NCBI RefSeq assembly: GCF_021026335.1
Contig: NZ_JAJNCY010000001.1
Coordinates: forward strand, 310,001-374,000
Reading direction: 5' to 3'
From: Rhizobium sp. C1
GTDB taxonomy: Bacteria; Pseudomonadota; Alphaproteobacteria; Rhizobiales; Rhizobiaceae
Length of the DNA: 64,000 bases
Shown here: in pieces, positions 1-64,000 of the stretch
Layout of the letters: each line of letters begins with the position of its first letter
How positions within the stretch are numbered: position 1 is the first letter of the stretch
Position numbers and translations under genes: made by a program
The notes under the pieces: generated by a model
The model's database searches: none
The model's input: only the letters and a program-made list of their open reading frames with translations
Told to the model about the DNA's origin: nothing

Positions 1-838
1 GGAAGGCCAGCTTTGGGAGACGCTTGACGATCTTTGCGCCTGGGATCCGGATTTCGTCTCCGTGACCTATGGCGCAGGCGGTTCGACACGTGCGCCGACG
101 TTGGCGACCGTCAAGGGAATCCTTCAGCGCTCCCATCTGCCGGCCGCCTCGCATCTGACTTGCGTCGGCGCGACGAAGGACGAGACGCATGCGATCGTGG
201 AGGAGTTTCACGCCGCCGGCATTCGTCATTTCGTGGCGCTGCGCGGTGACCCGCAAGGCGGCATCGGCACGGTCTATCAGCCGCATCCGGGTGGCTACGC
301 CAATGCGGCAGAGCTGACGGCCGGCCTGAAAGCGTTGGGCGATTTCGAGATCAGCGTTTCGGCCTATCCGGAAAAGCATCCCGAGAGCGCCGATGTTGCC
401 GCCGACATCGAGATGCTGAAGCGCAAGATGGATGCGGGCGCCACGCGCGCGCTGACGCAGTTCTTTTTCGAGAATGACCAGTATGAGCGCTATCTCGAGC
501 GGGTACGCGCTGCCGGTATCACTATTCCGATCGTGCCTGGCATCCTGCCGATCCACAATCTGGCGCAGGTGCGCAAGTTTGCCGGCATGTGCGGCGCCAG
601 CGTTCCCGACTATGTGATTGCCCGGCTCGGCACGATTGATGATCTGCCGGAGGAGCGGTTCAAGGCGGCTTCGCAGCTCGCTGCGGAACAGGTGCGCGAC
701 CTTATCCATCGCGGTGTGAGCGAATTCCACTTCTACACGATGAACCGGTCGGCCCTGGTCGATCGTGTGCTGGAGCTTTCCGGCTTCCAGCGTGTCGAGA
801 TCGAGGCCCGCAAGGCGCAGAACGGTGCCGCGGCCTGA
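1..838 (+). CDS. metF: methylenetetrahydrofolate reductase (5' end cut by window)
   Basis: Reduces 5,10-methylene-THF to 5-methyl-THF with a flavin cofactor, feeding methionine synthesis. The reading frame is already open at base 2 and runs to TGA at 836-838, giving 278 visible residues, so only the first few to some twenty residues are missing. Family motifs are visible: VTYGAGGSTR near the start, ALRGDP, SVSAYPEKHPES, TQFFFE and PGILPI, all typical of the MetF TIM barrel. Nothing is broken in the visible part. A strong hairpin terminator follows about 40 bases later. The identification is secure from the motifs; the true start lies outside the window. Confidence 0.95.
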   Translation, partial: EGQLWETLDDLCAWDPDFVSVTYGAGGSTRAPTLATVKGILQRSHLPAASHLTCVGATKDETHAIVEEFHAAGIRHFVALRGDPQGGIGTVYQPHPGGYANAAELTAGLKALGDFEISVSAYPEKHPESADVAADIEMLKRKMDAGATRALTQFFFENDQYERYLERVRAAGITIPIVPGILPIHNLAQVRKFAGMCGASVPDYVIARLGTIDDLPEERFKAASQLAAEQVRDLIHRGVSEFHFYTMNRSALVDRVLELSGFQRVEIEARKAQNGAAA

Positions 839-880
839 ACGGCTGACCGCGTATCAACATTCCGGAATTAAAAAGAAAAA

Positions 881-913
881 CGCGCGGAAGTTTCTCCACT
901 TCCGCGCGTTTTC
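881..913. terminator. bidirectional rho-independent terminator
   Basis: A perfect 11-bp stem (CGCGCGGAAGT, 881-891, pairing with 898-908) closes a 6-base loop. It is followed by TTTTC on the plus strand and preceded by an A run at 876-880, so it works in both directions. It sits between metF (plus) and the small convergent membrane-protein gene (minus). Confidence 0.9.
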
Positions 914-981
914 AATCTTTTTCTTAGAGCCTCAAGCTCGATCCCGGCCTTTACCCGAAGCCGGACAGGCGTCCTGTCATC

Positions 982-1059
982 TCAGATGAACAGCATCGAC
1001 GCCACAAACAAAAACGCTGCACCGATCATCAGGACATTGAGCGATTGCGTAAGTCCCAT
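982..1059 (-). CDS. 25-residue single-pass membrane microprotein
   Basis: A short open frame that annotation length cut-offs would usually drop. It starts at ATG (1057-1059), preceded by a perfect Shine-Dalgarno GGAGGT (1065-1070, 5 bases away), and stops at 982-984. The product begins MGLTQSLNVL and then forms one hydrophobic stretch to the C-terminus (ending ASMLFI), so it is almost entirely one transmembrane helix with no cytoplasmic domain. Transcription would end at the shared terminator 881-913. Function unknown. The strong ribosome site, lack of overlap with other genes and own terminator argue that it is real. No homologue can be named from memory with certainty. Confidence 0.6.
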   Translation of the reverse strand: MGLTQSLNVLMIGAAFLFVASMLFI

Positions 1060-1456
1060 GGCTGACCTCCTTCGCGTTAACGAGCATCATCATAGGCAGC
1101 ACTCGCGCCGTTTGAAAAGCGAAACTTGTGCTGCGGTGCCGTAGACACAGTTCTGAAGAGTGCGCCTAAATTCCGTATCTCATTGGAATATAATCGGTTT
1201 TTAAGTCGAGAAAATTTGTGGGCGAATTAATTCCAGGTTAACGGTGATGTTGCGGTGCATCATTTTGAAGCAATGTGACAAATTCTTGAAAGTGTTGGTC
1301 TTTCCGAAATCTTGAAACATCCGTTCCGTTTCTGGACGAGTTGCCTGTTACGTTTTGACTGGCGACGGCACTGTTTCTGCTGCGCTGCGGTTGGCACGGC
1401 GGCGTGAATCGGCGCATAGTTGCCGGCAGTGTAGGCAGGCAAGGCAGGCAGGAACG
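1060..1456. other. intergenic region with candidate promoter
   Basis: About 400 bases between two divergent genes. A perfect TATAAT lies at 1189-1194 on the plus strand, but no good -35 is seen at the right distance. The last 30 bases before the antiporter start hold a short GGCA tetranucleotide run (about 1436-1452). No RNA gene or further reading frame with a ribosome site was found here. Confidence 0.4.
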
Positions 1457-2848
1457 ATGGAGGCGGGGCTGGACGAGATCATCACGCGTTCTATCGAAGC
1501 CTCGCCGGGCAACCATGGGTCGGCGCTTACGGCGATTGCGCTGGTGATTGCCGTTGCGGCCATTCTCGGGCTTTGCTTCATGCGGCTGAGGCAGCCGCCA
1601 CTGGTCGGTTTCATCGTGGCGGGCGTTGCGCTGGGACCGACGGGGCTTGGCCTCATATCGAACAACGAGTCCGTGTCGCTGCTCGCCGAAATGGGCGTCG
1701 TCGTCCTCCTGTTTTTCATAGGCATGGAACTGTCGATCAAGGCCTTCATCCTCACGCTGCGGCAGGCGCTGACGGTGGCGGGCGGACAGCTCGTTGCGGC
1801 CATGGTGGCCGGCGGGGTGATCGTGCTGGTCACCGGTGCGGGGCCGGAGGAGGCCGTGATCATGGGCTTCATCATCGCGCTGTCGTCTACCGTGGTGGCG
1901 ATGAAGATGCTGGAGGATATGGGCGTCTTGCGCGGGGAGGCCGGGCGGATCGCCGTCGGCGTCCTCATCGCGCAGGACATTGCCGTGGTGCCGATGCTGA
2001 TCTTCGTTTCCAGCCTGTCGGGCGGCGGCGGGCAGTTCGGCGACGTGGCGGTCAAGATGCTGGTGGCGGTGGGGTTGCTAGCCGGCATTCTCTGGTGGTT
2101 CGGCGGGCACAAGAAGCTGCGCGTTCCCTTTGCCGAAGAGATTGCTGAGAAGACGGAATTGCTGGCGCTCGGCGCGCTGGCCGTCTGCTTTGCGGCGGCT
2201 GCCATTTCCGGCCTTGCCGGGCTCTCGCCGGTTTATGGCGCGTTTCTGGCGGGAATCGTGACGGGCAATTCCACGCTGCGCAGCCGAGTCATACCGGTGA
2301 TCGAGCCTATTCAGAGCGTGCTGGTGGTCGTCTTCTTCCTGTCGATCGGGCTTCTGATCGATCTTGGCTTCATCCGCGCCCATCTTTTCGAAGTGCTGGC
2401 CGCATCGATCATCGTGATCGCGGCGAAGTCGGTGCTGAATATTTTCCTCATCCGCAAGACGGGTTCATCGACGGAAACGGCCCTGATCGCAGGCCTTTCC
2501 ATGGCGCAGATCGGGGAGTTTTCCTTCGTGCTTGCCTCTGCCGGCTATGCGTCGGGCGTACTCGGCGGGGATCTCTACAGGTTGTCGATCGCGGTGACGG
2601 CGGTGTCGCTTCTCGTCTCACCGGTCTGGGTCGGTGTCATGCATCGCCTGGAAAGCGTGGCGAGTCAGGGCATGGAGACCTATCGGGAGGCGCTGGCGGC
2701 CGCCTATGCGCATGAGCTCGATGAGGTTCACAAGGGGACTGCCGCTTTTTCGCGCATCACGCATGGCGTCCATGTCCGCTACCGCGCAGCGCGCCTTGCG
2801 ATCTATCACCGCAAGGCGCTGAAACGCCGGCAGGCGGACGAAGGCTGA
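1457..2848 (+). CDS. CPA2-family monovalent cation:proton antiporter (KefB/YbaL type)
   Basis: Inner-membrane Na+ or K+/H+ exchanger of the CPA2 family, 463 residues, about 12 transmembrane helices. Typical family signatures are QPPLVGFIVAGVALGP in the first helices, FFIGMELS, and AQDIAVVPM in the ion-binding helix region. The C-terminal TrkA-N/RCK nucleotide domain of KefB and KefC is absent: the protein ends soon after the last helix with a basic tail, so regulation must differ from glutathione-gated KefB/C. The frame extends upstream to 1355, but the extra segment is Arg/Cys-rich and unlike the family. The ATG at 1457 is chosen, with the GGCAGG run just upstream as a weak ribosome site. 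Ion specificity cannot be told from sequence. Confidence 0.85.
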   Translation: MEAGLDEIITRSIEASPGNHGSALTAIALVIAVAAILGLCFMRLRQPPLVGFIVAGVALGPTGLGLISNNESVSLLAEMGVVVLLFFIGMELSIKAFILTLRQALTVAGGQLVAAMVAGGVIVLVTGAGPEEAVIMGFIIALSSTVVAMKMLEDMGVLRGEAGRIAVGVLIAQDIAVVPMLIFVSSLSGGGGQFGDVAVKMLVAVGLLAGILWWFGGHKKLRVPFAEEIAEKTELLALGALAVCFAAAAISGLAGLSPVYGAFLAGIVTGNSTLRSRVIPVIEPIQSVLVVVFFLSIGLLIDLGFIRAHLFEVLAASIIVIAAKSVLNIFLIRKTGSSTETALIAGLSMAQIGEFSFVLASAGYASGVLGGDLYRLSIAVTAVSLLVSPVWVGVMHRLESVASQGMETYREALAAAYAHELDEVHKGTAAFSRITHGVHVRYRAARLAIYHRKALKRRQADEG

Positions 2849-2852
2849 TTTA

Positions 2853-4043
2853 CTATTTCATCGTTTCGAGAAGCTTGGCATCCGGCCAGCCGTCGGCCGG
2901 AAGGCCGAGTTCGGCCTGGACCTTCTGGACGGCGGTGCGGGTGCCGGAGCCGAGGATACCGTCGATCTTGCCGACGTCATGGCTCTTGGCCTCGAGCTTT
3001 TCCTGCAGAACCTTCATCTCCTCGACCGAAAGGCCCGGTTCCGGGTTGCCCGGATCATAGGGCTCGGCACCGGCAAGCCGGGTCGCGAAATAGGCGGCCG
3101 AGAGCGTATAGACCAGCGACTGGTTCCATTCGAGATAGACGTTGAAATTCGGATAGGCGAGGAAGGCCGGTCCGAAACGGCCCTGCGGCAGGACCAGCGA
3201 GGCGTTGAGGTTTGCCGCCGACTTGTCGCCATTGCGCGGGGTGACGCCGAGATTGAACCAGTCGCCTGCCGTCAGAGTGCCGCCAAGGCCGGACTTCTCG
3301 AAGGGCAGGTTTTGCGGGATCTTGACTTCCTGCAGCCACGGCTCGCCGCGCTTGAAGCCGAGGCCGGCCAGGAAGCGGGCCGTGGTCAGGATGACGTCCG
3401 GCGCTGAATCCTTCAGGCGGACGAGGCCGTCGCCATCACCGTCTTCGCCATACTTGATGATGTCGGCCGGCAGCATCTGGGTCTGGCCGATTTCGCCGGC
3501 CCAGGCACCGGTCGTCGTCTGCGGGTCGATGTCGTTCAGCGAGGCGAGCTTGATCAGCGCGATCAGCTGCGGGCGGAAGACTTCAGGGCGGCGGCAGTCG
3601 TTGGAAAGGGTCACAAGCGCGTTGCGTGTGTTGAAATCGCCCTGAACGGCACCGAAATCGGTCTCCATGCCCCAGAAGGCGGTGATCACGGCGGCGGGCA
3701 CACCGGTTTCCTGTTCGGCGCGGGCGAAGACGCTGGCATATTGCTCCATCTTCTTCTTGCCGATCTGGTAGCGCGCGCCGCTGACGGTCCGCTTGGAGAA
3801 TTCGAGGAAGGTCTGGCGGAAGACGCCCTGGGCGCGGTCCATCTTCAGCACCTTCGGGTCGATCTGCGCGCCGGCCAGCGCCTTGTCGACGGCTGCCGGC
3901 GCGATTCCGGATGCGACGGCTTCCGTCTTCACGCCCTGCAGGAAGGTCGCCAGATCCGCGCCGCATTCGGCCGCGTATGCCGAGGCCGTGCTGGACAGAA
4001 GCGTTGCGACGGCAATTAGTGCAGGCAGGCGGACGGACGACAT
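2853..4043 (-). CDS. MltB-family lytic murein transglycosylase with C-terminal peptidoglycan-binding domain
   Basis: Periplasmic enzyme that cleaves glycan strands, forming 1,6-anhydro-muramic ends. 396 residues. A signal peptide (about residues 1-24, ending ASAYA) is followed by the SLT_2/MltB catalytic domain. The catalytic Glu is in AFWGMETDFG. A PG_binding_1 domain occupies roughly the last 65 residues (EEMKVLQEKL, IDGILGSGTR). The start at 4043 is chosen because the signal peptide begins there and GGGAAG lies just upstream; the longer frame adds an unlikely 52-residue leader. The signal peptide has no lipobox, unlike E. coli MltB, so it is predicted to be soluble. It converges with the antiporter gene, with only 4 bases between them. 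Confidence 0.9.
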   Translation of the reverse strand: MSSVRLPALIAVATLLSSTASAYAAECGADLATFLQGVKTEAVASGIAPAAVDKALAGAQIDPKVLKMDRAQGVFRQTFLEFSKRTVSGARYQIGKKKMEQYASVFARAEQETGVPAAVITAFWGMETDFGAVQGDFNTRNALVTLSNDCRRPEVFRPQLIALIKLASLNDIDPQTTTGAWAGEIGQTQMLPADIIKYGEDGDGDGLVRLKDSAPDVILTTARFLAGLGFKRGEPWLQEVKIPQNLPFEKSGLGGTLTAGDWFNLGVTPRNGDKSAANLNASLVLPQGRFGPAFLAYPNFNVYLEWNQSLVYTLSAAYFATRLAGAEPYDPGNPEPGLSVEEMKVLQEKLEAKSHDVGKIDGILGSGTRTAVQKVQAELGLPADGWPDAKLLETMK

Positions 4044-4242
4044 ATGAGAACTTCCCGACAATTGAAAGAATGGACGCTCTATACCGCAGGTGCGGCCGAG
4101 AGCAAATGTTACCTTCGGCATAAACGGCCGGCGTCCGGCAATTTCTGGAAGCAATTGCTTGGATCGTCGAACCGAAACGGCCCTTTTTGAACAGGGCAAA
4201 ACGGTCGCAATGAGGTCAATGCGTGGCGAGACGAAGAAAATC

Positions 4243-5007
4243 TTAGCTGTTGCGAAAACGCGGCAGGCCGGCGAGCAGCCGGTGCAGCGTGTCGAGCGTC
4301 GAAATGTCGGCGACGCCGTCCACCTTTTCGGGGCGGAAATGACGCTGGAAAGCCTCGATCACACCCTTGGTCTTGTCGCAGAACTCGCCGGAGACCGGGA
4401 TGCCGTAGCCGTAAAGCGCCAGCATCGACTGGAGCGCCTCTACAGGCGGACCGGCATCGCCGAACTGGAAGAAGCGTCCACCGGCAACCGGCGCTGCCCG
4501 CACCCAGTGACCGATGCCGTTCTCGTGCAGCTTGCCCCAGGGGAAATGCTCGCCGGGATCGATCTTGCGGATGGGGGCAACGTCGGAATGGGCCAGCACG
4601 CGCTCCGGCGCTATGCTCCAGCGCGCGATGATGTCGCGACAGAGTTCGATCACGGCATCGATCTGCGGTGCCGTAAAGTCGGGGAGCGACGGGTGGCCGG
4701 GATTGGCGATCTCGATGCCGATGGAGTGCGAGTTGATGTCGGTCTCGCCCTTCCAGAGGCTCTTGCCGGCATGCCAGGCGCGCCGGTCTTCGGCGACAAG
4801 CTGGTAGACCGTGCCGTCCATGTTCACCACATAATGGCAAGAGACTTCGCTTTCGGGCGCACAGAGCCATTCCAGCGCGCCGGCTTCGGTCGGCATGCCG
4901 GTGTAATGCAGGATGATCATGTCGGGGCGATCGGTGCCGCGGCGCTCCGTGTGATTGGGCGAGGGGCGGACGATGGCTGTCTTGTAGTCGGGGTCAAAGG
5001 CGCTCAT
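4243..5007 (-). CDS. N-acetylmuramoyl-L-alanine amidase (Amidase_2/AmpD-like) with peptidoglycan-binding domain
   Basis: Zinc amidase that splits the bond between muramic acid and the stem peptide. 254 residues. Amidase_2 domain: ILHYTGM supplies the first zinc His, NSHSIGIEIANPG lies in the fold core, and LAHSDVAPIRKIDPG supplies the second His and the catalytic/zinc Asp region. A PG_binding_1-like domain follows (about residues 185-250). No signal peptide is visible, as in cytoplasmic AmpD, which recycles anhydro-muropeptides. Its start overlaps the stop of the upstream DnaJ-like gene by 4 bases (ATGA, 5004-5007), so the two are translationally coupled. AmiD-like use on external peptidoglycan is possible but lacks an export signal. 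Confidence 0.88.
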   Translation of the reverse strand: MSAFDPDYKTAIVRPSPNHTERRGTDRPDMIILHYTGMPTEAGALEWLCAPESEVSCHYVVNMDGTVYQLVAEDRRAWHAGKSLWKGETDINSHSIGIEIANPGHPSLPDFTAPQIDAVIELCRDIIARWSIAPERVLAHSDVAPIRKIDPGEHFPWGKLHENGIGHWVRAAPVAGGRFFQFGDAGPPVEALQSMLALYGYGIPVSGEFCDKTKGVIEAFQRHFRPEKVDGVADISTLDTLHRLLAGLPRFRNS

Positions 5008-5741
5008 GCGGCGCGGCGTTCTTTCTCGATGGCGGCATAGGCCTGGTTGAGTGCCGCCATTCGCTCGTTGGCGATGCCATGGAACTCCTGCGGGACGCCG
5101 CGGGCGATCAGCCGGTCCGGATGATGCTCGGAGACGAGCGAGCGGTAGCGCTTGCGGATTTCGGCGAAATCGGTTTCCGGCGGCACGCCCAGCACCTTGT
5201 ATGGATCGTCGCCGATGACCACATGACGAGCCATGACACGTTCGAAACCCTCATCGGTGATATCGAAGATTTCGGCGATGCGGCGCAGGAAGGCGAGTTC
5301 GTTTTCGTGGACGAGGCCATCGGCCTTGGCGATGTGGAAGAGGCCGTCGAGGATTTCTGTGAGAACCGGGCAGTCCGGCGCGCCGCAGCCGCAAAGCGCT
5401 GCCATGCGCTCGGCATAGGCTTCATAACCCGCGACGTCCTGGCGCGCGAGATTATAGAGCCGGGCGACGTTCTTCGCCTCGGAGTCCGGAAATTCGAAGA
5501 TGTCCTTGAACGCGTCGACTTCCTTCTCCGTCACGATGCCGTCCGCCTTCGCCATCTTGGCGGAAAGGGCGATCATGGCGATCGAGAAGGCGACCTTGCG
5601 CCGTGTCTCAGGGTCGCCCTCGAACAGTGTGCGCACGGCTTCCACCACGCCATGCAACGCGTTACTTGCGGCATCCGCCACGGCGGCCGCAACACGTTCC
5701 AGGAAGGACGAAGCCTGTTCACAAAGAAAATCAACGATCAT
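5004..5741 (-). CDS. DjlA-like co-chaperone: TerB-type domain plus C-terminal J domain
   Basis: 245 residues. The middle part is a helical TerB/TerD-type domain rich in Asp/Glu (IALSAKMAKADGIVTEKE and a second FHIAKADGLVHENE, two related halves). The C-terminal 65 residues are a J domain with the invariant HPD (SEHHPDRL) and DPYKVLGV at its start. J domains stimulate DnaK ATPase; in E. coli DjlA the same pair occurs with a membrane anchor, which is not obvious here. The start is uncertain: ATG at 5741 is chosen, while an in-frame TTG at 5759 adds six residues. Coupled to the downstream amidase by a 4-base overlap. Confidence 0.85.
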   Translation of the reverse strand: MIVDFLCEQASSFLERVAAAVADAASNALHGVVEAVRTLFEGDPETRRKVAFSIAMIALSAKMAKADGIVTEKEVDAFKDIFEFPDSEAKNVARLYNLARQDVAGYEAYAERMAALCGCGAPDCPVLTEILDGLFHIAKADGLVHENELAFLRRIAEIFDITDEGFERVMARHVVIGDDPYKVLGVPPETDFAEIRKRYRSLVSEHHPDRLIARGVPQEFHGIANERMAALNQAYAAIEKERRAA

Positions 5742-6098
5742 GGGTGCGAGCTTGATCAAATAATACGGGCCTTTTCAAGTCAGTTTTCCTCATCGATTCA
5801 TCAAAAGGACTGTTCACGGTTTACGCTTTACGACCGCCGTCGGATGCCTTTCGGTGATCTCCGCACCGTGTTGATTGCAACAGCGTGAAGAGGGAGCCGA
5901 TTTGAATCGATTTTATTGTGAGCGCCGCCGAAAATCGCGCCAAATCAAGGACTTTTCTTCAAAATGTCACTTTACAAGGCGCGCTGTTTGGAGCCAATCC
6001 ATGGGCGGAACGCGTCCTGACGCGCGTTTGTTTCGCAAGGCCGGACAAAAAGCCGCAGCCGCGGATGTCCGGATCGGGTTTCGTTGTCGGAGGATTTC
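5742..6098. other. divergent intergenic region, promoters not resolved
   Basis: About 360 bases between the minus-strand djlA-like gene and the plus-strand phosphofructokinase gene. It must hold both promoters. No strong -35/-10 pair, hairpin or RNA gene could be singled out by eye. Confidence 0.4.
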
Positions 6099-7310
6099 AT
6101 GGCCAAGCAGAAAGTCGCAATGCTCACCGCCGGGGGGCTTGCGCCCTGTCTCTCGTCGTCTGTCGGCGGGCTGATCGAACGCTATAATGACGTCGCGCCC
6201 GACATCGAAATGATTGCCTATCGCTCCGGCTATCATGGTCTTCTGCTGGGCGACATCGTTCCGATCACGCAGGAGATGCGCGACAAGGCCTATCTGCTGC
6301 ATCACCATGGCGGCTCGCCCATCGGCAACAGTCGCGTGAAGCTGACCAACGCTGCCGACTGCGTGAAGCGCGGGCTGGTGAAGGAAGGGCAGAACCCTCT
6401 GGCCGTCGCGGCCGACCGGCTCGCCAAGGATGGCGTGACCATTCTCCACACGATCGGCGGCGACGACACCAATACGACGGCAGCCGATCTTGCCGCCTAT
6501 CTCGGCGCGAATGGCTATAACCTGACGGTGGTCGGCCTGCCGAAGACGGTCGATAACGACGTCGTGCCGATCCGCCAGACGCTGGGCGCCTGGACGGCAG
6601 CGGAATATGGCGCGCAGTTCTTCGACCATGTGTCGAACGAGCAGAGCGCCGCGCCGCGCACGCTGGTCGTTCATGAGGTCATGGGCCGTCACTGCGGTTG
6701 GCTGACGGCGGCGACCGCGCTGGCCTATATCGACCGCACCAAGGGCCACGAATATATCGAGGGCCTGATGATGAACACCGATCTGAAGAATATCGACGGT
6801 GTCTATCTGCCGGAGATCGCCTTTGATCTCGACAAGGAAGCTGCGCGCCTCAAGGCCATTATGGACAAGACCGGTTTCGTGACGATCTTCGTGTCGGAAG
6901 GCGCCTGCCTTGATGCCATCGTCGCCGAACGGGAAGCCGCGGGTGAAAGCGTCAAGCGCGACGCCTTCGGCCACGTGAAGATCGACACGATCAATGTCGG
7001 CAACTGGTTCTCCAAGCAGTTCGGCGCCTTGATCGGGGCTGAGCGCGCGATGGTGCAGAAGTCGGGCTACTATGCCCGTTCGGCCCCGGCGAATGCCCGC
7101 GACCGCCACCTCATTCACTCCATGGTCGACTCGGCCGTCGAAAGCGCACTCAACAAGGTGTCGGGCGTGATCGGCCATGATGAAGACCAGGGCGGCAAGC
7201 TGCGTACGATCGAATTCCCGCGCATCAAGGGCGGCAAGCACTTCGATACCTCGGCCAAGTGGTTTGCCGATGTCATGGACTTTGTCGGCCAGAGCTGGAA
7301 GCCGGTCTGA
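6099..7310 (+). CDS. pfp: 6-phosphofructokinase, pyrophosphate-dependent type
   Basis: Phosphorylates fructose 6-phosphate reversibly, using PPi rather than ATP. 403 residues. Two diagnostic sites can be read: GGDDT (residues near 120, where ATP enzymes have GGDGS) and PKTVDND (where ATP enzymes have PGTIDND). Both the Asp and the Lys are the known signature of PPi specificity. ATG at 6099 is preceded by GGAGGA (6089-6094); a TTG five codons earlier lacks such a site. It stands alone. Because the reaction is reversible it can serve both glycolysis and gluconeogenesis, which fits organisms using mainly the Entner-Doudoroff route (general knowledge). Confidence 0.93.
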   Translation: MAKQKVAMLTAGGLAPCLSSSVGGLIERYNDVAPDIEMIAYRSGYHGLLLGDIVPITQEMRDKAYLLHHHGGSPIGNSRVKLTNAADCVKRGLVKEGQNPLAVAADRLAKDGVTILHTIGGDDTNTTAADLAAYLGANGYNLTVVGLPKTVDNDVVPIRQTLGAWTAAEYGAQFFDHVSNEQSAAPRTLVVHEVMGRHCGWLTAATALAYIDRTKGHEYIEGLMMNTDLKNIDGVYLPEIAFDLDKEAARLKAIMDKTGFVTIFVSEGACLDAIVAEREAAGESVKRDAFGHVKIDTINVGNWFSKQFGALIGAERAMVQKSGYYARSAPANARDRHLIHSMVDSAVESALNKVSGVIGHDEDQGGKLRTIEFPRIKGGKHFDTSAKWFADVMDFVGQSWKPV

Positions 7311-7478
7311 TCAGAATACGGGGCCGGCGGCAGATTTGCTTGCCGCTGGCTTATATATTTTAGATATTATTAATATAATAAGATACCGTCGGATGTGGCG
7401 AGTATACGTGTTAAGTTATACATAAATTAATGATAATAATCAAAAATGGACTTTCGTGAAAGATACGGAGGTTCGTGC

Positions 7479-9584
7479 GTGCGCATTCAATTCAAGATTG
7501 TCACCAAGTTGATGCTCGTTGCCCCATTGGCAATATGCGGTATCATCGCTGTCACGCAGGTTTTTCACGTGCGGGACGGGATCATCGACAGGCAGACGCA
7601 GCGCGAGACCCAAGCGGTAAAGTTGAGCCGTGCGGCAGACGCGGCAGAGATCGATCTTCTTCAGCTTCGCCGTCATGAGAAGGACTTTCTTCTGCGCAAG
7701 GAGACGTCTTATTCCGACAAGCACGCCGAATATGTAATCAAGACCGCGAAAGATCTCCAGGCTCTAAAGGAAAACCTTCCGCAAGGGGCAGACCCTGCCG
7801 CGATCGACGCGGTTGCCGCTGCGCTTCAGGCCTATGGGAATACATTTGTCCAGCTGGTCGCCGCCAATTCGGAGATCGGCCTGACGCCGGATGACGGGCT
7901 GCAGGGGAAGATGCGCACTGCTGCGCATGATCTCGAAAAGCAGGTCAATACCGGCGGTCACGATGCGGTTCTTGCCGACCTTCTGATGCTGCGCCGGCAC
8001 GAGAAGGATTTCATCATGCGTCTCGACGACAAGAGCCGGACGCAGATGGGCGAGGTGGCGGCCAAGCTGCTGGCGCGTCCGGACACCGACTTTGGTGGCA
8101 CGAGCGCGCGCGCCAGGGCGGTTGTCGTCATCAAAACCTATATTGATGCGTTCAAGCAGCTCTCGGATCGTCTGACGGCCGAGGCGGAACTGCGCAAGCG
8201 CCTGTCGAACGCTTACAAGCCAGTGGAACCCGCTCTGGACTCGATCAGGACCTCGGTGCGCGACATTCTTGCCGATGTCACGCGGGACAAGGAGCAGACG
8301 CAGGCCACCGCATCGGTGGTGACCTGGGCGGTTGCGGCCTTGCTGGGTGTGCTGCTGGGCGGTGTCATCTGGCTCATCGGCCGGTCCATAGCCGGGCCTC
8401 TCGGCAGAAGCATCGGGCTGATGCGCCGGCTGGAGCAGGGCGACACGAATTTTGTGGTCGGCGATACCGATCGCACGGATGAAATCGGCGAGATGTCTCG
8501 TGCCATCAATTCCTTTCGCGAGACGGCCGTCGAGCGCGTGCGCAGCGAAGACATGCTTGCGACAAGCCGCCGCGTTCAGGAAGAGGAGCGCAACGCCCGC
8601 CTTCAGGAAGACCGCCGCCGTGCCCAGGAGATGGCGGATGTCACTCAGGAGCTCGGGCAGGGGCTGCGCCGTCTGGCGCAGGGCGATCTGACGGTGCGCA
8701 TCGGCGCCCGCTTCACCGAAGACTTCAAGGGCCTCATGGTCGATTTCAACGATTCGGTCGCTGGGCTGGCGCAAACGCTGACCTCGATCGTCGGATCCAT
8801 TCAGGTCATCGATAGCGGCGCTCAGGAAATCGCTGCGGCGGCCAATGATCTTTCGCAGCGGACGGAGCGGCAGGCGGCTTCGCTGGAGCAGACGGCGGCG
8901 GCGCTCGATGAGATTACCTCCAACGTCTCGAGTTCCAGCCGCCGGACGGAAGAGGCGCGAGAGCTGGCTGCACAGGCGAACCAGTCTGCCGATCGTTCCA
9001 CCAACATTGTCGGCAATGCCGTTCAGGCCATGCGTCGCATCGAGGAGAGTTCAAAGCAGATCGCGAACATCATCGGGGTCATCGATGAGATCGCGTTCCA
9101 GACAAACCTTCTGGCGCTGAACGCCGGCGTCGAAGCGGCGCGGGCAGGGGATGCGGGCAAGGGCTTCGCTGTCGTGGCGCAGGAAGTTCGCGAGCTTGCG
9201 CAACGTTCCGCGACCGCCGCAAAGGAAATCAAGGCCCTGATTCAAAACTCTTCCATGGAAGTCGAGGGCGGCGTTACGCTTGTCCGCGATGCCGGTGAGG
9301 CTCTGCGGATGATCGGCGGCTTCATCGTCGATATCAATGCGCATATGGATGCGATCAATACGTCGGCCAGAGAGCAGTCGGTCGGGCTTGCGGAGGTGAA
9401 CACGGCCGTCAACAGCATGGATCAGACGACGCAGCAAAACGCTGCCATGGTGGAGCAGTCGACGGCCGCGTCGTCATCGCTCGCTCAGGAAGCCGTCAGG
9501 CTGCGTGATCTCGTCGGGCGATTCCAGTTCCAGAGCGCGAGCTTTGGACGCGATGCAATGGGATCTTTCGCGCCAGCTGCCTGA
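7479..9584 (+). CDS. methyl-accepting chemotaxis protein
   Basis: Chemoreceptor of 701 residues. TM1 is at about residues 8-26, followed by a periplasmic sensor of about 255 residues that contains a repeated RRHEKDF motif (helical-bimodular-like, two copies), TM2 at about 280-302, a HAMP region, then the cytoplasmic MA domain with the conserved hairpin tip ([20 protein letters not shown]) near residues 530-560. A GTG start at 7479 is chosen because GGAGG lies 7 bases upstream (7467-7471); an ATG at 7446 has no such site. The C-terminus ends FAPAA, so it lacks the tethering pentapeptide present in the other receptor of this window. Ligand unknown. Confidence 0.92.
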   Translation: MRIQFKIVTKLMLVAPLAICGIIAVTQVFHVRDGIIDRQTQRETQAVKLSRAADAAEIDLLQLRRHEKDFLLRKETSYSDKHAEYVIKTAKDLQALKENLPQGADPAAIDAVAAALQAYGNTFVQLVAANSEIGLTPDDGLQGKMRTAAHDLEKQVNTGGHDAVLADLLMLRRHEKDFIMRLDDKSRTQMGEVAAKLLARPDTDFGGTSARARAVVVIKTYIDAFKQLSDRLTAEAELRKRLSNAYKPVEPALDSIRTSVRDILADVTRDKEQTQATASVVTWAVAALLGVLLGGVIWLIGRSIAGPLGRSIGLMRRLEQGDTNFVVGDTDRTDEIGEMSRAINSFRETAVERVRSEDMLATSRRVQEEERNARLQEDRRRAQEMADVTQELGQGLRRLAQGDLTVRIGARFTEDFKGLMVDFNDSVAGLAQTLTSIVGSIQVIDSGAQEIAAAANDLSQRTERQAASLEQTAAALDEITSNVSSSSRRTEEARELAAQANQSADRSTNIVGNAVQAMRRIEESSKQIANIIGVIDEIAFQTNLLALNAGVEAARAGDAGKGFAVVAQEVRELAQRSATAAKEIKALIQNSSMEVEGGVTLVRDAGEALRMIGGFIVDINAHMDAINTSAREQSVGLAEVNTAVNSMDQTTQQNAAMVEQSTAASSSLAQEAVRLRDLVGRFQFQSASFGRDAMGSFAPAA

Positions 9585-9617
9585 CGCGCAAGCGGCCTTA
9601 AAGTTTGAGAATTTGGA

Positions 9618-9645
9618 GGCCTCGGCTGACGCCGGGGCCTTTGCG
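9618..9645 (+). terminator. rho-independent terminator after the chemoreceptor gene
   Basis: Stem of 9 pairs with one G-T wobble (GGCCTCGGC, 9618-9626, with GCCGGGGCC, 9631-9639), a 4-base loop TGAC, then TTTGCGTTT. The T tract is interrupted, so strength is moderate. Confidence 0.65.
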
Positions 9646-9753
9646 TTTCCGCAAGTCGGACACACGCAGCGTTGACAGTATGGGCAAATGGTGGCTTTTC
9701 TTGCTAACCGATGGTGTCTGCGACGACGCCTTATGACCCTTTGGGAGGCTAGC

Positions 9754-10386
9754 TTGTCCGTCGAAACTTGGCTCGCATTCGCTGCGGCGGCTGCGGTGAT
9801 ACTGTTGATACCGGGGCCAACCATTCTTCTGGTCGTTTCCTACGCGCTGGGATATGGCCGCAAGACGGCCGCTGTGACAGCCTCGGGTGTGGCGCTCGGC
9901 GATTTCGTGGTGATGACGGCGTCGATGTTGGGGCTTGGGGCCTTGCTGGCGACATCGTCAGAGCTTTTTACGGTGTTGCGCTGGATTGGCGGCGCCTATC
10001 TGGTCTATCTCGGAATCAAGCTCTGGCGGGCCCCCATCCAGACGGGGCCGATCAGCGACAACGACAATGTGCCGGAGCGGAGAGCGCACCGAATCTTCTT
10101 CCATGCCTTCACGGTGACGGCGCTCAACCCGAAGAGCATCGTGTTCTTCGTGTCCTTCGTGCCGCAGTTTATCGACCGCAAAGCCGACTTCCTGCCGCAG
10201 ATGCTGGTGATTGAAGCAACATTCGTAACCCTTGCCACGTTGAACGCGCTCGGTTATGCCTTTCTCGCTGACCGCGCACGTGGACTCATTCGCAAGGCCT
10301 CGGTGCAGAAGGCGGTCAACCGCACAGGCGGGGCCATGCTTATCTCGGCAGGCACCGTCACGGCTATCTACAGCCGGGCGGCTTGA
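9754..10386 (+). CDS. LysE/RhtB-family amino acid exporter
   Basis: Inner-membrane efflux protein of the LysE superfamily, 210 residues, about six hydrophobic helices. The family signature IPGPTILLVV occurs near the N-terminus, and TALNPKSIVFF plus FVPQFI are the second conserved block. A TTG start at 9754 gives the usual length and is preceded by GGGAGG (9743-9748); ATG at 9733 would add seven residues and bury that ribosome site inside the gene. Substrate not predictable (homoserine/threonine, lysine or others). Confidence 0.85.
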   Translation: MSVETWLAFAAAAAVILLIPGPTILLVVSYALGYGRKTAAVTASGVALGDFVVMTASMLGLGALLATSSELFTVLRWIGGAYLVYLGIKLWRAPIQTGPISDNDNVPERRAHRIFFHAFTVTALNPKSIVFFVSFVPQFIDRKADFLPQMLVIEATFVTLATLNALGYAFLADRARGLIRKASVQKAVNRTGGAMLISAGTVTAIYSRAA

Positions 10387-10403
10387 AGCCCTCGATGGCT
10401 TTC

Positions 10404-10448
10404 GGCGAAATTTCGCCACACGCGCAACACGAATTTGCCTTATTCGTG
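10404..10448. promoter_or_regulatory. two adjacent palindromes before the SLT lipoprotein gene
   Basis: A perfect 14-bp palindrome GGCGAAATTTCGCC (10404-10417) is followed by a 7-bp inverted repeat CACGAAT (10428-10434) / ATTCGTG (10442-10448). Neither has a T tract, so they look more like protein-binding sites or weak hairpins than a terminator. Regulator unknown. Confidence 0.35.
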
Positions 10449-10519
10449 GTTAAGAGAGTATTATCGGCTTGGTCACGAATTTGTGATCTTGCCATGGGAT
10501 CAACGGGGAAAACGACCGC

Positions 10520-11506
10520 GTGATTTTGAAGAAGACCGTCAAAACCGGCCTGGCCGCTACAGGTGTACTCTCAGCGCTTCTCGCTGCCGGGTGCAACTCA
10601 GTTTCCAAGACGCCGGTTGACCAGTTGATGTCGGAGCAGATTGTCGTTCCCTCGGCCAAGCCCGGAACGCAGATCGCCGGTATCCCCTCGGCCGACGATA
10701 TTCAGGCCATGGCGCAGATGGAGACCGACGTCGCCAATGCTCGTGCAAAGGCGATGGAAGAAAAACGGATCGCGGCAGCAGCTGCTGCGGCTGCAGTCCG
10801 TGAGCAGGCCGCGCTCTGCGCCGCTCGCGCTGCCAGTGCATCGGCGGCCCCGCCGTCTGGTGCGACCGGAGAGGCCGCAAAGACCTCCCGCGTTGCCGCG
10901 CCTGCCACTGCAGCCAATTGCGACGTGAAGCCCAACGATCCCGTCCGTGTCGCCGCCGAAAAGGCGGGCCCGACGGTGGAGCTTGCCGAAGCCGTCAATA
11001 CCCCGGCCACGAGCCCGAATTCGACGCTCGCCTATGCCGCGCCGCCGCTCCCGGCCAGCAGCGATGCGTTTGCGGCGCAGACACAGGCCATGCAGTCTTC
11101 CGGCATCGTCATGGCTGATGCACCCGCCTCGATGACGATTGCGATGGCGCCGGGCACGACGAATGATCGAATCAATCTGCTGATTGCAAAATATGCATCG
11201 ATGTACGGTGTGCCGGAGACGCTGATTCATCGCGTCGCCAAGCGTGAAAGCACCTATAATCCCCGCGCTCAGCATCGCGGCAATTACGGCCTCATGCAGA
11301 TCCGTTACAACACGGCGAGAAGCCTCGGCTATGCCGGCGCGCCGACCGGGCTGCTGGATGCCGAGACCAATCTGAAATATGCAGTCAAATATCTGCGCGG
11401 TGCCTGGATCGTTGCCGGCAAGGACGAAAAGGCAGCCGACTGGCTTTATCGCACCGGCTATTATTACGATGCCAAGCGCAAGGGTCTTCTGGACGATATC
11501 CAGTAA
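10520..11506 (+). CDS. SLT-domain lytic transglycosylase lipoprotein
   Basis: 328 residues. The N-terminus is a lipoprotein signal with lipobox LLAAGC, so the protein is predicted to be anchored by a lipidated Cys at about residue 26. Residues about 50-200 are a low-complexity Ala/Pro-rich linker. The C-terminal 120 residues are a Slt70-type catalytic domain: the catalytic Glu is in KRESTYNP, with YGLMQIRYNTAR and AETNLKYAVKYL as further family motifs. GTG start at 10520 with GGGGAA upstream. A strong terminator follows. The long disordered spacer would let the enzyme reach the wall from the outer membrane. Confidence 0.9.
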   Translation: MILKKTVKTGLAATGVLSALLAAGCNSVSKTPVDQLMSEQIVVPSAKPGTQIAGIPSADDIQAMAQMETDVANARAKAMEEKRIAAAAAAAAVREQAALCAARAASASAAPPSGATGEAAKTSRVAAPATAANCDVKPNDPVRVAAEKAGPTVELAEAVNTPATSPNSTLAYAAPPLPASSDAFAAQTQAMQSSGIVMADAPASMTIAMAPGTTNDRINLLIAKYASMYGVPETLIHRVAKRESTYNPRAQHRGNYGLMQIRYNTARSLGYAGAPTGLLDAETNLKYAVKYLRGAWIVAGKDEKAADWLYRTGYYYDAKRKGLLDDIQ

Positions 11507-11529
11507 GACATCAGCGGATGTCATGATTG

Positions 11530-11570
11530 AAAAGGCCCCGGACGGTGATGATCGTCCGGGGCCTTTTGTT
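11530..11570 (+). terminator. strong rho-independent terminator
   Basis: 15-bp stem (AAAAGGCCCCGGACG at 11530-11544 pairing with 11553-11567), an 8-base loop, with the T run as part of the right arm. Ends the SLT gene; the left-hand A run allows use from the minus strand too. Confidence 0.9.
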
Positions 11571-11643
11571 TTGCCGGGCGGGCTACTATGGACCGAAGGA
11601 GCCACTGGGGCGGCTCGTTCCTGTTCGCGGGGATCCCCTGAAG

Positions 11644-13014
11644 TCAGTCCTTGAGCTTGCCGGCGATGGCTGCCAGCAGCTTTTGCGGGCGGTAGCCGAG
11701 CCGCGATGGCGTCAGACCCATACGGACGACGACAAGATCGCGCGACGGGGCGATGGCCACCGTCTGCCCGTCATGGCCCTGAAGCCAATAGGTATCGGCA
11801 GGCGCGCCGAATGATGCGTTCGGCTTATCGCCGGGACCGACGAGCCAGCTTTGCATCTGGGTATAGGTTCCGCCGGACGTGGTGTTGGCGGTGCGCATCA
11901 TCTTCATGAAGTCTTCGGTGAGCAGTCGTGTGCCATCCCAGACGCCGTCCTGAAGCAGGAACTGGCCGATGCGCGCCCAGTCGCGCGCCGATGCGTAGAG
12001 ATAGGAGCCGGCGGCGAACGTATCGGTCTGGTCGACTTCGAGCACGGCACTCTGCATGCCGAGCGGATTGAACAGCTCCTTGCGCGGGAAGGCGAGCGCC
12101 GTTGCCTTGTCCGGCATCTTGTTCATCCAGTAGCGCGCGATGACCACGGAGGCGCCGGTCGAGTAATTGAATTGCGTATCCGGCTTGGCGACAAGCGGCT
12201 GGTCGATGGTGAACTTCGCCATGTCCGGCTGCAGGTAAAGCATGCGCGTGACGTCGGAGACGTCGCCGTAGTCTTCGTTGAAGGCAAGGCCGCTCTGCAT
12301 GCCGGCGATGCTTTTGAGGCTGATCTCCTTGCGCTCGTCCTTGGCCCATTCGGGGAAGAGGTTCTTGTCGTCGAAGGAAAGCAAGCCCATCTGAGCGGCG
12401 CGGCCGGCCAGGATGGCATTGACGGTCTTGGTCATCGACCAGCCGATCAGCGGCGTCTTTTCGTCGAATCCCGGACCATAGGTTTCGGCGACGATCTTGC
12501 CGTGATGGACGACGACGATGGCCCGCATTCCGGGGCCGCGCAGCGTGTCGTCGGCGAGAATGCCGGTCAGAGCCGGGTCGAAATTCGTACCCGCATGATT
12601 GCCGATCGGCCATTCGGCATTGGCGTCAGGAGCGGTCGGTTGCGGCAGCGCGGGCAGGGCGGTGGGCGTGATTGCCGGTTCGGCGAGGTTGGTGCAGCCA
12701 TAACCCGGCCGGTAGATGGAGCTGCGTGGCGCGGCGTAACCCAGGAGCCGGGCCGTGACCTTGCCCTTGTCCTTGTCGACATCGAGCATGACGGCCTTGA
12801 GAATCGGATTACCCGGCGCCTGGACGTCGTCGGCAAGCACTTTTTCGGCATCCCGGCCGGCCATGAAGACATTCGAGCAGGCGATCTTGGCCGCGTAGCT
12901 GTCGCCGACCTGCAGGAGTTCCGGTGGCGCGACGCGAATGGCGACGAGGAAAACGATGATCGCGGCGACAAGGGCGCCCGCGAGCCACTTCAAAAGCTTG
13001 AATATAATGCGCAT
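11644..13014 (-). CDS. membrane-anchored serine hydrolase of the class C beta-lactamase family
   Basis: 456 residues. One N-terminal transmembrane segment (about residues 7-25) anchors a beta-lactamase-fold domain in the periplasm. The nucleophile motif SxxK is seen as SMTK near residue 190, and a Tyr (FNYSTGAS) occupies the place of the YxN motif. Members include penicillin-binding esterases, D-aminopeptidases and 6-aminohexanoate-dimer hydrolases, so antibiotic resistance should not be inferred. The ATG at 13014 is chosen because GGGAGG lies directly upstream and the membrane anchor begins there; the longer frame adds 16 residues. No operon partners. Confidence 0.85.
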   Translation of the reverse strand: MRIIFKLLKWLAGALVAAIIVFLVAIRVAPPELLQVGDSYAAKIACSNVFMAGRDAEKVLADDVQAPGNPILKAVMLDVDKDKGKVTARLLGYAAPRSSIYRPGYGCTNLAEPAITPTALPALPQPTAPDANAEWPIGNHAGTNFDPALTGILADDTLRGPGMRAIVVVHHGKIVAETYGPGFDEKTPLIGWSMTKTVNAILAGRAAQMGLLSFDDKNLFPEWAKDERKEISLKSIAGMQSGLAFNEDYGDVSDVTRMLYLQPDMAKFTIDQPLVAKPDTQFNYSTGASVVIARYWMNKMPDKATALAFPRKELFNPLGMQSAVLEVDQTDTFAAGSYLYASARDWARIGQFLLQDGVWDGTRLLTEDFMKMMRTANTTSGGTYTQMQSWLVGPGDKPNASFGAPADTYWLQGHDGQTVAIAPSRDLVVVRMGLTPSRLGYRPQKLLAAIAGKLKD

Positions 13015-13136
13015 GAACCCTCCCGCAGCCGAGGCGTTTCGGCGCGAGATCGCGCGGCTCATTCAGGCTGCAGCACCAGAATGAATAGCAAATGTGCATG
13101 CTTGTCCATTGCTGAACAATCGCCCGCGCAAATCTT

Positions 13137-14705
13137 TCAGGCACGCCGCGCCGTATCACCCGGCGCCCGCGCGGTGATGAAGCCGGCGACATCCGAGGCG
13201 GCGATGGGCGTTGAGGAGAGATAGCCCTGAACCTGTGATGCGCCGCGATGCCGGACGAATTCGATCGTGTTGTCGTCGCTTTCCGGCCCGGTGGTGTTGG
13301 CGCCCTTGATGGCCGCGCCGAACTGCATCATGGCGTCCATCAGTCCGGCCCCCTCGGCGCCGGTCAGCACGCTTTGCGTCAGCGAGCGTTCGAGCTTCAG
13401 CCCGTCCACATCCATCTTGATAACCTGATGAAGCGCATGCAGTGAAAGGCCGAAATCGTGCAAGGTCACGCGCACGCCGAGCGCATGAAGCTGTGCCAGC
13501 CGCGCACGCACCCGCTCCATGCCCAGACCGACGACGCTTTCCGACAGTTCGATCGTCAGCCGCTGCGGCGGAAGGCCGGATCTGTCGAGACAGCGGACGA
13601 TCTGGGCCGGAAAATTGTCGTTCTCGAATTCCGATTTGGAGATGGCGACGGCGACGGCGACGGGGGCGGGCCAGTTGGCAGCTTCCATGCAGGCGGCGTT
13701 GAGCATCCATGCATCGATCTTGCGCATCACCCCGCAACGCTCTGCGGCCGGCAGAAAGCGTTCGGCGGCCATCAGACCCTTTTGCGGGTGAAGCCAGCGC
13801 AGGAGCGCCTCCATCCCCACCACATGTCCGTCTTCAAACGACAGGATAGGTTGGAATTCCAGCACGAATTCGCCGCGTGAAATGGCATTGACGAGATCGC
13901 GCTCCATCTCGATCCGGCTCAGCGATGCTTCTGCCAGAACCTTGTCGTAGAACATGAAGGCAGAGCCCGAACGATCTTTGGCGCTGTAAAGCGCGAGATC
14001 CGCCCGCTGCATGACATCTTCGATCGGTTCTGCCGGCTGACTTGCCTCTGCAATGCCTATGCTGACACCAACGCTGACTGTGCTTTCTTCGAACGCCACC
14101 GGTTCGCAAACGAGGTCCGAGATGCGCGTTCCCAGCTGGGAGAGGGCTGCGCGACCCTGAGGATTGCCGACGAGGACTGCGAACTCGTCGCCGCCCAGAC
14201 GGTAGACCGTCATATCGCCCTCGTCCCTTTCCAAAGTGCTCAGACGCGTGGCGATCTCGACCAGCAGCTGGTCGCCGGCCTGATGGCCCTTCGTATCGTT
14301 GACGAGCTTGAACTTGTCCAGGTCGAGGAGCAGCAGGGCGTAATCCTCGCCTTGAGCGGCAATGCGACGGGCCGCGGCGTGAAAGGCGGCGCGGTTCCTA
14401 AGGCCTGTCAGGTGATCGTGCAGCGCATCATGGAGGAGGCGACGCTCCTGCTGGCGGCGGGCCGTTTCCTCGTGCAGGCGCCTGCGCCGGTTTCGCGCAA
14501 ATTGCAGCGCAACCAGCCCCATCCAGACGGGCATTGCCGCCAAGGTGAACTGCGACGGGTTGTCCAGCGCCCACGTGATGAACGAGCCGTCATATCCGGC
14601 ATATCTGGCGATCGTGTAAAAAGATGCAGGTAAAACCGCACCAACTGCCGAACCAACGAAAACATAGCGTTGTTCAATCTTCGGCAGAAACGAATTTAAC
14701 ATCAT
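13137..14705 (-). CDS. membrane GGDEF-EAL protein; EAL half degenerate
   Basis: 522 residues: two N-terminal hydrophobic helices (about 15-35 and 50-70), a GGDEF domain (about 90-245) with intact RLGGDEF, then an EAL domain (about 265-510). GGDEF domains make cyclic di-GMP; EAL domains cleave it. The EAL motif itself is intact (MEALLRW), as are Glu in TIELSES and Lys in GLKLERS. However, the metal-binding Asn of the VNLS position is Ala (VAIS), the DDFG pair reads HDFG followed by LSL instead of TGY, and the EGVE Glu region reads TGPES. The EAL half is therefore probably a non-catalytic binding domain. The usual RxxD inhibitory site before GGDEF is not clear. ATG at 14705 has AGGAGCG upstream. 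Confidence 0.9.
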   Translation of the reverse strand: MMLNSFLPKIEQRYVFVGSAVGAVLPASFYTIARYAGYDGSFITWALDNPSQFTLAAMPVWMGLVALQFARNRRRRLHEETARRQQERRLLHDALHDHLTGLRNRAAFHAAARRIAAQGEDYALLLLDLDKFKLVNDTKGHQAGDQLLVEIATRLSTLERDEGDMTVYRLGGDEFAVLVGNPQGRAALSQLGTRISDLVCEPVAFEESTVSVGVSIGIAEASQPAEPIEDVMQRADLALYSAKDRSGSAFMFYDKVLAEASLSRIEMERDLVNAISRGEFVLEFQPILSFEDGHVVGMEALLRWLHPQKGLMAAERFLPAAERCGVMRKIDAWMLNAACMEAANWPAPVAVAVAISKSEFENDNFPAQIVRCLDRSGLPPQRLTIELSESVVGLGMERVRARLAQLHALGVRVTLHDFGLSLHALHQVIKMDVDGLKLERSLTQSVLTGAEGAGLMDAMMQFGAAIKGANTTGPESDDNTIEFVRHRGASQVQGYLSSTPIAASDVAGFITARAPGDTARRA

Positions 14706-14788
14706 GTTAAACGCTCCTGGTCTGTGCGCGAATTCTAGAGCCAGAGGCGTTAACGAGAGCTTATCCTCTCGCGTCAATCCGGCGCGAA

Positions 14789-14806
14789 AGGTCATCAAAC
14801 TGTAGC
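14789..14806 (+). promoter_or_regulatory. possible PhoB box upstream of btaA
   Basis: AGGTCAT-CAAA-CTGTAGC resembles the Pho box (CTGTCAT-N4-CTGTCAT) at 9 of 14 positions with correct spacing, about 55 bases before btaA. In Sinorhizobium meliloti the betaine-lipid genes are under PhoB control, which motivates the search. The match is partial. Confidence 0.35.
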
Positions 14807-14861
14807 GAATCGTGACTATGACTGCGCCCGCTTTGAAGGATTTCAGTGGGGTTCAGCGCCG

Positions 14862-16109
14862 ATGACGGGTATCGCTCCGATTACCGGATACTTAAAGAAT
14901 ACAAGGCTCAAGTCTGCCTTCATTAGACATCGTGCGCTAAGCGGAAAAGGCCTCTCCGAACGGCTTTTCGGTCTGATGTTCTCGGGGCTGGTTTATCCAC
15001 AGATTTGGGAAGACCCTGCCGTCGATATCGAAGCGATGCAGATCGAGCCGCATCACAGCATTGTCACCATCGGGTCTGGCGGCTGCAACATGCTCGCCTA
15101 TCTCGCCGAGGGGCCGGCCCGCATCGATGTGGTCGACCTCAATCACCACCATGTCGCGCTGAACCGGCTGAAGCTTGCCGCCTTCGAAACGCTGCCCTCC
15201 TATGGGGATGTGCGCCGGATGTTCGCGGAGCCCGGCAATGCGGCCAACTCGGTTGCCTTCGACCGCTATATCGCGCAGGGGCTCGATAGCGGCACGTATC
15301 AGTACTGGAACGGGCGCGACAAGTTCGGCCGCCGTCGGATATCGACCTTCGACCGCAACATCTATCGCACGGGCCTTCTCGGTCGCTTCATCGGGGCAGG
15401 GCATCTGGCGGCGCGTCTGCACGGCAAGACCTTCGACCGGCTGATGGCAGCCCGCACGATGGAAGAGCAGCGAGACATTTTCGACCGCGAGATCGCGCCG
15501 CTTTTCGACAGCGGCCTGGTGCGCTGGATTACCAGCCGGAAGAGCTCGCTCTTCGGTCTCGGCATCCCGCCGCAGCAATATGACGAGCTGGCCGGCAGCA
15601 GCGCCTCCGGCCATGTTGCCGACGTGCTGCGCGAGCGGCTGGAAAAGCTTGCCTGCGGCTTTCCGCTCAAGGACAATTACTTTGCCTGGCAGGCCTTTTC
15701 ACGCCGCTATCCGGCAAGCCACGAAGGCAGTTTGCCGCTCTATCTGCATCCTGACAATTTCTCCAAGATCCGCGCCAATGCCCGCCGCGTCGAGGTGCAT
15801 CACAAGAGCTTCACCGAACTCCTGAAGCAGCGGCGCGCCGGCTCGGTCGATCGTTTCGTCCTGCTCGATGCGCAGGACTGGATGACGGCAGAGCAGCTCA
15901 ACGACCTCTGGACCGAGATCAACCGGGCTGCAGCCCCTGGTGCGCGGGTCATCTTCCGCACCGCTGCCGTGACAAGCCCGCTCGAAGCCAAGCTCGAACC
16001 ACGCACACTGGCTGTCTGGGATTATATGGCAGACCTGTCGAATGAACTGCTCGCCCGCGACCGCTCGGCGATCTATGGCGGTTTCCACGTTTACAGGAAA
16101 GCCTCGTGA
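14862..16109 (+). CDS. btaA: S-adenosylmethionine:diacylglycerol 3-amino-3-carboxypropyltransferase (BtaA, DUF3419)
   Basis: First enzyme of betaine-lipid (DGTS) synthesis: moves the 3-amino-3-carboxypropyl group of SAM to diacylglycerol. 415 residues, the usual length. Two SAM-fold segments are visible, IVTIGSGGCNMLAYL (motif I) followed by IDVVDLNHHH, and a second DUF3419 region near VDRFVLLDAQDWM. The stop overlaps the GTG start of the next gene by 4 bases, giving the classic btaAB pair. DGTS replaces phospholipids under phosphate starvation in rhizobia and some phototrophs. The identification rests mainly on fold motifs plus the btaB neighbour. Confidence 0.9.
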   Translation: MTGIAPITGYLKNTRLKSAFIRHRALSGKGLSERLFGLMFSGLVYPQIWEDPAVDIEAMQIEPHHSIVTIGSGGCNMLAYLAEGPARIDVVDLNHHHVALNRLKLAAFETLPSYGDVRRMFAEPGNAANSVAFDRYIAQGLDSGTYQYWNGRDKFGRRRISTFDRNIYRTGLLGRFIGAGHLAARLHGKTFDRLMAARTMEEQRDIFDREIAPLFDSGLVRWITSRKSSLFGLGIPPQQYDELAGSSASGHVADVLRERLEKLACGFPLKDNYFAWQAFSRRYPASHEGSLPLYLHPDNFSKIRANARRVEVHHKSFTELLKQRRAGSVDRFVLLDAQDWMTAEQLNDLWTEINRAAAPGARVIFRTAAVTSPLEAKLEPRTLAVWDYMADLSNELLARDRSAIYGGFHVYRKAS

Positions 16110-16783
16110 CAGTCCTCGATACGACCGGCATTGCCGTTGATAACCACGCCGACTCCGATCACGCCGCGCGTATGGATCGGATGTACCGGACCCAGCGGCA
16201 CATCTATGACCTGACACGGAAATACTATCTTCTGGGCCGGGACCGCACCATCCGGGATCTGGCCACCAAGCCGGGGCAGTGCATCCTGGAACTCGGCTGC
16301 GGCACGGGACGCAATCTGGCGGTTGCCGGCAGTCTCTATCCCGGCTGCCGGCTCTACGGGCTCGACATTTCCGAGGAGATGCTGATCTCGGCGCGCGCCA
16401 AGCTGCCATCGGATGCCGTCCTGAAAGCGGGTGACGCGTCGGATTTCTCGGCTGAGGATTTCGGCCGGCCAGGTTTCGACCGGATCATGATCTCCTATGC
16501 GTTGTCGATGATCCCGGCCTGGGAAGCGACGATCGACGTCGCGATCGACGCGCTCAATCCGGGCGGCGAGCTTCACATCGTGGATTTCGGTCAGCAGGAA
16601 AGACTGCCGCACTGGTTCCGCCGGATGCTCAAGGGGTGGCTGGCCCGCTTCCATGTCGATCCGCGAAGAGATCTGGATTGCGTCGTGGCTGCCGTGGCGA
16701 AGCGGCACGGTTGCTCTTCCCGATTCCGGCCGCTCTACCGCGGCTATGCCTGGTCTGCCACGATCGTGAAGCCCGCGGCGTAA
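16106..16783 (+). CDS. btaB: diacylglyceryl-homoserine N-methyltransferase (BtaB)
   Basis: Second step of DGTS synthesis: three N-methylations of diacylglyceryl-homoserine with SAM. 225 residues. Class I methyltransferase: ILELGCGTGRNLAVA is motif I, YGLDISEEML motif II. GTG start inside the btaA stop (GTGA), so the two are translationally coupled. Phosphatidylethanolamine N-methyltransferase PmtA is a related fold, but the coupling to btaA decides the call. Confidence 0.9.
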   Translation: MTVLDTTGIAVDNHADSDHAARMDRMYRTQRHIYDLTRKYYLLGRDRTIRDLATKPGQCILELGCGTGRNLAVAGSLYPGCRLYGLDISEEMLISARAKLPSDAVLKAGDASDFSAEDFGRPGFDRIMISYALSMIPAWEATIDVAIDALNPGGELHIVDFGQQERLPHWFRRMLKGWLARFHVDPRRDLDCVVAAVAKRHGCSSRFRPLYRGYAWSATIVKPAA

Positions 16784-16894
16784 CGGTTTATTTACCCTGT
16801 CATGATTGGCTGAAGACCATGTCTTGACGGGCCTGCTTTACAACGTGGCCGGACAGGATAACATCCTTTCGACTCGTTGATTTGCGGGACTTTC

Positions 16895-17677
16895 ATGCGC
16901 CGTTTCGCCCTGGCTCTCTTGCCGTTTGCCGCTCTTGTCGCAGGCTGCACGAGCACTGACTATGATCTGATGAAAACGGCAGCCGTTCCGTCGAAGTTCA
17001 AGGATTCCGATCCGCAGGATTTCGGTGCACGCAGCCCGCACAAGCACCCGATCCACGGCATTGATGTTTCCAAATATAACGAGCATGTCGACTGGGAGAC
17101 GGCGAAGAAATCCGGCGTTGCCTTTGCCTTCATCAAGGCGACGGAAGGCAAGGATCGGGTTGATCCGAAGTTCGAGGAATTCTGGCGCGGTGCGCGTGCT
17201 GCGGGCGTCGCCTACGCGCCCTATCATTTCTATTATTTCTGTTCGACGCCCGACCAGCAGGCCGACTGGTTCATCGCCAATGTGCCGCGCGAGGCAGTCA
17301 AGCTGCCGCCGGTGCTGGATGCCGAATGGAATCCGGCCTCGCCGACATGCAAGATCAGGCCTGATCCCGCCACTGTGCGCGCCGACATGAAGCGCTTCAT
17401 GGACCGCTTGCAGGCCTATTACGGCAAGCGGCCGATCATCTACACGTCAGTCGATTTCCACCGCGACAATTTCGTCGGTTATTTCAAGGACTATCAGTTC
17501 TGGCTGCGCTCCGTCGCCTCCCATCCGGAGGACAAGTATGCGGATCGCCAGTGGGCCTTCTGGCAATATACGTCCACCGGCATCGTGCCGGGCGTGGGCG
17601 GCCAGACGGATATCAACGTCTTTGCCGGCACCAAGGATAACTGGAAGTCCTGGCTGGCTTATGCGGACGCACGCTGA
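16895..17677 (+). CDS. glycoside hydrolase family 25 lysozyme-like lipoprotein
   Basis: 260 residues. Lipoprotein signal with lipobox LVAGC (Cys about residue 18), then a GH25 (1,4-beta-N-acetylmuramidase) barrel. HGIDVSKYN carries the first conserved Asp, AFAFIKATEG follows, and PPVLDAEWN carries the catalytic Asp/Glu pair (DxE). QWAFWQYTSTG is the C-terminal family block. The start at 16895 is chosen since the signal peptide begins there. It stands alone after btaB; the gap of about 110 bases suggests its own promoter. Predicted to act on the cell's own wall in the periplasm. Confidence 0.9.
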   Translation: MRRFALALLPFAALVAGCTSTDYDLMKTAAVPSKFKDSDPQDFGARSPHKHPIHGIDVSKYNEHVDWETAKKSGVAFAFIKATEGKDRVDPKFEEFWRGARAAGVAYAPYHFYYFCSTPDQQADWFIANVPREAVKLPPVLDAEWNPASPTCKIRPDPATVRADMKRFMDRLQAYYGKRPIIYTSVDFHRDNFVGYFKDYQFWLRSVASHPEDKYADRQWAFWQYTSTGIVPGVGGQTDINVFAGTKDNWKSWLAYADAR

Positions 17678-17937
17678 TACCCCCGTGAAGAGAGGGCTTG
17701 CCGCCTTTGTTGGGTTCTGCGGCGTGTAACGCGCCGCTCTGCAATGCTGACATGAAGATCAGACGCCGGCGCGGCTGCGCCGTTGCTGCCGCACGTCTGT
17801 TGTCAGGGCGGCGGTCGAATGGCCGCATTCCCCTGCTTCAAGCTCGTCCAGATCCTTGCTAAGACACACCTTGAGATGGCTTGCAAATTGATTCATGAGC
17901 CTGCCGCAAGCGTCTGATTTTGCGAAGGAGAACTGCC

Positions 17938-19116
17938 ATGTCTGCACATTTCCGCTACGCCGTTGTTGGTTGCGGCCTCATGGGCGCGGCGGCGGCACGG
18001 CATCTGGCCAACATGACGCAAGGCGTGGCGCTGATCGGACCGTCCGAGCCGGCGGACAAGACTGAGCATCGCGGCGTTTTCGCCAGCCACTACGATGAGG
18101 GACGCATCACGCGGACCATCGATCCGGATCCGGTCTGGGCGCGGCTCGCCCGCAACTCCATCGGCCGCTATCGCGACATCGAGGCGGCGACCGGCATTTC
18201 CTTCTATCGCGAAGTCGGCAGTCTGCTGACTGGAGCTGGAACGGAAGAGGGGCGCGGCTATGTCGCGCGGACGCAAGCCGCGGCCGAGGTCGCCGGTGTG
18301 ACGGCAGAGCGGCTTTTGCAAGCTGACATCCATGCGAAATTTCCGTGGTTCTCCTTTCCGGACCGCACGGAGGGCATTTTCGAGGCGACTGGGGCCGGCC
18401 ACATCAGTCCGCGCCGGCTTGTGATGGCGCAGTCGCAGCTCGCCGAGCGGGCAGGGGCGACGCGGATCAATGCGGCTGTGACGTCCATCCGTGAGGCGAG
18501 AGATCATGTGGCGATCACGCTGGCGGATGGCACGGTCATTCAGGCGGATCGCGTACTGTGTGCAGCGGGCGGTTTCTCGATTCAAAACGGTCTGTTGCCG
18601 CGTCCCGTTGATCTGAAGGTTTATGGCCGTACGGTCGTCTTCTTTGAAGTCTCCGAGGCGGATGCAAAAGCCATGGGCGCCATGCCCTCGATGATCCACA
18701 AGGCGGTCGACGAGCGCGACGACATCTACATGCTGCCGCCGATCCGCTATCCGGATGGGAAATATTATCTCAAGATCGGCGGCGATCCGGACGAGATGGA
18801 GCTTCAGGAGCACGAACTGGGCGACTGGTTCCGCAGTGATGGACGGCCACATGCGCGCGAGCATCTAGTTGCCCGGATGAAGGCTCTGGTGCCGGGGCTC
18901 GACGTGCTGTCGATCTCATCCGCCTCCTGCGTCACGTCCTACACCTCGACCGGCTACCCGGCGATCGGCTGGCTGACGCCGGGACGGATCGCGCTTTTGA
19001 CGGGCGGCTGCGGGGCGGCGGCGAAAAGCTCGGACGAAATCGGTCGCCTCGGCGCGGAACTGGTCTTCGAGGACAGGATTTCCTCGTTTGACTTTGATTT
19101 CTCACCAGTCCAGTGA
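17938..19116 (+). CDS. FAD-dependent oxidoreductase, DAO family (monomeric sarcosine oxidase-like)
   Basis: 392 residues. The N-terminal dinucleotide motif VVGCGLMGAAAARHL binds FAD; the DAO fold continues to the C-terminal SYTSTGYPAIGW and LTGGCGAAAKSSDEIG, where the conserved Cys/Lys resemble the covalent flavin region and substrate site of SoxA/SolA enzymes. Likely oxidises an N-methyl or secondary amino acid with H2O2 release; the substrate is not predictable. ATG at 17938 has GAAGGAG at 17924-17930. The 3' end overlaps the convergent LysR gene by 15 bp, so the regulator may act on this gene. Confidence 0.85.
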   Translation: MSAHFRYAVVGCGLMGAAAARHLANMTQGVALIGPSEPADKTEHRGVFASHYDEGRITRTIDPDPVWARLARNSIGRYRDIEAATGISFYREVGSLLTGAGTEEGRGYVARTQAAAEVAGVTAERLLQADIHAKFPWFSFPDRTEGIFEATGAGHISPRRLVMAQSQLAERAGATRINAAVTSIREARDHVAITLADGTVIQADRVLCAAGGFSIQNGLLPRPVDLKVYGRTVVFFEVSEADAKAMGAMPSMIHKAVDERDDIYMLPPIRYPDGKYYLKIGGDPDEMELQEHELGDWFRSDGRPHAREHLVARMKALVPGLDVLSISSASCVTSYTSTGYPAIGWLTPGRIALLTGGCGAAAKSSDEIGRLGAELVFEDRISSFDFDFSPVQ

Positions 19117-20046
19117 GAGCGACGCGAAGGGCCAGTCGCGCTCGGTGGCTGCGATAAAGCCATCGGGGCTCAACTGCGCATTCTCGACCAGCCAGTTCAT
19201 GAACACTTGAGCTGGCTTCGTGGTCTTCGGCCTTTCGCTGGAGGGGCGGACCAGCAGACCGTTCTCGAATTTCAGGAAGCCCACCGGGGCCACGAGGCTT
19301 CCGTTCTTCAACTCCCGTTCGATCAGGAATTTCGGGGCGAGCGTCGCCCCCATGCCGCGCTCTGCTGCCTCGAAGGCGAGGGAAGAGAGATCGAAGGTGA
19401 GCTCGCGTTCGCGAATGAGGGTGAGGCCTGTAAGCTGCGACCAGTGCTTCCATGCGACCTCGCCCTCGCGGCGGTGGATGACGGTGGGAACCTTGATCGT
19501 CGTTTCGGTGAGCTCGCAGGGAAAACCGGGCGCCATCACGAGACCGATATGGACGTCGCCCAGTGGGCGGGCGTCGGGGTGTTCGACATGCGGGCTCAAC
19601 AGCCGGTCCCATGACACGACGAGATCGACCGGACCTTCGAGCCTGCGGCTGCCATGAGGGCCGGTCAGGCGGATCAGGACGTCGATATCGGGATAATCGA
19701 CATTGAAGCGCGCGATCGTCGGGATCATCCATTGGCGGGCGAAGGTGGAACTGGCCGCCACCGTGACCGATGCGCGGCCTCCGCCGGTGATGGCCGTGTA
19801 GGTGCGGCGCATCTCGTCCATGCTGCGGGCGACGGTTTCGGCCAGCTGGCGACCGTCCTCGGTCAGTTCCAATTGCAGGCCGCGCTTGACGAAGAGCTCG
19901 GTTCCTGCGTGATCCTGCAACTGGTGAAGCTGCTTGCTGACCGCACTATGCGTGCGGCCGAGCATGTCGGCGGCGGCACCCACAGTGCCAGTGCGGAAGA
20001 AGGCCTCAAGCGTCGCGAGCGCGGTGAGTGGCGGCAGCTTGTCCAT
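19102..20046 (-). CDS. LysR-family transcriptional regulator (GcvA-like)
   Basis: 314 residues. N-terminal winged helix-turn-helix (FFRTGTVGAAADMLGRTHSAVSKQ, quoted in two parts in the family as the GcvA/AmpR subgroup), followed by a periplasmic-binding-type effector domain (TVAASSTFARQWMIP onward). ATG at 20046 gives the standard LysR length; the frame open further upstream to 20187 covers the promoter region. Tail-to-tail with the FAD oxidoreductase and divergent from a DUF1127-like gene. LysR proteins often control a divergent neighbour and themselves; two palindromes lie in the shared intergenic region. Confidence 0.9.
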   Translation of the reverse strand: MDKLPPLTALATLEAFFRTGTVGAAADMLGRTHSAVSKQLHQLQDHAGTELFVKRGLQLELTEDGRQLAETVARSMDEMRRTYTAITGGGRASVTVAASSTFARQWMIPTIARFNVDYPDIDVLIRLTGPHGSRRLEGPVDLVVSWDRLLSPHVEHPDARPLGDVHIGLVMAPGFPCELTETTIKVPTVIHRREGEVAWKHWSQLTGLTLIRERELTFDLSSLAFEAAERGMGATLAPKFLIERELKNGSLVAPVGFLKFENGLLVRPSSERPKTTKPAQVFMNWLVENAQLSPDGFIAATERDWPFASLSLDW

Positions 20047-20052
20047 GGGGTT

Positions 20053-20088
20053 ATTCCATCTGTTGGAATTTTTCTCACATAGTGTGAG
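20053..20088. promoter_or_regulatory. two palindromes in the LysR/DUF1127-like divergent promoter region
   Basis: ATTCCA-N5-TGGAAT (20053-20069) and CTCACA-TAG-TGTGAG (20074-20088). The second fits the T-N11-A core of LysR sites (TCACATAGTGTGA). Both lie just upstream of the LysR start, and about 70-105 bases before the divergent gene, which suits auto-repression plus control of one neighbour. Confidence 0.5.
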
Positions 20089-20156
20089 CGCATTATTCAA
20101 TTTTTCCCGGGAATGAAAAGAGATAAATTCCGATCGTTGGAAAAAGGAGAAGCGCC

Positions 20157-20411
20157 ATGCGGCACGCGATTGAAGGTGAATACACACGTTACGAACAGCG
20201 GCAGATTGCCGGGCTTCTGGTTGAAGCTCCGCGCCATCTGAGCGGTTTCGAGGCGGTGCGCGCCACGTTCAATGTTTGGCAGGCGCGGCGGAATTTGAGA
20301 CGCCAGATGGCCCGCGACATGGAGACGTTCACGGACGCCATGCTCGAGGATGCCGGCATGACCCGCAAAGAGGCAGAGCGCGAGGTGCGCAAGCCGTTCT
20401 GGATAGCGTGA
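20157..20411 (+). CDS. small DUF1127-like protein
   Basis: 84 residues, basic. The C-terminal part (MLEDAGMTRKEAEREV) follows the DUF1127 pattern, a short amphipathic helix ending in a G-x-T/S-R-x-E/D block. DUF1127 proteins are small, Arg-rich, common in alphaproteobacteria and often stress- or phosphate-linked; some bind RNA or assist RNA turnover. ATG at 20157 has AAGGAGA at 20145-20150. Divergent from the LysR gene, and followed by a hairpin terminator. Function unproven. Confidence 0.7.
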   Translation: MRHAIEGEYTRYEQRQIAGLLVEAPRHLSGFEAVRATFNVWQARRNLRRQMARDMETFTDAMLEDAGMTRKEAEREVRKPFWIA

Positions 20412-20461
20412 GACCTGCAGCGCTCCTTCGGATGGAAGGGGCGTATTGTATCGATGAATGG

Positions 20462-20505
20462 ACGGCCCGGAGCTCCCTGAAATGGCTTCCGGGCCGTTCC
20501 TGTTT
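20462..20505 (+). terminator. hairpin terminator after the DUF1127-like gene
   Basis: 10-bp GC-rich stem (ACGGCCCGGA at 20462-20471 with 20488-20497), 16-base loop, then TCCTGTTTG. The T tract is weak. Confidence 0.55.
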
Positions 20506-20568
20506 GAAGGCTTCAGCGTATTCGTCGGATTTGCTGTGGTGTTTTGGCTGCAAAGACGCTATCACCCG

Positions 20569-20964
20569 CGCGCCAGTTGGCCGGGCAGCCGCGCTTCATC
20601 AATGCCGAAAGGCGATGGGGTGAGGAAAGTCCGGGCTCCACGGAGATACGGTGCCGGATAACGTCCGGCGGGGGCGACCTCAGGGAAAGTGCCACAGAAA
20701 GCAAACCGCCTTCCTCGGAAGGTAAGGGTGAAAGGGTGGGGTAAGAGCCCACCGCGCGCCTGGCAACAGGGGCGGCACGGTAAACCCCACCGGGAGCAAG
20801 ACCGAATAGGGATGACGCGGCGGGGCAACCCGTCAGCCTGTTTCCGGGCCAGTCATCCGGGTGGGTTGCGCGAGGCGGCATGCAAATGCCGTCCCAGATG
20901 AATGGCTGCCACGTTCCGGTTCGCCGGAGCCATACAGAACCCGGCTTACAGGCCAACTGGCGAA
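20569..20964 (+). ncRNA. rnpB: RNase P RNA (bacterial class A)
   Basis: Catalytic RNA that cuts 5' leaders from pre-tRNAs. The universal core is readable: GAGGAAAGTCCGGGCTCC (near 20619-20640, the P4/CR-I region) and ACAGAA-type CR sequences (GCCACAGAAAGC and the final CATACAGAACC). The two ends close helix P1: GCGCCAGTTGG (about 20569-20579) pairs with CCAACTGGCG (about 20953-20962). Length about 395 nt is normal. Ends are set by P1 pairing and may be off by a few bases. Short open frames across it on both strands are spurious. Confidence 0.95.
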
Positions 20965-20993
20965 TTTTCCTTTTGTGGAAGGACCGCGTGTGA

Positions 20994-21290
20994 TCAGGCG
21001 GCGCTTAACGCGCGCTCTACGGCCTCCGGTTCCTTGTCGATGATCGTCAGGAGGATGCGCGATGGGGCGTCCATATTGGAGCGGTTTTGCTCCCAATCTC
21101 GAATACGCCCGATCGAGAAGCCGAAGCGCGCCGCAAATGCCTGCTGGGAAAGACCCAGCTTGCGCCGAATGGCTTTCACATCCACCTCCGCCGGAATATG
21201 GATGTTGTAGCTTTCCACGTCCGCTTCACCCGAAGCGAAGGCCAAAGCCTCACTTGCACCTTGTAGAATTCGGGATCCTGCTCTGGTCAT
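20994..21290 (-). CDS. XRE-family antitoxin (HigA-like)
   Basis: 98 residues with a clear helix-turn-helix ([20 protein letters not shown], then [16 protein letters not shown]). It neutralises the upstream toxin and represses the operon, as expected for HigA/MqsA-type antitoxins. It follows the toxin with a 4-base overlap (ATGA, 21287-21290). Toxin-first order is the hallmark of higBA systems. It ends just beyond RNase P RNA, convergent with it. Two near-identical palindromes in the promoter are the probable binding sites. Confidence 0.88.
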
Positions 21291-21661
21291 TTCTCACTCC
21301 TGCCTTTGCCCGCTCTAGTCCGGGCGTGGGTGCGCCAAGCTTGGGGCAGCGCCGTCAGAATGTCTCGAAGCGCATTACGCTCCGCTTTTGAAAGGTTAGC
21401 CTGGGTGTCTTTGCTGAACACGTCGAGCAAAAACACCGGGATGTCGGCATCGGCATAGAAGGTGATCACCCGATAGCCGCCACTCTTGCCTTTGCCGCGG
21501 CCTGCAAAACGAAGCTTTCTTGCGCCTCCCGTTCCCGCCATGATGTCGCCCGCGTCGGGGTTGGCGGCCAGATGCGAGATGATCGCCTCCCGTTCGGTGT
21601 CAGTCAGTCCTTCCTCCTTGGCAGAGGTCAGATATGCCGGCGTTTCGATCACGGTGTGCAT
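21287..21661 (-). CDS. RelE/HigB-family toxin (PF06296 type)
   Basis: 124 residues. The sequence fits RelE-like mRNA interferases of the phage-derived/HigB group: [20 protein letters not shown] carries the basic catalytic strip, then [22 protein letters not shown] at 21661 is chosen because the predicted promoter -10 ends only six bases before it; a 25-residue extension upstream would start inside the operator region. No Shine-Dalgarno is seen, consistent with a leaderless or nearly leaderless message. Likely cleaves translated mRNA; not shown. Confidence 0.88.
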
Positions 21662-21667
21662 GCACAA

Positions 21668-21717
21668 TTTGTACGGAATTTCCGCACTTGCGTCAAGTTT
21701 TCTGCGGAACCTCCGCA
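21668..21717 (-). promoter_or_regulatory. toxin-antitoxin promoter with twin palindromic operators
   Basis: On the minus strand TTGACG (21696-21691) and TACAAA (21673-21668) are separated by exactly 17 bases. Operator 1 TACGGAATTTCCGCA (21672-21686) lies in the spacer, operator 2 TGCGGAACCTCCGCA (21703-21717) lies upstream of the -35. They match at 12 of 15 positions and their centres are 31 bp apart (three helical turns). The start codon follows the -10 by six bases. Confidence 0.75.
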
Positions 21718-21801
21718 TAGGTGGGGCTTGGCCCATGGTTGAACGTCTGGCTTTGGATTCCAGCTCTTGACCATGTCCTGACGACTCGTTTCCACCCCCG
21801 C

Positions 21802-21816
21802 TTAAAACTTCATTAA
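21802..21816. promoter_or_regulatory. CtrA-type box (TTAA-N7-TTAA)
   Basis: TTAA (21802-21805), seven bases, TTAA (21813-21816): exact core of the CtrA consensus TTAA-N7-TTAAC, with G instead of C after it. It lies upstream of the dcw cluster; CtrA is the cell-cycle master regulator of Rhizobiales and Caulobacter. Confidence 0.55.
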
Positions 21817-21868
21817 GTTTAACGGCTTAATAATTTTTCGAGTGCGCGCGCCGCTCGAAATGCCGTTT

Positions 21869-21903
21869 CCCATTGACGCCCATGTGGTCCCATGCTATCC
21901 CAT
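21869..21903. promoter_or_regulatory. probable MraZ-binding repeat array
   Basis: Four CCCAT units start at 21869, 21879, 21889 and 21899, exactly 10 bp apart (ATGGG on the other strand). MraZ is a ring protein known to bind tandem TGGG-type repeats upstream of its own operon, so this is probably its operator. Location is about 175-210 bases before mraZ. Confidence 0.7.
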
Positions 21904-22078
21904 AAGTCAGCCGAAAGGATGCTCCTTAGCGTCCGAAAAATGCAGAAGATGGAAGGGTTTAGCGCCTTTGCTGTGCTGCAGCGGCGACATGCTTGTGCGG
22001 CCTCATGCGGGAGGTCTGGTGCGGGCGAGGTGGGGCGGATGATCTGCTCTGCCATTTCGGAAACGGTTGTATCGCGTC

Positions 22079-22501
22079 ATGATCCGCTTCCTGTCGAATT
22101 TTGTGAACAGGATCGATGCCAAGGGGCGGGTTTCCGTGCCTGCGAGCTTTCGTTCCATTCTCGCTTCGGCGGATGTGCAGGATCTCTATTGTTTCCAGGA
22201 CTTTGTGTTTCCGGCGATCAGCGTCGGCGGCCCCGAGCTGCTGGCGCGCCTCGAGAGGCGGATCGAGGTGGCGGACCCATTCTCGCCGGAAGCCAATCGG
22301 ATGTCGCTGCTGGTTCATGGCGGCGGCGTCTTCATGAAGCTCGATCAGGAGGGGCGGTTGATGGTCACGGACTTCATCCGCAGCTTCACGGGCATTACCG
22401 ATCACGTCGCCTTTGTCGGGCGAGGGGATCATTTCCAGTTGTGGCAGCCGGAGGCGTGGGAGACTGCGCAGAAGGCTGTCCGCGAGGGGCTGGGGCGCTG
22501 A
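22079..22501 (+). CDS. mraZ: transcriptional regulator MraZ
   Basis: 140 residues, two AbrB-like swapped-hairpin halves: [15 protein letters not shown] in the first, [13 protein letters not shown] in the second, the two DxxGR motifs that contact DNA. MraZ binds tandem TGGG-like repeats in the dcw promoter and its excess disturbs division. The ATG at 22079 is chosen; an in-frame TTG at 22067 is possible. No clear Shine-Dalgarno is visible. First gene of the dcw cluster, 32 bases before rsmH. Confidence 0.95.
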
Positions 22502-22533
22502 CAAGGCTGTGCCCCCATACGAGGGAAATTGGC

Positions 22534-23565
22534 ATGGCGGCGGTTGAGACTGGCGGCGTTCACGGAGACGCCCAGAGTGCGGAAGATCGTCCGCATATCC
22601 CGGTCATGCTGCCGGAGGTTCTCGATGCGCTCGCTATCCGGCCCGGTCAGGTCGTTCTCGATGGCACGTTCGGCGCGGGGGGCTATACGTCCGCGATCCT
22701 CAGCGCAGGCGCGCGCGTGATCGCGCTCGACCGCGACCCGAACGCGATTGCCGGCGGTAAGGCGTTGGTCGAAAAGTCTGCTGGTAAGTTGACGCTCATC
22801 CATTCCCGCTTTTCCGATCTGGCGCAGCATGCGCCGGCCGAAGGGCTCGATGGCGTGGTGCTCGATATCGGCGTCTCCTCGATGCAGATCGATGAGGCCG
22901 GGCGTGGCTTTTCGTTCCAGAAGAACGGGCCCCTCGACATGCGCATGTCGGCCTCGGGCGTCAGTGCCGCCGATGTCGTCAATCGCGCGAAGGTCGGTGA
23001 TCTCATCCGCATCTTCGGCTTTCTCGGCGAGGAAAAGCAGGCGGGGCGAATTGCCCGCGCCATCGAAAAGCGCCGGGCTGAAAATCCTTTCGAAACGACC
23101 CGCGATCTGGCCGGCCTCATCGAGATCGTCACACCGCGCAAGGCCAAGGACAAGATTCATCCGGCAACGCGCGTTTTCCAGGCCTTGCGGGTTTTCGTCA
23201 ATGACGAACTCGGCGAATTGGCCAAGGCGCTCTTCGCGGCCGAAGCCAGTCTGAAGCCGGGCGGCCGTCTTGTTGTCGTTACCTTCCATTCGCTCGAAGA
23301 TAGGATCGTCAAGCGCTTCTTTGCCGATCGGTCCGGCAGAGCTGCCGGTTCCCGGCATCTGCCGCAGGTGCATGACAAGCCGGCGCTCTTCGATCTCGTT
23401 CACAAATCGGCCCTGCAGGCGAGCGAGGCGGAGGCGGAGATCAATCCGCGCGCGCGCTCGGCCAAGCTGCGCGCCGGCATTCGCACCACGGCTGCGGCCG
23501 GTCCTGCCGATCTGGCGATCTTCGATCTGCCTGATCTCGCAAGTCTTTCAAAATTGGGGAGCTGA
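22534..23565 (+). CDS. rsmH: 16S rRNA (cytosine-1402-N4)-methyltransferase RsmH
   Basis: 343 residues (older name MraW). N4-methylates C1402 in the ribosomal P site, using SAM. Motifs: [27 protein letters not shown] (SAM motif I), [31 protein letters not shown] and the C-terminal [13 protein letters not shown] at 22534 has GAGGGAA at 22521-22527. The frame stays open far upstream, but that portion crosses mraZ and is not coding. Six bases before ftsL. Confidence 0.96.
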
Positions 23566-23571
23566 CCGTCC

Positions 23572-24009
23572 ATGTTCCGCACATTCGACATTCTTTTGAT
23601 CGTGGTCATGACGGTGGCGGCTACCATCACCTATTCGATCAAGCACAAGGCCGAGACCGTCCTTGACGATGTTCACAAGCTCGATGCCGAAATCAAGCTA
23701 GAGCGCGACACGATCGATCTTCTGAAGGCGGACTGGGCGCTGGCGACGCAACCGAACCGGCTGGCGCGGCTGGCTGATACGTTCAAGGCCGACCTCAAGC
23801 TTCAGCCGACCGAATCGACCCAGATCGTGCAGCCGAACGAGATGCCGATGATGAAGGCGAATGTCGGTCTTTCCGATGCGATCGAGGCAGGGCTGGCGCC
23901 TGATGCCCGAAAGACGGATGAGGTCAGGCCCGCGCCTGCCAGGAACGATACGGCGAGAGCAGCCTCGACCAAGACAGATACCATCAAGACCGGATCGGTG
24001 AAGCGCTGA
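23572..24009 (+). CDS. ftsL: cell division protein FtsL
   Basis: 145 residues. A short N-terminus, one transmembrane helix (about residues 7-24), then a periplasmic coiled coil (ETVLDDVHKLDAEIKLERD) with LATQPNRLARLA typical of FtsL. It joins FtsB and FtsQ and activates FtsW-FtsI. The tail from residue 100 is Ala/Thr/Lys-rich and disordered, an extension common in this group. Its TGA overlaps the ATG of ftsI by one base (TGATG). Confidence 0.9.
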   Translation: MFRTFDILLIVVMTVAATITYSIKHKAETVLDDVHKLDAEIKLERDTIDLLKADWALATQPNRLARLADTFKADLKLQPTESTQIVQPNEMPMMKANVGLSDAIEAGLAPDARKTDEVRPAPARNDTARAASTKTDTIKTGSVKR

Positions 24010-25763
24010 TGTCATTCCTGTCCCGCATCATGAACATCAAAAGCAAGGCGCATTTCTCGGCAACGCCGCGGGGCGTATACAGAGCGCCCAACGGCAAGGC
24101 GCGTTTTGAAGGGACCCTGAAGCGTTCCGGCGCCCAGGCCAAGAGCCGCGTCGGCATCATCTTCGCCGGCTTCACCGTCGCTTACGTGATAATCGGCGGA
24201 CGGCTGGTCGAATACGGGATGGCAAAGCCGGAGACTGTCTCCAGCATCATGCCCTCGGACAATCTGCTAGCTTCGCGCCCCGATATTCTCGATCGCAATG
24301 GTCAGGTTCTGGCAACCGATATCCGCACCGTTTCTCTCTATGCGGAGCCTTCCAAGATCATCGATCCGGATGAGGCTTTGGAAGAACTTTCCAGCGTCCT
24401 GCCCGACCTCGACGCGAAGTCGACCTATCGCAAGCTGTCCTCCAAGAGCCATTTCCAGTGGTTGCGCCGTCAGCTGACGCCGCGCCAGCAGAGCCAGATT
24501 CTGGCGCTCGGCATTCCGGGCATCGGCTTCCGGCCGGAAAAGCGCCGCTTCTATCCGGGTGGCGCGACGGCCTCGCACGTTCTGGGTCTCGTCAATATCG
24601 ACAACCGCGGCATTGCCGGGATGGAGAAATATATCGACAGCCAGGGGCTTGCCGATCTGGCCGCCGTCGGCATGACGAACGACGCCAAGCTGGAGCCTGT
24701 GAAGCTCTCGCTTGATCTGCGTGTGCAGAATGCGCTTCGCGAAGTTCTGGTCGACGGCATGAACCGCTATCAGGGCATCGGCGCGGGCGGTGTCGTGCTG
24801 AACGTCCACACGGGAGAGGTTCTGGCACTGGCCTCCTATCCGGATTTCGATCCGAACGATCCGACGCATGCGCTCGATCCCGATCGTCTGAACCGCGTGT
24901 CGGCGGGCACCTACGAAATGGGCTCGACCTTCAAGGCCTTCACCATCGCCATGGGTCTCGACTATGGCACGATGACGCTCAACACCACCTTCGACGCCAC
25001 CAAGCCGCTTTATATCGGCGGCTTTACCATTCACGACTTCCACGGGACGCGCCGCGTTCTGACCGTCGACGAAGTCTTCGTGCATTCGTCCAACATCGGT
25101 GCTGCCCGCATGGCCGATGCCGTCGGGCTTGAAGGCCACAAGGCGTTCCTGACCCGGATGGGCCTGCTGAGCCGCATGGATACGGAACTGCCGGAAGTGG
25201 CGACGCCGTCGCAGCCTCGCGTCTGGAAGCGCATCAACTCGATGACGATCGCCTATGGTCACGGTGTGGCGACCACGCCCTTGCAGACGGCGGTCGCGGG
25301 TGCTGCGCTGGTCAATGGCGGTTATCTGATCGAGCCGACCTTCCTGCCGCGCACGCAGCAGGAGGCGGACAAGATCGCCGTGAAGGTGGTCAAGGATTCC
25401 ACCGTGCGCGACATGCGCAAGCTGTTCCGTGACAACGTCGTCAATCCGGTCGGCTCCGGCAAGCAGGCAGCCGTTCCCGGATTTGACGTGGGCGGCAAGA
25501 CGGGCACTGCCGAAAAGCTGGTCCGCGGCCGTTACGTCAACGGTCACAACTTCAACGCCTTTCTCTCCGCTTTCCCAATGCGCGACCCGCAATATATGGT
25601 TCTCGTCTTCATCGACGATCCGCGCACCGGCGAGCATAATTCCAACCTAGCGGGCAACACCGCGACCCCCATGGTCGGACGTGTCATTGCACGGGTGGCT
25701 CCGCTTCTCGGTGTGCAGCCGAAATTTGGCCCAGATGGAGCGGCAACGCTCGTTTCATATTAA
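24009..25763 (+). CDS. ftsI: septal peptidoglycan transpeptidase FtsI (PBP3)
   Basis: 584 residues. One N-terminal membrane helix (about 45-65), a class B PBP dimerisation domain, then the transpeptidase domain. Active-site motifs: STFK (Ser about 307), SSN (about 360) and KTGT (about 497). Crosslinks septal peptidoglycan with FtsW. Overlaps ftsL by one base. Complete and normal length. Confidence 0.95.
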
Positions 25764-25772
25764 GATCGAAAC

Positions 25773-25802
25773 AAATCCGATTAATATAGGCCAAATCCGA
25801 TT
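25773..25802. repeat. 10-bp direct repeat between ftsI and murE
   Basis: AAATCCGATT occurs at 25773-25782 and 25793-25802, a 20-bp period (two helical turns). It is the only sizeable gap in the first half of the dcw cluster. Possible regulator site; nothing known to match. Confidence 0.35.
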
Positions 25803-25845
25803 CGATGCGCCCGCAGGACAGGGGCGTGAAAGGCGAATATCATCG

Positions 25846-27309
25846 ATGAAGCTACGTGACCTCGCAGCTAAGGACTTTCCGGAAATCGATGCATTGCTTG
25901 CGGGCTCTGCCGGAGATGTTCAGATTACTTCCATCACGGCCGACAGCCGTCAGGTTGCCCATGGTGCTGTCTTTGTGGCGGTGCCGGGATCCAAGGCGGA
26001 TGGTTCGACCTTCGCGGGCGAGGCGGTCACCAAGGGCGCCAGCGCCATCGTGATTTCCGCCAATGCCTCCGTCGAGGCCTCCGTGCCGGTTCTGAAAGTG
26101 GAGGAGCCGCGCCGCTTCCTCTCCATGGCGGCCGCCCGCTTCTTCGGGGCTCAGCCGGAGGTCATAACGGCGGTCACCGGCACGGCCGGCAAGACATCCG
26201 TGGCGTCCTTTACCCGCCAGATCTGGGCGCATGCCGGCTTTGCCGCCGCCATGATCGGAACCACGGGCGTGATCGCGCCGGGCCGCGCTGACTATGGCAC
26301 GCTGACGACGCCGGATCCTGTCTCGCTGCACAAGCTTCTCGCCGAATTGTCGCGCGAGGGCGTGACTCATGCGGCCATGGAGGCCTCCAGCCATGGGCTC
26401 GACCAGCATCGACTTGACGGCGTGAAGCTTGCCGCCGCCGCCTTCACCAATCTTGGCCGTGATCACATGGACTACCATCCGACGGTTGAGCACTATCTCG
26501 CCTCGAAGATGCGGCTTTTCAGCCTGTTGCCCAAGGGGGCGCCGGCGGTGATCTTTGCCGACGATCCCTATTCGCTGCACGCTATCGAAGCGGCGGGTCG
26601 CGCCGGCTGCGAAGTGCTGACCGTGGGCCGCAAGGGCGATTTCCTGACGCTGAAGCGGGTCGAGCATTTCCGCCACAAGCAGATGGCGGAAATCCATTGC
26701 GGTTCGGACATCTATGAAGTCGACATTCCGCTCGCTGGCGATTTTCAGGTGGCCAATGCGCTGGTCGCTGCCGGGCTTGCGATGTCCACGGGTGTCAGCC
26801 CGGCCGCCGTCATGGCGGCGCTCGGCAAGCTGGTCGGAGCCTCAGGCCGGCTCGAGCTGGTCGGCCATACGGTCGATGGTGCGCTCGCCTATGTCGATTA
26901 TGCTCACAAGCCGGAAGCGCTTGAAAACGTGCTGACCTCGGTTCGCCCGTTCACGACGGGCCGCGTCATCGTCGTCTTCGGCTGCGGCGGGGATCGTGAC
27001 AAGGGCAAGCGGCCGCTGATGGGCGAGATCGCGTCGCGGCTGGCCGATGTTGTCATCGTCACCGACGACAATCCGCGTTCCGAAGTGGCCGCCGTCATTC
27101 GCTCGGAAATCATGGCTGCTGCACCCGGTGCGCTGGAAATCGGCGACCGTGCCGAGGCCATCCGTGCCGCCTGCGGCATGCTGAAATCCGGGGATACGCT
27201 GATCGTCGCCGGCAAGGGACATGAAGAAGGCCAGATCGTCGGGGACAAGGTGCTCCCGTTCTCGGATCAGGCCGAGATCGACAAGGCATTGGGAGGATTG
27301 CAGGCTTGA
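25846..27309 (+). CDS. murE: UDP-MurNAc-tripeptide synthetase, meso-diaminopimelate adding (MurE)
   Basis: 487 residues. ATP-dependent Mur ligase adding the third residue to UDP-MurNAc-L-Ala-D-Glu. P-loop TGTAGKTS near residue 112, and DNPRSE near residue 408, whose Arg identifies meso-DAP rather than lysine ligases. ATG at 25846 is the first sensible start; a longer open frame reaches into ftsI. Its stop overlaps the TTG start of murF by 4 bases. Confidence 0.95.
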
Positions 27310-28739
27310 CCACTCTCTGGACATCCGATGAACTCGTCAGCGCGATGAACGGCAGACCGTTCGGGTCGTTGCCCGGCGGAGTTACCGGCATTTCCATCGA
27401 CAGCCGTTCGATCGGCAAGGGTGAGGCCTTCTTCGCCATCAAGGGCGATCGCGTCGACGGACATGACTATGCCTCCGTCGCGGCTGCCAACGGTGCGGCG
27501 CTGCTGGTCGTCAGCGAGGCGAAGCTGCCGGCGCTTGGCCGCGTGACAACGCCGATGATCGTCGTAGACGATGTTCTGTCAGGCCTTGAACGTCTGGGAC
27601 GGGCCGCGCGGCAGCGTTCGATCGCCAAGGTCATTGCGGTCACCGGTTCTGTCGGCAAGACGACGACGAAGGAAATGCTGCGCAAGGCGCTTGAGTCGTC
27701 CGGGACGGTCCATGCTTCCGTTGCGTCCTTCAACAATCACTGGGGTGTGCCGTTGACGCTGGCCCGCATGCCGAAGGATGTCGATTACGGCGTCTTCGAA
27801 ATCGGCATGAACCATCCGGGCGAGATTCGCGCACTGGTTTCGATGGTGCGGCCGGACATTGCCATCATCACGACGGTGGCCGGCGCGCATCTCGGCAATT
27901 TCCGCTCCATTGATGAAATTGCCTATGCCAAGGCCGAAATTCTCGAGGCAATCGAGATCGACGGCCATGCCATCCTCAATCGCGACATCGAGCAGTTTTC
28001 CATTCTGGAAAAGATCGCCATCGAGAATCGCGTTCCGCATATCCACTCCTTCGGCAACAATGCGCGAGCTGACTTCCGGCTGGCCGAGTTCAACGGTCAT
28101 CCGACGAGCTCCAATGTCTGGGCGGTGATTGGCGGTCGGACGATCGAGGTGACAATCGGGGCGCCGGGACGCCATATTGCCGAAAACGCGCTCGCTGTGC
28201 TGGGCGCGGCCTGGCTTGCCGGGGCGGATCTTGATCGGGCGGCCGAAGCGCTCGCTTCCTTCACGCCGGAAAAGGGCAGGGGCCAGAGGCATATCCTGTC
28301 GCTGGGCGAGGGCAAGGGCACGTTCACGCTGATCGACGAGAGCTATAACGCCAATCCGGCCTCCATGCGCGCCGCAATCGGTCTCCTGGCCGGAACGCCG
28401 GCAACGGGTGAGGGGCGGCAGATCGCCGTTCTGGGCGACATGCTGGAAATGGGCGAGAACTCGCCCTCGATCCACGGCAATCTGGCCCAGCCGCTGCGTC
28501 AGGCCGGCATCAAGCATCTGTGGCTCGCAGGCCGCGACATGCGGCTTCTGGCTGAAGCCATGGCGGGGTCTGCTGATGTTGCATACCGGCCAACCGCTGA
28601 CGAACTTGCAGACTATGCGGTTTCTCATGTATCCGACGGCGATGTGTTGGTCGTCAAATCGTCGCTGGGAACAGGATTCGGCAAGATCACGGCGGCCCTT
28701 CTCAATGCATTCCAGCCTGCAGACGCGGCTGGGGTCTGA
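27306..28739 (+). CDS. murF: UDP-MurNAc-tripeptide-D-alanyl-D-alanine ligase (MurF)
   Basis: 477 residues. Adds D-Ala-D-Ala to complete the UDP-MurNAc pentapeptide. P-loop [12 protein letters not shown] near residue 113, the NHWGVPL block, and [11 protein letters not shown] near residue 345, all MurF-specific. A TTG start overlaps the murE stop (TTGA); the next ATG would remove 14 residues from the conserved N-terminus. Followed by the repeat element before mraY. Confidence 0.95.
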
Positions 28740-28745
28740 CAACCT

Positions 28746-28848
28746 GGAGTGCGTTCGATGAGCAAAGCTTCACCGAACGCACTCCAATCATTTGTTTCTG
28801 CGCAATTCCGGACGCGAAACCGGTACCCACTTTCGCTGGAATTGCTTC
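28746..28848. repeat. two-part palindromic repeat element, copy A
   Basis: Part 1 is a perfect 12-bp hairpin, GGAGTGCGTTCG (28746-28757) with 28774-28785 and a 16-base loop. Part 2 is an imperfect palindrome at about 28801-28848 with arms GCAATTCC...GGAATTGC. The same two parts in the same order, reversed, occur at 31370-31460 before ftsW. Part 2 belongs by appearance to the palindromic repeats common between rhizobial genes. Confidence 0.75.
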
Positions 28849-28866
28849 AATTTAGAAAGAGCCGCT

Positions 28867-29967
28867 ATGCTGATCTGGCTTGTGGAACTGTCGCATCATA
28901 TCCAGTTTTTCAATCTGTTCCGCTACATCACTTTCAGAGCCGGCGCGGCACTCTTCACCTCCGCCTTCATCGTCTTCATGTTCGGCCCGCGCATGATCGC
29001 ATCGCTGCGCATCCGGCAGGGCAAGGGCCAGCCGATCCGCGCCGATGGGCCGCAGACGCATTTCAAGAAGGCTGGAACGCCCACCATGGGCGGCCTGATG
29101 ATCCTGGCGGGGATTGTCGTCTCGTCTCTGCTCTGGGCGGACCTTTCGAATGTCTATGTCGTCTCGACGCTGCTCGTCACGCTCGGCTTCGGCGCCATCG
29201 GTTTCTATGACGACTATCTCAAGGTCACGAAACAGTCGGACAAGGGCTTTTCCGGCAAGGCGCGCCTCGGCATCGAATTCCTGATTGCCGGCACGGCGGT
29301 CTATTTCATGATGCGCACGGCAACCGCCTATGCGCCGAACGGCTCAATCATCGGTACGTCGATCGCCTTTCCCTTCTTCAAGGACTTCTTCGTCAATCTC
29401 GGCATGTTCTTCGTGCTCTTCGGCGGCTTCGTGATTGTGGGCGCGGGCAATGCCGTGAACCTGACGGACGGTCTCGACGGGCTTGCCATCGTGCCGGTGA
29501 TGATCGCCTCCGCCTCCTTCGGCGTCATTGCCTATCTTGCCGGTAACGCGGTCTTTTCGAACTATCTGCAGATCAACTTTGTGCCCGGTACGGGGGAACT
29601 CGCTGTCATCATGGGGGCGGTGATCGGAGCAGGGCTCGGCTTCCTCTGGTTCAACGCGCCGCCGGCCGCCATCTTCATGGGCGACACGGGGTCGCTCGCG
29701 CTCGGCGGCATGATCGGTACGGTGGCGGTCGCCACAAAGCACGAGATCGTCATGGCGATCATCGGCGGCCTCTTCGTCATGGAGACGCTCTCCGTCATCA
29801 TCCAGGTCTTCTGGTTCAAGCGGACGGGAAAACGCGTCTTCCTCATGGCGCCCATCCACCACCATTTCGAAAAGCTCGGCTGGACGGAGAGCCAGGTCGT
29901 GATCCGCTTCTGGATCATCGCAGTGGGTCTCGCCATGCTGGGTCTTGCCACGCTCAAGCTCAGGTAA
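28867..29967 (+). CDS. mraY: phospho-MurNAc-pentapeptide transferase MraY
   Basis: 366 residues, ten transmembrane helices. Joins UDP-MurNAc-pentapeptide to undecaprenyl phosphate, giving lipid I. Motifs: [17 protein letters not shown] (catalytic Asp pair), [25 protein letters not shown] and [13 protein letters not shown]. The start at 28867 is chosen (first ATG in family register); upstream frame runs through the repeat element. Six bases before murD. Ribosome site weak (AAAGAG). Confidence 0.95.
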
Positions 29968-29973
29968 TTGCCC

Positions 29974-31365
29974 ATGATGCCGGTGACGTCACTCGGCGGC
30001 CGAAAGGTCGCCCTTTTCGGGCTAGGCGGTTCCGGCCTTGCCACTGCGCAGGCGCTGATGGCGGGTGGGGCGGATGTCACCGCCTGGGATGACAATCCGG
30101 CCAGCGTCGAGAAGGCCGCCGCAGCCGGCATTGCGACGGCGGACCTGCACGGTATCGACTGGAAGACTTTCGATTGCTTCGTGCTGTCGCCCGGTGTGCC
30201 GCTGACGCATCCGAAGCCGCATTGGACCGTCGATCTGGCCCATGCCGCCGTCGTCGAGATCATCGGCGATGTCGAACTTTTCGCGCGCGAGCGCATCAAG
30301 CTCGCTCCCGATTGCCCCTTCATCGCCATTACCGGCACGAACGGCAAGTCGACCACGACGGCGCTGATCGCCCATATTCTGAAGTCCTCGGGTCGCGATA
30401 CGCAGCTTGGCGGGAATATCGGTACGGCCGTGCTGACGCTCGATCCGCCGGCGGCCGATCGTTTCTATGTCGTCGAATGCTCGTCCTACCAGATCGATCT
30501 CGCGCCTTCGATCAACCCGTCTGCCGGCATCCTGCTGAACCTCACGCCCGACCATCTCGACCGTCACGGCACCATGCAGCACTACGCGGACGTCAAGGAG
30601 CGGCTGGTCGCGGGCAGCAGACAAGCGATTGTCGGTGTCGATGACAGCTACTGCAGCCAGATCGCCGACCGCATCGAGCGCGCCGGCGTTGCGGTCACCC
30701 GCATCTCGCGCCGGCTGGCGCTGAAGGACGGAATCTATGCCGATGGCAGCCGCATTCTGAAGGCGGATGGCGGCGAGATTGCCGAGCTTCTCGACTTGAA
30801 GGGTGTGGAGACATTGCGCGGCGGTCACAATGCGCAGAATGCGGCGGCGGCGATTGGCGCCTGCCTTGCTGTCGGCGTGAGCCTCAACGATGTCCGCGCC
30901 GGCATTCGCTCGTTCCCCGGTCTCAAGCATCGCATGCAACCGGTCGGCAAGCGCGATCACGTCACCTTCGTCAATGACTCGAAGGCAACGAACGCGGAGG
31001 CCGCAGCGCCTGCATTGTCCAGCTATGACCGGATTTACTGGATTGCCGGTGGTCTGCCCAAGGAGGGCGGGATCACGGCGCTGCAGCCGCTCTTCTCCAA
31101 GATCGCCAAGGCCTACCTGATCGGCGAAGCCGCACCGCAGTTTGCAGCGACCTTGGGCGAGGCTGTGCCTTACGAGATTTCCGGGACGCTGGATCTGGCT
31201 GTGGCCCATGCGGCGAAGGATGCGGCAGCGGATCAGACCGGCCCCGTGGCCGTCATGCTTTCCCCGGCTTGCGCAAGCTTCGACCAGTACAAGAATTTCG
31301 AGGTTCGTGGTGATTCGTTCGTCACGATCGTTTCGGGTCTCGATGGCGTCACGATGCTGGTTTGA
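29974..31365 (+). CDS. murD: UDP-MurNAc-L-alanine:D-glutamate ligase MurD
   Basis: 463 residues. Adds D-Glu to UDP-MurNAc-L-Ala. N-terminal Rossmann part ([17 protein letters not shown]), P-loop [13 protein letters not shown] near residue 119, [10 protein letters not shown] and [11 protein letters not shown] are MurD signatures. Start at ATG 29974; ATG 29977 or TTG 29968 are close alternatives. A 100-base gap holding a repeat element separates it from ftsW. Confidence 0.95.
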
Positions 31366-31369
31366 AACG

Positions 31370-31460
31370 ATTCCAGCAAAAGTGTGCCGCGGTTTTGTGT
31401 CCGGAAATGCACATGAGAAAAGACAGGAGCATTTCATGTCGGAATGCTCTGGCAGGAGAT
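31370..31460. repeat. two-part palindromic repeat element, copy B (inverted)
   Basis: Reverse orientation of copy A. The imperfect palindrome is at about 31370-31413 (arms ATTCCAGC...CCGGAAATG) and the hairpin GAGCATT-N9-AATGCTC is near 31427-31449. Over 46 aligned core bases copies A and B agree at 35. The end of the element almost touches the ftsW ribosome site (AGGAG, 31454-31458). Confidence 0.75.
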
Positions 31461-31467
31461 CGGTCGA

Positions 31468-32622
31468 ATGGTGAGCCGCGCGGACAGAGGTAGGGTTGCA
31501 GACTGGTTCTGGACCATCGACCGGTATTTCCTCTTCGTCTTCGTTCTCCTGATGGGTATCGGCTTCATGCTCTCCTTCGCCGCGTCTCCGGCGGTGGCCG
31601 AACGCATTGGTGCACCCGAATTTCACTTCGTGGCCAAGCACGCCGAATTTCTTCTGCCGGCCCTCGCGGTCATGATTGGCGTTTCCTTCATGACGCCGAA
31701 GACGGTGCGGCGCACCGCCGTCATCCTGCTGATCGTTTCGCTCACCCTCATGGTCCTCGTGCTCTTCGTCGGCGTCGAGGTGAAGGGGTCGCGGCGCTGG
31801 ATTTCGCTGGGGCCGCTGGGCATCCAGGCCTCCGAATTCATGAAGCCGGCCTTTATTGTCGTCTGCGCCTGGCTGTTCGCCGAGCATCAGAAGCAGCCTG
31901 AAATTCCGGGCAATCTCTTTGCCATCCTGCTTTACGGTATTGTCGTGGCCCTGCTGGTGGCGGAGCCCGATCTCGGGCAGACGATCCTGACGACCTCGGT
32001 CTGGGCGGGCATGTTCTTCATGGCCGGCATGCCGTGGCTGTGGATCACGCTTCTGGCGATTTTCGCTGTCGGTGGTCTGAGTGCGGCCTATATGCTGCTG
32101 CCCCACGTGGCGGCGCGTATCGACAAGTTTCTGACAGGCGAGGGCGATACGTTTCAGGTCGATACGGCGCGCCAGGCGATTTTTCGCGGCGGCTGGTTCG
32201 GTCGCGGACCAGGCGAGGGGCAGATCAAGAAGATCATTCCCGACGCCCATACCGACTTCGTCTTCTCCGTGGCGGCGGAAGAGTTCGGCATTATCTTCTG
32301 CATGGCGCTGGTTGCGCTTTTTGCCTTCATCGTGATGCGCGGTCTGTCGATCGCCTATCGTGAGAAGGATCCGTTCAACCGGTTCGCCATTTCCGGTCTG
32401 GTGCTGCAGTTCGGCATCCAGTCCTTCATCAACATCGGGGTCAATCTCGAGCTGCTGCCGGCAAAGGGCATGACATTGCCCTTCATCTCCTATGGCGGTT
32501 CATCGATGATCGCGATCTGCATCACGGCCGGTTTCATCCTGGCGTTGACGCGGCACAGGCCCGAAACGCGCTCACGCGAGCGCAGCCTGTTCAGCATCAC
32601 CCAGGGTCAGCCTGCCGAGTGA
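31468..32622 (+). CDS. ftsW: septal peptidoglycan glycosyltransferase FtsW
   Basis: 384 residues, ten transmembrane helices, SEDS family. Polymerises lipid II at the septum with FtsI. Motifs: KGSRRWISLGPLGIQASEF, PDLGQT and the C-terminal PFISYGGSSM. ATG at 31468 has AGGAG nine bases upstream. The gap to murG is 6 bases. Confidence 0.95.
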   Translation: MVSRADRGRVADWFWTIDRYFLFVFVLLMGIGFMLSFAASPAVAERIGAPEFHFVAKHAEFLLPALAVMIGVSFMTPKTVRRTAVILLIVSLTLMVLVLFVGVEVKGSRRWISLGPLGIQASEFMKPAFIVVCAWLFAEHQKQPEIPGNLFAILLYGIVVALLVAEPDLGQTILTTSVWAGMFFMAGMPWLWITLLAIFAVGGLSAAYMLLPHVAARIDKFLTGEGDTFQVDTARQAIFRGGWFGRGPGEGQIKKIIPDAHTDFVFSVAAEEFGIIFCMALVALFAFIVMRGLSIAYREKDPFNRFAISGLVLQFGIQSFINIGVNLELLPAKGMTLPFISYGGSSMIAICITAGFILALTRHRPETRSRERSLFSITQGQPAE

Positions 32623-32628
32623 GGTTTC

Positions 32629-33753
32629 ATGAGCAAAGGTATCGTCATGCTGGCGGCCGGGGGAACCGGTGGCCATCTTTTTCCCGCAGAAGCGCTCGCG
32701 CATAGTCTCAAAGAGCGCGGCTATTCGGTTCATCTGGTGACGGATTCACGTGCCGAGCGTTATGCTGGCAAATTCCCGGCCGACGAAATTCATGTGGTGC
32801 CGTCTGCGACCATCGGTTCCAAGAACCCGGTTGCGATCGCCAAGGCGCTGTTCACGCTCTGGCAGGGCACGAATCAGGCGAAGGCGCTGATGCGGCGGAT
32901 CAAGCCTGTCGCCGTCGCGGGTTTCGGTGGTTATCCGACGGTGCCGCCGCTGCTTGCGGCCACGCGCCTCGGTCTGCCGACGATGATCCATGAGCAGAAC
33001 GCCGTCATGGGCCGCGCAAACAAGATGCTGGCGCCCAAGGTCAAGGCGATTGCCGGCGGCTTTCTGCCGGAGACGGACGGCCCCTATGCGGCCAAGACCG
33101 TGACGACCGGCAATCCGGTAAGGCCTGCTGTTCTGAAGGCGGCAGCGCAGCCCTATGTTCCGTCTGCGGGTTCGAGCCCGTTCAAGCTCGTTGTCTTCGG
33201 GGGCAGCCAGGGTGCGCAGTTCTTTTCGACGGCGGTTCCGACGGCGGTGACGCTGCTTCCGGAAGCGCTGCAGAAGCGGCTCGTCATTACGCAGCAGGCC
33301 CGTCCCGAGGATGCCGAGGGCGTGAAGGCCTGCTACCAGAAACTCGGGCTTGAGGCTGATGTCTCGCCGTTCTTCACTGACATGGCGGAGCGTATCGGCG
33401 CGGCGCATTTCGTCATCTGCCGTTCCGGCGCGTCGACCGTTTCGGAAATCTCGGTTATCGGCCGTCCGGCGCTCTTCGTGCCGTATCCGTTTGCGCTTGA
33501 TCACGATCAGGCGGCGAATGCGGCGCTCCTTGTGGAGAAGGGTGGCGCGAGGGTCATTCAGCAATCGAAGCTCTCTGCGGAAAAGCTGGCCGACGTCCTG
33601 AAGGTGGCGATGGAGCAGCCGCAGCGGCTGCTCGAAACCGCGCATGCCGCCAAACAGGCGGGCAAACCGGATGCGGCGAACTTGCTTGCCGATCTCGTGG
33701 AGGCTATTGCGGCGGGCAAAGCGGTTTCACAATTCAAGGGTCAGCGCATATGA
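32629..33753 (+). CDS. murG: UDP-GlcNAc:lipid I GlcNAc transferase MurG
   Basis: 374 residues. Peripheral membrane GT-B enzyme that converts lipid I to lipid II. Motifs: [16 protein letters not shown] (the GGTGGH loop), [31 protein letters not shown] and [11 protein letters not shown]. Its stop overlaps the murC ATG by 4 bases. Confidence 0.96.
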
Positions 33754-35156
33754 AAATGCCCCAGAGCATCGGGCTCGTCCATTTCATCGGCATCGGCGGC
33801 ATCGGCATGAGCGGTATTGCCGAAGTTCTGCATAATCTCGGCCATCGCGTGCAGGGCTCGGATCAGTCCGACAGCGCCAACGTGCAGCGTCTTCGCGCCA
33901 AGGGCATCGATGTGTTCGTCGGCCACAAGGCTGAGAACCTGGGCGATGCCGAAGTCGTCGTTGTTTCGACCGCCATCAAGAAGAACAATCCGGAACTGAT
34001 CGCGGCGCGCGAAAAGCTGCTGCCCGTCGTGCGCCGCGCCGAAATGCTGGCCGAACTGATGCGCTTCCGCAATGCGATCGCGATCGGCGGCACGCATGGC
34101 AAGACGACGACGACGTCCATGGTCGCGGCGCTGCTGGAAGCCGGAGGTCTTGACCCGACCGTCATTAATGGCGGCATCATCAATGCCTATGGCACGAATG
34201 CCCGCATGGGTGAGGGCGAGTGGATGGTGGTCGAGGCGGATGAGTCTGACGGCACCTTCCTCAAGCTTCCCGCCGATGTGGCGATCGTCACCAATATCGA
34301 TCCCGAGCATCTCGACCATTACGGCAATTTTGACGCCGTGCGTGCCGCTTTCAAGCAGTTCGTCGAGAATGTGCCGTTCTACGGCTTTGGCGTCATGTGC
34401 CTCGACCATCCGGAAGTGCAGGCGCTGGTGAGCCGCATCGAGGACCGCAAGGTCGTCACCTATGGTGCGAACCCGCAGGCCGACGTGCGCTTCCTGAATA
34501 TCCGCATGGAAGGGCCGGTTTCGGTCTTCGACGTGGAAATCCGACGCCGCCGCACCGGCGAGACGATTCTGATTGACGATCTGCGTTTGCCCATGCCCGG
34601 CCGGCATAACGTGTCCAATGCGACCGCCGCCGTGGCCGTGGCGCAGCGGCTCGGCATCTCGACGGATGCGATCCGCAAGGGGATTTCCGCTTTCGGCGGC
34701 GTCAAGCGACGCTTCACCTTTGTCGGCGACTGGAACGGCGTCTCCGTCTATGACGACTACGGCCATCACCCGGTCGAGATCAAGGCGGTGCTGCGTGCGG
34801 CGCGCGAGGCGTGCCAGGGCCGCATCATCGCGGTTCATCAGCCGCATCGCTACAGTCGTGTCGCCAGCCTCTTCGAGGACTTCGCCGGCTGCTTCAACGA
34901 CGCCGACACGATCATGATCGCGCCGATCTATGCGGCAGGCGAGGACCCGATCGAGGGCGTGAGCGCGGAAGAGCTTGTGTCGCGCATCAAGTCCGCCGGC
35001 CATCGCGACGCGCGCTTCGTCTCCGGTTCCGCAGACATTGCACCGGTGGTGGCAGGCCTTGCCAAGCCGGGTGATTTCGTAGTCATGTTGGGCGCGGGTA
35101 ATATTACCAACTGGGCGGCAGCATTGCCGGAAGAATTGAAGAAGATTGCAGGTTAA
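33750..35156 (+). CDS. murC: UDP-MurNAc:L-alanine ligase MurC
   Basis: 468 residues. First amino-acid ligase of the pathway, adding L-Ala to UDP-MurNAc. [15 protein letters not shown] at the N-terminus, [13 protein letters not shown]-loop near residue 112, [10 protein letters not shown], and the C-terminal [10 protein letters not shown] and HQPHRYSR. Overlaps murG by 4 bases and is 5 bases before murB. Confidence 0.96.
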
Positions 35157-35161
35157 GGCGC

Positions 35162-36136
35162 ATGAAACAGGTTGACGGTCAGAAACTCTTGGCTTCCTTC
35201 GGCGATGCGATGAAGGACGTGCGCGGCCGCATGACGCCTGACGCGCCGATGGACCGGGTCACCTGGTTTCATGCAGGTGGCCTCGCCGAACTGATGTTCC
35301 AGCCGCATGACGTCGAAGACCTGGTGACATTCCTCAAGGGCCTGCCCGACGATGTGCCGCTGACGGTGGTCGGTGTGGGCTCGAACCTGCTGGTGCGCGA
35401 CGGGGGCATCAAGGGCGTTGTCGTGCGCCTCTCGGCCAAGGGTTTCGGCGATGTCGAGCTTGCCGGCGAAAACCGCATCAAGGCAGGCGCAATTTGCCCG
35501 GACAAGAACATTGCCGCCATGGCGCTCGACAATGGCATCGGCGGCTTCGCCTTCTACTATGGCATTCCCGGCTCCATCGGCGGCGCTCTGCGCATGAATG
35601 CGGGCGCCAATGGCGGAGACACGAGCGAGCGTCTCATTGAGGCGCATGCGGTGGACCGCAAGGGCAATATCCATGTGCTTTCGAAGGACGAGATGGGCTA
35701 TGCCTATCGCCATTCCTCGGCTCCGGAAGGCCTGATCTTCACCCATGGGGTGTTTGAAGGCTATGCCGACGACAAGGCGAAGATCCGTCAGGAAATGGAC
35801 GCCGTGCGCCATCACCGCGAGACGGTGCAGCCGGTGCGCGAGAAGACCGGCGGCTCTACATTCAAGAACCCGGAAGGCCATTCGGCCTGGGTGCTGATCG
35901 ACGAAGCCGGCTGCCGTGGGCTTCTGAATGGCGGCGCGCAGATGTCGCCGCTGCATTGCAATTTCATGATCAATACCGGGCAGGCGACCGCCCACGATCT
36001 CGAATATCTTGGCGAGATGGTCCGGGCCCGCGTGTTCGAACATTCCGGCATCAAGCTGGAATGGGAAATCAAGCGGCTCGGCAATTTCATGCCGGGGCTG
36101 GAGATTAAGCCTTTCCTCGGCGTGACGACCGACTGA
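35162..36136 (+). CDS. murB: UDP-N-acetylenolpyruvylglucosamine reductase MurB
   Basis: 324 residues. FAD enzyme that reduces enolpyruvyl-UDP-GlcNAc to UDP-MurNAc with NADPH. Motifs: [15 protein letters not shown] (FAD), [16 protein letters not shown], and [14 protein letters not shown] holding the catalytic Ser. Lacks the YQ loop of type I enzymes, so type II. Followed by a terminator that closes the first dcw transcription unit. Confidence 0.96.
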
Positions 36137-36146
36137 TATGAAGAAG

Positions 36147-36175
36147 CGCTGGCCGAATGCCGGCGTTTTCTTTTT
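36147..36175 (+). terminator. rho-independent terminator after murB
   Basis: 7-bp stem with one wobble (CGCTGGC 36147-36153, GCCGGCG 36159-36165), 5-base loop, then TTTTCTTTTT. It splits the dcw cluster into separate transcription units. Confidence 0.8.
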
Positions 36176-36189
36176 CATAAAACGTTGAC

Positions 36190-36218
36190 TTCAACATATC
36201 GAGAACTTGCGCTATGGT
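36190..36218 (+). promoter_or_regulatory. candidate sigma-70 promoter of the Asp-box/MoaD pair
   Basis: TTCAAC (36190-36195), 17 bases, TATGGT (36213-36218), placed 25 bases before the start codon and right after the murB terminator. Each box is only a partial match. Confidence 0.35.
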
Positions 36219-36242
36219 AACTTCATCCAAGGGGGGGAGTTC

Positions 36243-37325
36243 ATGGCAAAGCGCGTAATCCTGTTGATCGGCACGAAGAAAGGCACCTTTATCGCGGAGA
36301 GCGACGAGGCGCGGCAAGAGTGGTCGCTGAAGGGGCCGTTCTGCGATGCCTGGCCGATCAACCATGTGATCGGTGACGCCGCGACCGGCACGATCTATGC
36401 GGCGGGCGGCAACGAATGGTTCGGGCCGTCGGTCTGGAAGTCGGCCGATCTCGGCGAGACATGGACGCGCTCTGGCAACGGGTTCAATTATGCCGAGGGC
36501 GAAGATCCGGTGAAATCGGCCTGGAGTCTTGCGAAATCCCATGGCCGGCTGCACGTGGGCGTGGAGCCTGCGGGGCTTTTCGTCAGCGGTGACGATGGCG
36601 AAAATTTCGAACATGTTGAATCACTTCGCGCGCATCCTTCACGCGAGACATGGGTTCCGGGCGCGGGCGGTCTGATCCTGCATTCCATCGTGCCGCATCC
36701 CGATGATCCGAACGAACTCTGGGTCGCGATCTCGACAGCGGGCGTCTTCCACACGGCCGATGGCGGCAAGACGTTCGACGCGCGCAACAAGGGCACGCGG
36801 GCGGGCTTCATGCCCGAAGGTATGCAATATCCCGAAACGGGGCAATGCGTGCATTGCATCGTCATGGCGGCGGGGCGGCCCGACCGGCTCTATCAGCAGA
36901 ATCACACCGGCATGTATCGCTGCGACGATGGCGGCGAGCAGTGGGTGAGCATCGAGGAGGGGCTGCCTTCCGAGTTCGGCTTCCCGGCGGCTGCGCATCC
37001 GCATGATGCGGACACGGTCTATTTCATTCCGCTCAACGGGGCGATCGAAGGTCGCTTCGTGCCGGACGGCAAGGCTGCGGTGTGGCGGAGCCGCGATGCG
37101 GGCGCGACATGGTCGGCGCTTCGCAACGGGTTGCCGCAGGAGAATGCCTTTTTCGGCGTGCTCCGGCAGGCGATGGCGACCGACAATCTGGATCAGGCCG
37201 GCATCTATTTCGGCACCAATACGGGTACGCTTTACGGAAGCCGCGATGAGGGCGACAATTGGGACGTGATCGGGCAGCATCTGCCGGTCATCCATTCGGC
37301 GGAGACGATGGTCATCGATGCGTGA
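36243..37325 (+). CDS. Asp-box (BNR) beta-propeller protein
   Basis: 360 residues without a clear signal peptide. Six Asp-box motifs of the form S-x-D-x-G-x-x-W/F are spread along it: SADLGETW, SGDDGENF, TADGGKTF, CDDGGEQW, SRDAGATW, SRDEGDNW. This makes it a sialidase-like/VPS10-like six- or seven-bladed propeller. Sialidase catalytic residues (Arg triad) are not apparent, so 'exo-alpha-sialidase' titles for such proteins are probably wrong. ATG at 36243 follows a G7 run and AG. It overlaps the next gene by 8 bases and lies between murB and ddl, within the dcw cluster. Function unknown. Confidence 0.8.
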   Translation: MAKRVILLIGTKKGTFIAESDEARQEWSLKGPFCDAWPINHVIGDAATGTIYAAGGNEWFGPSVWKSADLGETWTRSGNGFNYAEGEDPVKSAWSLAKSHGRLHVGVEPAGLFVSGDDGENFEHVESLRAHPSRETWVPGAGGLILHSIVPHPDDPNELWVAISTAGVFHTADGGKTFDARNKGTRAGFMPEGMQYPETGQCVHCIVMAAGRPDRLYQQNHTGMYRCDDGGEQWVSIEEGLPSEFGFPAAAHPHDADTVYFIPLNGAIEGRFVPDGKAAVWRSRDAGATWSALRNGLPQENAFFGVLRQAMATDNLDQAGIYFGTNTGTLYGSRDEGDNWDVIGQHLPVIHSAETMVIDA

Positions 37326-37602
37326 GAGATCCGACTCGGCTTGCGACGTGGTTCTGCCGGACGCGCTCTTGAGGCTCTTCCCGCAAGCGAAGCGGCGCCT
37401 CACGGTGTCGGCCGCCGATGTCGGCGGTCTGATCGATGCGCTCGATGAGCGCTGGCCGGGCATGGGCGCGTGTCTGAGAGATTCGCGCCCCGCGGTGCGC
37501 AAGCATATCTCGATTATGATCGACGGTGAGCGGGCGGTGCTCGAGACCCCCATTGCGTCGGGAACCACGGTGTATGTTCTGACGGCCGTCAGCGGCGGGT
37601 GA
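37318..37602 (+). CDS. MoaD/ThiS-family ubiquitin-like protein
   Basis: 94 residues, beta-grasp pattern (VVLPDALLRLF, LIDALDERWPGM, KHISIMIDGERA, TTVYVLTAVSGG). It ends in Gly-Gly, which in MoaD and ThiS is adenylated and thiocarboxylated for sulfur transfer. No E1-like MoeB/ThiF partner or molybdopterin/thiamine gene is nearby. Its start overlaps the Asp-box gene by 8 bases, so the two are co-expressed; this pairing is the best clue to its role. Sulfur carrier or protein-modifier function is open. Confidence 0.8.
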   Translation: MRERSDSACDVVLPDALLRLFPQAKRRLTVSAADVGGLIDALDERWPGMGACLRDSRPAVRKHISIMIDGERAVLETPIASGTTVYVLTAVSGG

Positions 37603-37736
37603 GGGGCTGCCACAGTGGTGGGATAACGGCCTTCCTCTGCTTTCGCTCTTCCTCGCAAACCCCTGATTTCAGCGGCGTTCAGCCCTTCGTGCTTTTCTTG
37701 CCATTTCCCAAATATTTTTGTCGGCAAGCCCCCGCG

Positions 37737-37785
37737 GTTAACGAAAGTAAACGCTTCATTAACCATTCGCAGGTCTATTGGTTAA
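37737..37785. promoter_or_regulatory. cluster of TTAA motifs before ddl-ftsQAZ (possible CtrA sites)
   Basis: GTTAAC at 37737-37742, TTAACCAT at 37759-37766 and ATTGGTTAA at 37777-37785 (TTAACCAAT on the minus strand). TTAACCAT is a recognised CtrA half-site form. They are spaced 21 and 23 bases and lie 90-140 bases before ddl. Confidence 0.45.
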
Positions 37786-37873
37786 CGATTTTCGCGGTAT
37801 TGCGCTCGGGGTCCGCAAAAGGCTCGTGCAAGCCTCCGGAAGGACAATATCGTGGTGAGAGATGGGGTGTATC

Positions 37874-38800
37874 GTGGGCGTCAAGCATGTCGCAGTTCTG
37901 ATGGGCGGGTTTTCTTCCGAGCGGCCGGTGAGCCTCTCGTCGGGGAATGCGTGCGCTGACGCGCTTGAGGCCGTGGGTTATCGGGTGACCCGGGTTGATG
38001 TCGCGCGCGATATCGCGACGGTCTTGCTGGAATTGAAGCCTGATGTCGTCTTCAACGCCCTGCATGGTCCTTTCGGTGAAGACGGCCGCATTCAGGGTAT
38101 CCTGGATTATCTTGAAATTCCCTACACGCATTCCGGCGTCATGGCGTCTGCGCTTGCCATGGATAAGGCTGTCGCCAAGGCGGTCGTCAAGGCGGTGGGT
38201 GTGCCTGTTGCCGAGGCCAGGGTGCTGAACCGATTCGATTTCACGAACGAGCATCCGATCAAGCCGCCTTACGTTGTGAAGCCGGTCGCGGAGGGGTCGT
38301 CCTTCGGTGTCATCATTGTCAAGGAAGATCAGTCGCATCCGCCGCAGGTCATCACCTCGTCGGAATGGCGCTATGGTGATCGCGTCATGGCGGAGCGCTA
38401 TGTCTATGGTCGCGAGCTGACCTGTGCCGTCATGGGCGATGTGGCGCTCGGTGTCACGGAAATCGTCTCGAAGGCGAACAGCTTCTACGATTACGATTCG
38501 AAATACGCGGTTGGTGGCTCCGAACATATTCTTCCGGCGCAGATTTCACCGAAAATTTACCAAAAAATACAAACATTGGCCCTGAAGGCGCATCAGGCGG
38601 TCGGCTGCCGTGGCGTGAGTCGATCGGACTTCAGGTATGACGACCGTTTTTCTGAAGACGGAGAGCTTATCTGGCTTGAGATCAACACGCAGCCGGGGAT
38701 GACCCCGACCTCCCTCGTGCCCGAAATGGCCGCACATGCCGGCCATTCCTTTGGTGAGTTCCTCAAGTGGATGGTGGAGGACGCGTCGTGTTTGCGTTGA
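37874..38800 (+). CDS. ddl: D-alanine-D-alanine ligase
   Basis: 308 residues from the GTG at 37874 ([20 protein letters not shown], the family N-terminus); an ATG at 37862 adds four residues and is an alternative. ATP-grasp enzyme that makes D-Ala-D-Ala for MurF. Motifs: [51 protein letters not shown]. Overlaps the ftsQ start by 13 bases. First gene of a unit with ftsQAZ. Confidence 0.94.
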
Positions 38801-39723
38801 AACGTCGGGGCATGGCATATCACGGTCTTGGTGGCACGGTCGTTCCCGATCCGGAAGCGGCGGGTGTCTTGCCGCGCCCTGTTCGTCGCGTCTTCCGTCT
38901 TGCCGTGTCGCTGGCCAATGGCCGTGTTGCCATTCCACGCTTTGCCGGCATCGTAGGGGCGGCTGTTCTGTTCGCCTCGACCGGTCTCTACGGTATGGTT
39001 CTGGGCGGTCACACGGGCGCTGTCGCCGAGGCGACGACCTCGGCCATCGGGTTTTCCATCGACAACGTGAAGGTGTCGGGCAATCTGCAGACCTCGGAAA
39101 TCGACATCCTTCAGCAGCTTGGTCTTGATGGCTCGTCCTCGGTCGTGTTCCTGAGCGCAGCCAATGCGCGCCAGAAGCTCATGGATCTGCCCTGGGTCGA
39201 GAATGCGGAAGTGCGCAAGGTCTATCCGAATACGGTCGAAATCAAGCTGTCCGAGCGGACCGCCTACGGCATCTGGCAGCATGGCGACGAGCTTTCGCTG
39301 ATCGAGAAGGACGGCAAGGTCATTGCGCCCCTTCGCGACAACAAGTTTGCGAGCCTCCCGCTTTTCGTCGGTGATGGTGCCCAGCTCGAAGCTGCCGCAT
39401 TTGCCGAACAGCTTTCGAACTGGCCCGACATTCAGTCGCGCATCACGGCCTATATCTGCGTCGGCGGTCGCCGGTGGGACCTGCGCATGGATAACGGCGT
39501 GGTTGTTCGTCTGCCGGAGGAAAACATTGCCCGCGCCATGCATGCGCTGTCCACGCTCGAGCAGGACCAGCAGGTTCTGGAGCGCGACATCCAGACGGTT
39601 GACCTGCGGCTGCCCGATCGCACCACGATCCAGCTGACGGCGGATGCGGCTGTACGGCGCGACAAGGCTGTCGCGGACCGTGCGAAAATGCTCAAGAAGC
39701 AGATGATGGAGAAGGGCGCGTGA
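38788..39723 (+). CDS. ftsQ: cell division protein FtsQ
   Basis: 311 residues: about 55 cytoplasmic residues, one membrane helix (near 58-76), a POTRA domain ([20 protein letters not shown]) and the FtsQ beta domain ([21 protein letters not shown], quoted in family form as W-V-x-x-A). Links FtsBL to the periplasm. GTG at 38788 has GGTGGAGG seven bases upstream; ATG at 38812 is an alternative. Its stop overlaps the GTG of ftsA by 4 bases. Confidence 0.93.
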
Positions 39724-41048
39724 GTCTGTTTGGTTCCTCCTTCGGTTTGCCGCGTCTGCGCCCGCTTTCGTCCAAGCGGTCCCATGTGGTTTCGGTGCTC
39801 GACATCGGCTCGACCAAGATCGTCTGCATGATCGGCAAGCTGACGCCGCGTCCGGAAAGCGAAGTGCTTCCGGGGCGTACCCATCACGTCGAAATCCTCG
39901 GGATCGGCCATCACAAGTCGCGCGGCGTGAAAAATGGCGTCATCATCGATCTGGAGGCCGCTGAGGGTGTCGTCCGGCTGGCCGTGGATGCGGCCGAGCG
40001 TATGGCCGGGCTTACGGTTGAAAGTCTGATTGTCAATGTCTCCTGCGGCCGTCTCGGCAGCGATATCTACACGGCTTCCATCGATCTCGGCGGCCAGGAA
40101 GTTCAGGAGACGGATCTGCGTCGGGTGCTGCAGGCGGCCAGCCAGTCGTCGATGAAGCAGGATCGGGCGATGCTGCATGCGCTGCCGACCGGCTTTTCGC
40201 TCGATGGCGAACGCGGCATCAAGGACCCGGTCTCGATGTATGGCGAGCTTCTCGGCGTCGACATGCATGTCGTCACGGCGGAGCGTCCGGCGCTGAAGAA
40301 TCTCGAATTGGCCGTAAATCGCGCGCATCTGTCTGTCGAAGGCATGATCGCGACGCCCTATGCCAGCGGCCTTGCCGCGCTGGTCGATGACGAGGCGGAG
40401 CTGGGCTGCGCCGCCATCGACATGGGCGGCGGCACGACGACGATTTCGGTCTTCGCAGAAGGCCGGCTTGTGCACACCGATGCCGTCAATCTCGGCGGTC
40501 ACCATGTCACGACGGATCTGGCGCGCGGCCTTTCGACCCGCATCGAAGACGCCGAGCGCCTGAAGACGGTGCACGGTTCGGCGATTGCCTCGACCATGGA
40601 TGACCGAGAGATCATTTCGGTGCCGCCGATGGATGGGGATATCGAGAGCCAGCCGGTGAATGTGCCGCGTGCGCTCGTTTCGCGCATCGTGCGCGCCCGT
40701 ATCGAGGAAACGCTGGAACTGATCCGCGACCGAATCCACAAATCCGGTTTCTCTCCGGTGGTGGGCAAGCGGGTCGTGCTGACGGGCGGCGCAAGCCAGC
40801 TGATCGGCCTGCCGGAAACGGCGCGCAAAATTCTGGCCCGCAACGTCCGCGTCGGACGGCCGCTGGGTGTTTCTGGTCTGCCGGCTGCGGCCAAGGGACC
40901 GGCATTTTCCACGGCTGTCGGCCTGATGATCTATCCGCAGGTTGCCGAACTGGAACAGTTGGCAACGCAGAGCGGCCTCTTCAGCGGGTTCGGCAGCGGC
41001 ACAGGCCGCATCGCCCGGATGGGGCAGTGGCTGAAGGAAAGTTTCTGA
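39720..41048 (+). CDS. ftsA: cell division protein FtsA
   Basis: 442 residues. Actin-like ATPase that tethers FtsZ to the membrane. VSVLDIGSTKIVCMIG (phosphate 1), CAAIDMGGGTTTISVF (phosphate 2), VVLTGGASQLIGL (adenosine). The C-terminal MGQWLKESF is the amphipathic membrane-targeting helix. GTG start overlaps the ftsQ stop (GTGA). Confidence 0.95.
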   Translation: MSLFGSSFGLPRLRPLSSKRSHVVSVLDIGSTKIVCMIGKLTPRPESEVLPGRTHHVEILGIGHHKSRGVKNGVIIDLEAAEGVVRLAVDAAERMAGLTVESLIVNVSCGRLGSDIYTASIDLGGQEVQETDLRRVLQAASQSSMKQDRAMLHALPTGFSLDGERGIKDPVSMYGELLGVDMHVVTAERPALKNLELAVNRAHLSVEGMIATPYASGLAALVDDEAELGCAAIDMGGGTTTISVFAEGRLVHTDAVNLGGHHVTTDLARGLSTRIEDAERLKTVHGSAIASTMDDREIISVPPMDGDIESQPVNVPRALVSRIVRARIEETLELIRDRIHKSGFSPVVGKRVVLTGGASQLIGLPETARKILARNVRVGRPLGVSGLPAAAKGPAFSTAVGLMIYPQVAELEQLATQSGLFSGFGSGTGRIARMGQWLKESF

Positions 41049-41127
41049 TCGCGCAAGCGGTCTTTGAGTGAACAACATGAAATCTGCCGTTACGGCGAAA
41101 CGGCAAGAACCAGGAAGGAACGGGTAC

Positions 41128-42981
41128 ATGACTATCAAGTTGCAGAAGCCGGATATCACTGAGCTGAAGCCACGCATCACCGTGTTCGGTGTCGGCGGTG
41201 GCGGCGGTAACGCAGTCAACAACATGATCAATTCCGGTCTGCAGGGTGTGGAGTTCGTTGTTGCGAACACCGACGCCCAGGCGCTCACCATGAGCAAGGC
41301 CGATCGCATCATCCAGATGGGTGTGCAGGTCACCGAAGGTCTCGGCGCGGGTTCGCAGCCGGAAGTCGGTCGCGCCGCCGCCGAAGAATGCATCGATGAA
41401 ATCATCGATCACCTGAACGGCACCCACATGTGCTTCGTCACCGCCGGCATGGGCGGCGGCACCGGCACGGGCGCAGCGCCGATCGTCGCCCAGGCTGCCC
41501 GCAACAAGGGCATCCTGACCGTCGGCGTCGTGACCAAGCCGTTCCACTTCGAAGGCCAGCGCCGCATGCGCCTTGCCGATCAGGGCATAGCCGAACTGCA
41601 GAAGTCGGTCGACACGCTGATCGTCATCCCGAACCAGAACCTGTTCCGCATCGCCAATGACAAGACGACCTTCGCAGATGCCTTTGCGATGGCCGACCAG
41701 GTGCTCTATTCGGGCGTGGCCTGCATCACCGACCTCATGGTCAAGGAAGGCCTCATCAACCTCGATTTCGCCGACGTCCGTTCCGTCATGCGCGAAATGG
41801 GCCGTGCGATGATGGGGACCGGCGAAGCCTCGGGCGATGGCCGCGCGATGGCTGCTGCCGAAGCCGCAATCGCCAACCCGCTGCTCGACGAAACCTCGAT
41901 GAAGGGTGCTCAAGGCCTGCTGATCTCCATCACCGGCGGTCGCGACATGACGCTCTTTGAAGTCGACGAAGCTGCGACCCGTATTCGTGAAGAAGTCGAC
42001 CAGGATGCCAACATCATCCTCGGCGCCACCTTCGACGAATCGCTGGAAGGCATCATCCGCGTATCGGTCGTCGCCACCGGCATCGACCGCAATGTTTCCT
42101 CGGAGGACGCCCGTCCGGCCGCTCCGGTACGCCCGATCGCTCGTCCGGCGGCAGCCGTGACGTCTGCTCCGGTTGCCGCCATTTCGCCGGCCTATCAGCA
42201 GCCGGCCGCCAAGACCGCAGATCCGGTCGCCGAAACCATCCGCCATGCGGAAGCTGCCATGGAGCGCGAACTTGAGATCGCCCAGCAGCCTGCTCCCGCA
42301 GCCGTTCAGCAGCCTGCAGCCCAGCAGGACACGTTCCGTCCGCAGAGCCGTCTCTTCACGGCGCCTCCGGCAGACGTCGCGCCTGTCGCACCGGTGGCTC
42401 CGCGCCCCGTTGCGCAGCCGGTGGCGGCCGCTCCCGTCGCTGCTCCGGCTCCGCAGCCGCGCATCGAGCCGGTTGCCGTTCAGCCCCGCATGGAGGAGCC
42501 GCGCCGCGCCGAGCCGGTGATGGACATGGCCCCGCGCATGGAAGCACCGGCGCCGATGGCGCTCGCTCCCGAGCCGGTCGTCGCTCCGCAGGCCGTCATG
42601 CAGCCGGTTGCCGAACGCCGCGAGCCGGACATGGCCCGCATGCCGCGCATCGAGGACTTCCCGCCGGTCGTGAAGGCCGAAATGGATCATCGTACGCGTG
42701 ACGTGCCGTCGCATGGCGACGAGCGTGGTCCGATGGGCCTGCTCAAGCGCCTGACGAACTCGCTCGGCCGCAAGGAAGACGAGATGCCGGCAGCGCCTGC
42801 CGAAATGGCAGCGCCGCAGGCCGCTCAGCAGCAGCGCCGTGGTCTTTCGGCCGAAGCCAGCCTCTACGCCCCGCGTCGCGGCCAGCTCGACGATCTTGGC
42901 CGTTCGGCTCCGAAGCCGGCGTCTTCCCATGAGGACGATCAGCTCGAGATCCCGGCTTTCCTGCGCCGTCAGTCCAACTGA
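41128..42981 (+). CDS. ftsZ: cell division GTPase FtsZ
   Basis: 617 residues. Tubulin-like GTPase that forms the Z ring. GTPase core about 1-320 with [28 protein letters not shown] (T4 loop, about 109-124) and NxDxxD-type T7 residues ([11 protein letters not shown]). The C-terminal linker, about 320-605, is Pro/Ala/Val/Arg-rich and some 285 residues long, far above the 50 or so in E. coli. The conserved C-terminal peptide [12 protein letters not shown] binds FtsA. ATG at 41128 with AGGAAGG upstream; the longer frame begins at 41068 without such a site. Confidence 0.96.
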
Positions 42982-43003
42982 TCCGGTTCACAGAAGCTTA
43001 CAG

Positions 43004-43037
43004 ACGCCCGGTTGTTCACAGCCGGGCGTTTTCATTT
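43004..43037 (+). terminator. rho-independent terminator after ftsZ
   Basis: 8-bp stem ACGCCCGG (43004-43011) / CCGGGCGT (43022-43029), the loop itself able to pair TGT/ACA, followed by TTTCATTTT. Ends the ddl-ftsQAZ unit. Confidence 0.88.
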
Positions 43038-43045
43038 TAACGCCT

Positions 43046-43059
43046 TGTAAATGTTTACA
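43046..43059. promoter_or_regulatory. palindrome upstream of the lpxC promoter
   Basis: TGTAAA-TG-TTTACA, a perfect inverted repeat about 45 bases before the predicted -35 of lpxC. Could bind an activator or repressor; none can be named. Confidence 0.35.
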
Positions 43060-43104
43060 TCTCGGTTTCGCTTCAAAACGTTACAAAGCGATAAAAACAG
43101 TGAT

Positions 43105-43133
43105 TTGGCCTTTTTGGGGGACGAGACTATCTA
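43105..43133 (+). promoter_or_regulatory. candidate lpxC promoter
   Basis: TTGGCC (43105-43110), 17 bases, TATCTA (43128-43133). Predicted start site leaves a leader of about 110 bases before the lpxC ATG. Confidence 0.5.
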
Positions 43134-43249
43134 GTTTCATGACAAAAGGCTCACGTTGGTGAGTCTGCGCTGACATGAGGCGAAAGTCGGGATGTCGGCC
43201 AGTATGCGTAATAGCGGCTGCAGCTGCGTGTAATGATCGGAAGGTTCTG

Positions 43250-44206
43250 ATGGGCGTTGATTTCCTGGGCTTGCAAACAACCATTGCAAACTCTTTTACG
43301 CTGGAGGGCGTGGGCGTTCATTCTGGAACCGAGGTGAGTGTCACCTTTCTTCCGGCTGAGGCCGGCACGGGAATCGTATTCCACCGCATGCATGAAAACG
43401 GCGATGTCACGGAACTGAAGGCCGTGTCGTCGCAGGTCGGCAATACCGATCTCTGCACCATGCTCGGCTTCTCTCCGGCAACTTCCATCGCAACGATCGA
43501 GCACCTGATGGCCGCGCTTTATGCCATGGGCATCGACAATGTCGTCATTCAGGTGACGGGTGCGGAAATTCCGGTCATGGATGGCAGTTCTGCGCCGTTC
43601 ATCGAGGCCATCGAGCTTGCCGGGACGCAGACGCTTGGCGTGAAGCGCCGCTATATTCGCGTCATCAAGCCTGTTCGCATCGAGGCCGGCAATTGCTGGA
43701 GCGAGTTCGTTCCGCATGACGGGACCCGATTCGAAGTCGAGATCGATTTCTCCACGCCGCTCATCGGCAAGCAGTCCTGGAATGGCGAGCTGACTGCGGC
43801 CTCGTTCAAGGGCGAGCTTTCGCGCGCGCGCACCTTCGGCTTCATGCGCGATGTGGAGCGTCTCTGGGCCGCCGGTCTGGCGCTCGGTTCGTCGCTTGAA
43901 AACTCGGTGGTCATTTCCGACAATGACACGGTCGTCAATCCGGAGGGCCTGCGTTACAAGGGTGACGAGTTTGTTCGCCACAAGACGCTGGACGCCGTGG
44001 GCGACCTGGCGCTCGCTGGTGCGCAGTTCATCGGCTGCTATCGCTCCTATCGCGGCGGTCATAAGATGAACGCGCTCGCGCTCAAGGCGCTGTTGCAGGA
44101 TCCGTCCGCTTATGAAGTCGTGGAAGCCCCGGTCAGCCGTCAGCGGGTTCGCGCCTTCGAGATGATCGCGGTTAACGCGCCTGAATTTGCGCCGTGGAGC
44201 GCATGA
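43250..44206 (+). CDS. lpxC: UDP-3-O-acyl-N-acetylglucosamine deacetylase LpxC
   Basis: 318 residues. Zinc enzyme for the committed step of lipid A synthesis. TIEHLMAAL gives the first zinc His (near residue 84), MDGSSAPFIEAI, SRARTFGFM, and [12 protein letters not shown] gives the second His and the Asp ligand (near residue 243); the last His is in GGHKMN. ATG at 43250 has GGAAGG at 43239-43244. Sits after ftsZ, as in many proteobacteria, but with its own promoter. Confidence 0.96.
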   Translation: MGVDFLGLQTTIANSFTLEGVGVHSGTEVSVTFLPAEAGTGIVFHRMHENGDVTELKAVSSQVGNTDLCTMLGFSPATSIATIEHLMAALYAMGIDNVVIQVTGAEIPVMDGSSAPFIEAIELAGTQTLGVKRRYIRVIKPVRIEAGNCWSEFVPHDGTRFEVEIDFSTPLIGKQSWNGELTAASFKGELSRARTFGFMRDVERLWAAGLALGSSLENSVVISDNDTVVNPEGLRYKGDEFVRHKTLDAVGDLALAGAQFIGCYRSYRGGHKMNALALKALLQDPSAYEVVEAPVSRQRVRAFEMIAVNAPEFAPWSA

Positions 44207-44460
44207 GAGGCGTATCTGGGCTGAAGTGATTCCCTCGGTCCGACTTGTCGGAGCGGGGGATTAGCTTTGCGATTTTCCACATTCATCTCAAAAATTTCTT
44301 CGTTGAAGACATGTCAGCCTGTGCTGTTCTTTGTTAGAAACGCCACAAATTTGCAGCAAAGGCCTATCATGGCGTTGCTCTCGGCATGCGTTTGGAGATA
44401 GAAACGCGTCACCGGCGGTTCTGGCAGGTCCAGCAAGCCGCTTTAAATGGGACTTTTCCG

Positions 44461-45333
44461 ATGGATTTTGCGAATACCGCCACGCTGAACAAGAAAGTAC
44501 GATTTGCCTTGCTGTCTGTCGCACTTGTTGTGGCTGGCGCCGGTCTTTCTGCGTGCAATAGCGATCCCGATATCGATATCACCAAGATCAAGGCGAATAC
44601 GGATCCGGCGGACAAGCTCTATGCGCAGGGCCTTGCCAACCTGAATGCCGGTAATGTCGGCGAGGCCAAGGCGAAGTTCGCGGCCATCGACAAAGAGGAT
44701 CCCTTCTCTGAGGAGGCCCGCAAGGCGCTCGTCATGAGCACCTTCCTCAACTACCGCAACGGTCAGTATGACGAGGCGATCATCTCCGGCAACCGCTACA
44801 TGAAGCTCTATCCGGAATCGAAGGATGCGGCTTATGTTCAGTATCTGGTGGGTCTCGCGAACTACAAGAAGATCCCGGACGTCACCCAGGATCAGCGTTA
44901 TGCTGCCGAGACGATCAAGGCCATGCAGGCCGTTGTCGACAATTATCCGTCCTCGGAATATGCCGACGATGCGCGCTCCAAGATCCGCATGGCGAAGGAT
45001 CAGCTGGCCGGCAAGGAGATGCAGGTGGGGCGCTACTATCAGGAGCGCAAGGAATACATCGCTGCCGTTTCGCGTTACCGCAACGTGGTCGAGGCCTATC
45101 AGAGCACCAATCAGGTTCAGGAAGCGCTCGCCCGTCTGGTGGAATGCTATTACGCCATGGGCGTGACCTCGGAAGCCCAGACGGCCGCCGCCGTTCTCGG
45201 CGCGAACTATCCCGACAGTCAGTGGTATGCCGATTCCTACAAGCTGCTGAAATCGGGCGGTCTTGAGCCCCGCGAGAACACTGGCTCCTGGATTTCGCGC
45301 GCCGCCAAGAAGCTGGTGCTCGGCGAAGGCTGA
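44461..45333 (+). CDS. bamD: outer membrane assembly lipoprotein BamD
   Basis: 290 residues. Lipoprotein signal ending GLSAC, then TPR-like repeats ([20 protein letters not shown] and later [28 protein letters not shown]). BamD is the essential partner of BamA in folding beta-barrel proteins. ATG at 44461 is chosen because the signal peptide starts there, although its n-region is long. Four bases before recN. Confidence 0.93.
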
Positions 45334-45337
45334 TTTC

Positions 45338-47002
45338 ATGCTCTCCCAGTTGTCGATCCGCGATATCGTTCTGATCGAACGGCTGGACCTCGAGTTCTCT
45401 GCCGGCCTGTCGGTTTTGACCGGCGAAACGGGAGCGGGCAAATCCATTCTTCTCGACAGTCTGTCGCTGGCGCTCGGTGGGCGCGGCGACGGTTCGCTTG
45501 TTCGTCACGGCATGGAAAAGGGGCAGGTGACGGCCTCTTTCGATGTGCCGATGGATCATCGTGCGCGGCAGCTTCTCCGTGATAACGGCATCGATGACGA
45601 CGGCGACCTGATCTTTCGCCGCCAGCAATCTGCCGACGGCCGCACCAAGGCCTATGTGAACGATCAGCCGGTCAGCGTGCAGTTGATGCGCGAGGCCGGC
45701 GCCATGCTCGTGGAAATCCACGGCCAGCATGATGACCGGGCGCTTGTCGATACGAATGCCCATCGCCTGCTGCTCGACGCCTTTGCAGGGATTTCAGCCG
45801 AGGCGGAACGGGTAGGGCAGGCCTGGCGCGCCTGGAAACAGGCCGAGAAGGCTTTTGAGACGCATCGGCAGAAAGTCGAGGCTGCGGCCCGGGAGGCCGA
45901 CTTCCTGCGCGCCTCCGTCGAGGAGCTGGAAAAGCTGGCGCCCGAGGATGGCGAAGAGGACGTGCTGGCGGAGCGCCGCACCGCCATGCAGAAATCGGAA
46001 CGGATCGCCGGCGACATTTCCGAGGCTTCCGACTTCCTCAACGGCAACCATTCCCCGGTGCCTGAAATCGCCTCGCTGCTCAGGCGGCTTGAGCGTAAGA
46101 GCCATGAGGTTCCGGGTCTTCTCGAAGATACGGTGGCGTTGCTCGATGGTGCGCTGAATCAGCTTTCCGATGCGCAAATGGCGGTTGAGGCAGCACTGCG
46201 CAAGACGGAGTTCGACCCGCGCGAGCTGGAGCGTGTCGAAGAGCGGCTGTTTGCGCTGCGTGCCGCCTCGCGCAAGTATAATGTCCCGGTCTCGGATCTG
46301 CCGGCGCTTGCCGTGCGGATGATCGGCGATCTGGCTGATCTCGATGCGGGCGAGGAAAAGCTAGGCAAACTGGAAGCCGCCGTTGCGGAAGCCGGGCAGC
46401 GTTACTTTGCGCTGGCTCGTGCCCTGTCTGAAAAGCGGCACAATGGCGCGGTGGCTTTGGCGGAGGCCGTGATGGCCGAGCTTCCGGCGCTGAAGCTTGA
46501 ACGCGCCCGCTTCTTCGCGCAGGTGGCGACCGATGATGACAATGCCGCCGCCTCGGGCATCGATCTGATCGAATTCCATGTGCAGACCAACCCCGGAACG
46601 CGGCCCGGCCCGATCATGAAGGTTGCTTCGGGCGGCGAACTCTCGCGGTTCCTGCTGGCGCTGAAGGTGGCGCTCGCCGATCGTGGTTCGGCCCCGACGC
46701 TGGTCTTCGACGAAATCGACACGGGGGTTGGCGGCGCCGTTGCCGACGCCATCGGGCAGCGGCTGAAGCGGCTGTCGGAAAAGGTGCAGGTCTTGTCCGT
46801 CACCCATGCGCCGCAGGTTGCTGCGCGCGCGGCGACGCATCTGCTCATCTCCAAGGGGCCGACCGGCGACGCCGGCACGATCGCGACGCGCGTTCACCGC
46901 ATGGACGAGGCCGCCCGCCGCGAGGAAATTGCCCGTATGCTCGCCGGTGCGACTGTCACAGACGAGGCGAGGGCGGCGGCTGCGAGCCTGCTGGGCGGGT
47001 AG
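45338..47002 (+). CDS. recN: DNA repair protein RecN
   Basis: 554 residues, SMC-like ATPase for double-strand break repair. Walker A GETGAGKS near residue 29, coiled-coil arms in the middle (EAAVAEAGQRYF, EERLFALRAASR), signature ASGGELSRFLLALK, Walker B LVFDEIDTGVGG near 455 and the VTHAPQVAA switch. ATG at 45338; the longer frame crosses bamD. No clear SOS box before bamD was seen. Confidence 0.95.
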   Translation: MLSQLSIRDIVLIERLDLEFSAGLSVLTGETGAGKSILLDSLSLALGGRGDGSLVRHGMEKGQVTASFDVPMDHRARQLLRDNGIDDDGDLIFRRQQSADGRTKAYVNDQPVSVQLMREAGAMLVEIHGQHDDRALVDTNAHRLLLDAFAGISAEAERVGQAWRAWKQAEKAFETHRQKVEAAAREADFLRASVEELEKLAPEDGEEDVLAERRTAMQKSERIAGDISEASDFLNGNHSPVPEIASLLRRLERKSHEVPGLLEDTVALLDGALNQLSDAQMAVEAALRKTEFDPRELERVEERLFALRAASRKYNVPVSDLPALAVRMIGDLADLDAGEEKLGKLEAAVAEAGQRYFALARALSEKRHNGAVALAEAVMAELPALKLERARFFAQVATDDDNAAASGIDLIEFHVQTNPGTRPGPIMKVASGGELSRFLLALKVALADRGSAPTLVFDEIDTGVGGAVADAIGQRLKRLSEKVQVLSVTHAPQVAARAATHLLISKGPTGDAGTIATRVHRMDEAARREEIARMLAGATVTDEARAAAASLLGG

Positions 47003-47005
47003 GCG

Positions 47006-47265
47006 ATGCCAATCATTTGTCAGTTCTTTGGAATTATGATCCGTATGTATACGACGATCATAATCCACCGCATTTCCACGCCTACTACGGCGATGAACAA
47101 GCAATCTTCTCCATAGATACGCTTGAACTCATGGAAGGGTCGCTTTCCAGACGTGCGAAGGTTATGGTTATCGAGTGGGCATTGGAACATCGGCGCGAGC
47201 TGCTCGCAGATTGGGCATTGGCGGTGGAGCACATGCCTTTGAACAGGATCGAGCCTCTGGAGTAG
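47006..47265 (+). pseudogene. DUF4160 protein, interrupted by a one-base frameshift
   Basis: ATG at 47006, three bases after the recN stop, reads MPIICQFFGIMIRMY, the normal DUF4160 N-terminus. It then loses the frame: the rest (YDDHNPPHFHAYYG, EGSLSRRAKVMVIEW) continues in another frame to 47265. The junction reads TATAC at 47048-47052 where an uninterrupted gene would need TATTAC (MYYDDHNPP), so one T is missing. DUF4160 proteins are about 80 residues and pair with DUF2442, the next gene. Either a true loss or a sequencing error; a TTG at 47017 would start a shorter product without the conserved N-terminus. Confidence 0.8.
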
Positions 47266-47269
47266 GTTG

Positions 47270-47536
47270 ATGAGAAAACTCTTGAAGGTGACAGCCAGAC
47301 CCGATTACCAGTTGGAAGTCGTTTTCGACGATGGTCTCTCTGGTGTTATAGCGCTTAAGGATCGGCTGTTCGGCCCGATGTTCGAACCGCTGCGCGATCC
47401 GGCGTTTTTTGAACGCGTTGAAATTGACGCTTTTGGTGCTCTGCTCTGGCCCAACGGCGCAGATCTGGACCCGGATGCACTTTACAAAAATCTAACCGCC
47501 GACCGAACAAGAGGTTCAGTCGAGCGGGTTCTGTAG
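47270..47536 (+). CDS. DUF2442 domain protein
   Basis: 88 residues. Pattern LKVTARPDYQLEVVFDDGLSGVIAL, with LRDPAFFERVEID and WPNGADLDPDALY, is characteristic of DUF2442. DUF4160 and DUF2442 genes are found side by side in many bacteria and are discussed as a possible toxin-antitoxin-like pair (general knowledge, not proven). ATG at 47270 with GGAG at 47259-47262. Base composition is less GC-rich than neighbours, suggesting acquisition between recN and cls. Confidence 0.85.
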   Translation: MRKLLKVTARPDYQLEVVFDDGLSGVIALKDRLFGPMFEPLRDPAFFERVEIDAFGALLWPNGADLDPDALYKNLTADRTRGSVERVL

Positions 47537-47569
47537 GGCAAACATCGTCCATCCACGGGGAGTTCGCGT

Positions 47570-49012
47570 GTGTATGCCCTTCTGACGACCTATTGGCCCC
47601 ATATTCTGGCCCTCCTGTCCATCGTCATGGGCGGCGTGGCGGCTGTTCATGCGACGATGAGCAAGCGGGACGTCCGTTCGGCTGTCGGCTGGGTGGGCAT
47701 CATTCTCCTGTCGCCGATCCTCGGTGCGGTGATCTATGCGGTGGCCGGGATCAACCGGATGCGCAGGGAGACGCTGCTTTCGCGCGCCACGTCACGCAAC
47801 GAGCGGCTTCGCGGCGAGCGCGTTTCCGAACCTGTTTCCCAGGAGGATTACGAAACCGCCTTCGGTCCGCATTTCGGCTCGCTGAAGACATTGGGCGACC
47901 GGGTCGCGGGGCCGCTTCGCGGCGGCAACCGGATCGACGTCCTGGCCAGTGGCGACGAGACCTATGACGCGCTCTGTGCCGCCATCGATACGGCCGAGCG
48001 CAGCGTTATCCTGGAGACCTATATTTTCGACCGCGACCGTGTGGGTATGAGGGTGGCCGAGCGGCTCGCGGCAGCGGTGGCGCGGGGCGTCGAGGTTCGT
48101 GTGCTGATCGACGCCGTCGGCGCCCGTTACTCTGTGCCGAGCATCGTACCCTATCTGCGCGACAGGTCGATCCCTGTCGCCGACTTCAACGGGCAGGTGA
48201 TCATCGGCCTGAGGCTGCCCTATGCGAACCTGCGAACGCACCGCAAGATCGCCGTGGTCGATGGCAAGATCGGTTTCATGGGTGGCATGAATATCCGCGC
48301 CGCCTTCAGCGGGCCGGGAGCTGCGCTGGACACACATTTCCGTGTCACCGGGCCCATTGTCGGCGATCTCCTGGCCGTGGCGGCGGACGACTGGCATTTC
48401 GACACCGGCGAGGTGCTGGAAGGCAATGCCTGGCGGGTCGAGAACGAGTTCTCGGACGACACCTCCATGATGGCCCGCGTCGTGGTTTCGGGGCCCGACG
48501 CCAATCTCGAGACCAATCACAAGGTCATCATGGGAGCAATTTCCGTCGCCGAGCGTTCTATCCGCATCATGTCGCCTTATTTTCTGCCGGACGGAATCTT
48601 GCTGGGTGCAATTGCGACCGCCGCGCTGCGTGGCGTGGCGGTGGAAATCGTCGTGCCGGCGAAGAACAATCTGGGCATCGTGGCGCGCGCCATGACGGCG
48701 CAATTCGCGGAGACGATCCGTAGCGGCGTGCGCATCTTCAAGGCAGGCGACGTTTTCAACCATTCCAAACTGATGATCGTCGACGACAAATGGGCCTATA
48801 TCGGCTCGTCCAACATGGATTCGCGTTCGCTGAGGCTGAATTTCGAGATCGACATGGAGGTGCATGACCGCGCTTTCGTGCGCGATCTTCATGCGCGGTT
48901 CGATCACGCGATGGACGGGGCGAGTGAAGTGACACAAGAAACGCTGCGGCGGCGTCCGTTTCCGATCCGGCTGCTCGACCGCATCTTCTGGCTTGCCTCC
49001 CCCTATCTGTAG
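47570..49012 (+). CDS. cls: cardiolipin synthase (two-domain PLD type)
   Basis: 480 residues. Two N-terminal membrane helices, then two phospholipase D domains with HKD motifs: THRKIAVVDGKIGFMGG and NHSKLMIVDDKWAYIGSSNMDSRS (each given by its H-K-D residues). Makes cardiolipin from two phosphatidylglycerols. GTG start at 47570 with GGGGAG at 47557-47562. The EEP-family gene follows after 6 bases, probably one operon. Confidence 0.93.
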   Translation: MYALLTTYWPHILALLSIVMGGVAAVHATMSKRDVRSAVGWVGIILLSPILGAVIYAVAGINRMRRETLLSRATSRNERLRGERVSEPVSQEDYETAFGPHFGSLKTLGDRVAGPLRGGNRIDVLASGDETYDALCAAIDTAERSVILETYIFDRDRVGMRVAERLAAAVARGVEVRVLIDAVGARYSVPSIVPYLRDRSIPVADFNGQVIIGLRLPYANLRTHRKIAVVDGKIGFMGGMNIRAAFSGPGAALDTHFRVTGPIVGDLLAVAADDWHFDTGEVLEGNAWRVENEFSDDTSMMARVVVSGPDANLETNHKVIMGAISVAERSIRIMSPYFLPDGILLGAIATAALRGVAVEIVVPAKNNLGIVARAMTAQFAETIRSGVRIFKAGDVFNHSKLMIVDDKWAYIGSSNMDSRSLRLNFEIDMEVHDRAFVRDLHARFDHAMDGASEVTQETLRRRPFPIRLLDRIFWLASPYL

Positions 49013-49018
49013 AGACCC

Positions 49019-49843
49019 ATGCGCGATCCCCTGACGAAGACACATCGAAATCTTGCCGAGGTGCTGGTCTCCACGATCCGGCGCAAGCGCACGGACGCCT
49101 CCGTGCGTCACGCCTTCGGCGAGGCCGAGGACAAGCTGGTCGTCGCCTCCTACAATGTTCACAAATGCGTCGGCACGGACGGTAAGTTCGATCCGGGGCG
49201 CATCATGGACGTCATCCGCGAGATCGGCCCGGATGTGATCGCGCTTCAGGAGGCCGATATGCGTTTCGGCGAGCGCGCCGGACTTCTCGACCTTAACCGC
49301 TTGCGGCTGGAGACGGGACTGGTCGCCGTGCCGATGAAGACGGTGTCCAAGTCGCATGGCTGGCGGGGCAATGTGATCCTGGTGCGCAAGGGCGCGCTTC
49401 GGGATGTGCATGAGGTTGCGCTGCCGGGGCTGGAGCCGCGGGGCGCGCTGGTGGCCGAACTCGAGCTGGAAAACGGCGCCGGATTGCGGATCATCGCCGC
49501 GCATCTCGGCCTGCTGCGCCGCTCGCGCCAGCAACAGGCGGAATTCCTGCTGGATCTCATGTCTCGGCGCGGTGACAGTCCGACATTGCTGATGGGTGAC
49601 TTCAACGAATGGCGGCTCGGCAAGCGCTCGGCGCTGAAGCATTTCGAGGCCGTGGTCGGGCCGCTGCCGCCGGCGCTGCCAAGCTTCCCGGCGCGAATGC
49701 CGGTTCTGTCACTCGACCGGATCATCGGCAACCGCAAGGGCATGATCGCCGATATCGCGGTGCACGACACGCCGCTGGCGCGGCTGGCTTCGGACCATCT
49801 GCCGCTTGCGGCGGTGATCGATCTGGATGCTGTCGCGACGTGA
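49019..49843 (+). CDS. endonuclease/exonuclease/phosphatase-family protein
   Basis: 274 residues of the EEP (DNase I-like) superfamily. VASYNVHKC, DVIALQEADMR (metal-binding Glu), LLMGDFNEWRLG (catalytic Asp/Asn) and the final ASDHLPLAAVI (catalytic Asp-His) are all present, so it should be an active Mg2+ phosphodiesterase. Substrate may be DNA, an inositol phosphate or a phospholipid head group; the coupling to cls hints at lipid metabolism (inference). Confidence 0.88.
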   Translation: MRDPLTKTHRNLAEVLVSTIRRKRTDASVRHAFGEAEDKLVVASYNVHKCVGTDGKFDPGRIMDVIREIGPDVIALQEADMRFGERAGLLDLNRLRLETGLVAVPMKTVSKSHGWRGNVILVRKGALRDVHEVALPGLEPRGALVAELELENGAGLRIIAAHLGLLRRSRQQQAEFLLDLMSRRGDSPTLLMGDFNEWRLGKRSALKHFEAVVGPLPPALPSFPARMPVLSLDRIIGNRKGMIADIAVHDTPLARLASDHLPLAAVIDLDAVAT

Positions 49844-49903
49844 CAGGGATAGAGGCTGTCAGGCACTTTTCATTCGTCAGGAAATGGCTAAGAGAAGTCG
49901 TAA

Positions 49904-52078
<2,175 letters not shown>

Positions 52079-52196
52079 CAGCTGCTGGCTGCGGGGACGG
52101 TGCGCGAGCATTCCGATGTTGCGCCTGACCTTTCAACAAAATTGAGCGGGCATCAATGGAATTGACTTGCGTGTCGGCGGGATGGGTTGTCTTAAG

Positions 52197-52241
52197 GCAA
52201 TTCCAGAAGAACTGCGCAGCGGTTTTCCATAGGATCGTGCG
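52197..52241. repeat. degenerate copy (C) of the palindromic repeat core
   Basis: Begins GGCAATTCCAG and continues with a GCGCAGCGGTTTT centre, in the orientation of copy B. The first ten bases GCAATTCCAG are identical to the reverse complement of copy A. The right arm is much altered and no second hairpin part is clear. Lies between ligA and azlC. Confidence 0.55.
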
Positions 52242-52320
52242 GAGTGAAAGAGCGGTGTGCGCTGAGCGCTGCTGACCAGGTTGTCGGCGCGCCGGGAAAC
52301 CTTTCCAGCAAGGGAACGGG

Positions 52321-53028
52321 ATGTTTATCGACGATTTCAAGGCCGGGCTTCGGCGGATTGCGCCCATCATCGTCTCGGCTGCGCCCTTCGGTGTGCTCTT
52401 TGGGGCGGTCGCGGTGCAGCATGGGATGAGCGTCGGCGAGGCGGTGCTGATGAGCGGCGTCATCTATGCGGGCGCGAGCCAGCTTGTCGGCATCAATCTG
52501 TTCGATCAGCATCTGCCTGCCTGGGTGGTGATTCTGTCGATCCTCGCGGTGAATTTCCGGCACATCCTCTATTCGGCGGCCATCGCACGCCATATCGACC
52601 CGCTGACGCCGTGGCAGAAGGCGGTCAATTTCTTCCTCCTCACCGATCCGCATTATGCGGAAATCGAGCGGCAGGCGCATGCGGGCGAGCCCGTCACCTT
52701 CGGCTGGGTCATGGGGCTCGGCATCGGCCTTTATATCCCCTGGATGGCGATGACCTATGCCGGATGCGTGCTCGGAGCCTTTATCGGCGATCCGAAGTCC
52801 ATCGGGCTCGATGTGCTGCTGCCGGTTTATTTCCTTGGCCTCGTCATGGGGTTCCGCAAGCGGCCCAACTGGCTGCCGGTGGTGATTGCCAGTTCGCTCG
52901 CCTCCATGGCGGCCATCAAATTCGTCGGCTCACCCTGGCATGTGAGCATCGGCGCCGTCGTCGGCATTCTCGTCGCCGCGCTCATGCCGGTGCAGCCGGA
53001 TACGCGTTCCGAGATTGAGGAACGCTGA
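52321..53028 (+). CDS. azlC: AzlC-family branched-chain amino acid exporter, large subunit
   Basis: 235 residues, about seven hydrophobic helices. AAPFGVLFGAVAVQHG, GVIYAGASQLVGI and NFRHILYSAAIARH are AzlC signatures. With AzlD it forms a two-part exporter (BrnFE/LIV-E type) for branched-chain amino acids. ATG at 52321 with AAGGGAA upstream. azlD starts one base after its stop. Confidence 0.92.
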   Translation: MFIDDFKAGLRRIAPIIVSAAPFGVLFGAVAVQHGMSVGEAVLMSGVIYAGASQLVGINLFDQHLPAWVVILSILAVNFRHILYSAAIARHIDPLTPWQKAVNFFLLTDPHYAEIERQAHAGEPVTFGWVMGLGIGLYIPWMAMTYAGCVLGAFIGDPKSIGLDVLLPVYFLGLVMGFRKRPNWLPVVIASSLASMAAIKFVGSPWHVSIGAVVGILVAALMPVQPDTRSEIEER

Positions 53029-53029
53029 G

Positions 53030-53341
53030 GTGGAAAGCTTGTTCAGACCCGACATGCTTCTCATCATCCTCGGCGGGGCGGTGGCGACCTATCTCACCCG
53101 CATTGCCGGCTATGTGATGATCAAGCGTTTCAAGACCATTCCGCCGCGTGTAGAGGCGGGGCTGAATGCCGTTCCGGCGGCCGTTCTGACGACGCTGGTC
53201 GCGCCGGCGGCGCTCACCGGCGGGCTGGAGACGGCGATTGCGCTGCTGGTTGCGCTGTTGGCCGGCCTGCGCGTGTCCGGCCTCACGCTCATCGCCATCG
53301 GCTGGGCCGTGGCAATGGCGATCCGGCACTTCATTCTCTGA
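53030..53341 (+). CDS. azlD: AzlD-family exporter small subunit
   Basis: 103 residues, three or four membrane helices. TYLTRIAGYVMIKRFKTIPPRVEAGLNAVPAAV carries the family blocks (TRxxG and A-L-x-x-V-P-A-A-V). GTG at 53030 is chosen, one base after azlC, with GAGGAA at 53017-53022. Confidence 0.9.
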   Translation: MESLFRPDMLLIILGGAVATYLTRIAGYVMIKRFKTIPPRVEAGLNAVPAAVLTTLVAPAALTGGLETAIALLVALLAGLRVSGLTLIAIGWAVAMAIRHFIL

Positions 53342-53389
53342 TTAGAATATCAGATATTTCGTTCTCGGCACTATCTGATCATCGAGAGA

Positions 53390-55222
53390 TCAGCCGACGG
53401 GTTGCGTCGCCTGTTCGAGCCATGTGCGCACCTTCTTGTCCTCTATCAGCGGAAGCAGATTGTCCCGCGTCGTAGCGTGATAGGCGTTCAGCCAGTCCAG
53501 TTCCTCCCGCGTCAACAGCGCGGGCAGGATCAGGCGCCGGTCGATGGGGCACCAGGTGATGGTCTCGAAGCCGAGCATCGGCTTGTCGCCCCCGGCAATC
53601 TCGCTGGCGGGTTCCACGACGATCAGGTTTTCGATGCGGATGCCGAAGGCGCCGGGGCGATAATAGCCGGGCTCGTTCGACAGGATCATGCCGGGCAGGA
53701 GTTCCTGCATGGCGGCGCGCGAAATCCGCTGCGGGCCTTCATGCACCGACAGATAGGAGCCGACACCATGGCCTGTGCCGTGGCCATAATCGGCGCCAGC
53801 CTTCCAGAGCGCGATGCGGGCGAGCGGGTCGAGATCGACGCCGCGGGAACCTGCAGGGAAGCGAGCCGTGGAAATGGCGATCATGCCCTTCAGGACGAGC
53901 GTGAAGAAGCGCTTCTCCGTCTCGCCGACGCTGCCGATGGCGACCGTGCGGGTGATGTCGGTCGTGCCGTTGCGATACTGGCCGCCGGAGTCGACGAGAT
54001 AGAGTTCGCCGGGTTTCAGCTGTCGGTCGGTCTCGCGGGTGACGCGATAGTGGATGATCGCGCCATTGGGGCCGGCGCCCGAAATCGTGTCGAAGGAAAT
54101 GTCGGCCAGCGGGTTCTGCATGCGCTCGCCGACGCGGCGGCGGCAGGCCTCCAGCTTTTCGACGGTCTCGATTTCTGTCAGCGTACCCGGTTCTGCCTCG
54201 TCGAGCCAGGCAAGGAATTCGACCATGGCGACGCCATCCTGAATATGGGCGGCGCGCGTTCCGGCGAGCTCCGCTTCATTCTTGGTGGCGCGGGGCAGGG
54301 CGCAGGGATCGGTCGCTTCCCTGATCTTGCCACCCGCGGCCTCGATCCGCCTCACGAGTTCGAAGGAAACCGCACTGGCGTCGACCTCGATTGTGGCGCC
54401 GCGTTTGCTCAGCGCGTCCAGCGCCAGGGCCAGGTCACCGGGGTCGCGCAGCTCGCAAATCTGGGTGAGGTAGGCCTTTTCCTCGATGCCGGTCTTGCGG
54501 GCGTCGAGAAAGAGTTCGGCAAGCGCGTCCGCATGGATGATCGCGCGCGCCAGCGGGTGTGGTGTATGCGGCACGTCGGAGCCGCGGATATTGAAGGCCC
54601 AGGCAACGGAGGAGGGGTCGGCGATCAGCACCGCGTCCGCATTGCGTGCCTTGAGCCCCTCGGCAATCTCGGCGATCTTGTCGCGGGCGAGCGTCCCCGA
54701 ATGCTGGTGTTTCTGGATGGTCACGCGGCCAAGCGGCTCGGCGGGGCGGTCGGCCCAAAGCGCGTCGAGCGGATTTTCCTCAAGGAAAACCAATGCTCCG
54801 CCCTTGGCCTCCAGCGCCGTCTTCAGCTTGCGCACCTCGGCAATCGTGTGCAGCCATGGATCGATGCCAAGGCGAAAGCCCTGACCGGCGTGCTGCGCGA
54901 TCCAGGCGGCCGGCGGTTCGCCGACCAGATCGCCGGGTGTGAAAACGGCGGGATCTGTCTGTTGCGCAAGCTGCGTTACATAGCGCCCGTCGACGAAAAC
55001 CACCGCGATCTGCTGCGCGATGAGCGCGGCGCCCGCCGAGCCGGTGAAGCCCGTCAGCCAAGCCAGCCGCTCGGCCGAGGCGGGGACATATTCGCCCTGA
55101 TACTCATCCGCCCGCGGCGCGAGGAAGCCGTCGACCTTAAGCGCCAGAAGGCGCTCCCGCAGGGCCTGGACGCGGGGAGCCCCCTGTGCGGGGCTGGCGG
55201 TGGTTTCGAAGCTCTGGAACAT
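53390..55222 (-). CDS. aminopeptidase P-family Xaa-Pro peptidase
   Basis: 610 residues, the long three-domain type found in alphaproteobacteria and eukaryotic cytosolic XPNPEP1, versus about 440 in E. coli PepP. Creatinase/pita-bread fold with the five metal ligands: YLVDSGGQYRNGTTDITRT (two Asp), GHGTGHGVGSY (His), LSNEPGYY (Glu) and RIENLIVVE (Glu). Releases an N-terminal residue before proline. ATG at 55222. Convergent with azlCD. Confidence 0.92.
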   Translation of the reverse strand: MFQSFETTASPAQGAPRVQALRERLLALKVDGFLAPRADEYQGEYVPASAERLAWLTGFTGSAGAALIAQQIAVVFVDGRYVTQLAQQTDPAVFTPGDLVGEPPAAWIAQHAGQGFRLGIDPWLHTIAEVRKLKTALEAKGGALVFLEENPLDALWADRPAEPLGRVTIQKHQHSGTLARDKIAEIAEGLKARNADAVLIADPSSVAWAFNIRGSDVPHTPHPLARAIIHADALAELFLDARKTGIEEKAYLTQICELRDPGDLALALDALSKRGATIEVDASAVSFELVRRIEAAGGKIREATDPCALPRATKNEAELAGTRAAHIQDGVAMVEFLAWLDEAEPGTLTEIETVEKLEACRRRVGERMQNPLADISFDTISGAGPNGAIIHYRVTRETDRQLKPGELYLVDSGGQYRNGTTDITRTVAIGSVGETEKRFFTLVLKGMIAISTARFPAGSRGVDLDPLARIALWKAGADYGHGTGHGVGSYLSVHEGPQRISRAAMQELLPGMILSNEPGYYRPGAFGIRIENLIVVEPASEIAGGDKPMLGFETITWCPIDRRLILPALLTREELDWLNAYHATTRDNLLPLIEDKKVRTWLEQATQPVG

Positions 55223-55373
55223 GGTGTGGCCGATCGAATGTCTGCGATATCCGGGAGGTCTACTCTATCCGGCGGGGGGATGCCACGCCATGGATTTTCG
55301 GAAGGAGAGCGTTTTTAACCGGATGGATAAAATTATGCAAAAAACGCATGGCTCCCATGAGTAATCGACTCTG

Positions 55374-55400
55374 TTGCGGCGCAATAATTCGGGCTATAAA
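55374..55400 (+). promoter_or_regulatory. weak candidate promoter of the DUF1127-like/small RNA locus
   Basis: TTGCGG (55374-55379) and TATAAA (55395-55400) are 15 bases apart, shorter than ideal. A stress sigma factor (RpoH or RpoE type) could drive the locus instead; no clear site for these was recognised. Confidence 0.3.
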
Positions 55401-55449
55401 AAAATCAACGAACGGAGCCGAAGTGCTGCGGAAACGAAGGAAAACGAAG

Positions 55450-55602
55450 ATGTCGATCCTGGGAACGATGATGAAGAGCGTTATTGCATCGCGTGAGCGT
55501 GAGGCGCAGCGCTATGTGTCTCGCGTTCTTGCCAACATGGACGACGTGACGCTGAATTCCCTCGGCAAATCCCGCGATGAGCTTAAGAAGGGGCCGTTCT
55601 AA
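55450..55602 (+). CDS. small DUF1127-like protein upstream of hairpin sRNAs
   Basis: 50 residues. After a hydrophobic start (MSILGTMMKSVIASRER) it matches the DUF1127 pattern RYVSRVLANMDD-TLNSLGKSRDEL. In Rhodobacter sphaeroides the DUF1127 protein CcaF1 is encoded directly before CcsR small RNAs, co-transcribed with them, and affects their processing; the layout here is the same. ATG at 55450 with AAGGAAA upstream. Gap to the first hairpin about 28 bases, with no terminator in between, so one transcript is likely. Confidence 0.8.
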   Translation: MSILGTMMKSVIASREREAQRYVSRVLANMDDVTLNSLGKSRDELKKGPF

Positions 55603-55624
55603 GAGATAAAGTTCCCGTTTCGGC

Positions 55625-55771
55625 GGTTTAGAGATCGCTCCTCCTCCCAAGATCTCTTGCCTCAAGTCGAAACTGGTTTGTTCCCGGCAACTCCTCCTCC
55701 CAATGCCGGGACACGATCAGCCTGGCTGATCCAAGGGCGATGCCACCTCCTCCCGGCATCGCCCTTTTTTT
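55625..55771 (+). ncRNA. cuckoo/CcsR-type small RNA cluster with anti-Shine-Dalgarno loops
   Basis: Four hairpins in 150 bases. H1: AGAGATC (55630-55636) / GATCTCT (55651-55657). H2: CCCGGCA (55683-55689) / TGCCGGG (55704-55710). H3: GATCAGC (55715-55721) / GCTGATC (55725-55731), short loop. H4: 10-bp GGGCGATGCC (55735-55744) / GGCATCGCCC (55755-55764) and then T7. H1 and H2 loops share the 13-mer CTCCTCCTCCCAA; the H4 loop is ACCTCCTCCC. Exposed CUCCUCC in loops of compact hairpins downstream of a DUF1127 gene is the definition of the alphaproteobacterial cuckoo RNA family. They probably pair with ribosome-binding sites (GGAGG) or with proteins. Confidence 0.8.
55735..55771 (+). terminator. 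rho-independent terminator that is also the last anti-SD hairpin
   Basis: Perfect 10-bp stem, 10-base loop with CCTCCTCCC, then seven T. One structure ends the transcript and carries the presumed functional loop. Confidence 0.9.
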
Positions 55772-55870
55772 GTTCTGTTTTTTGTGCGTCGCAGCAATTT
55801 ACGAAGCGACGGCCCCGAGGCGGAGGTCGCCGCGCATGTTCAAGGCGCATAACTCATTTGAATTGCTTTA

Positions 55871-56755
55871 TTATTTCGCGCCGCGCTCGAGCACGATCGT
55901 GACCCAGCCGTTGCGCCAGATGGTGCGGCGGTGGGCGAGCTTCTGGCCGTTATAGGCGGCGAGAACCTTGAGCCGCTGGCTTGCCAGGATGCCGGAGAGA
56001 ATCACAGTCCCGCCGGGCACAAGGTGACGGACGAGGTCGGGCGCCATCTTCATCAGGGGCTTTGCCAGAATATTGGCGATGATCAGATCGAAGGGGCCGT
56101 TGCGGCGAAACGCGCCGTGGTGGAAGCCGGGGGCCGTCTCGAAGCGCAGCCCTGCGCCGACGCCGTTCTTGCGGGCGTTTTCTTGCGCCACGCGTGTGGC
56201 GATCGGGTCGATGTCGGTTGCCAGAACGGGGATCGGCTGAATCTTGCGGGCGGCGATCGCCAGCACACCGCTGCCGGTGCCGAGGTCGAGCGCATTCTTG
56301 ACCTTGCGGGAGCGCAGCACCCAGTCGAGCATCTCGAGGCAACCGGCGGTCGTGCCGTGATGGCCGGTCCCGAAGGCCTGGCCGGCATCGATTTCGATCG
56401 CCACGTCGCCGGGCATGACGCGGTTTCGGTCATGCGAGCCATGGACCAGGAAGCGTCCGGCGCGGACCGGCTGAAGGCCGTCCAGCGATTTTGCCACCCA
56501 GTCGGTGTCGGGCAGCACTTCCCGCTGGATTTCGAGATGCTCGTAGTCTGGCGTCAGCGCCTGTTCAAAGGCTGTTCTGGCACCGTCTTCGTCACCCATC
56601 ATCGTGTAGACGGCGGTTTCCCATACATCGTTCGCCTCGTCGATCTCCATTGTCGTCACGGCATATTCGCCGTCTTCGAAGATCGCGCCGAGGCGGTCCA
56701 GGATGATGGCGCAGTCGTTTTCGCCAGCGTTGATGTAGAGACGGACTTCGCTCAA
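55871..56755 (-). CDS. prmA: ribosomal protein L11 methyltransferase PrmA
   Basis: 294 residues. Trimethylates L11 using SAM. N-terminal substrate domain (SEVRLYINAGENDC), linker (VLPDTDWVAKS), then the methyltransferase domain: AFGTGHHGTT, LDLGTGSGVLAIAA, DLIIANILAKPL (NxxP-type active site). A TTG start at 56755 is inferred from family alignment and the GGGGGAA just upstream; the frame stays open further, through the next gene in another frame, which is meaningless. About 45 bases after the SCO gene, same strand. Confidence 0.92.
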   Translation of the reverse strand: MSEVRLYINAGENDCAIILDRLGAIFEDGEYAVTTMEIDEANDVWETAVYTMMGDEDGARTAFEQALTPDYEHLEIQREVLPDTDWVAKSLDGLQPVRAGRFLVHGSHDRNRVMPGDVAIEIDAGQAFGTGHHGTTAGCLEMLDWVLRSRKVKNALDLGTGSGVLAIAARKIQPIPVLATDIDPIATRVAQENARKNGVGAGLRFETAPGFHHGAFRRNGPFDLIIANILAKPLMKMAPDLVRHLVPGGTVILSGILASQRLKVLAAYNGQKLAHRRTIWRNGWVTIVLERGAK

Positions 56756-56799
56756 GGCGTTCCCCCAATGTTGCGGGTGGTGATCGGGGGTAGGCTCTA

Positions 56800-57399
56800 C
56801 TAGCCCTTGATAAGGTTTTCCAGCTTTTTCACCGCGACATCGCCGTCTTCTCCATAGGCGATCGTACCCTTGAAGCGGCCGCCGTTGTTGAGCAGGAAGA
56901 CGGAGGCGGTGTGATCCATTGTGTAGTCGCCATCGGGCTTGTTGGGATCGATGGGGACTTTCTTGGCGTAGATGCGGAAACCCTTCACAACCTCGGCGAC
57001 CTTCGCCGGATCGCCGGAAATGCCGATGATCCGCTTCGAAACATTCGAGACATATTCGTTCATGATCTGCGGCGTGTCGCGCTCGGGATCGACTGTGATG
57101 AAATAGGCATGCATCTTCGTGCCGTCCGGGTCGACCTTCTGAAGCCAGCCGTCCATCTCGAAGAGGGTGGTTGGGCACACGTCCGGGCAATGCGTATAAC
57201 CGAAGAAGAGTGCGGTCGGCTTGTCGCGGAATGCGACTTCGGTGATCGGCTTGCCGTTTTGATCGATAAGATGGAAGGGGACGCCATAGGGGGCATCGGA
57301 CACCTGCTGCCTGTCGCGCGTGTAATCCAGCGTGAACCAGCCCAGAAAGCCTGCGAGAATCAGGATCGCGATCCAGATGATGATGCTGGCCTGTTTCAT
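56800..57399 (-). CDS. SCO1/SenC-family copper protein
   Basis: 199 residues. One N-terminal membrane anchor (about 5-24), then a thioredoxin-fold domain facing the periplasm. Copper ligands: YTHCPDVCPTT gives the CxxxC near residue 73, and DHTASVFLL gives the His. SCO proteins deliver copper to the CuA site of cytochrome c oxidase or act as thiol reductants. No oxidase genes are in the window. ATG at 57399 with GGGAG upstream. Confidence 0.9.
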   Translation of the reverse strand: MKQASIIIWIAILILAGFLGWFTLDYTRDRQQVSDAPYGVPFHLIDQNGKPITEVAFRDKPTALFFGYTHCPDVCPTTLFEMDGWLQKVDPDGTKMHAYFITVDPERDTPQIMNEYVSNVSKRIIGISGDPAKVAEVVKGFRIYAKKVPIDPNKPDGDYTMDHTASVFLLNNGGRFKGTIAYGEDGDVAVKKLENLIKG

Positions 57400-57616
57400 G
57401 CCGCGGCTCTCCCGTCTTTTCAGTTTCTTGATGTGTCGTTTTAGTGCGCCGTCGCGCCGCGGTAAACAGCCACGTTGTCACAGCGCCTCTGGCGCGCCGT
57501 ACCCTTGCCGGAGTTCCGGAAGCCTCGCGGTTTGAGTTAGCAAATCTTTAAAAGTTGTTTGCCAGTGTCGAGCTTATATCAAAGCCTGGGGCGGCTTCAT
57601 CATTAAGGGTGTCTAA

Positions 57617-59674
57617 ATGAAACTTTCAGTAAGCCAGAGATTGTGGGTGTCTGGTGTCACGGCTTTCATTGGCATCGGTTCTCTTCTTGTTGTCGGCTGG
57701 TATTCCAGCAGTTCCGTTTCCGCTGCTCTGGCCAATTCACAGACGATCGACGTTATCGACAAGAAGGTCAACGATCTCAGGTTTGCCAATGAGGAAGTCC
57801 GCCTGGCATCCATGGACGTGATCATCGATCGCGCCAGCAAGGCGATTTCGGCCGAGCGAAAGGCGACGCTGGATGAGAATACCAAGTTTCTGAAGAATGG
57901 TGTCCCCACGATCGAGAGCTTTGCCAAGTCGGCCGGGCTGAATATCGATATTGCGTCGCTCAGCGCCGACATTGACCAGGTCGTCAAGTCTTCCAACGAA
58001 AAGTTGCCGGCTCTCGTCCTCGGTGGCGCGCCCGAAGCTGAATTTGACAAGATAGACGATGAGATCGACACGACAGGCGGCCGCATCAAGGCCGTTCTCG
58101 ATATCGTGGCAAAGGCGACCAGCGACGCCCAGCAGCATGAAGTCGATGTGGCCGTGTCGCAGGCGCAGAAATCCGCACTTCTGCAGTTCCTGATCGGCAC
58201 CATTGCCGTTCTCGTGGCCGGTGGCCTCATGGCCTGGCAGTCTCGCAACATCATGTTGGGACTGAATGCCGTTCGCCGCAGCATGAACCGTATCGCCAAG
58301 GGCGACATCGCCACCTCGGTCGATGGCACGCAGCGTGCCGACGAGATCGGCGAAATCGCCCGCGTGGCGGAGACCCTGCGCAAGGCGACGGTGGAGAAGG
58401 AGAGGGCGGAAGCCGCCGCCCAGGAGGCCCGTCTCAGCGTCGACCGCGAGCGCAGTGAAAACGAGACCGAGCGCCAGCGTGACGAAGAAGAAATCCGCCG
58501 TTGCGTCACCATTCTGGCCGGCGGTCTCGCCCGTCTTGCCGAAGGCGACCTGACCCAGCAGATCGACGATCCCTTCCGGGCCGATCTGGAGCGGTTGCGC
58601 CAGGATTATAATGCTGCAGTCGCCCGCCTGAGCGCCGTGATCGGCAATATCACGGATCAGTCTTCGTCGATCCACTCCAGCAGTGTGCAGATCCGCACCG
58701 CCGCCGACGACCTGGCCAAGCGCACCGAACAGCAGGCCGCCGCCCTCGAGGAGACCTCCTCGGCGCTCGAGCAGATCACGATCACCATGCAGACTTCCAC
58801 CAGCAAGGCCGAAGAGGCCGGCGCGATGGTCGAGAGCACCAAGGCGCAGGCCGAGCGCTCGACGACCGTGGTTCGCGAGGCGATGCAGGCCATGGAGCGC
58901 ATCGAAAGTGCCTCCGCCGAAATCGGCAAGATCATCAACGTCATCGACGAGATCGCCTTCCAGACCAACCTTCTGGCGCTCAATGCCGGCGTTGAAGCCG
59001 CCCGTGCAGGGGAGGCAGGCAAGGGCTTCGCGGTAGTGGCACAGGAAGTGCGCGAACTTGCCAACCGCGCCGCCGGTGCCGCCAAGGACATCAAGCAGCT
59101 CGTTGCCCGCTCCGGCGCGGAAGTTCAGACCGGCGCCGAGCTTGTCACCGCCACGGGACAGGCGCTGCGCGCCATCGGGGCTGACGTAGTCAAGATCAAC
59201 GAGCACATGATCTCGATCGTCAATGCCGCACGCGAGCAGAACGCGGGCCTTGCCGAAATCAACACCTCCATCGGTCAGATGGATCATGTGACGCAGCAGA
59301 ACGCCGCGATGGTCGAGCAGACCAATGCGGCCTGCCAGACGCTCAACGAAGACACGACGCGGCTGGAAAACGTCATCTCGCAGTTCCGCACCAAGCTCGG
59401 AATGTCTGCGCGTGCGCAAGGCGAGCGGCCTGCGGTTCACGCCCACACACCGATCCCGCCGCGCGCACCCATCGTTTCCACCGGGTTCAAGCCGGCCATC
59501 GCTCCCGCCCAGCCGGGCCAGCGGCCGCGCACATCGCCCGCGCAGAAGTTGATGGGGCGTCTGGAAAATGCCTTCAGCGGTTCTACCACCAGCCTGAAAT
59601 CGCCCGTGCAATCCTCTGGCCAGCGCGCCAGCACGCAAGCTTCTCCTTCAACCGATCAATGGGAAGAGTTCTGA
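57617..59674 (+). CDS. methyl-accepting chemotaxis protein with C-terminal tether
   Basis: 685 residues. TM1 about 11-33, a periplasmic helical sensor of about 155 residues, TM2 about 188-208, HAMP, and an MA signalling domain with tip [16 protein letters not shown] near residues 440-460. A Pro/Ser-rich flexible tail ends QWEEF, matching the xWxxF pentapeptide that docks CheR/CheB on high-abundance receptors. ATG at 57617 with AAGGGT upstream. cheW starts two bases after the stop, so the pair is an operon. Confidence 0.93.
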
Positions 59675-59675
59675 T

Positions 59676-60140
59676 ATGACCAATGCCATCAAACAGTCCG
59701 GAGCCTATCTGGAAATCGTCTCCTTCCATCTCGGAGACCAGGAATTCTGCATCGACATCATGGCCATCCGCGAAATCCGCGGCTGGGCGCCGGTGACACC
59801 GATGCCGCATACGCCGCGCTACGTTCTCGGCCTCATCAACCTGCGCGGCGCCGTGATCCCGGTTATCGACATGGCCTGCCGTCTCGGCATGCCCATGACG
59901 GAACCGTCTGAGCGCTCCGCCATCATCGTCACGGACATCAAGGGCAAGCTGGTCGGCCTTCTTGTCGAGCAGGTATCGGACATGATGTCGATCAAGTCGG
60001 AAGATCTGCAGCCGGCTCCGGAAATCATCCCGGAAGCCCAGCGCGCCTTCTGCCGCGGCATCGTCGCGCTCGAAAAGAACATGGTCTGCTTCCTCAACCT
60101 CGACACCGTCATTGCCGACGAATTGTCGATGGCGGCGTAA
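59676..60140 (+). CDS. cheW: chemotaxis coupling protein CheW
   Basis: 154 residues, single CheW domain. Links receptors to CheA. Typical FHLGDQEFCIDIMAIREI, NLRGAVIPVIDMACRLG, SAIIVTD and VGLLVEQVSDMM. Two bases after the receptor gene. No cheA is in the window, so it serves a kinase encoded elsewhere. Confidence 0.94.
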   Translation: MTNAIKQSGAYLEIVSFHLGDQEFCIDIMAIREIRGWAPVTPMPHTPRYVLGLINLRGAVIPVIDMACRLGMPMTEPSERSAIIVTDIKGKLVGLLVEQVSDMMSIKSEDLQPAPEIIPEAQRAFCRGIVALEKNMVCFLNLDTVIADELSMAA

Positions 60141-60171
60141 GTCGTCCTCTGCAGGATCGGTTGAACTGATC

Positions 60172-60209
60172 GCCCGCCTCCCGCGCCTTAAGCCGCGCAG
60201 GGGGCGGGT
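60172..60209. terminator. hairpin between convergent cheW and creA
   Basis: Long GC-rich stem (GCCCGCCTCCCGCGC 60172-60186 with 60195-60209, one mismatch region), 8-base loop, no real T tract on either side. Likely transcription barrier for the convergent genes. Confidence 0.5.
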
Positions 60210-60251
60210 TCGTCTATTGCGGCCTCGCGAGTTGAGAGGAGGCTGTTTGTC

Positions 60252-60752
60252 TCACTTTGCCGCGGGCTTGCCCTTCTCCCAGGTGACGTTCTGGTTAAAG
60301 AGCGGCACGGTCGAGATCGACATCTTGGCCGAACCGTCGACGATCTGGCGGGAATGGACGAGATAGATCAGTGTATCGTTCTGCTTGTCGTAGATGCGGT
60401 TGACGACGAGCTTCTTCCAGATCAGCGACAGGCCGGACTTGAAGACTTCCTCGCCGCCCTTGCCGAGATCGATATCGCCGATCTCGATCGGGCCGGTCTG
60501 GCGACAGGCGATGGAGTTGTTGGACGGGTCCTCGAACCATTTGCCGTTCTTCAGGCGGTCCACGACGGAGCGGTCGAAATACGTGACATGGCAGGTCACG
60601 CCCTTGACCTTGGGATCGGTCAGCGCGTCGATCATGATGTCGTTGCCCATCCAGTCGACGCCGACCTGACCGACGACCTCGGCCCTGGCGGCGGGGCCGG
60701 CCAGAACAACGGCTGCTGCGGCCGCTGCCGCAAATTGTGCCATGCGTTTCAT
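60252..60752 (-). CDS. creA: CreA-family periplasmic protein
   Basis: 166 residues with a signal peptide (about 1-23, ending ARA). CreA block: DWMGNDIMIDALTDPKVKGVTCHVTYFD, with CRQTGPIEIG and two Cys that could form a disulfide. Molecular role unknown despite wide conservation. ATG at 60752 has GGAAGGAT directly upstream; the longer frame adds 15 residues before the signal peptide. Confidence 0.9.
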   Translation of the reverse strand: MKRMAQFAAAAAAAVVLAGPAARAEVVGQVGVDWMGNDIMIDALTDPKVKGVTCHVTYFDRSVVDRLKNGKWFEDPSNNSIACRQTGPIEIGDIDLGKGGEEVFKSGLSLIWKKLVVNRIYDKQNDTLIYLVHSRQIVDGSAKMSISTVPLFNQNVTWEKGKPAAK

Positions 60753-60889
60753 GGAATATCCTTCCTCGTTTCCCGCGATGTTGCATCGCTTTCGCATCAG
60801 ACATAGAAAGCGCCGGCTTGCCTTTCAATCCGGCTTGCACGCGAAAGCCGTGCTGCTACGGTCGTTTGCGGGGTTTTGGGGGATATGAA

Positions 60890-61468
<579 letters not shown>

Positions 61469-61593
61469 ACCACTCGATTTGACAGTCGGCAAGATACATT
61501 AAGAAAATCATATTTTAGTTGAGATGAATCAACGCGGACAATGTGCTGCGGCGTAGCCTTTTCCTTGTTTTTGAGAGGGAAAGGGGTGCTTTG

Positions 61594-61788
61594 ATGTTTC
61601 GACTGATCGCCATTCTTTATGTTCTTGTCGCAACGGTTCTTGCCGGGGTGTTCGTCACTGCAGTGCTGTCGCTGGGGCATTTCGGGCGGGCGGATATCGC
61701 GCTGTCGGCGTTGGCCGGCGCGGTGATCGCGCTGCCGGTCGCCTGGATCGTCGGCAAGCATGTTTTCGCGCTCACCCGCAGCGCATAA
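61594..61788 (+). CDS. small two-helix membrane protein, unknown
   Basis: 64 residues: helix about 4-27, short loop GHFGRAD, helix about 36-54, basic tail. No family recognised. ATG at 61594 is preceded by GAGGGAAAGGGG. A 125-base gap before it suggests its own promoter. Confidence 0.6.
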   Translation: MFRLIAILYVLVATVLAGVFVTAVLSLGHFGRADIALSALAGAVIALPVAWIVGKHVFALTRSA

Positions 61789-61858
61789 CGAGAAGAAAGC
61801 CACGCGCCAGCCGGGCGGTGCATAAAGCCGGACGACGATGAATGTCCGGAGACCGCTC

Positions 61859-62854
61859 ATGACTGTGCCTGTGACTGCGCGACTGAAAGCCGCTCTGCCA
61901 AGACTCGGCGTGATCGCAGGTGTTGCGCTTTCGCTTTCGGCCTGTGTCGGTGCGGACGGAAGACCGGTTGATCTGGACGACGGCAGGCCGCTGCTGGGCG
62001 ATGCCCGCAATCCCTCGAAAGTGCCATTCTTCCCCGATACCGGCTCGATGAATGCCGAGCGCTTCGGCGATCAGACGTTCCCCGTCTTCATGCAGCCGAC
62101 GGAGACGCCCTATGCGCTGCAGCCGCAGGGATCGCAGCCGCCGCAGCCGGGTTATCAGGCACCGCCGACATCGACGAAGCTCGATCCGTCCCGGGTTCGC
62201 GGCCGGCAAAGCTATTACCCGTCCGCGCCGTCTTCCATGGGCCAGCAATCCTCGCTGGGACGTCCGCTTGTCGCGCCGCAGGCGCAGACGCGCGTGGCAA
62301 GGCTCGACCCGGATGTATGGACGCGCTACGGGTCCGTGATGGACGGCGGACATTTGCTGCCGGCCATTCCGATCGAGCGCGTCAATCCCGGCCTGCTGCG
62401 CCAGAAGGTGGCCTATGCGACGCGCGAGAAGCCGGGTACGCTGGTCGTCGATACGCGTTCGCGCTTTCTCTATCTTGTCGAGGGGAACGGGCAGGCGCTG
62501 CGCTATGGCGTCGGCCTTGGCCGGCAGGGCTATGCCTGGTCCGGGCGCGGCGTGATCCGCACCAAGCAGAAGTGGCCGCGCTGGACGCCGACCGAGGGCA
62601 TGGCGGACGCCTCGACGGACATCAACAACATCAAGGTGCGCGGCGGGATGATCGCCGGATCCGAAAATCCGCTCGGGGCGAGGGCGCTTTACATCTACAA
62701 GGACGGCAAGGATACGCTCTACCGCGTCCATGGTACACCCGACTGGCAATCTGTCGGGAAACAGGCCTCGTCCGGCTGTGTCCGCATGTATAATCAGGAT
62801 GTCGTCGACCTGTATAACAGGGTGCGCGACGGCGCTGTCATCGTGGTGATGTAG
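61859..62854 (+). CDS. L,D-transpeptidase (YkuD) lipoprotein
   Basis: 331 residues from ATG 61859, which has GGAG seven bases upstream; ATG 61838 is an alternative. Lipoprotein signal with lipobox LSAC, a Pro/Gln-rich linker (about 80-160), then the YkuD domain with YRVHGTPDW (His) and SGCVRM (catalytic Cys near residue 305). Forms 3-3 crosslinks or attaches proteins to peptidoglycan. 3-3 crosslinks are abundant in Rhizobiales, which grow from the pole. Confidence 0.92.
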   Translation: MTVPVTARLKAALPRLGVIAGVALSLSACVGADGRPVDLDDGRPLLGDARNPSKVPFFPDTGSMNAERFGDQTFPVFMQPTETPYALQPQGSQPPQPGYQAPPTSTKLDPSRVRGRQSYYPSAPSSMGQQSSLGRPLVAPQAQTRVARLDPDVWTRYGSVMDGGHLLPAIPIERVNPGLLRQKVAYATREKPGTLVVDTRSRFLYLVEGNGQALRYGVGLGRQGYAWSGRGVIRTKQKWPRWTPTEGMADASTDINNIKVRGGMIAGSENPLGARALYIYKDGKDTLYRVHGTPDWQSVGKQASSGCVRMYNQDVVDLYNRVRDGAVIVVM

Positions 62855-63007
62855 AGCTTGGCTATCGGCGTATTGATCCAGATCGGAGACGCCGAATCGA
62901 TTTTCTTAAAATCTTCGCTTCTCCGATCATGGAGGGGGAACATTCAGCGCAAGCCGTCGTTCTGTGTCCGGCAGTGAGTGCTTGAATGAGAATGCGAGGA
63001 GTTGAGA

Positions 63008-63352
63008 ATGATGTTGGTCTCTGTGCGTTGGAGAACGCCGGTGATGGTGAGTTTTGCGAATGGCGCGGCGCGCCAGTTCGATTGCGTTCATGATGCGCTC
63101 GACTGCCTTCAGCACGAATGGCCTTCTCCCCGTGGCAAGCGTCACCAGAAAGCAATCGACGTCCTGAGCGCGGCACTGGCGCGCCTGGTGCCCGTTGATG
63201 ATGCCCGCAAGGCCTTCGTGTCTGCCTGTGTCGAGTCCGGTATTCTTGTGCCGCAGGCGCTGCAAAAGGGCGGCAAGGCGCGCAAGATGAAAGCCTCGTC
63301 GAACGAGGCCGGCAAGTTGTCCGGTCGTCTTGGTATGGAGGCGTCAGGCTGA
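63008..63352 (+). CDS. DUF982 domain protein
   Basis: 114 residues. W-R-T-P-V at the start, then VHDALDCLQHEWP, and ARKAFVSACVESGI follow the DUF982 pattern, a family nearly confined to Rhizobiales. ATG at 63008 with GAGGAG at 62996-63001. Function unknown; a Lys/Ser-rich tail of about 25 residues extends beyond the domain. Confidence 0.85.
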   Translation: MMLVSVRWRTPVMVSFANGAARQFDCVHDALDCLQHEWPSPRGKRHQKAIDVLSAALARLVPVDDARKAFVSACVESGILVPQALQKGGKARKMKASSNEAGKLSGRLGMEASG

Positions 63353-63363
63353 GCCTGGCGCGC

Positions 63364-63828
63364 TCAACTCGCTCCCTCATGGCTGACGGCGCCATCGAGC
63401 GCCGCTTTCAGTTTAATGACCCTGTCGCGCATTTCATCCAGATCGTCGACGCCGCAGCCCACAAGTTGGCCGATGGCGGGAACGATCTTGTCGAGGGCCT
63501 GCCGTCGAGCGCTCTTTCCGTGTTCGGTCAGGGAGATGACGACCTGGCGTTCGTCGTTCTCGTCGCGCATGCGGGTGATCATGCCGAGCTTTTCCAGGCG
63601 CTTGAGCAGTGGCGAGAGGGTGCCGGAATCGAGATCGAGCTTTGCCCCGATCTCCTTCACCGTCTGACCGTTGCGCTCCCACAGAACCATCATGACGATA
63701 TATTGCGGATAGGTGAGGCCGAGCGCGTCGAGAAGCGGTTTGTAGGCGCGATTGAACGCATGCGCTGCCGAGTAGATCGCAAAGCAGAGCTGCTGCTCGA
63801 GTTTCAGAACATTATCCTGTGGTTTCAT
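63364..63828 (-). CDS. ohrR: OhrR-type MarR-family peroxide-sensing repressor
   Basis: 154 residues. Winged helix ([52 protein letters not shown]). The reactive Cys15 in [11 protein letters not shown] is the organic-peroxide sensor of OhrR proteins. Divergent from ohr, the gene it represses until oxidised. ATG at 63828 chosen; a TTG 15 bases upstream is possible. Confidence 0.93.
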
Positions 63829-63890
63829 CGCCTTGATCCCCAAGTTCGCCGCCTATTGATAGCAGGCGGAGAAAAATCCTGCAAAATCCT

Positions 63891-63917
63891 ATTGCGCACA
63901 ATCTAATTATGCGCTAT
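63891..63917. promoter_or_regulatory. probable OhrR operator
   Basis: Inverted repeat ATTGCGCA (63891-63898) / TGCGCTAT (63910-63917), 7 of 8 arm positions symmetric, around an AT-rich centre. It lies midway between divergent ohrR and ohr, where OhrR operators are found. Confidence 0.65.
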
Positions 63918-63956
63918 CTAAAGATCAACAGCAACCCCCGAAGTATGGAGAGCGAA

Positions 63957-64000
63957 ATGTCTGTAGCTTACACTGCGAATGCAACGGCAACCGGCGGCGG
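63957..64000 (+). CDS. ohr: organic hydroperoxide resistance protein Ohr (3' end cut by window)
   Basis: Only the first 14 codons are visible: MSVAYTANATATGG. The AxATATGGG-type N-terminus and the divergent ohrR identify Ohr, a thiol peroxidase for organic hydroperoxides. A GGAG ribosome site sits at 63947-63950. Confidence 0.85.
   Translation, partial: MSVAYTANATATGG

Follow-up and report, generated by a model that had tools for sequence, protein, structure and literature searches.

The gap between prmA and an aminopeptidase gene of Rhizobium sp. C1 (a genome of 4.53 Mb in 22 contigs) contains a conserved locus in which the frame of a small protein is followed by an RNA with three anti-Shine-Dalgarno (anti-SD) loops, one of them inside the terminator. 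The locus resides in the window, that is, the entire 64,000-nucleotide stretch of DNA analyzed here, and its features are collected in Table 1. The reading that we favor, with a probability of about 0.6, is that of an LsrB-type-activated mRNA with an NfeR1-like anti-SD 3' UTR that curbs ABC-transporter and catabolic mRNAs. Specifically, a LysR-type regulator, most likely LsrB/VtlR, would activate one promoter at the 55335-55349 box, giving rise to a single transcript, from about 55407 to 55771, that would be translated into a 50-residue protein distantly related to DUF1127. The 3' UTR would be an NfeR1-like RNA in which the loops of hairpins H1, H2 and H4 present CCUCCUCCC and H4 also terminates. 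Acting at full length or after cleavage between the stop codon and the hairpins, this RNA would block the translation of ABC-transporter and catabolic mRNAs by pairing with their extended SD (UGGGAGGA). We infer transcription, its start, LsrB as the regulator, processing, targets, repression and the role of the protein from comparisons of genomic sequences.

Table 1. Predicted features of the prmA-aminopeptidase locus (window coordinates)
Feature	Position	Strand	Basis
M24-family, aminopeptidase P-like gene	53390-55222	minus	Pfam
LTTR-type box ATGC-N7-GCAT (contains TGCA-N6-GCAT), candidate LsrB site	55335..55349	+	6/6 genus members
-10 element CTATAAA	55394..55400	+	sequence; predicted start about 55407
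SD-like GAAGGA	55436..55441	+	sequence; 8 nt upstream of ATG
50-codon gene of the small protein, distantly DUF1127-related (including TAA stop)	55450..55602	+	homologs, profile-profile comparison, codon evolution
Outer stem P0, enclosing H1	55614..55676 (55614-55627 with 55659-55676)	+	fold; covariation helix 1
Hairpin H1, loop GCUCCUCCUCCCAA; AGAGATC-GCTCCTCCTCCCAA-GATCTCT	55630..55657	+	fold, stem test
Hairpin H2, loop ACUCCUCCUCCCAA; TCCCGGCA-ACTCCTCCTCCCAA-TGCCGGGA	55682..55711	+	fold; covariation helix 2
Hairpin H3, without anti-SD motif; GATCAGCCTGGCTGATC	55715..55731	+	fold; covariation helix 3
Hairpin H4 + T7, intrinsic terminator, anti-SD loop ACCUCCUCCC	55733..55771	+	fold; covariation helix 4
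prmA	ends at 55871	minus	NCBIfam L11 methyltransferase

In the gap, the 50-codon frame is followed by P0/H1, H2, H3 and H4 with its T7 tail. An earlier note on this DNA had described the frame, the four hairpins, the motif in three of the loops and the T7 terminator, to which we add the outer stem P0, absent from that description. The arrangement is borne out by the sequence, by its presence in all 6 genomes of the genus and by the predicted fold of -70.3 kcal/mol, compared to -46.1 +/- 3.9 for shuffled sequences (z = -6.1; none of 200 shuffles folds as stably). The loops of H1, H2 and H4 carry CCUCCUCCC, so that each molecule would display three near-identical loops. H4 consists of AAGGGCGATGCC-ACCTCCTCCC-GGCATCGCCCTT (55733-55766) and runs into T7 (55765-55771); a strict terminator scan omits it because the loop limit of the scan is 8. 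All four hairpins are found in 6 of the 6 genus genomes with the loops retained, the stems of H1 and H2 being most altered in one of them (G003), where the H1 stem comprises only 4 uninterrupted pairs. The H3 palindrome occurs in a single place per genome, at this locus, in all 6, which rules it out as a dispersed repeat. Five of the 13 CTCCTCC sites of the window (both strands) fall within 116 nt at the locus; the total of 13, against 8.7 expected, is unremarkable in itself. Loss of the loops while the protein stays, the observation that the earlier note named as fatal to its proposal, does not occur in the genus, where 6 of 6 members keep both; in the wider family, both types of loss occur, namely, hairpins without the frame and the frame without hairpins.

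Related loci were gathered across Rhizobiaceae by a scan with the neighboring aminopeptidase protein. The best 80 of 258, which are mutually related, were retained, and the covariation and conservation counts given here rest on such related, not independent, loci. Two TCCTCC clusters, 40-62 nt apart, are present in 61 of these best 80 of 258 loci. The common architecture includes P0 around H1, H2 (often CCCGCTTGAGC...GCTCGCGGG), a usually motif-less H3 and the terminator H4. The motif-less H3 is present in 39 of the 42 dereplicated loci of the family (the exceptions are L108, L115 and L118, the latter two from Agrobacterium), which refutes the suggestion that the third hairpin sets the window locus apart. 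The earlier note had also pointed to the last hairpin, which doubles as the terminator. The terminator contains the motif in all 6 genus members and, among the best 80 of 258 loci, in only 3, all from the window genus. The feature that sets this genus apart is the anti-SD loop inside the terminator.

In an alignment of all 42 dereplicated loci and the window (A8), 26 of the 33 pairs are changed on both sides and 96.3% of the cells pair; the covariation score is 0.368, compared to 0.212 after shuffling (0 of 500 as good) and at most 0.079 when slid. The earlier alignment A5, with 35 of the 42 dereplicated loci plus the window, had left out 7 by hand, including the three without H3, and gave 25 of 33 pairs with both-side changes in its 36 sequences, the same outcome as A8. 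RNAalifold, applied to the 36 sequences of A5, yields 28 pairs, 23 of them with both sides changed. Both-side changes affect 6 of the 7 pairs of P0 (helix 1). H1 is out of register across the loci; an uninterrupted stem of at least 5 bp round the first motif is present in 29 of the 36 sequences of A5, compared to 28% of flank-shuffled sequences. These compensatory patterns demonstrate conservation of the predicted RNA structure across the family. A covariance model built on A5 (R1) matches at least 116 of 297 family genomes at E<=0.001 and at least 63 of 297 at >=50 bits, with the next best at 40.3; these counts are lower bounds because the filters were strict and only 9 candidates were scored per genome. 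One of the weak matches is an ar14 copy, and others may likewise belong to different anti-SD RNAs. In 199 genomes of the order, a few of which belong to the same family, the best match outside the family reaches 31.8 bits, ruling out a spread of the RNA across the whole order.

The synteny of frame and hairpins in Rhizobiaceae that the earlier note had in view holds for a part of the loci. Among the best 80 of 258, with a frame counted as recognizable at E<=1e-3, 31 combine hairpins and frame, 30 carry the hairpins only, 9 the frame only and 10 neither. Nine hairpin loci that were inspected, including that of Sinorhizobium kostiense, possess the promoter and hairpins with no recognizably homologous frame, although other short frames exist there. 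In the R. tropici-type loci (L119, L130, L137 and L153), a divergent, apparently truncated frame lies upstream of the hairpins, and one arm of P0 seems to be what survives of the final codons of the old frame. These relationships bear on the possibility that the hairpins merely protect or terminate the mRNA of the small protein, as a cis 3' UTR element with incidental CCUCC loops. The RNA does adjoin the frame, with a strong stem and a T-run, and outside the window genus, reading of the sequences suggests that P0 draws on the final codons of the frame. Nevertheless, the loops persist while the stem sequences change, 30 of the 61 hairpin loci (from the best 80 of 258) lack a recognizable frame, and the frame occurs without such hairpins in other genera, all of which renders the cis-element explanation improbable.

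The frame of the small protein is found in 6 of 6 genus genomes, with 45-68% identity to the window protein, and is preceded by GAAGGxAA in five of the six members and by GAAAGGAA in the remaining one. Homologs were detected in 28 of 61 relatives (own genome counted), including 6 among 24 sampled genomes from other families of the order, and a profile search found them in 190 of 297 family genomes (own genome counted); in many inspected genomes, prmA sequence was seen by eye directly downstream of the homolog. In three family genomes (G094:C91, G251:C11 and G304:C53), the gene is duplicated, with copies a few hundred bases apart. In the window genus, pN/pS of the frame ranges from 0.36 to 1.10 over 15 pairs, as expected of a protein under loose constraint. 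In other genera, dN/dS is 0.09-0.26 in the six pairs listed and median pN/pS is 0.33 (78 pairs, 13 loci), which points to purifying selection.

The earlier note called the protein DUF1127-like; family models do not recognize it as such, and a comparison of profiles suggests a distant relationship. None of the 25 homologs matches DUF1127 in Pfam and NCBIfam searches (for Pfam, PF06568 at E<=10, where HMMER filters drop most matches above 0.1), ruling out an ordinary DUF1127 member. In a profile-profile comparison, the protein alignment A3, which comprises 25 of 28 homolog matches (L024, L032 and L034 left out), was set against an alignment of DUF1127 proteins from the same genome (A4, five of the six above the cut-off). 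The result was 81.7% over 26 columns, compared to a maximum of 17.8% among 100 column shuffles, and because of this difference, distant DUF1127 kinship is likely, although not proven. With subsets, the value is 43% for the three short DUF1127 proteins alone and 31% for the genus's own six sequences alone. Elsewhere in the window, an 84-codon frame with a strong SD (20157-20411, plus strand) scores 16.8 bits with DUF1127 (cut-off 23.3) and is located shortly before the RNase P RNA gene (20573-20964).

The promoter region provides the link to nfeR1. A strict sigma-70 scan yields no promoter at the locus, so that a consensus sigma-70 promoter was set aside and the footprint of box and -10 element was used instead. 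The box is located at about -72 to -58 relative to the predicted start, with 59 nt from its TGCA to the TATA. By itself, the box motif is frequent (the window has 4, against 3.4 expected); it is the fixed spacing that is telling. Box and -10 element, with at most one mismatch each and a spacing of 57-60 nt, occur in 68 of 70 loci, compared to 2.9% of 700 shuffles, and the exact box in 45 of 70, compared to 0.14% of 700 shuffles; the 70 are those among the best 80 of 258 loci that contain TCCTCC, the 10 excluded having none in the first 1000 nt, and the two that fail are L095 and L100. A longer pattern (box, C, ATG, -10) has 11 sites in the six genus genomes and 0 in the reversed control. Six of these are at the window locus, in 6 of 6 genomes, and one further site, in 5 of 6, precedes an nfeR1/ar14-type sRNA, each time followed by three copies of CCTCCTCCC at 74, 112 and 153 nt, the nfeR1/ar14 layout. 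In the window genome, the further site belongs to the ar14 copy beside tRNA-Leu and the trigger-factor gene. These counts demonstrate that the promoter pattern is conserved and that nfeR1-type loci share it. Outside the genus, 10 of 22 homologous frames have a box of this kind upstream, compared to 2% of shuffles.

The candidate regulator is suggested by S. meliloti, where LsrB binds TGCA-N6-GCAT at -72 to -57 of PnfeR1 and activates the promoter (PMC10746234). The same motif, a feature of the LsrB/VtlR regulon, is found here in the box at about -72 to -58 of the predicted start. The consensus GCAT-N3-TG-N3-T, given for VtlR of A. tumefaciens and B. abortus in PMC7486931, has one mismatch in the window box (GCAT-GGC-TC-CCA-T), and the Brucella motif, as quoted in PMC12595884, was not seen at the promoter. 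Another LTTR with a T-N11-A site is possible instead of LsrB. The genome encodes a LysR-type gene adjoining an ar15/AbcR RNA, and the placement of lsrB beside the AbcR RNA is a described synteny (PMC8844928); by synteny and domains only, this gene is the candidate lsrB.

The earlier note held that the locus has exactly the order of CcaF1-CcsR1-4. This is correct with respect to the succession of a small DUF1127-related protein gene, anti-SD hairpins of the cuckoo/CcsR/ar14 type and a terminator, which is also that of CIN1. It is not with respect to the protein, which has no match to the DUF1127 model, to the LTTR-type box upstream and to the one motif-less hairpin. In a covariance search, Rfam CcsR1 (RF02791) scores 23.7 bits against a cut-off of 65.3. 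Rfam ar14 (RF02344) reaches 55.5 bits, narrowly below the gathering score of 58.8, and at ten family loci, one of them from the window genus, the element has no Rfam match at gathering scores. A plain CIN1/cuckoo locus would encode a CcaF1-like RNA-binding DUF1127 protein and CcsR-like sRNAs under an RpoH-type stress promoter, with the protein aiding RNase E maturation. In favor of it, one can cite the shared order, the two sub-threshold Rfam scores, the distant DUF1127 kinship and the CIN1 association described in PMC10253847. The same source assigns ccaF1 of R. sphaeroides an RpoHI/RpoHII promoter; the conserved elements here are an LTTR box and a TATA -10 element. The zero of 25 model matches, a box common to nfeR1-type promoters, the motif-less H3 and the many hairpin loci without a recognizable frame all make such a locus unlikely.

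The LsrB-activated transcript with an NfeR1-like 3' UTR, the preferred reading, further predicts a class of targets. The loops of H1 and H2 run past the SD core to CCCAA, ending in UCCUCCCAA, which is complementary to the SD extended to UUGGGAGGA. The genome contains 39 TGGGAGGA-N3-9-ATG sites, 31 of them before frames of at least 100 codons; the reversed control has 1 site, which says little because reversal destroys the SD. Among the 31 frames, 10 encode ABC substrate-binding proteins (by Pfam), 1 an ABC ATPase and 4 AMP-binding enzymes. A control SD, AAAGGAGA, has 31 sites, of which 30 were retrieved, with 22 frames of at least 100 codons and no substrate-binding protein (by the 25 of 28 Pfam families listed, plus reading of the frames). 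The resulting enrichment in substrate-binding proteins (Fisher p = 0.003) comes from a comparison with this single control SD, and the class first drew attention in a set of 16 sites, chosen mainly because they recur in sister genomes, with the count of all 39 following later. Either SD strength or the AbcR/NfeR1 regulon could underlie the signal; the concentration of TGGGAGGA before substrate-binding and AMP-binding genes suggests a shared anti-SD sRNA regulon. In S. meliloti, NfeR1 and AbcR silence this class (PMC10746234 and PMC8844928). Given that the predicted target class is that of NfeR1 and AbcR, we favor the LsrB-activated transcript with a dual output of protein and anti-SD RNA. Autoregulation via the gene's own SD was judged weak by eye.

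The loops could instead act as decoys that have no specific mRNA targets, either by mimicking the anti-SD tail of 16S rRNA and binding SDs without discrimination or by titrating a protein or an SD-bearing RNA. Three near-identical loops per molecule, with a motif that is the anti-SD core, would befit such a role. Yet the H1 and H2 loops extend beyond that core, and a single functional class is overrepresented among the genes with a TGGGAGGA leader, so that a decoy seems very unlikely; the predicted ABC substrate-binding targets fit silencing of mRNAs in the manner of NfeR1 better than mimicry of 16S.

The distribution of frame and RNA also invites an evolutionary scenario, which we offer tentatively, at slightly less than even odds as a whole: the prmA-aminopeptidase locus of Rhizobiaceae would be an sRNA gene born from the tail of an mRNA. 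Under this scenario, an older small-protein gene, which other families of the order possess as well and which often has an LTTR-type box in front of it, would have acquired anti-SD hairpins in the 3' UTR within Rhizobiaceae and assumed an nfeR1-like role. The frame would later have been lost in some lineages, among them Sinorhizobium kostiense, and truncated in the R. tropici-type, and in the window genus, the terminator would have become a third anti-SD arm. With relatives that have protein and RNA, RNA only and protein only, the emergence of an sRNA from a 3' UTR can be put to a direct test.

RNAs of the cuckoo/CcsR kind comprise 2-4 adjacent hairpins. Under the definition in section 2.7 of PMC3927594, each of the adjacent hairpins displays CCUCCUCCC in the loop; at the window locus, 3 of 4 do. 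The same paper describes anti-SD families that have 3 or 4 hairpins and are present in several copies in a genome, and the locus could be among their chromosomal members. Among the papers listed by a literature search, none was recognized as describing the locus itself. In the window, positions 879-1082 (minus strand) match the Rhizobiales sRNA Atu_C9 (Rfam, 98 bits).

Agrobacterium and Brucella have short DUF1127 proteins, some of them under LsrB/VtlR (PMC12501420 and PMC12595884), that resemble the window protein in length (about 50 aa) and in a similar C-terminal pattern, DD-x-x-L-x-x-x-G-x-x-R, and a box of the same kind precedes two DUF1127 genes of the window genome, one with a mismatch. 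The protein described here differs in having no Pfam match, in forming a separate family and in being encoded directly beside prmA in many of the genomes inspected. Elsewhere in the window genome (contig C17, 221088-221552; L002 and L036), a short DUF1127 gene is followed after about 230 nt by a canonical ar14 of the same strand. Both are preceded by an LTTR-type box, that of the gene with one mismatch.

The locus links three topics of rhizobial biology that have been studied separately, namely, DUF1127-like small proteins, anti-SD sRNAs and the redox and nutrient regulator LsrB. It is a conserved locus in which the RNA falls below every Rfam cut-off in the loci tested and the protein lacks a Pfam or NCBIfam DUF1127 match, with a possible role, next to NfeR1 and AbcR, in the control of nutrient uptake. 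With AbcR1/AbcR2 (ar15), of which AbcR1 is activated by LsrB (PMC8844928), it shares the anti-SD silencing of transport and metabolic mRNAs, predicted in our case; unlike AbcR, it has no ar15 match, the three ar15 copies of the genome being elsewhere. There is also a close resemblance to alpha-r14/NfeR1 (RF02344), which likewise has CCUCCUCCC loops, one in the terminator, and the same promoter pattern, found in the six genomes only at these two kinds of locus. The ar14 layout consists of three hairpins with CCUCCUCCC, the last being the terminator, whereas here H1, H2 and H4 are joined by the motif-less H3 and P0. Furthermore, the three canonical ar14 copies of the window genome map elsewhere, and unlike ar14 beside tRNA-Leu and the trigger-factor gene, the RNA described here is located between prmA and the aminopeptidase gene, with a protein gene upstream.
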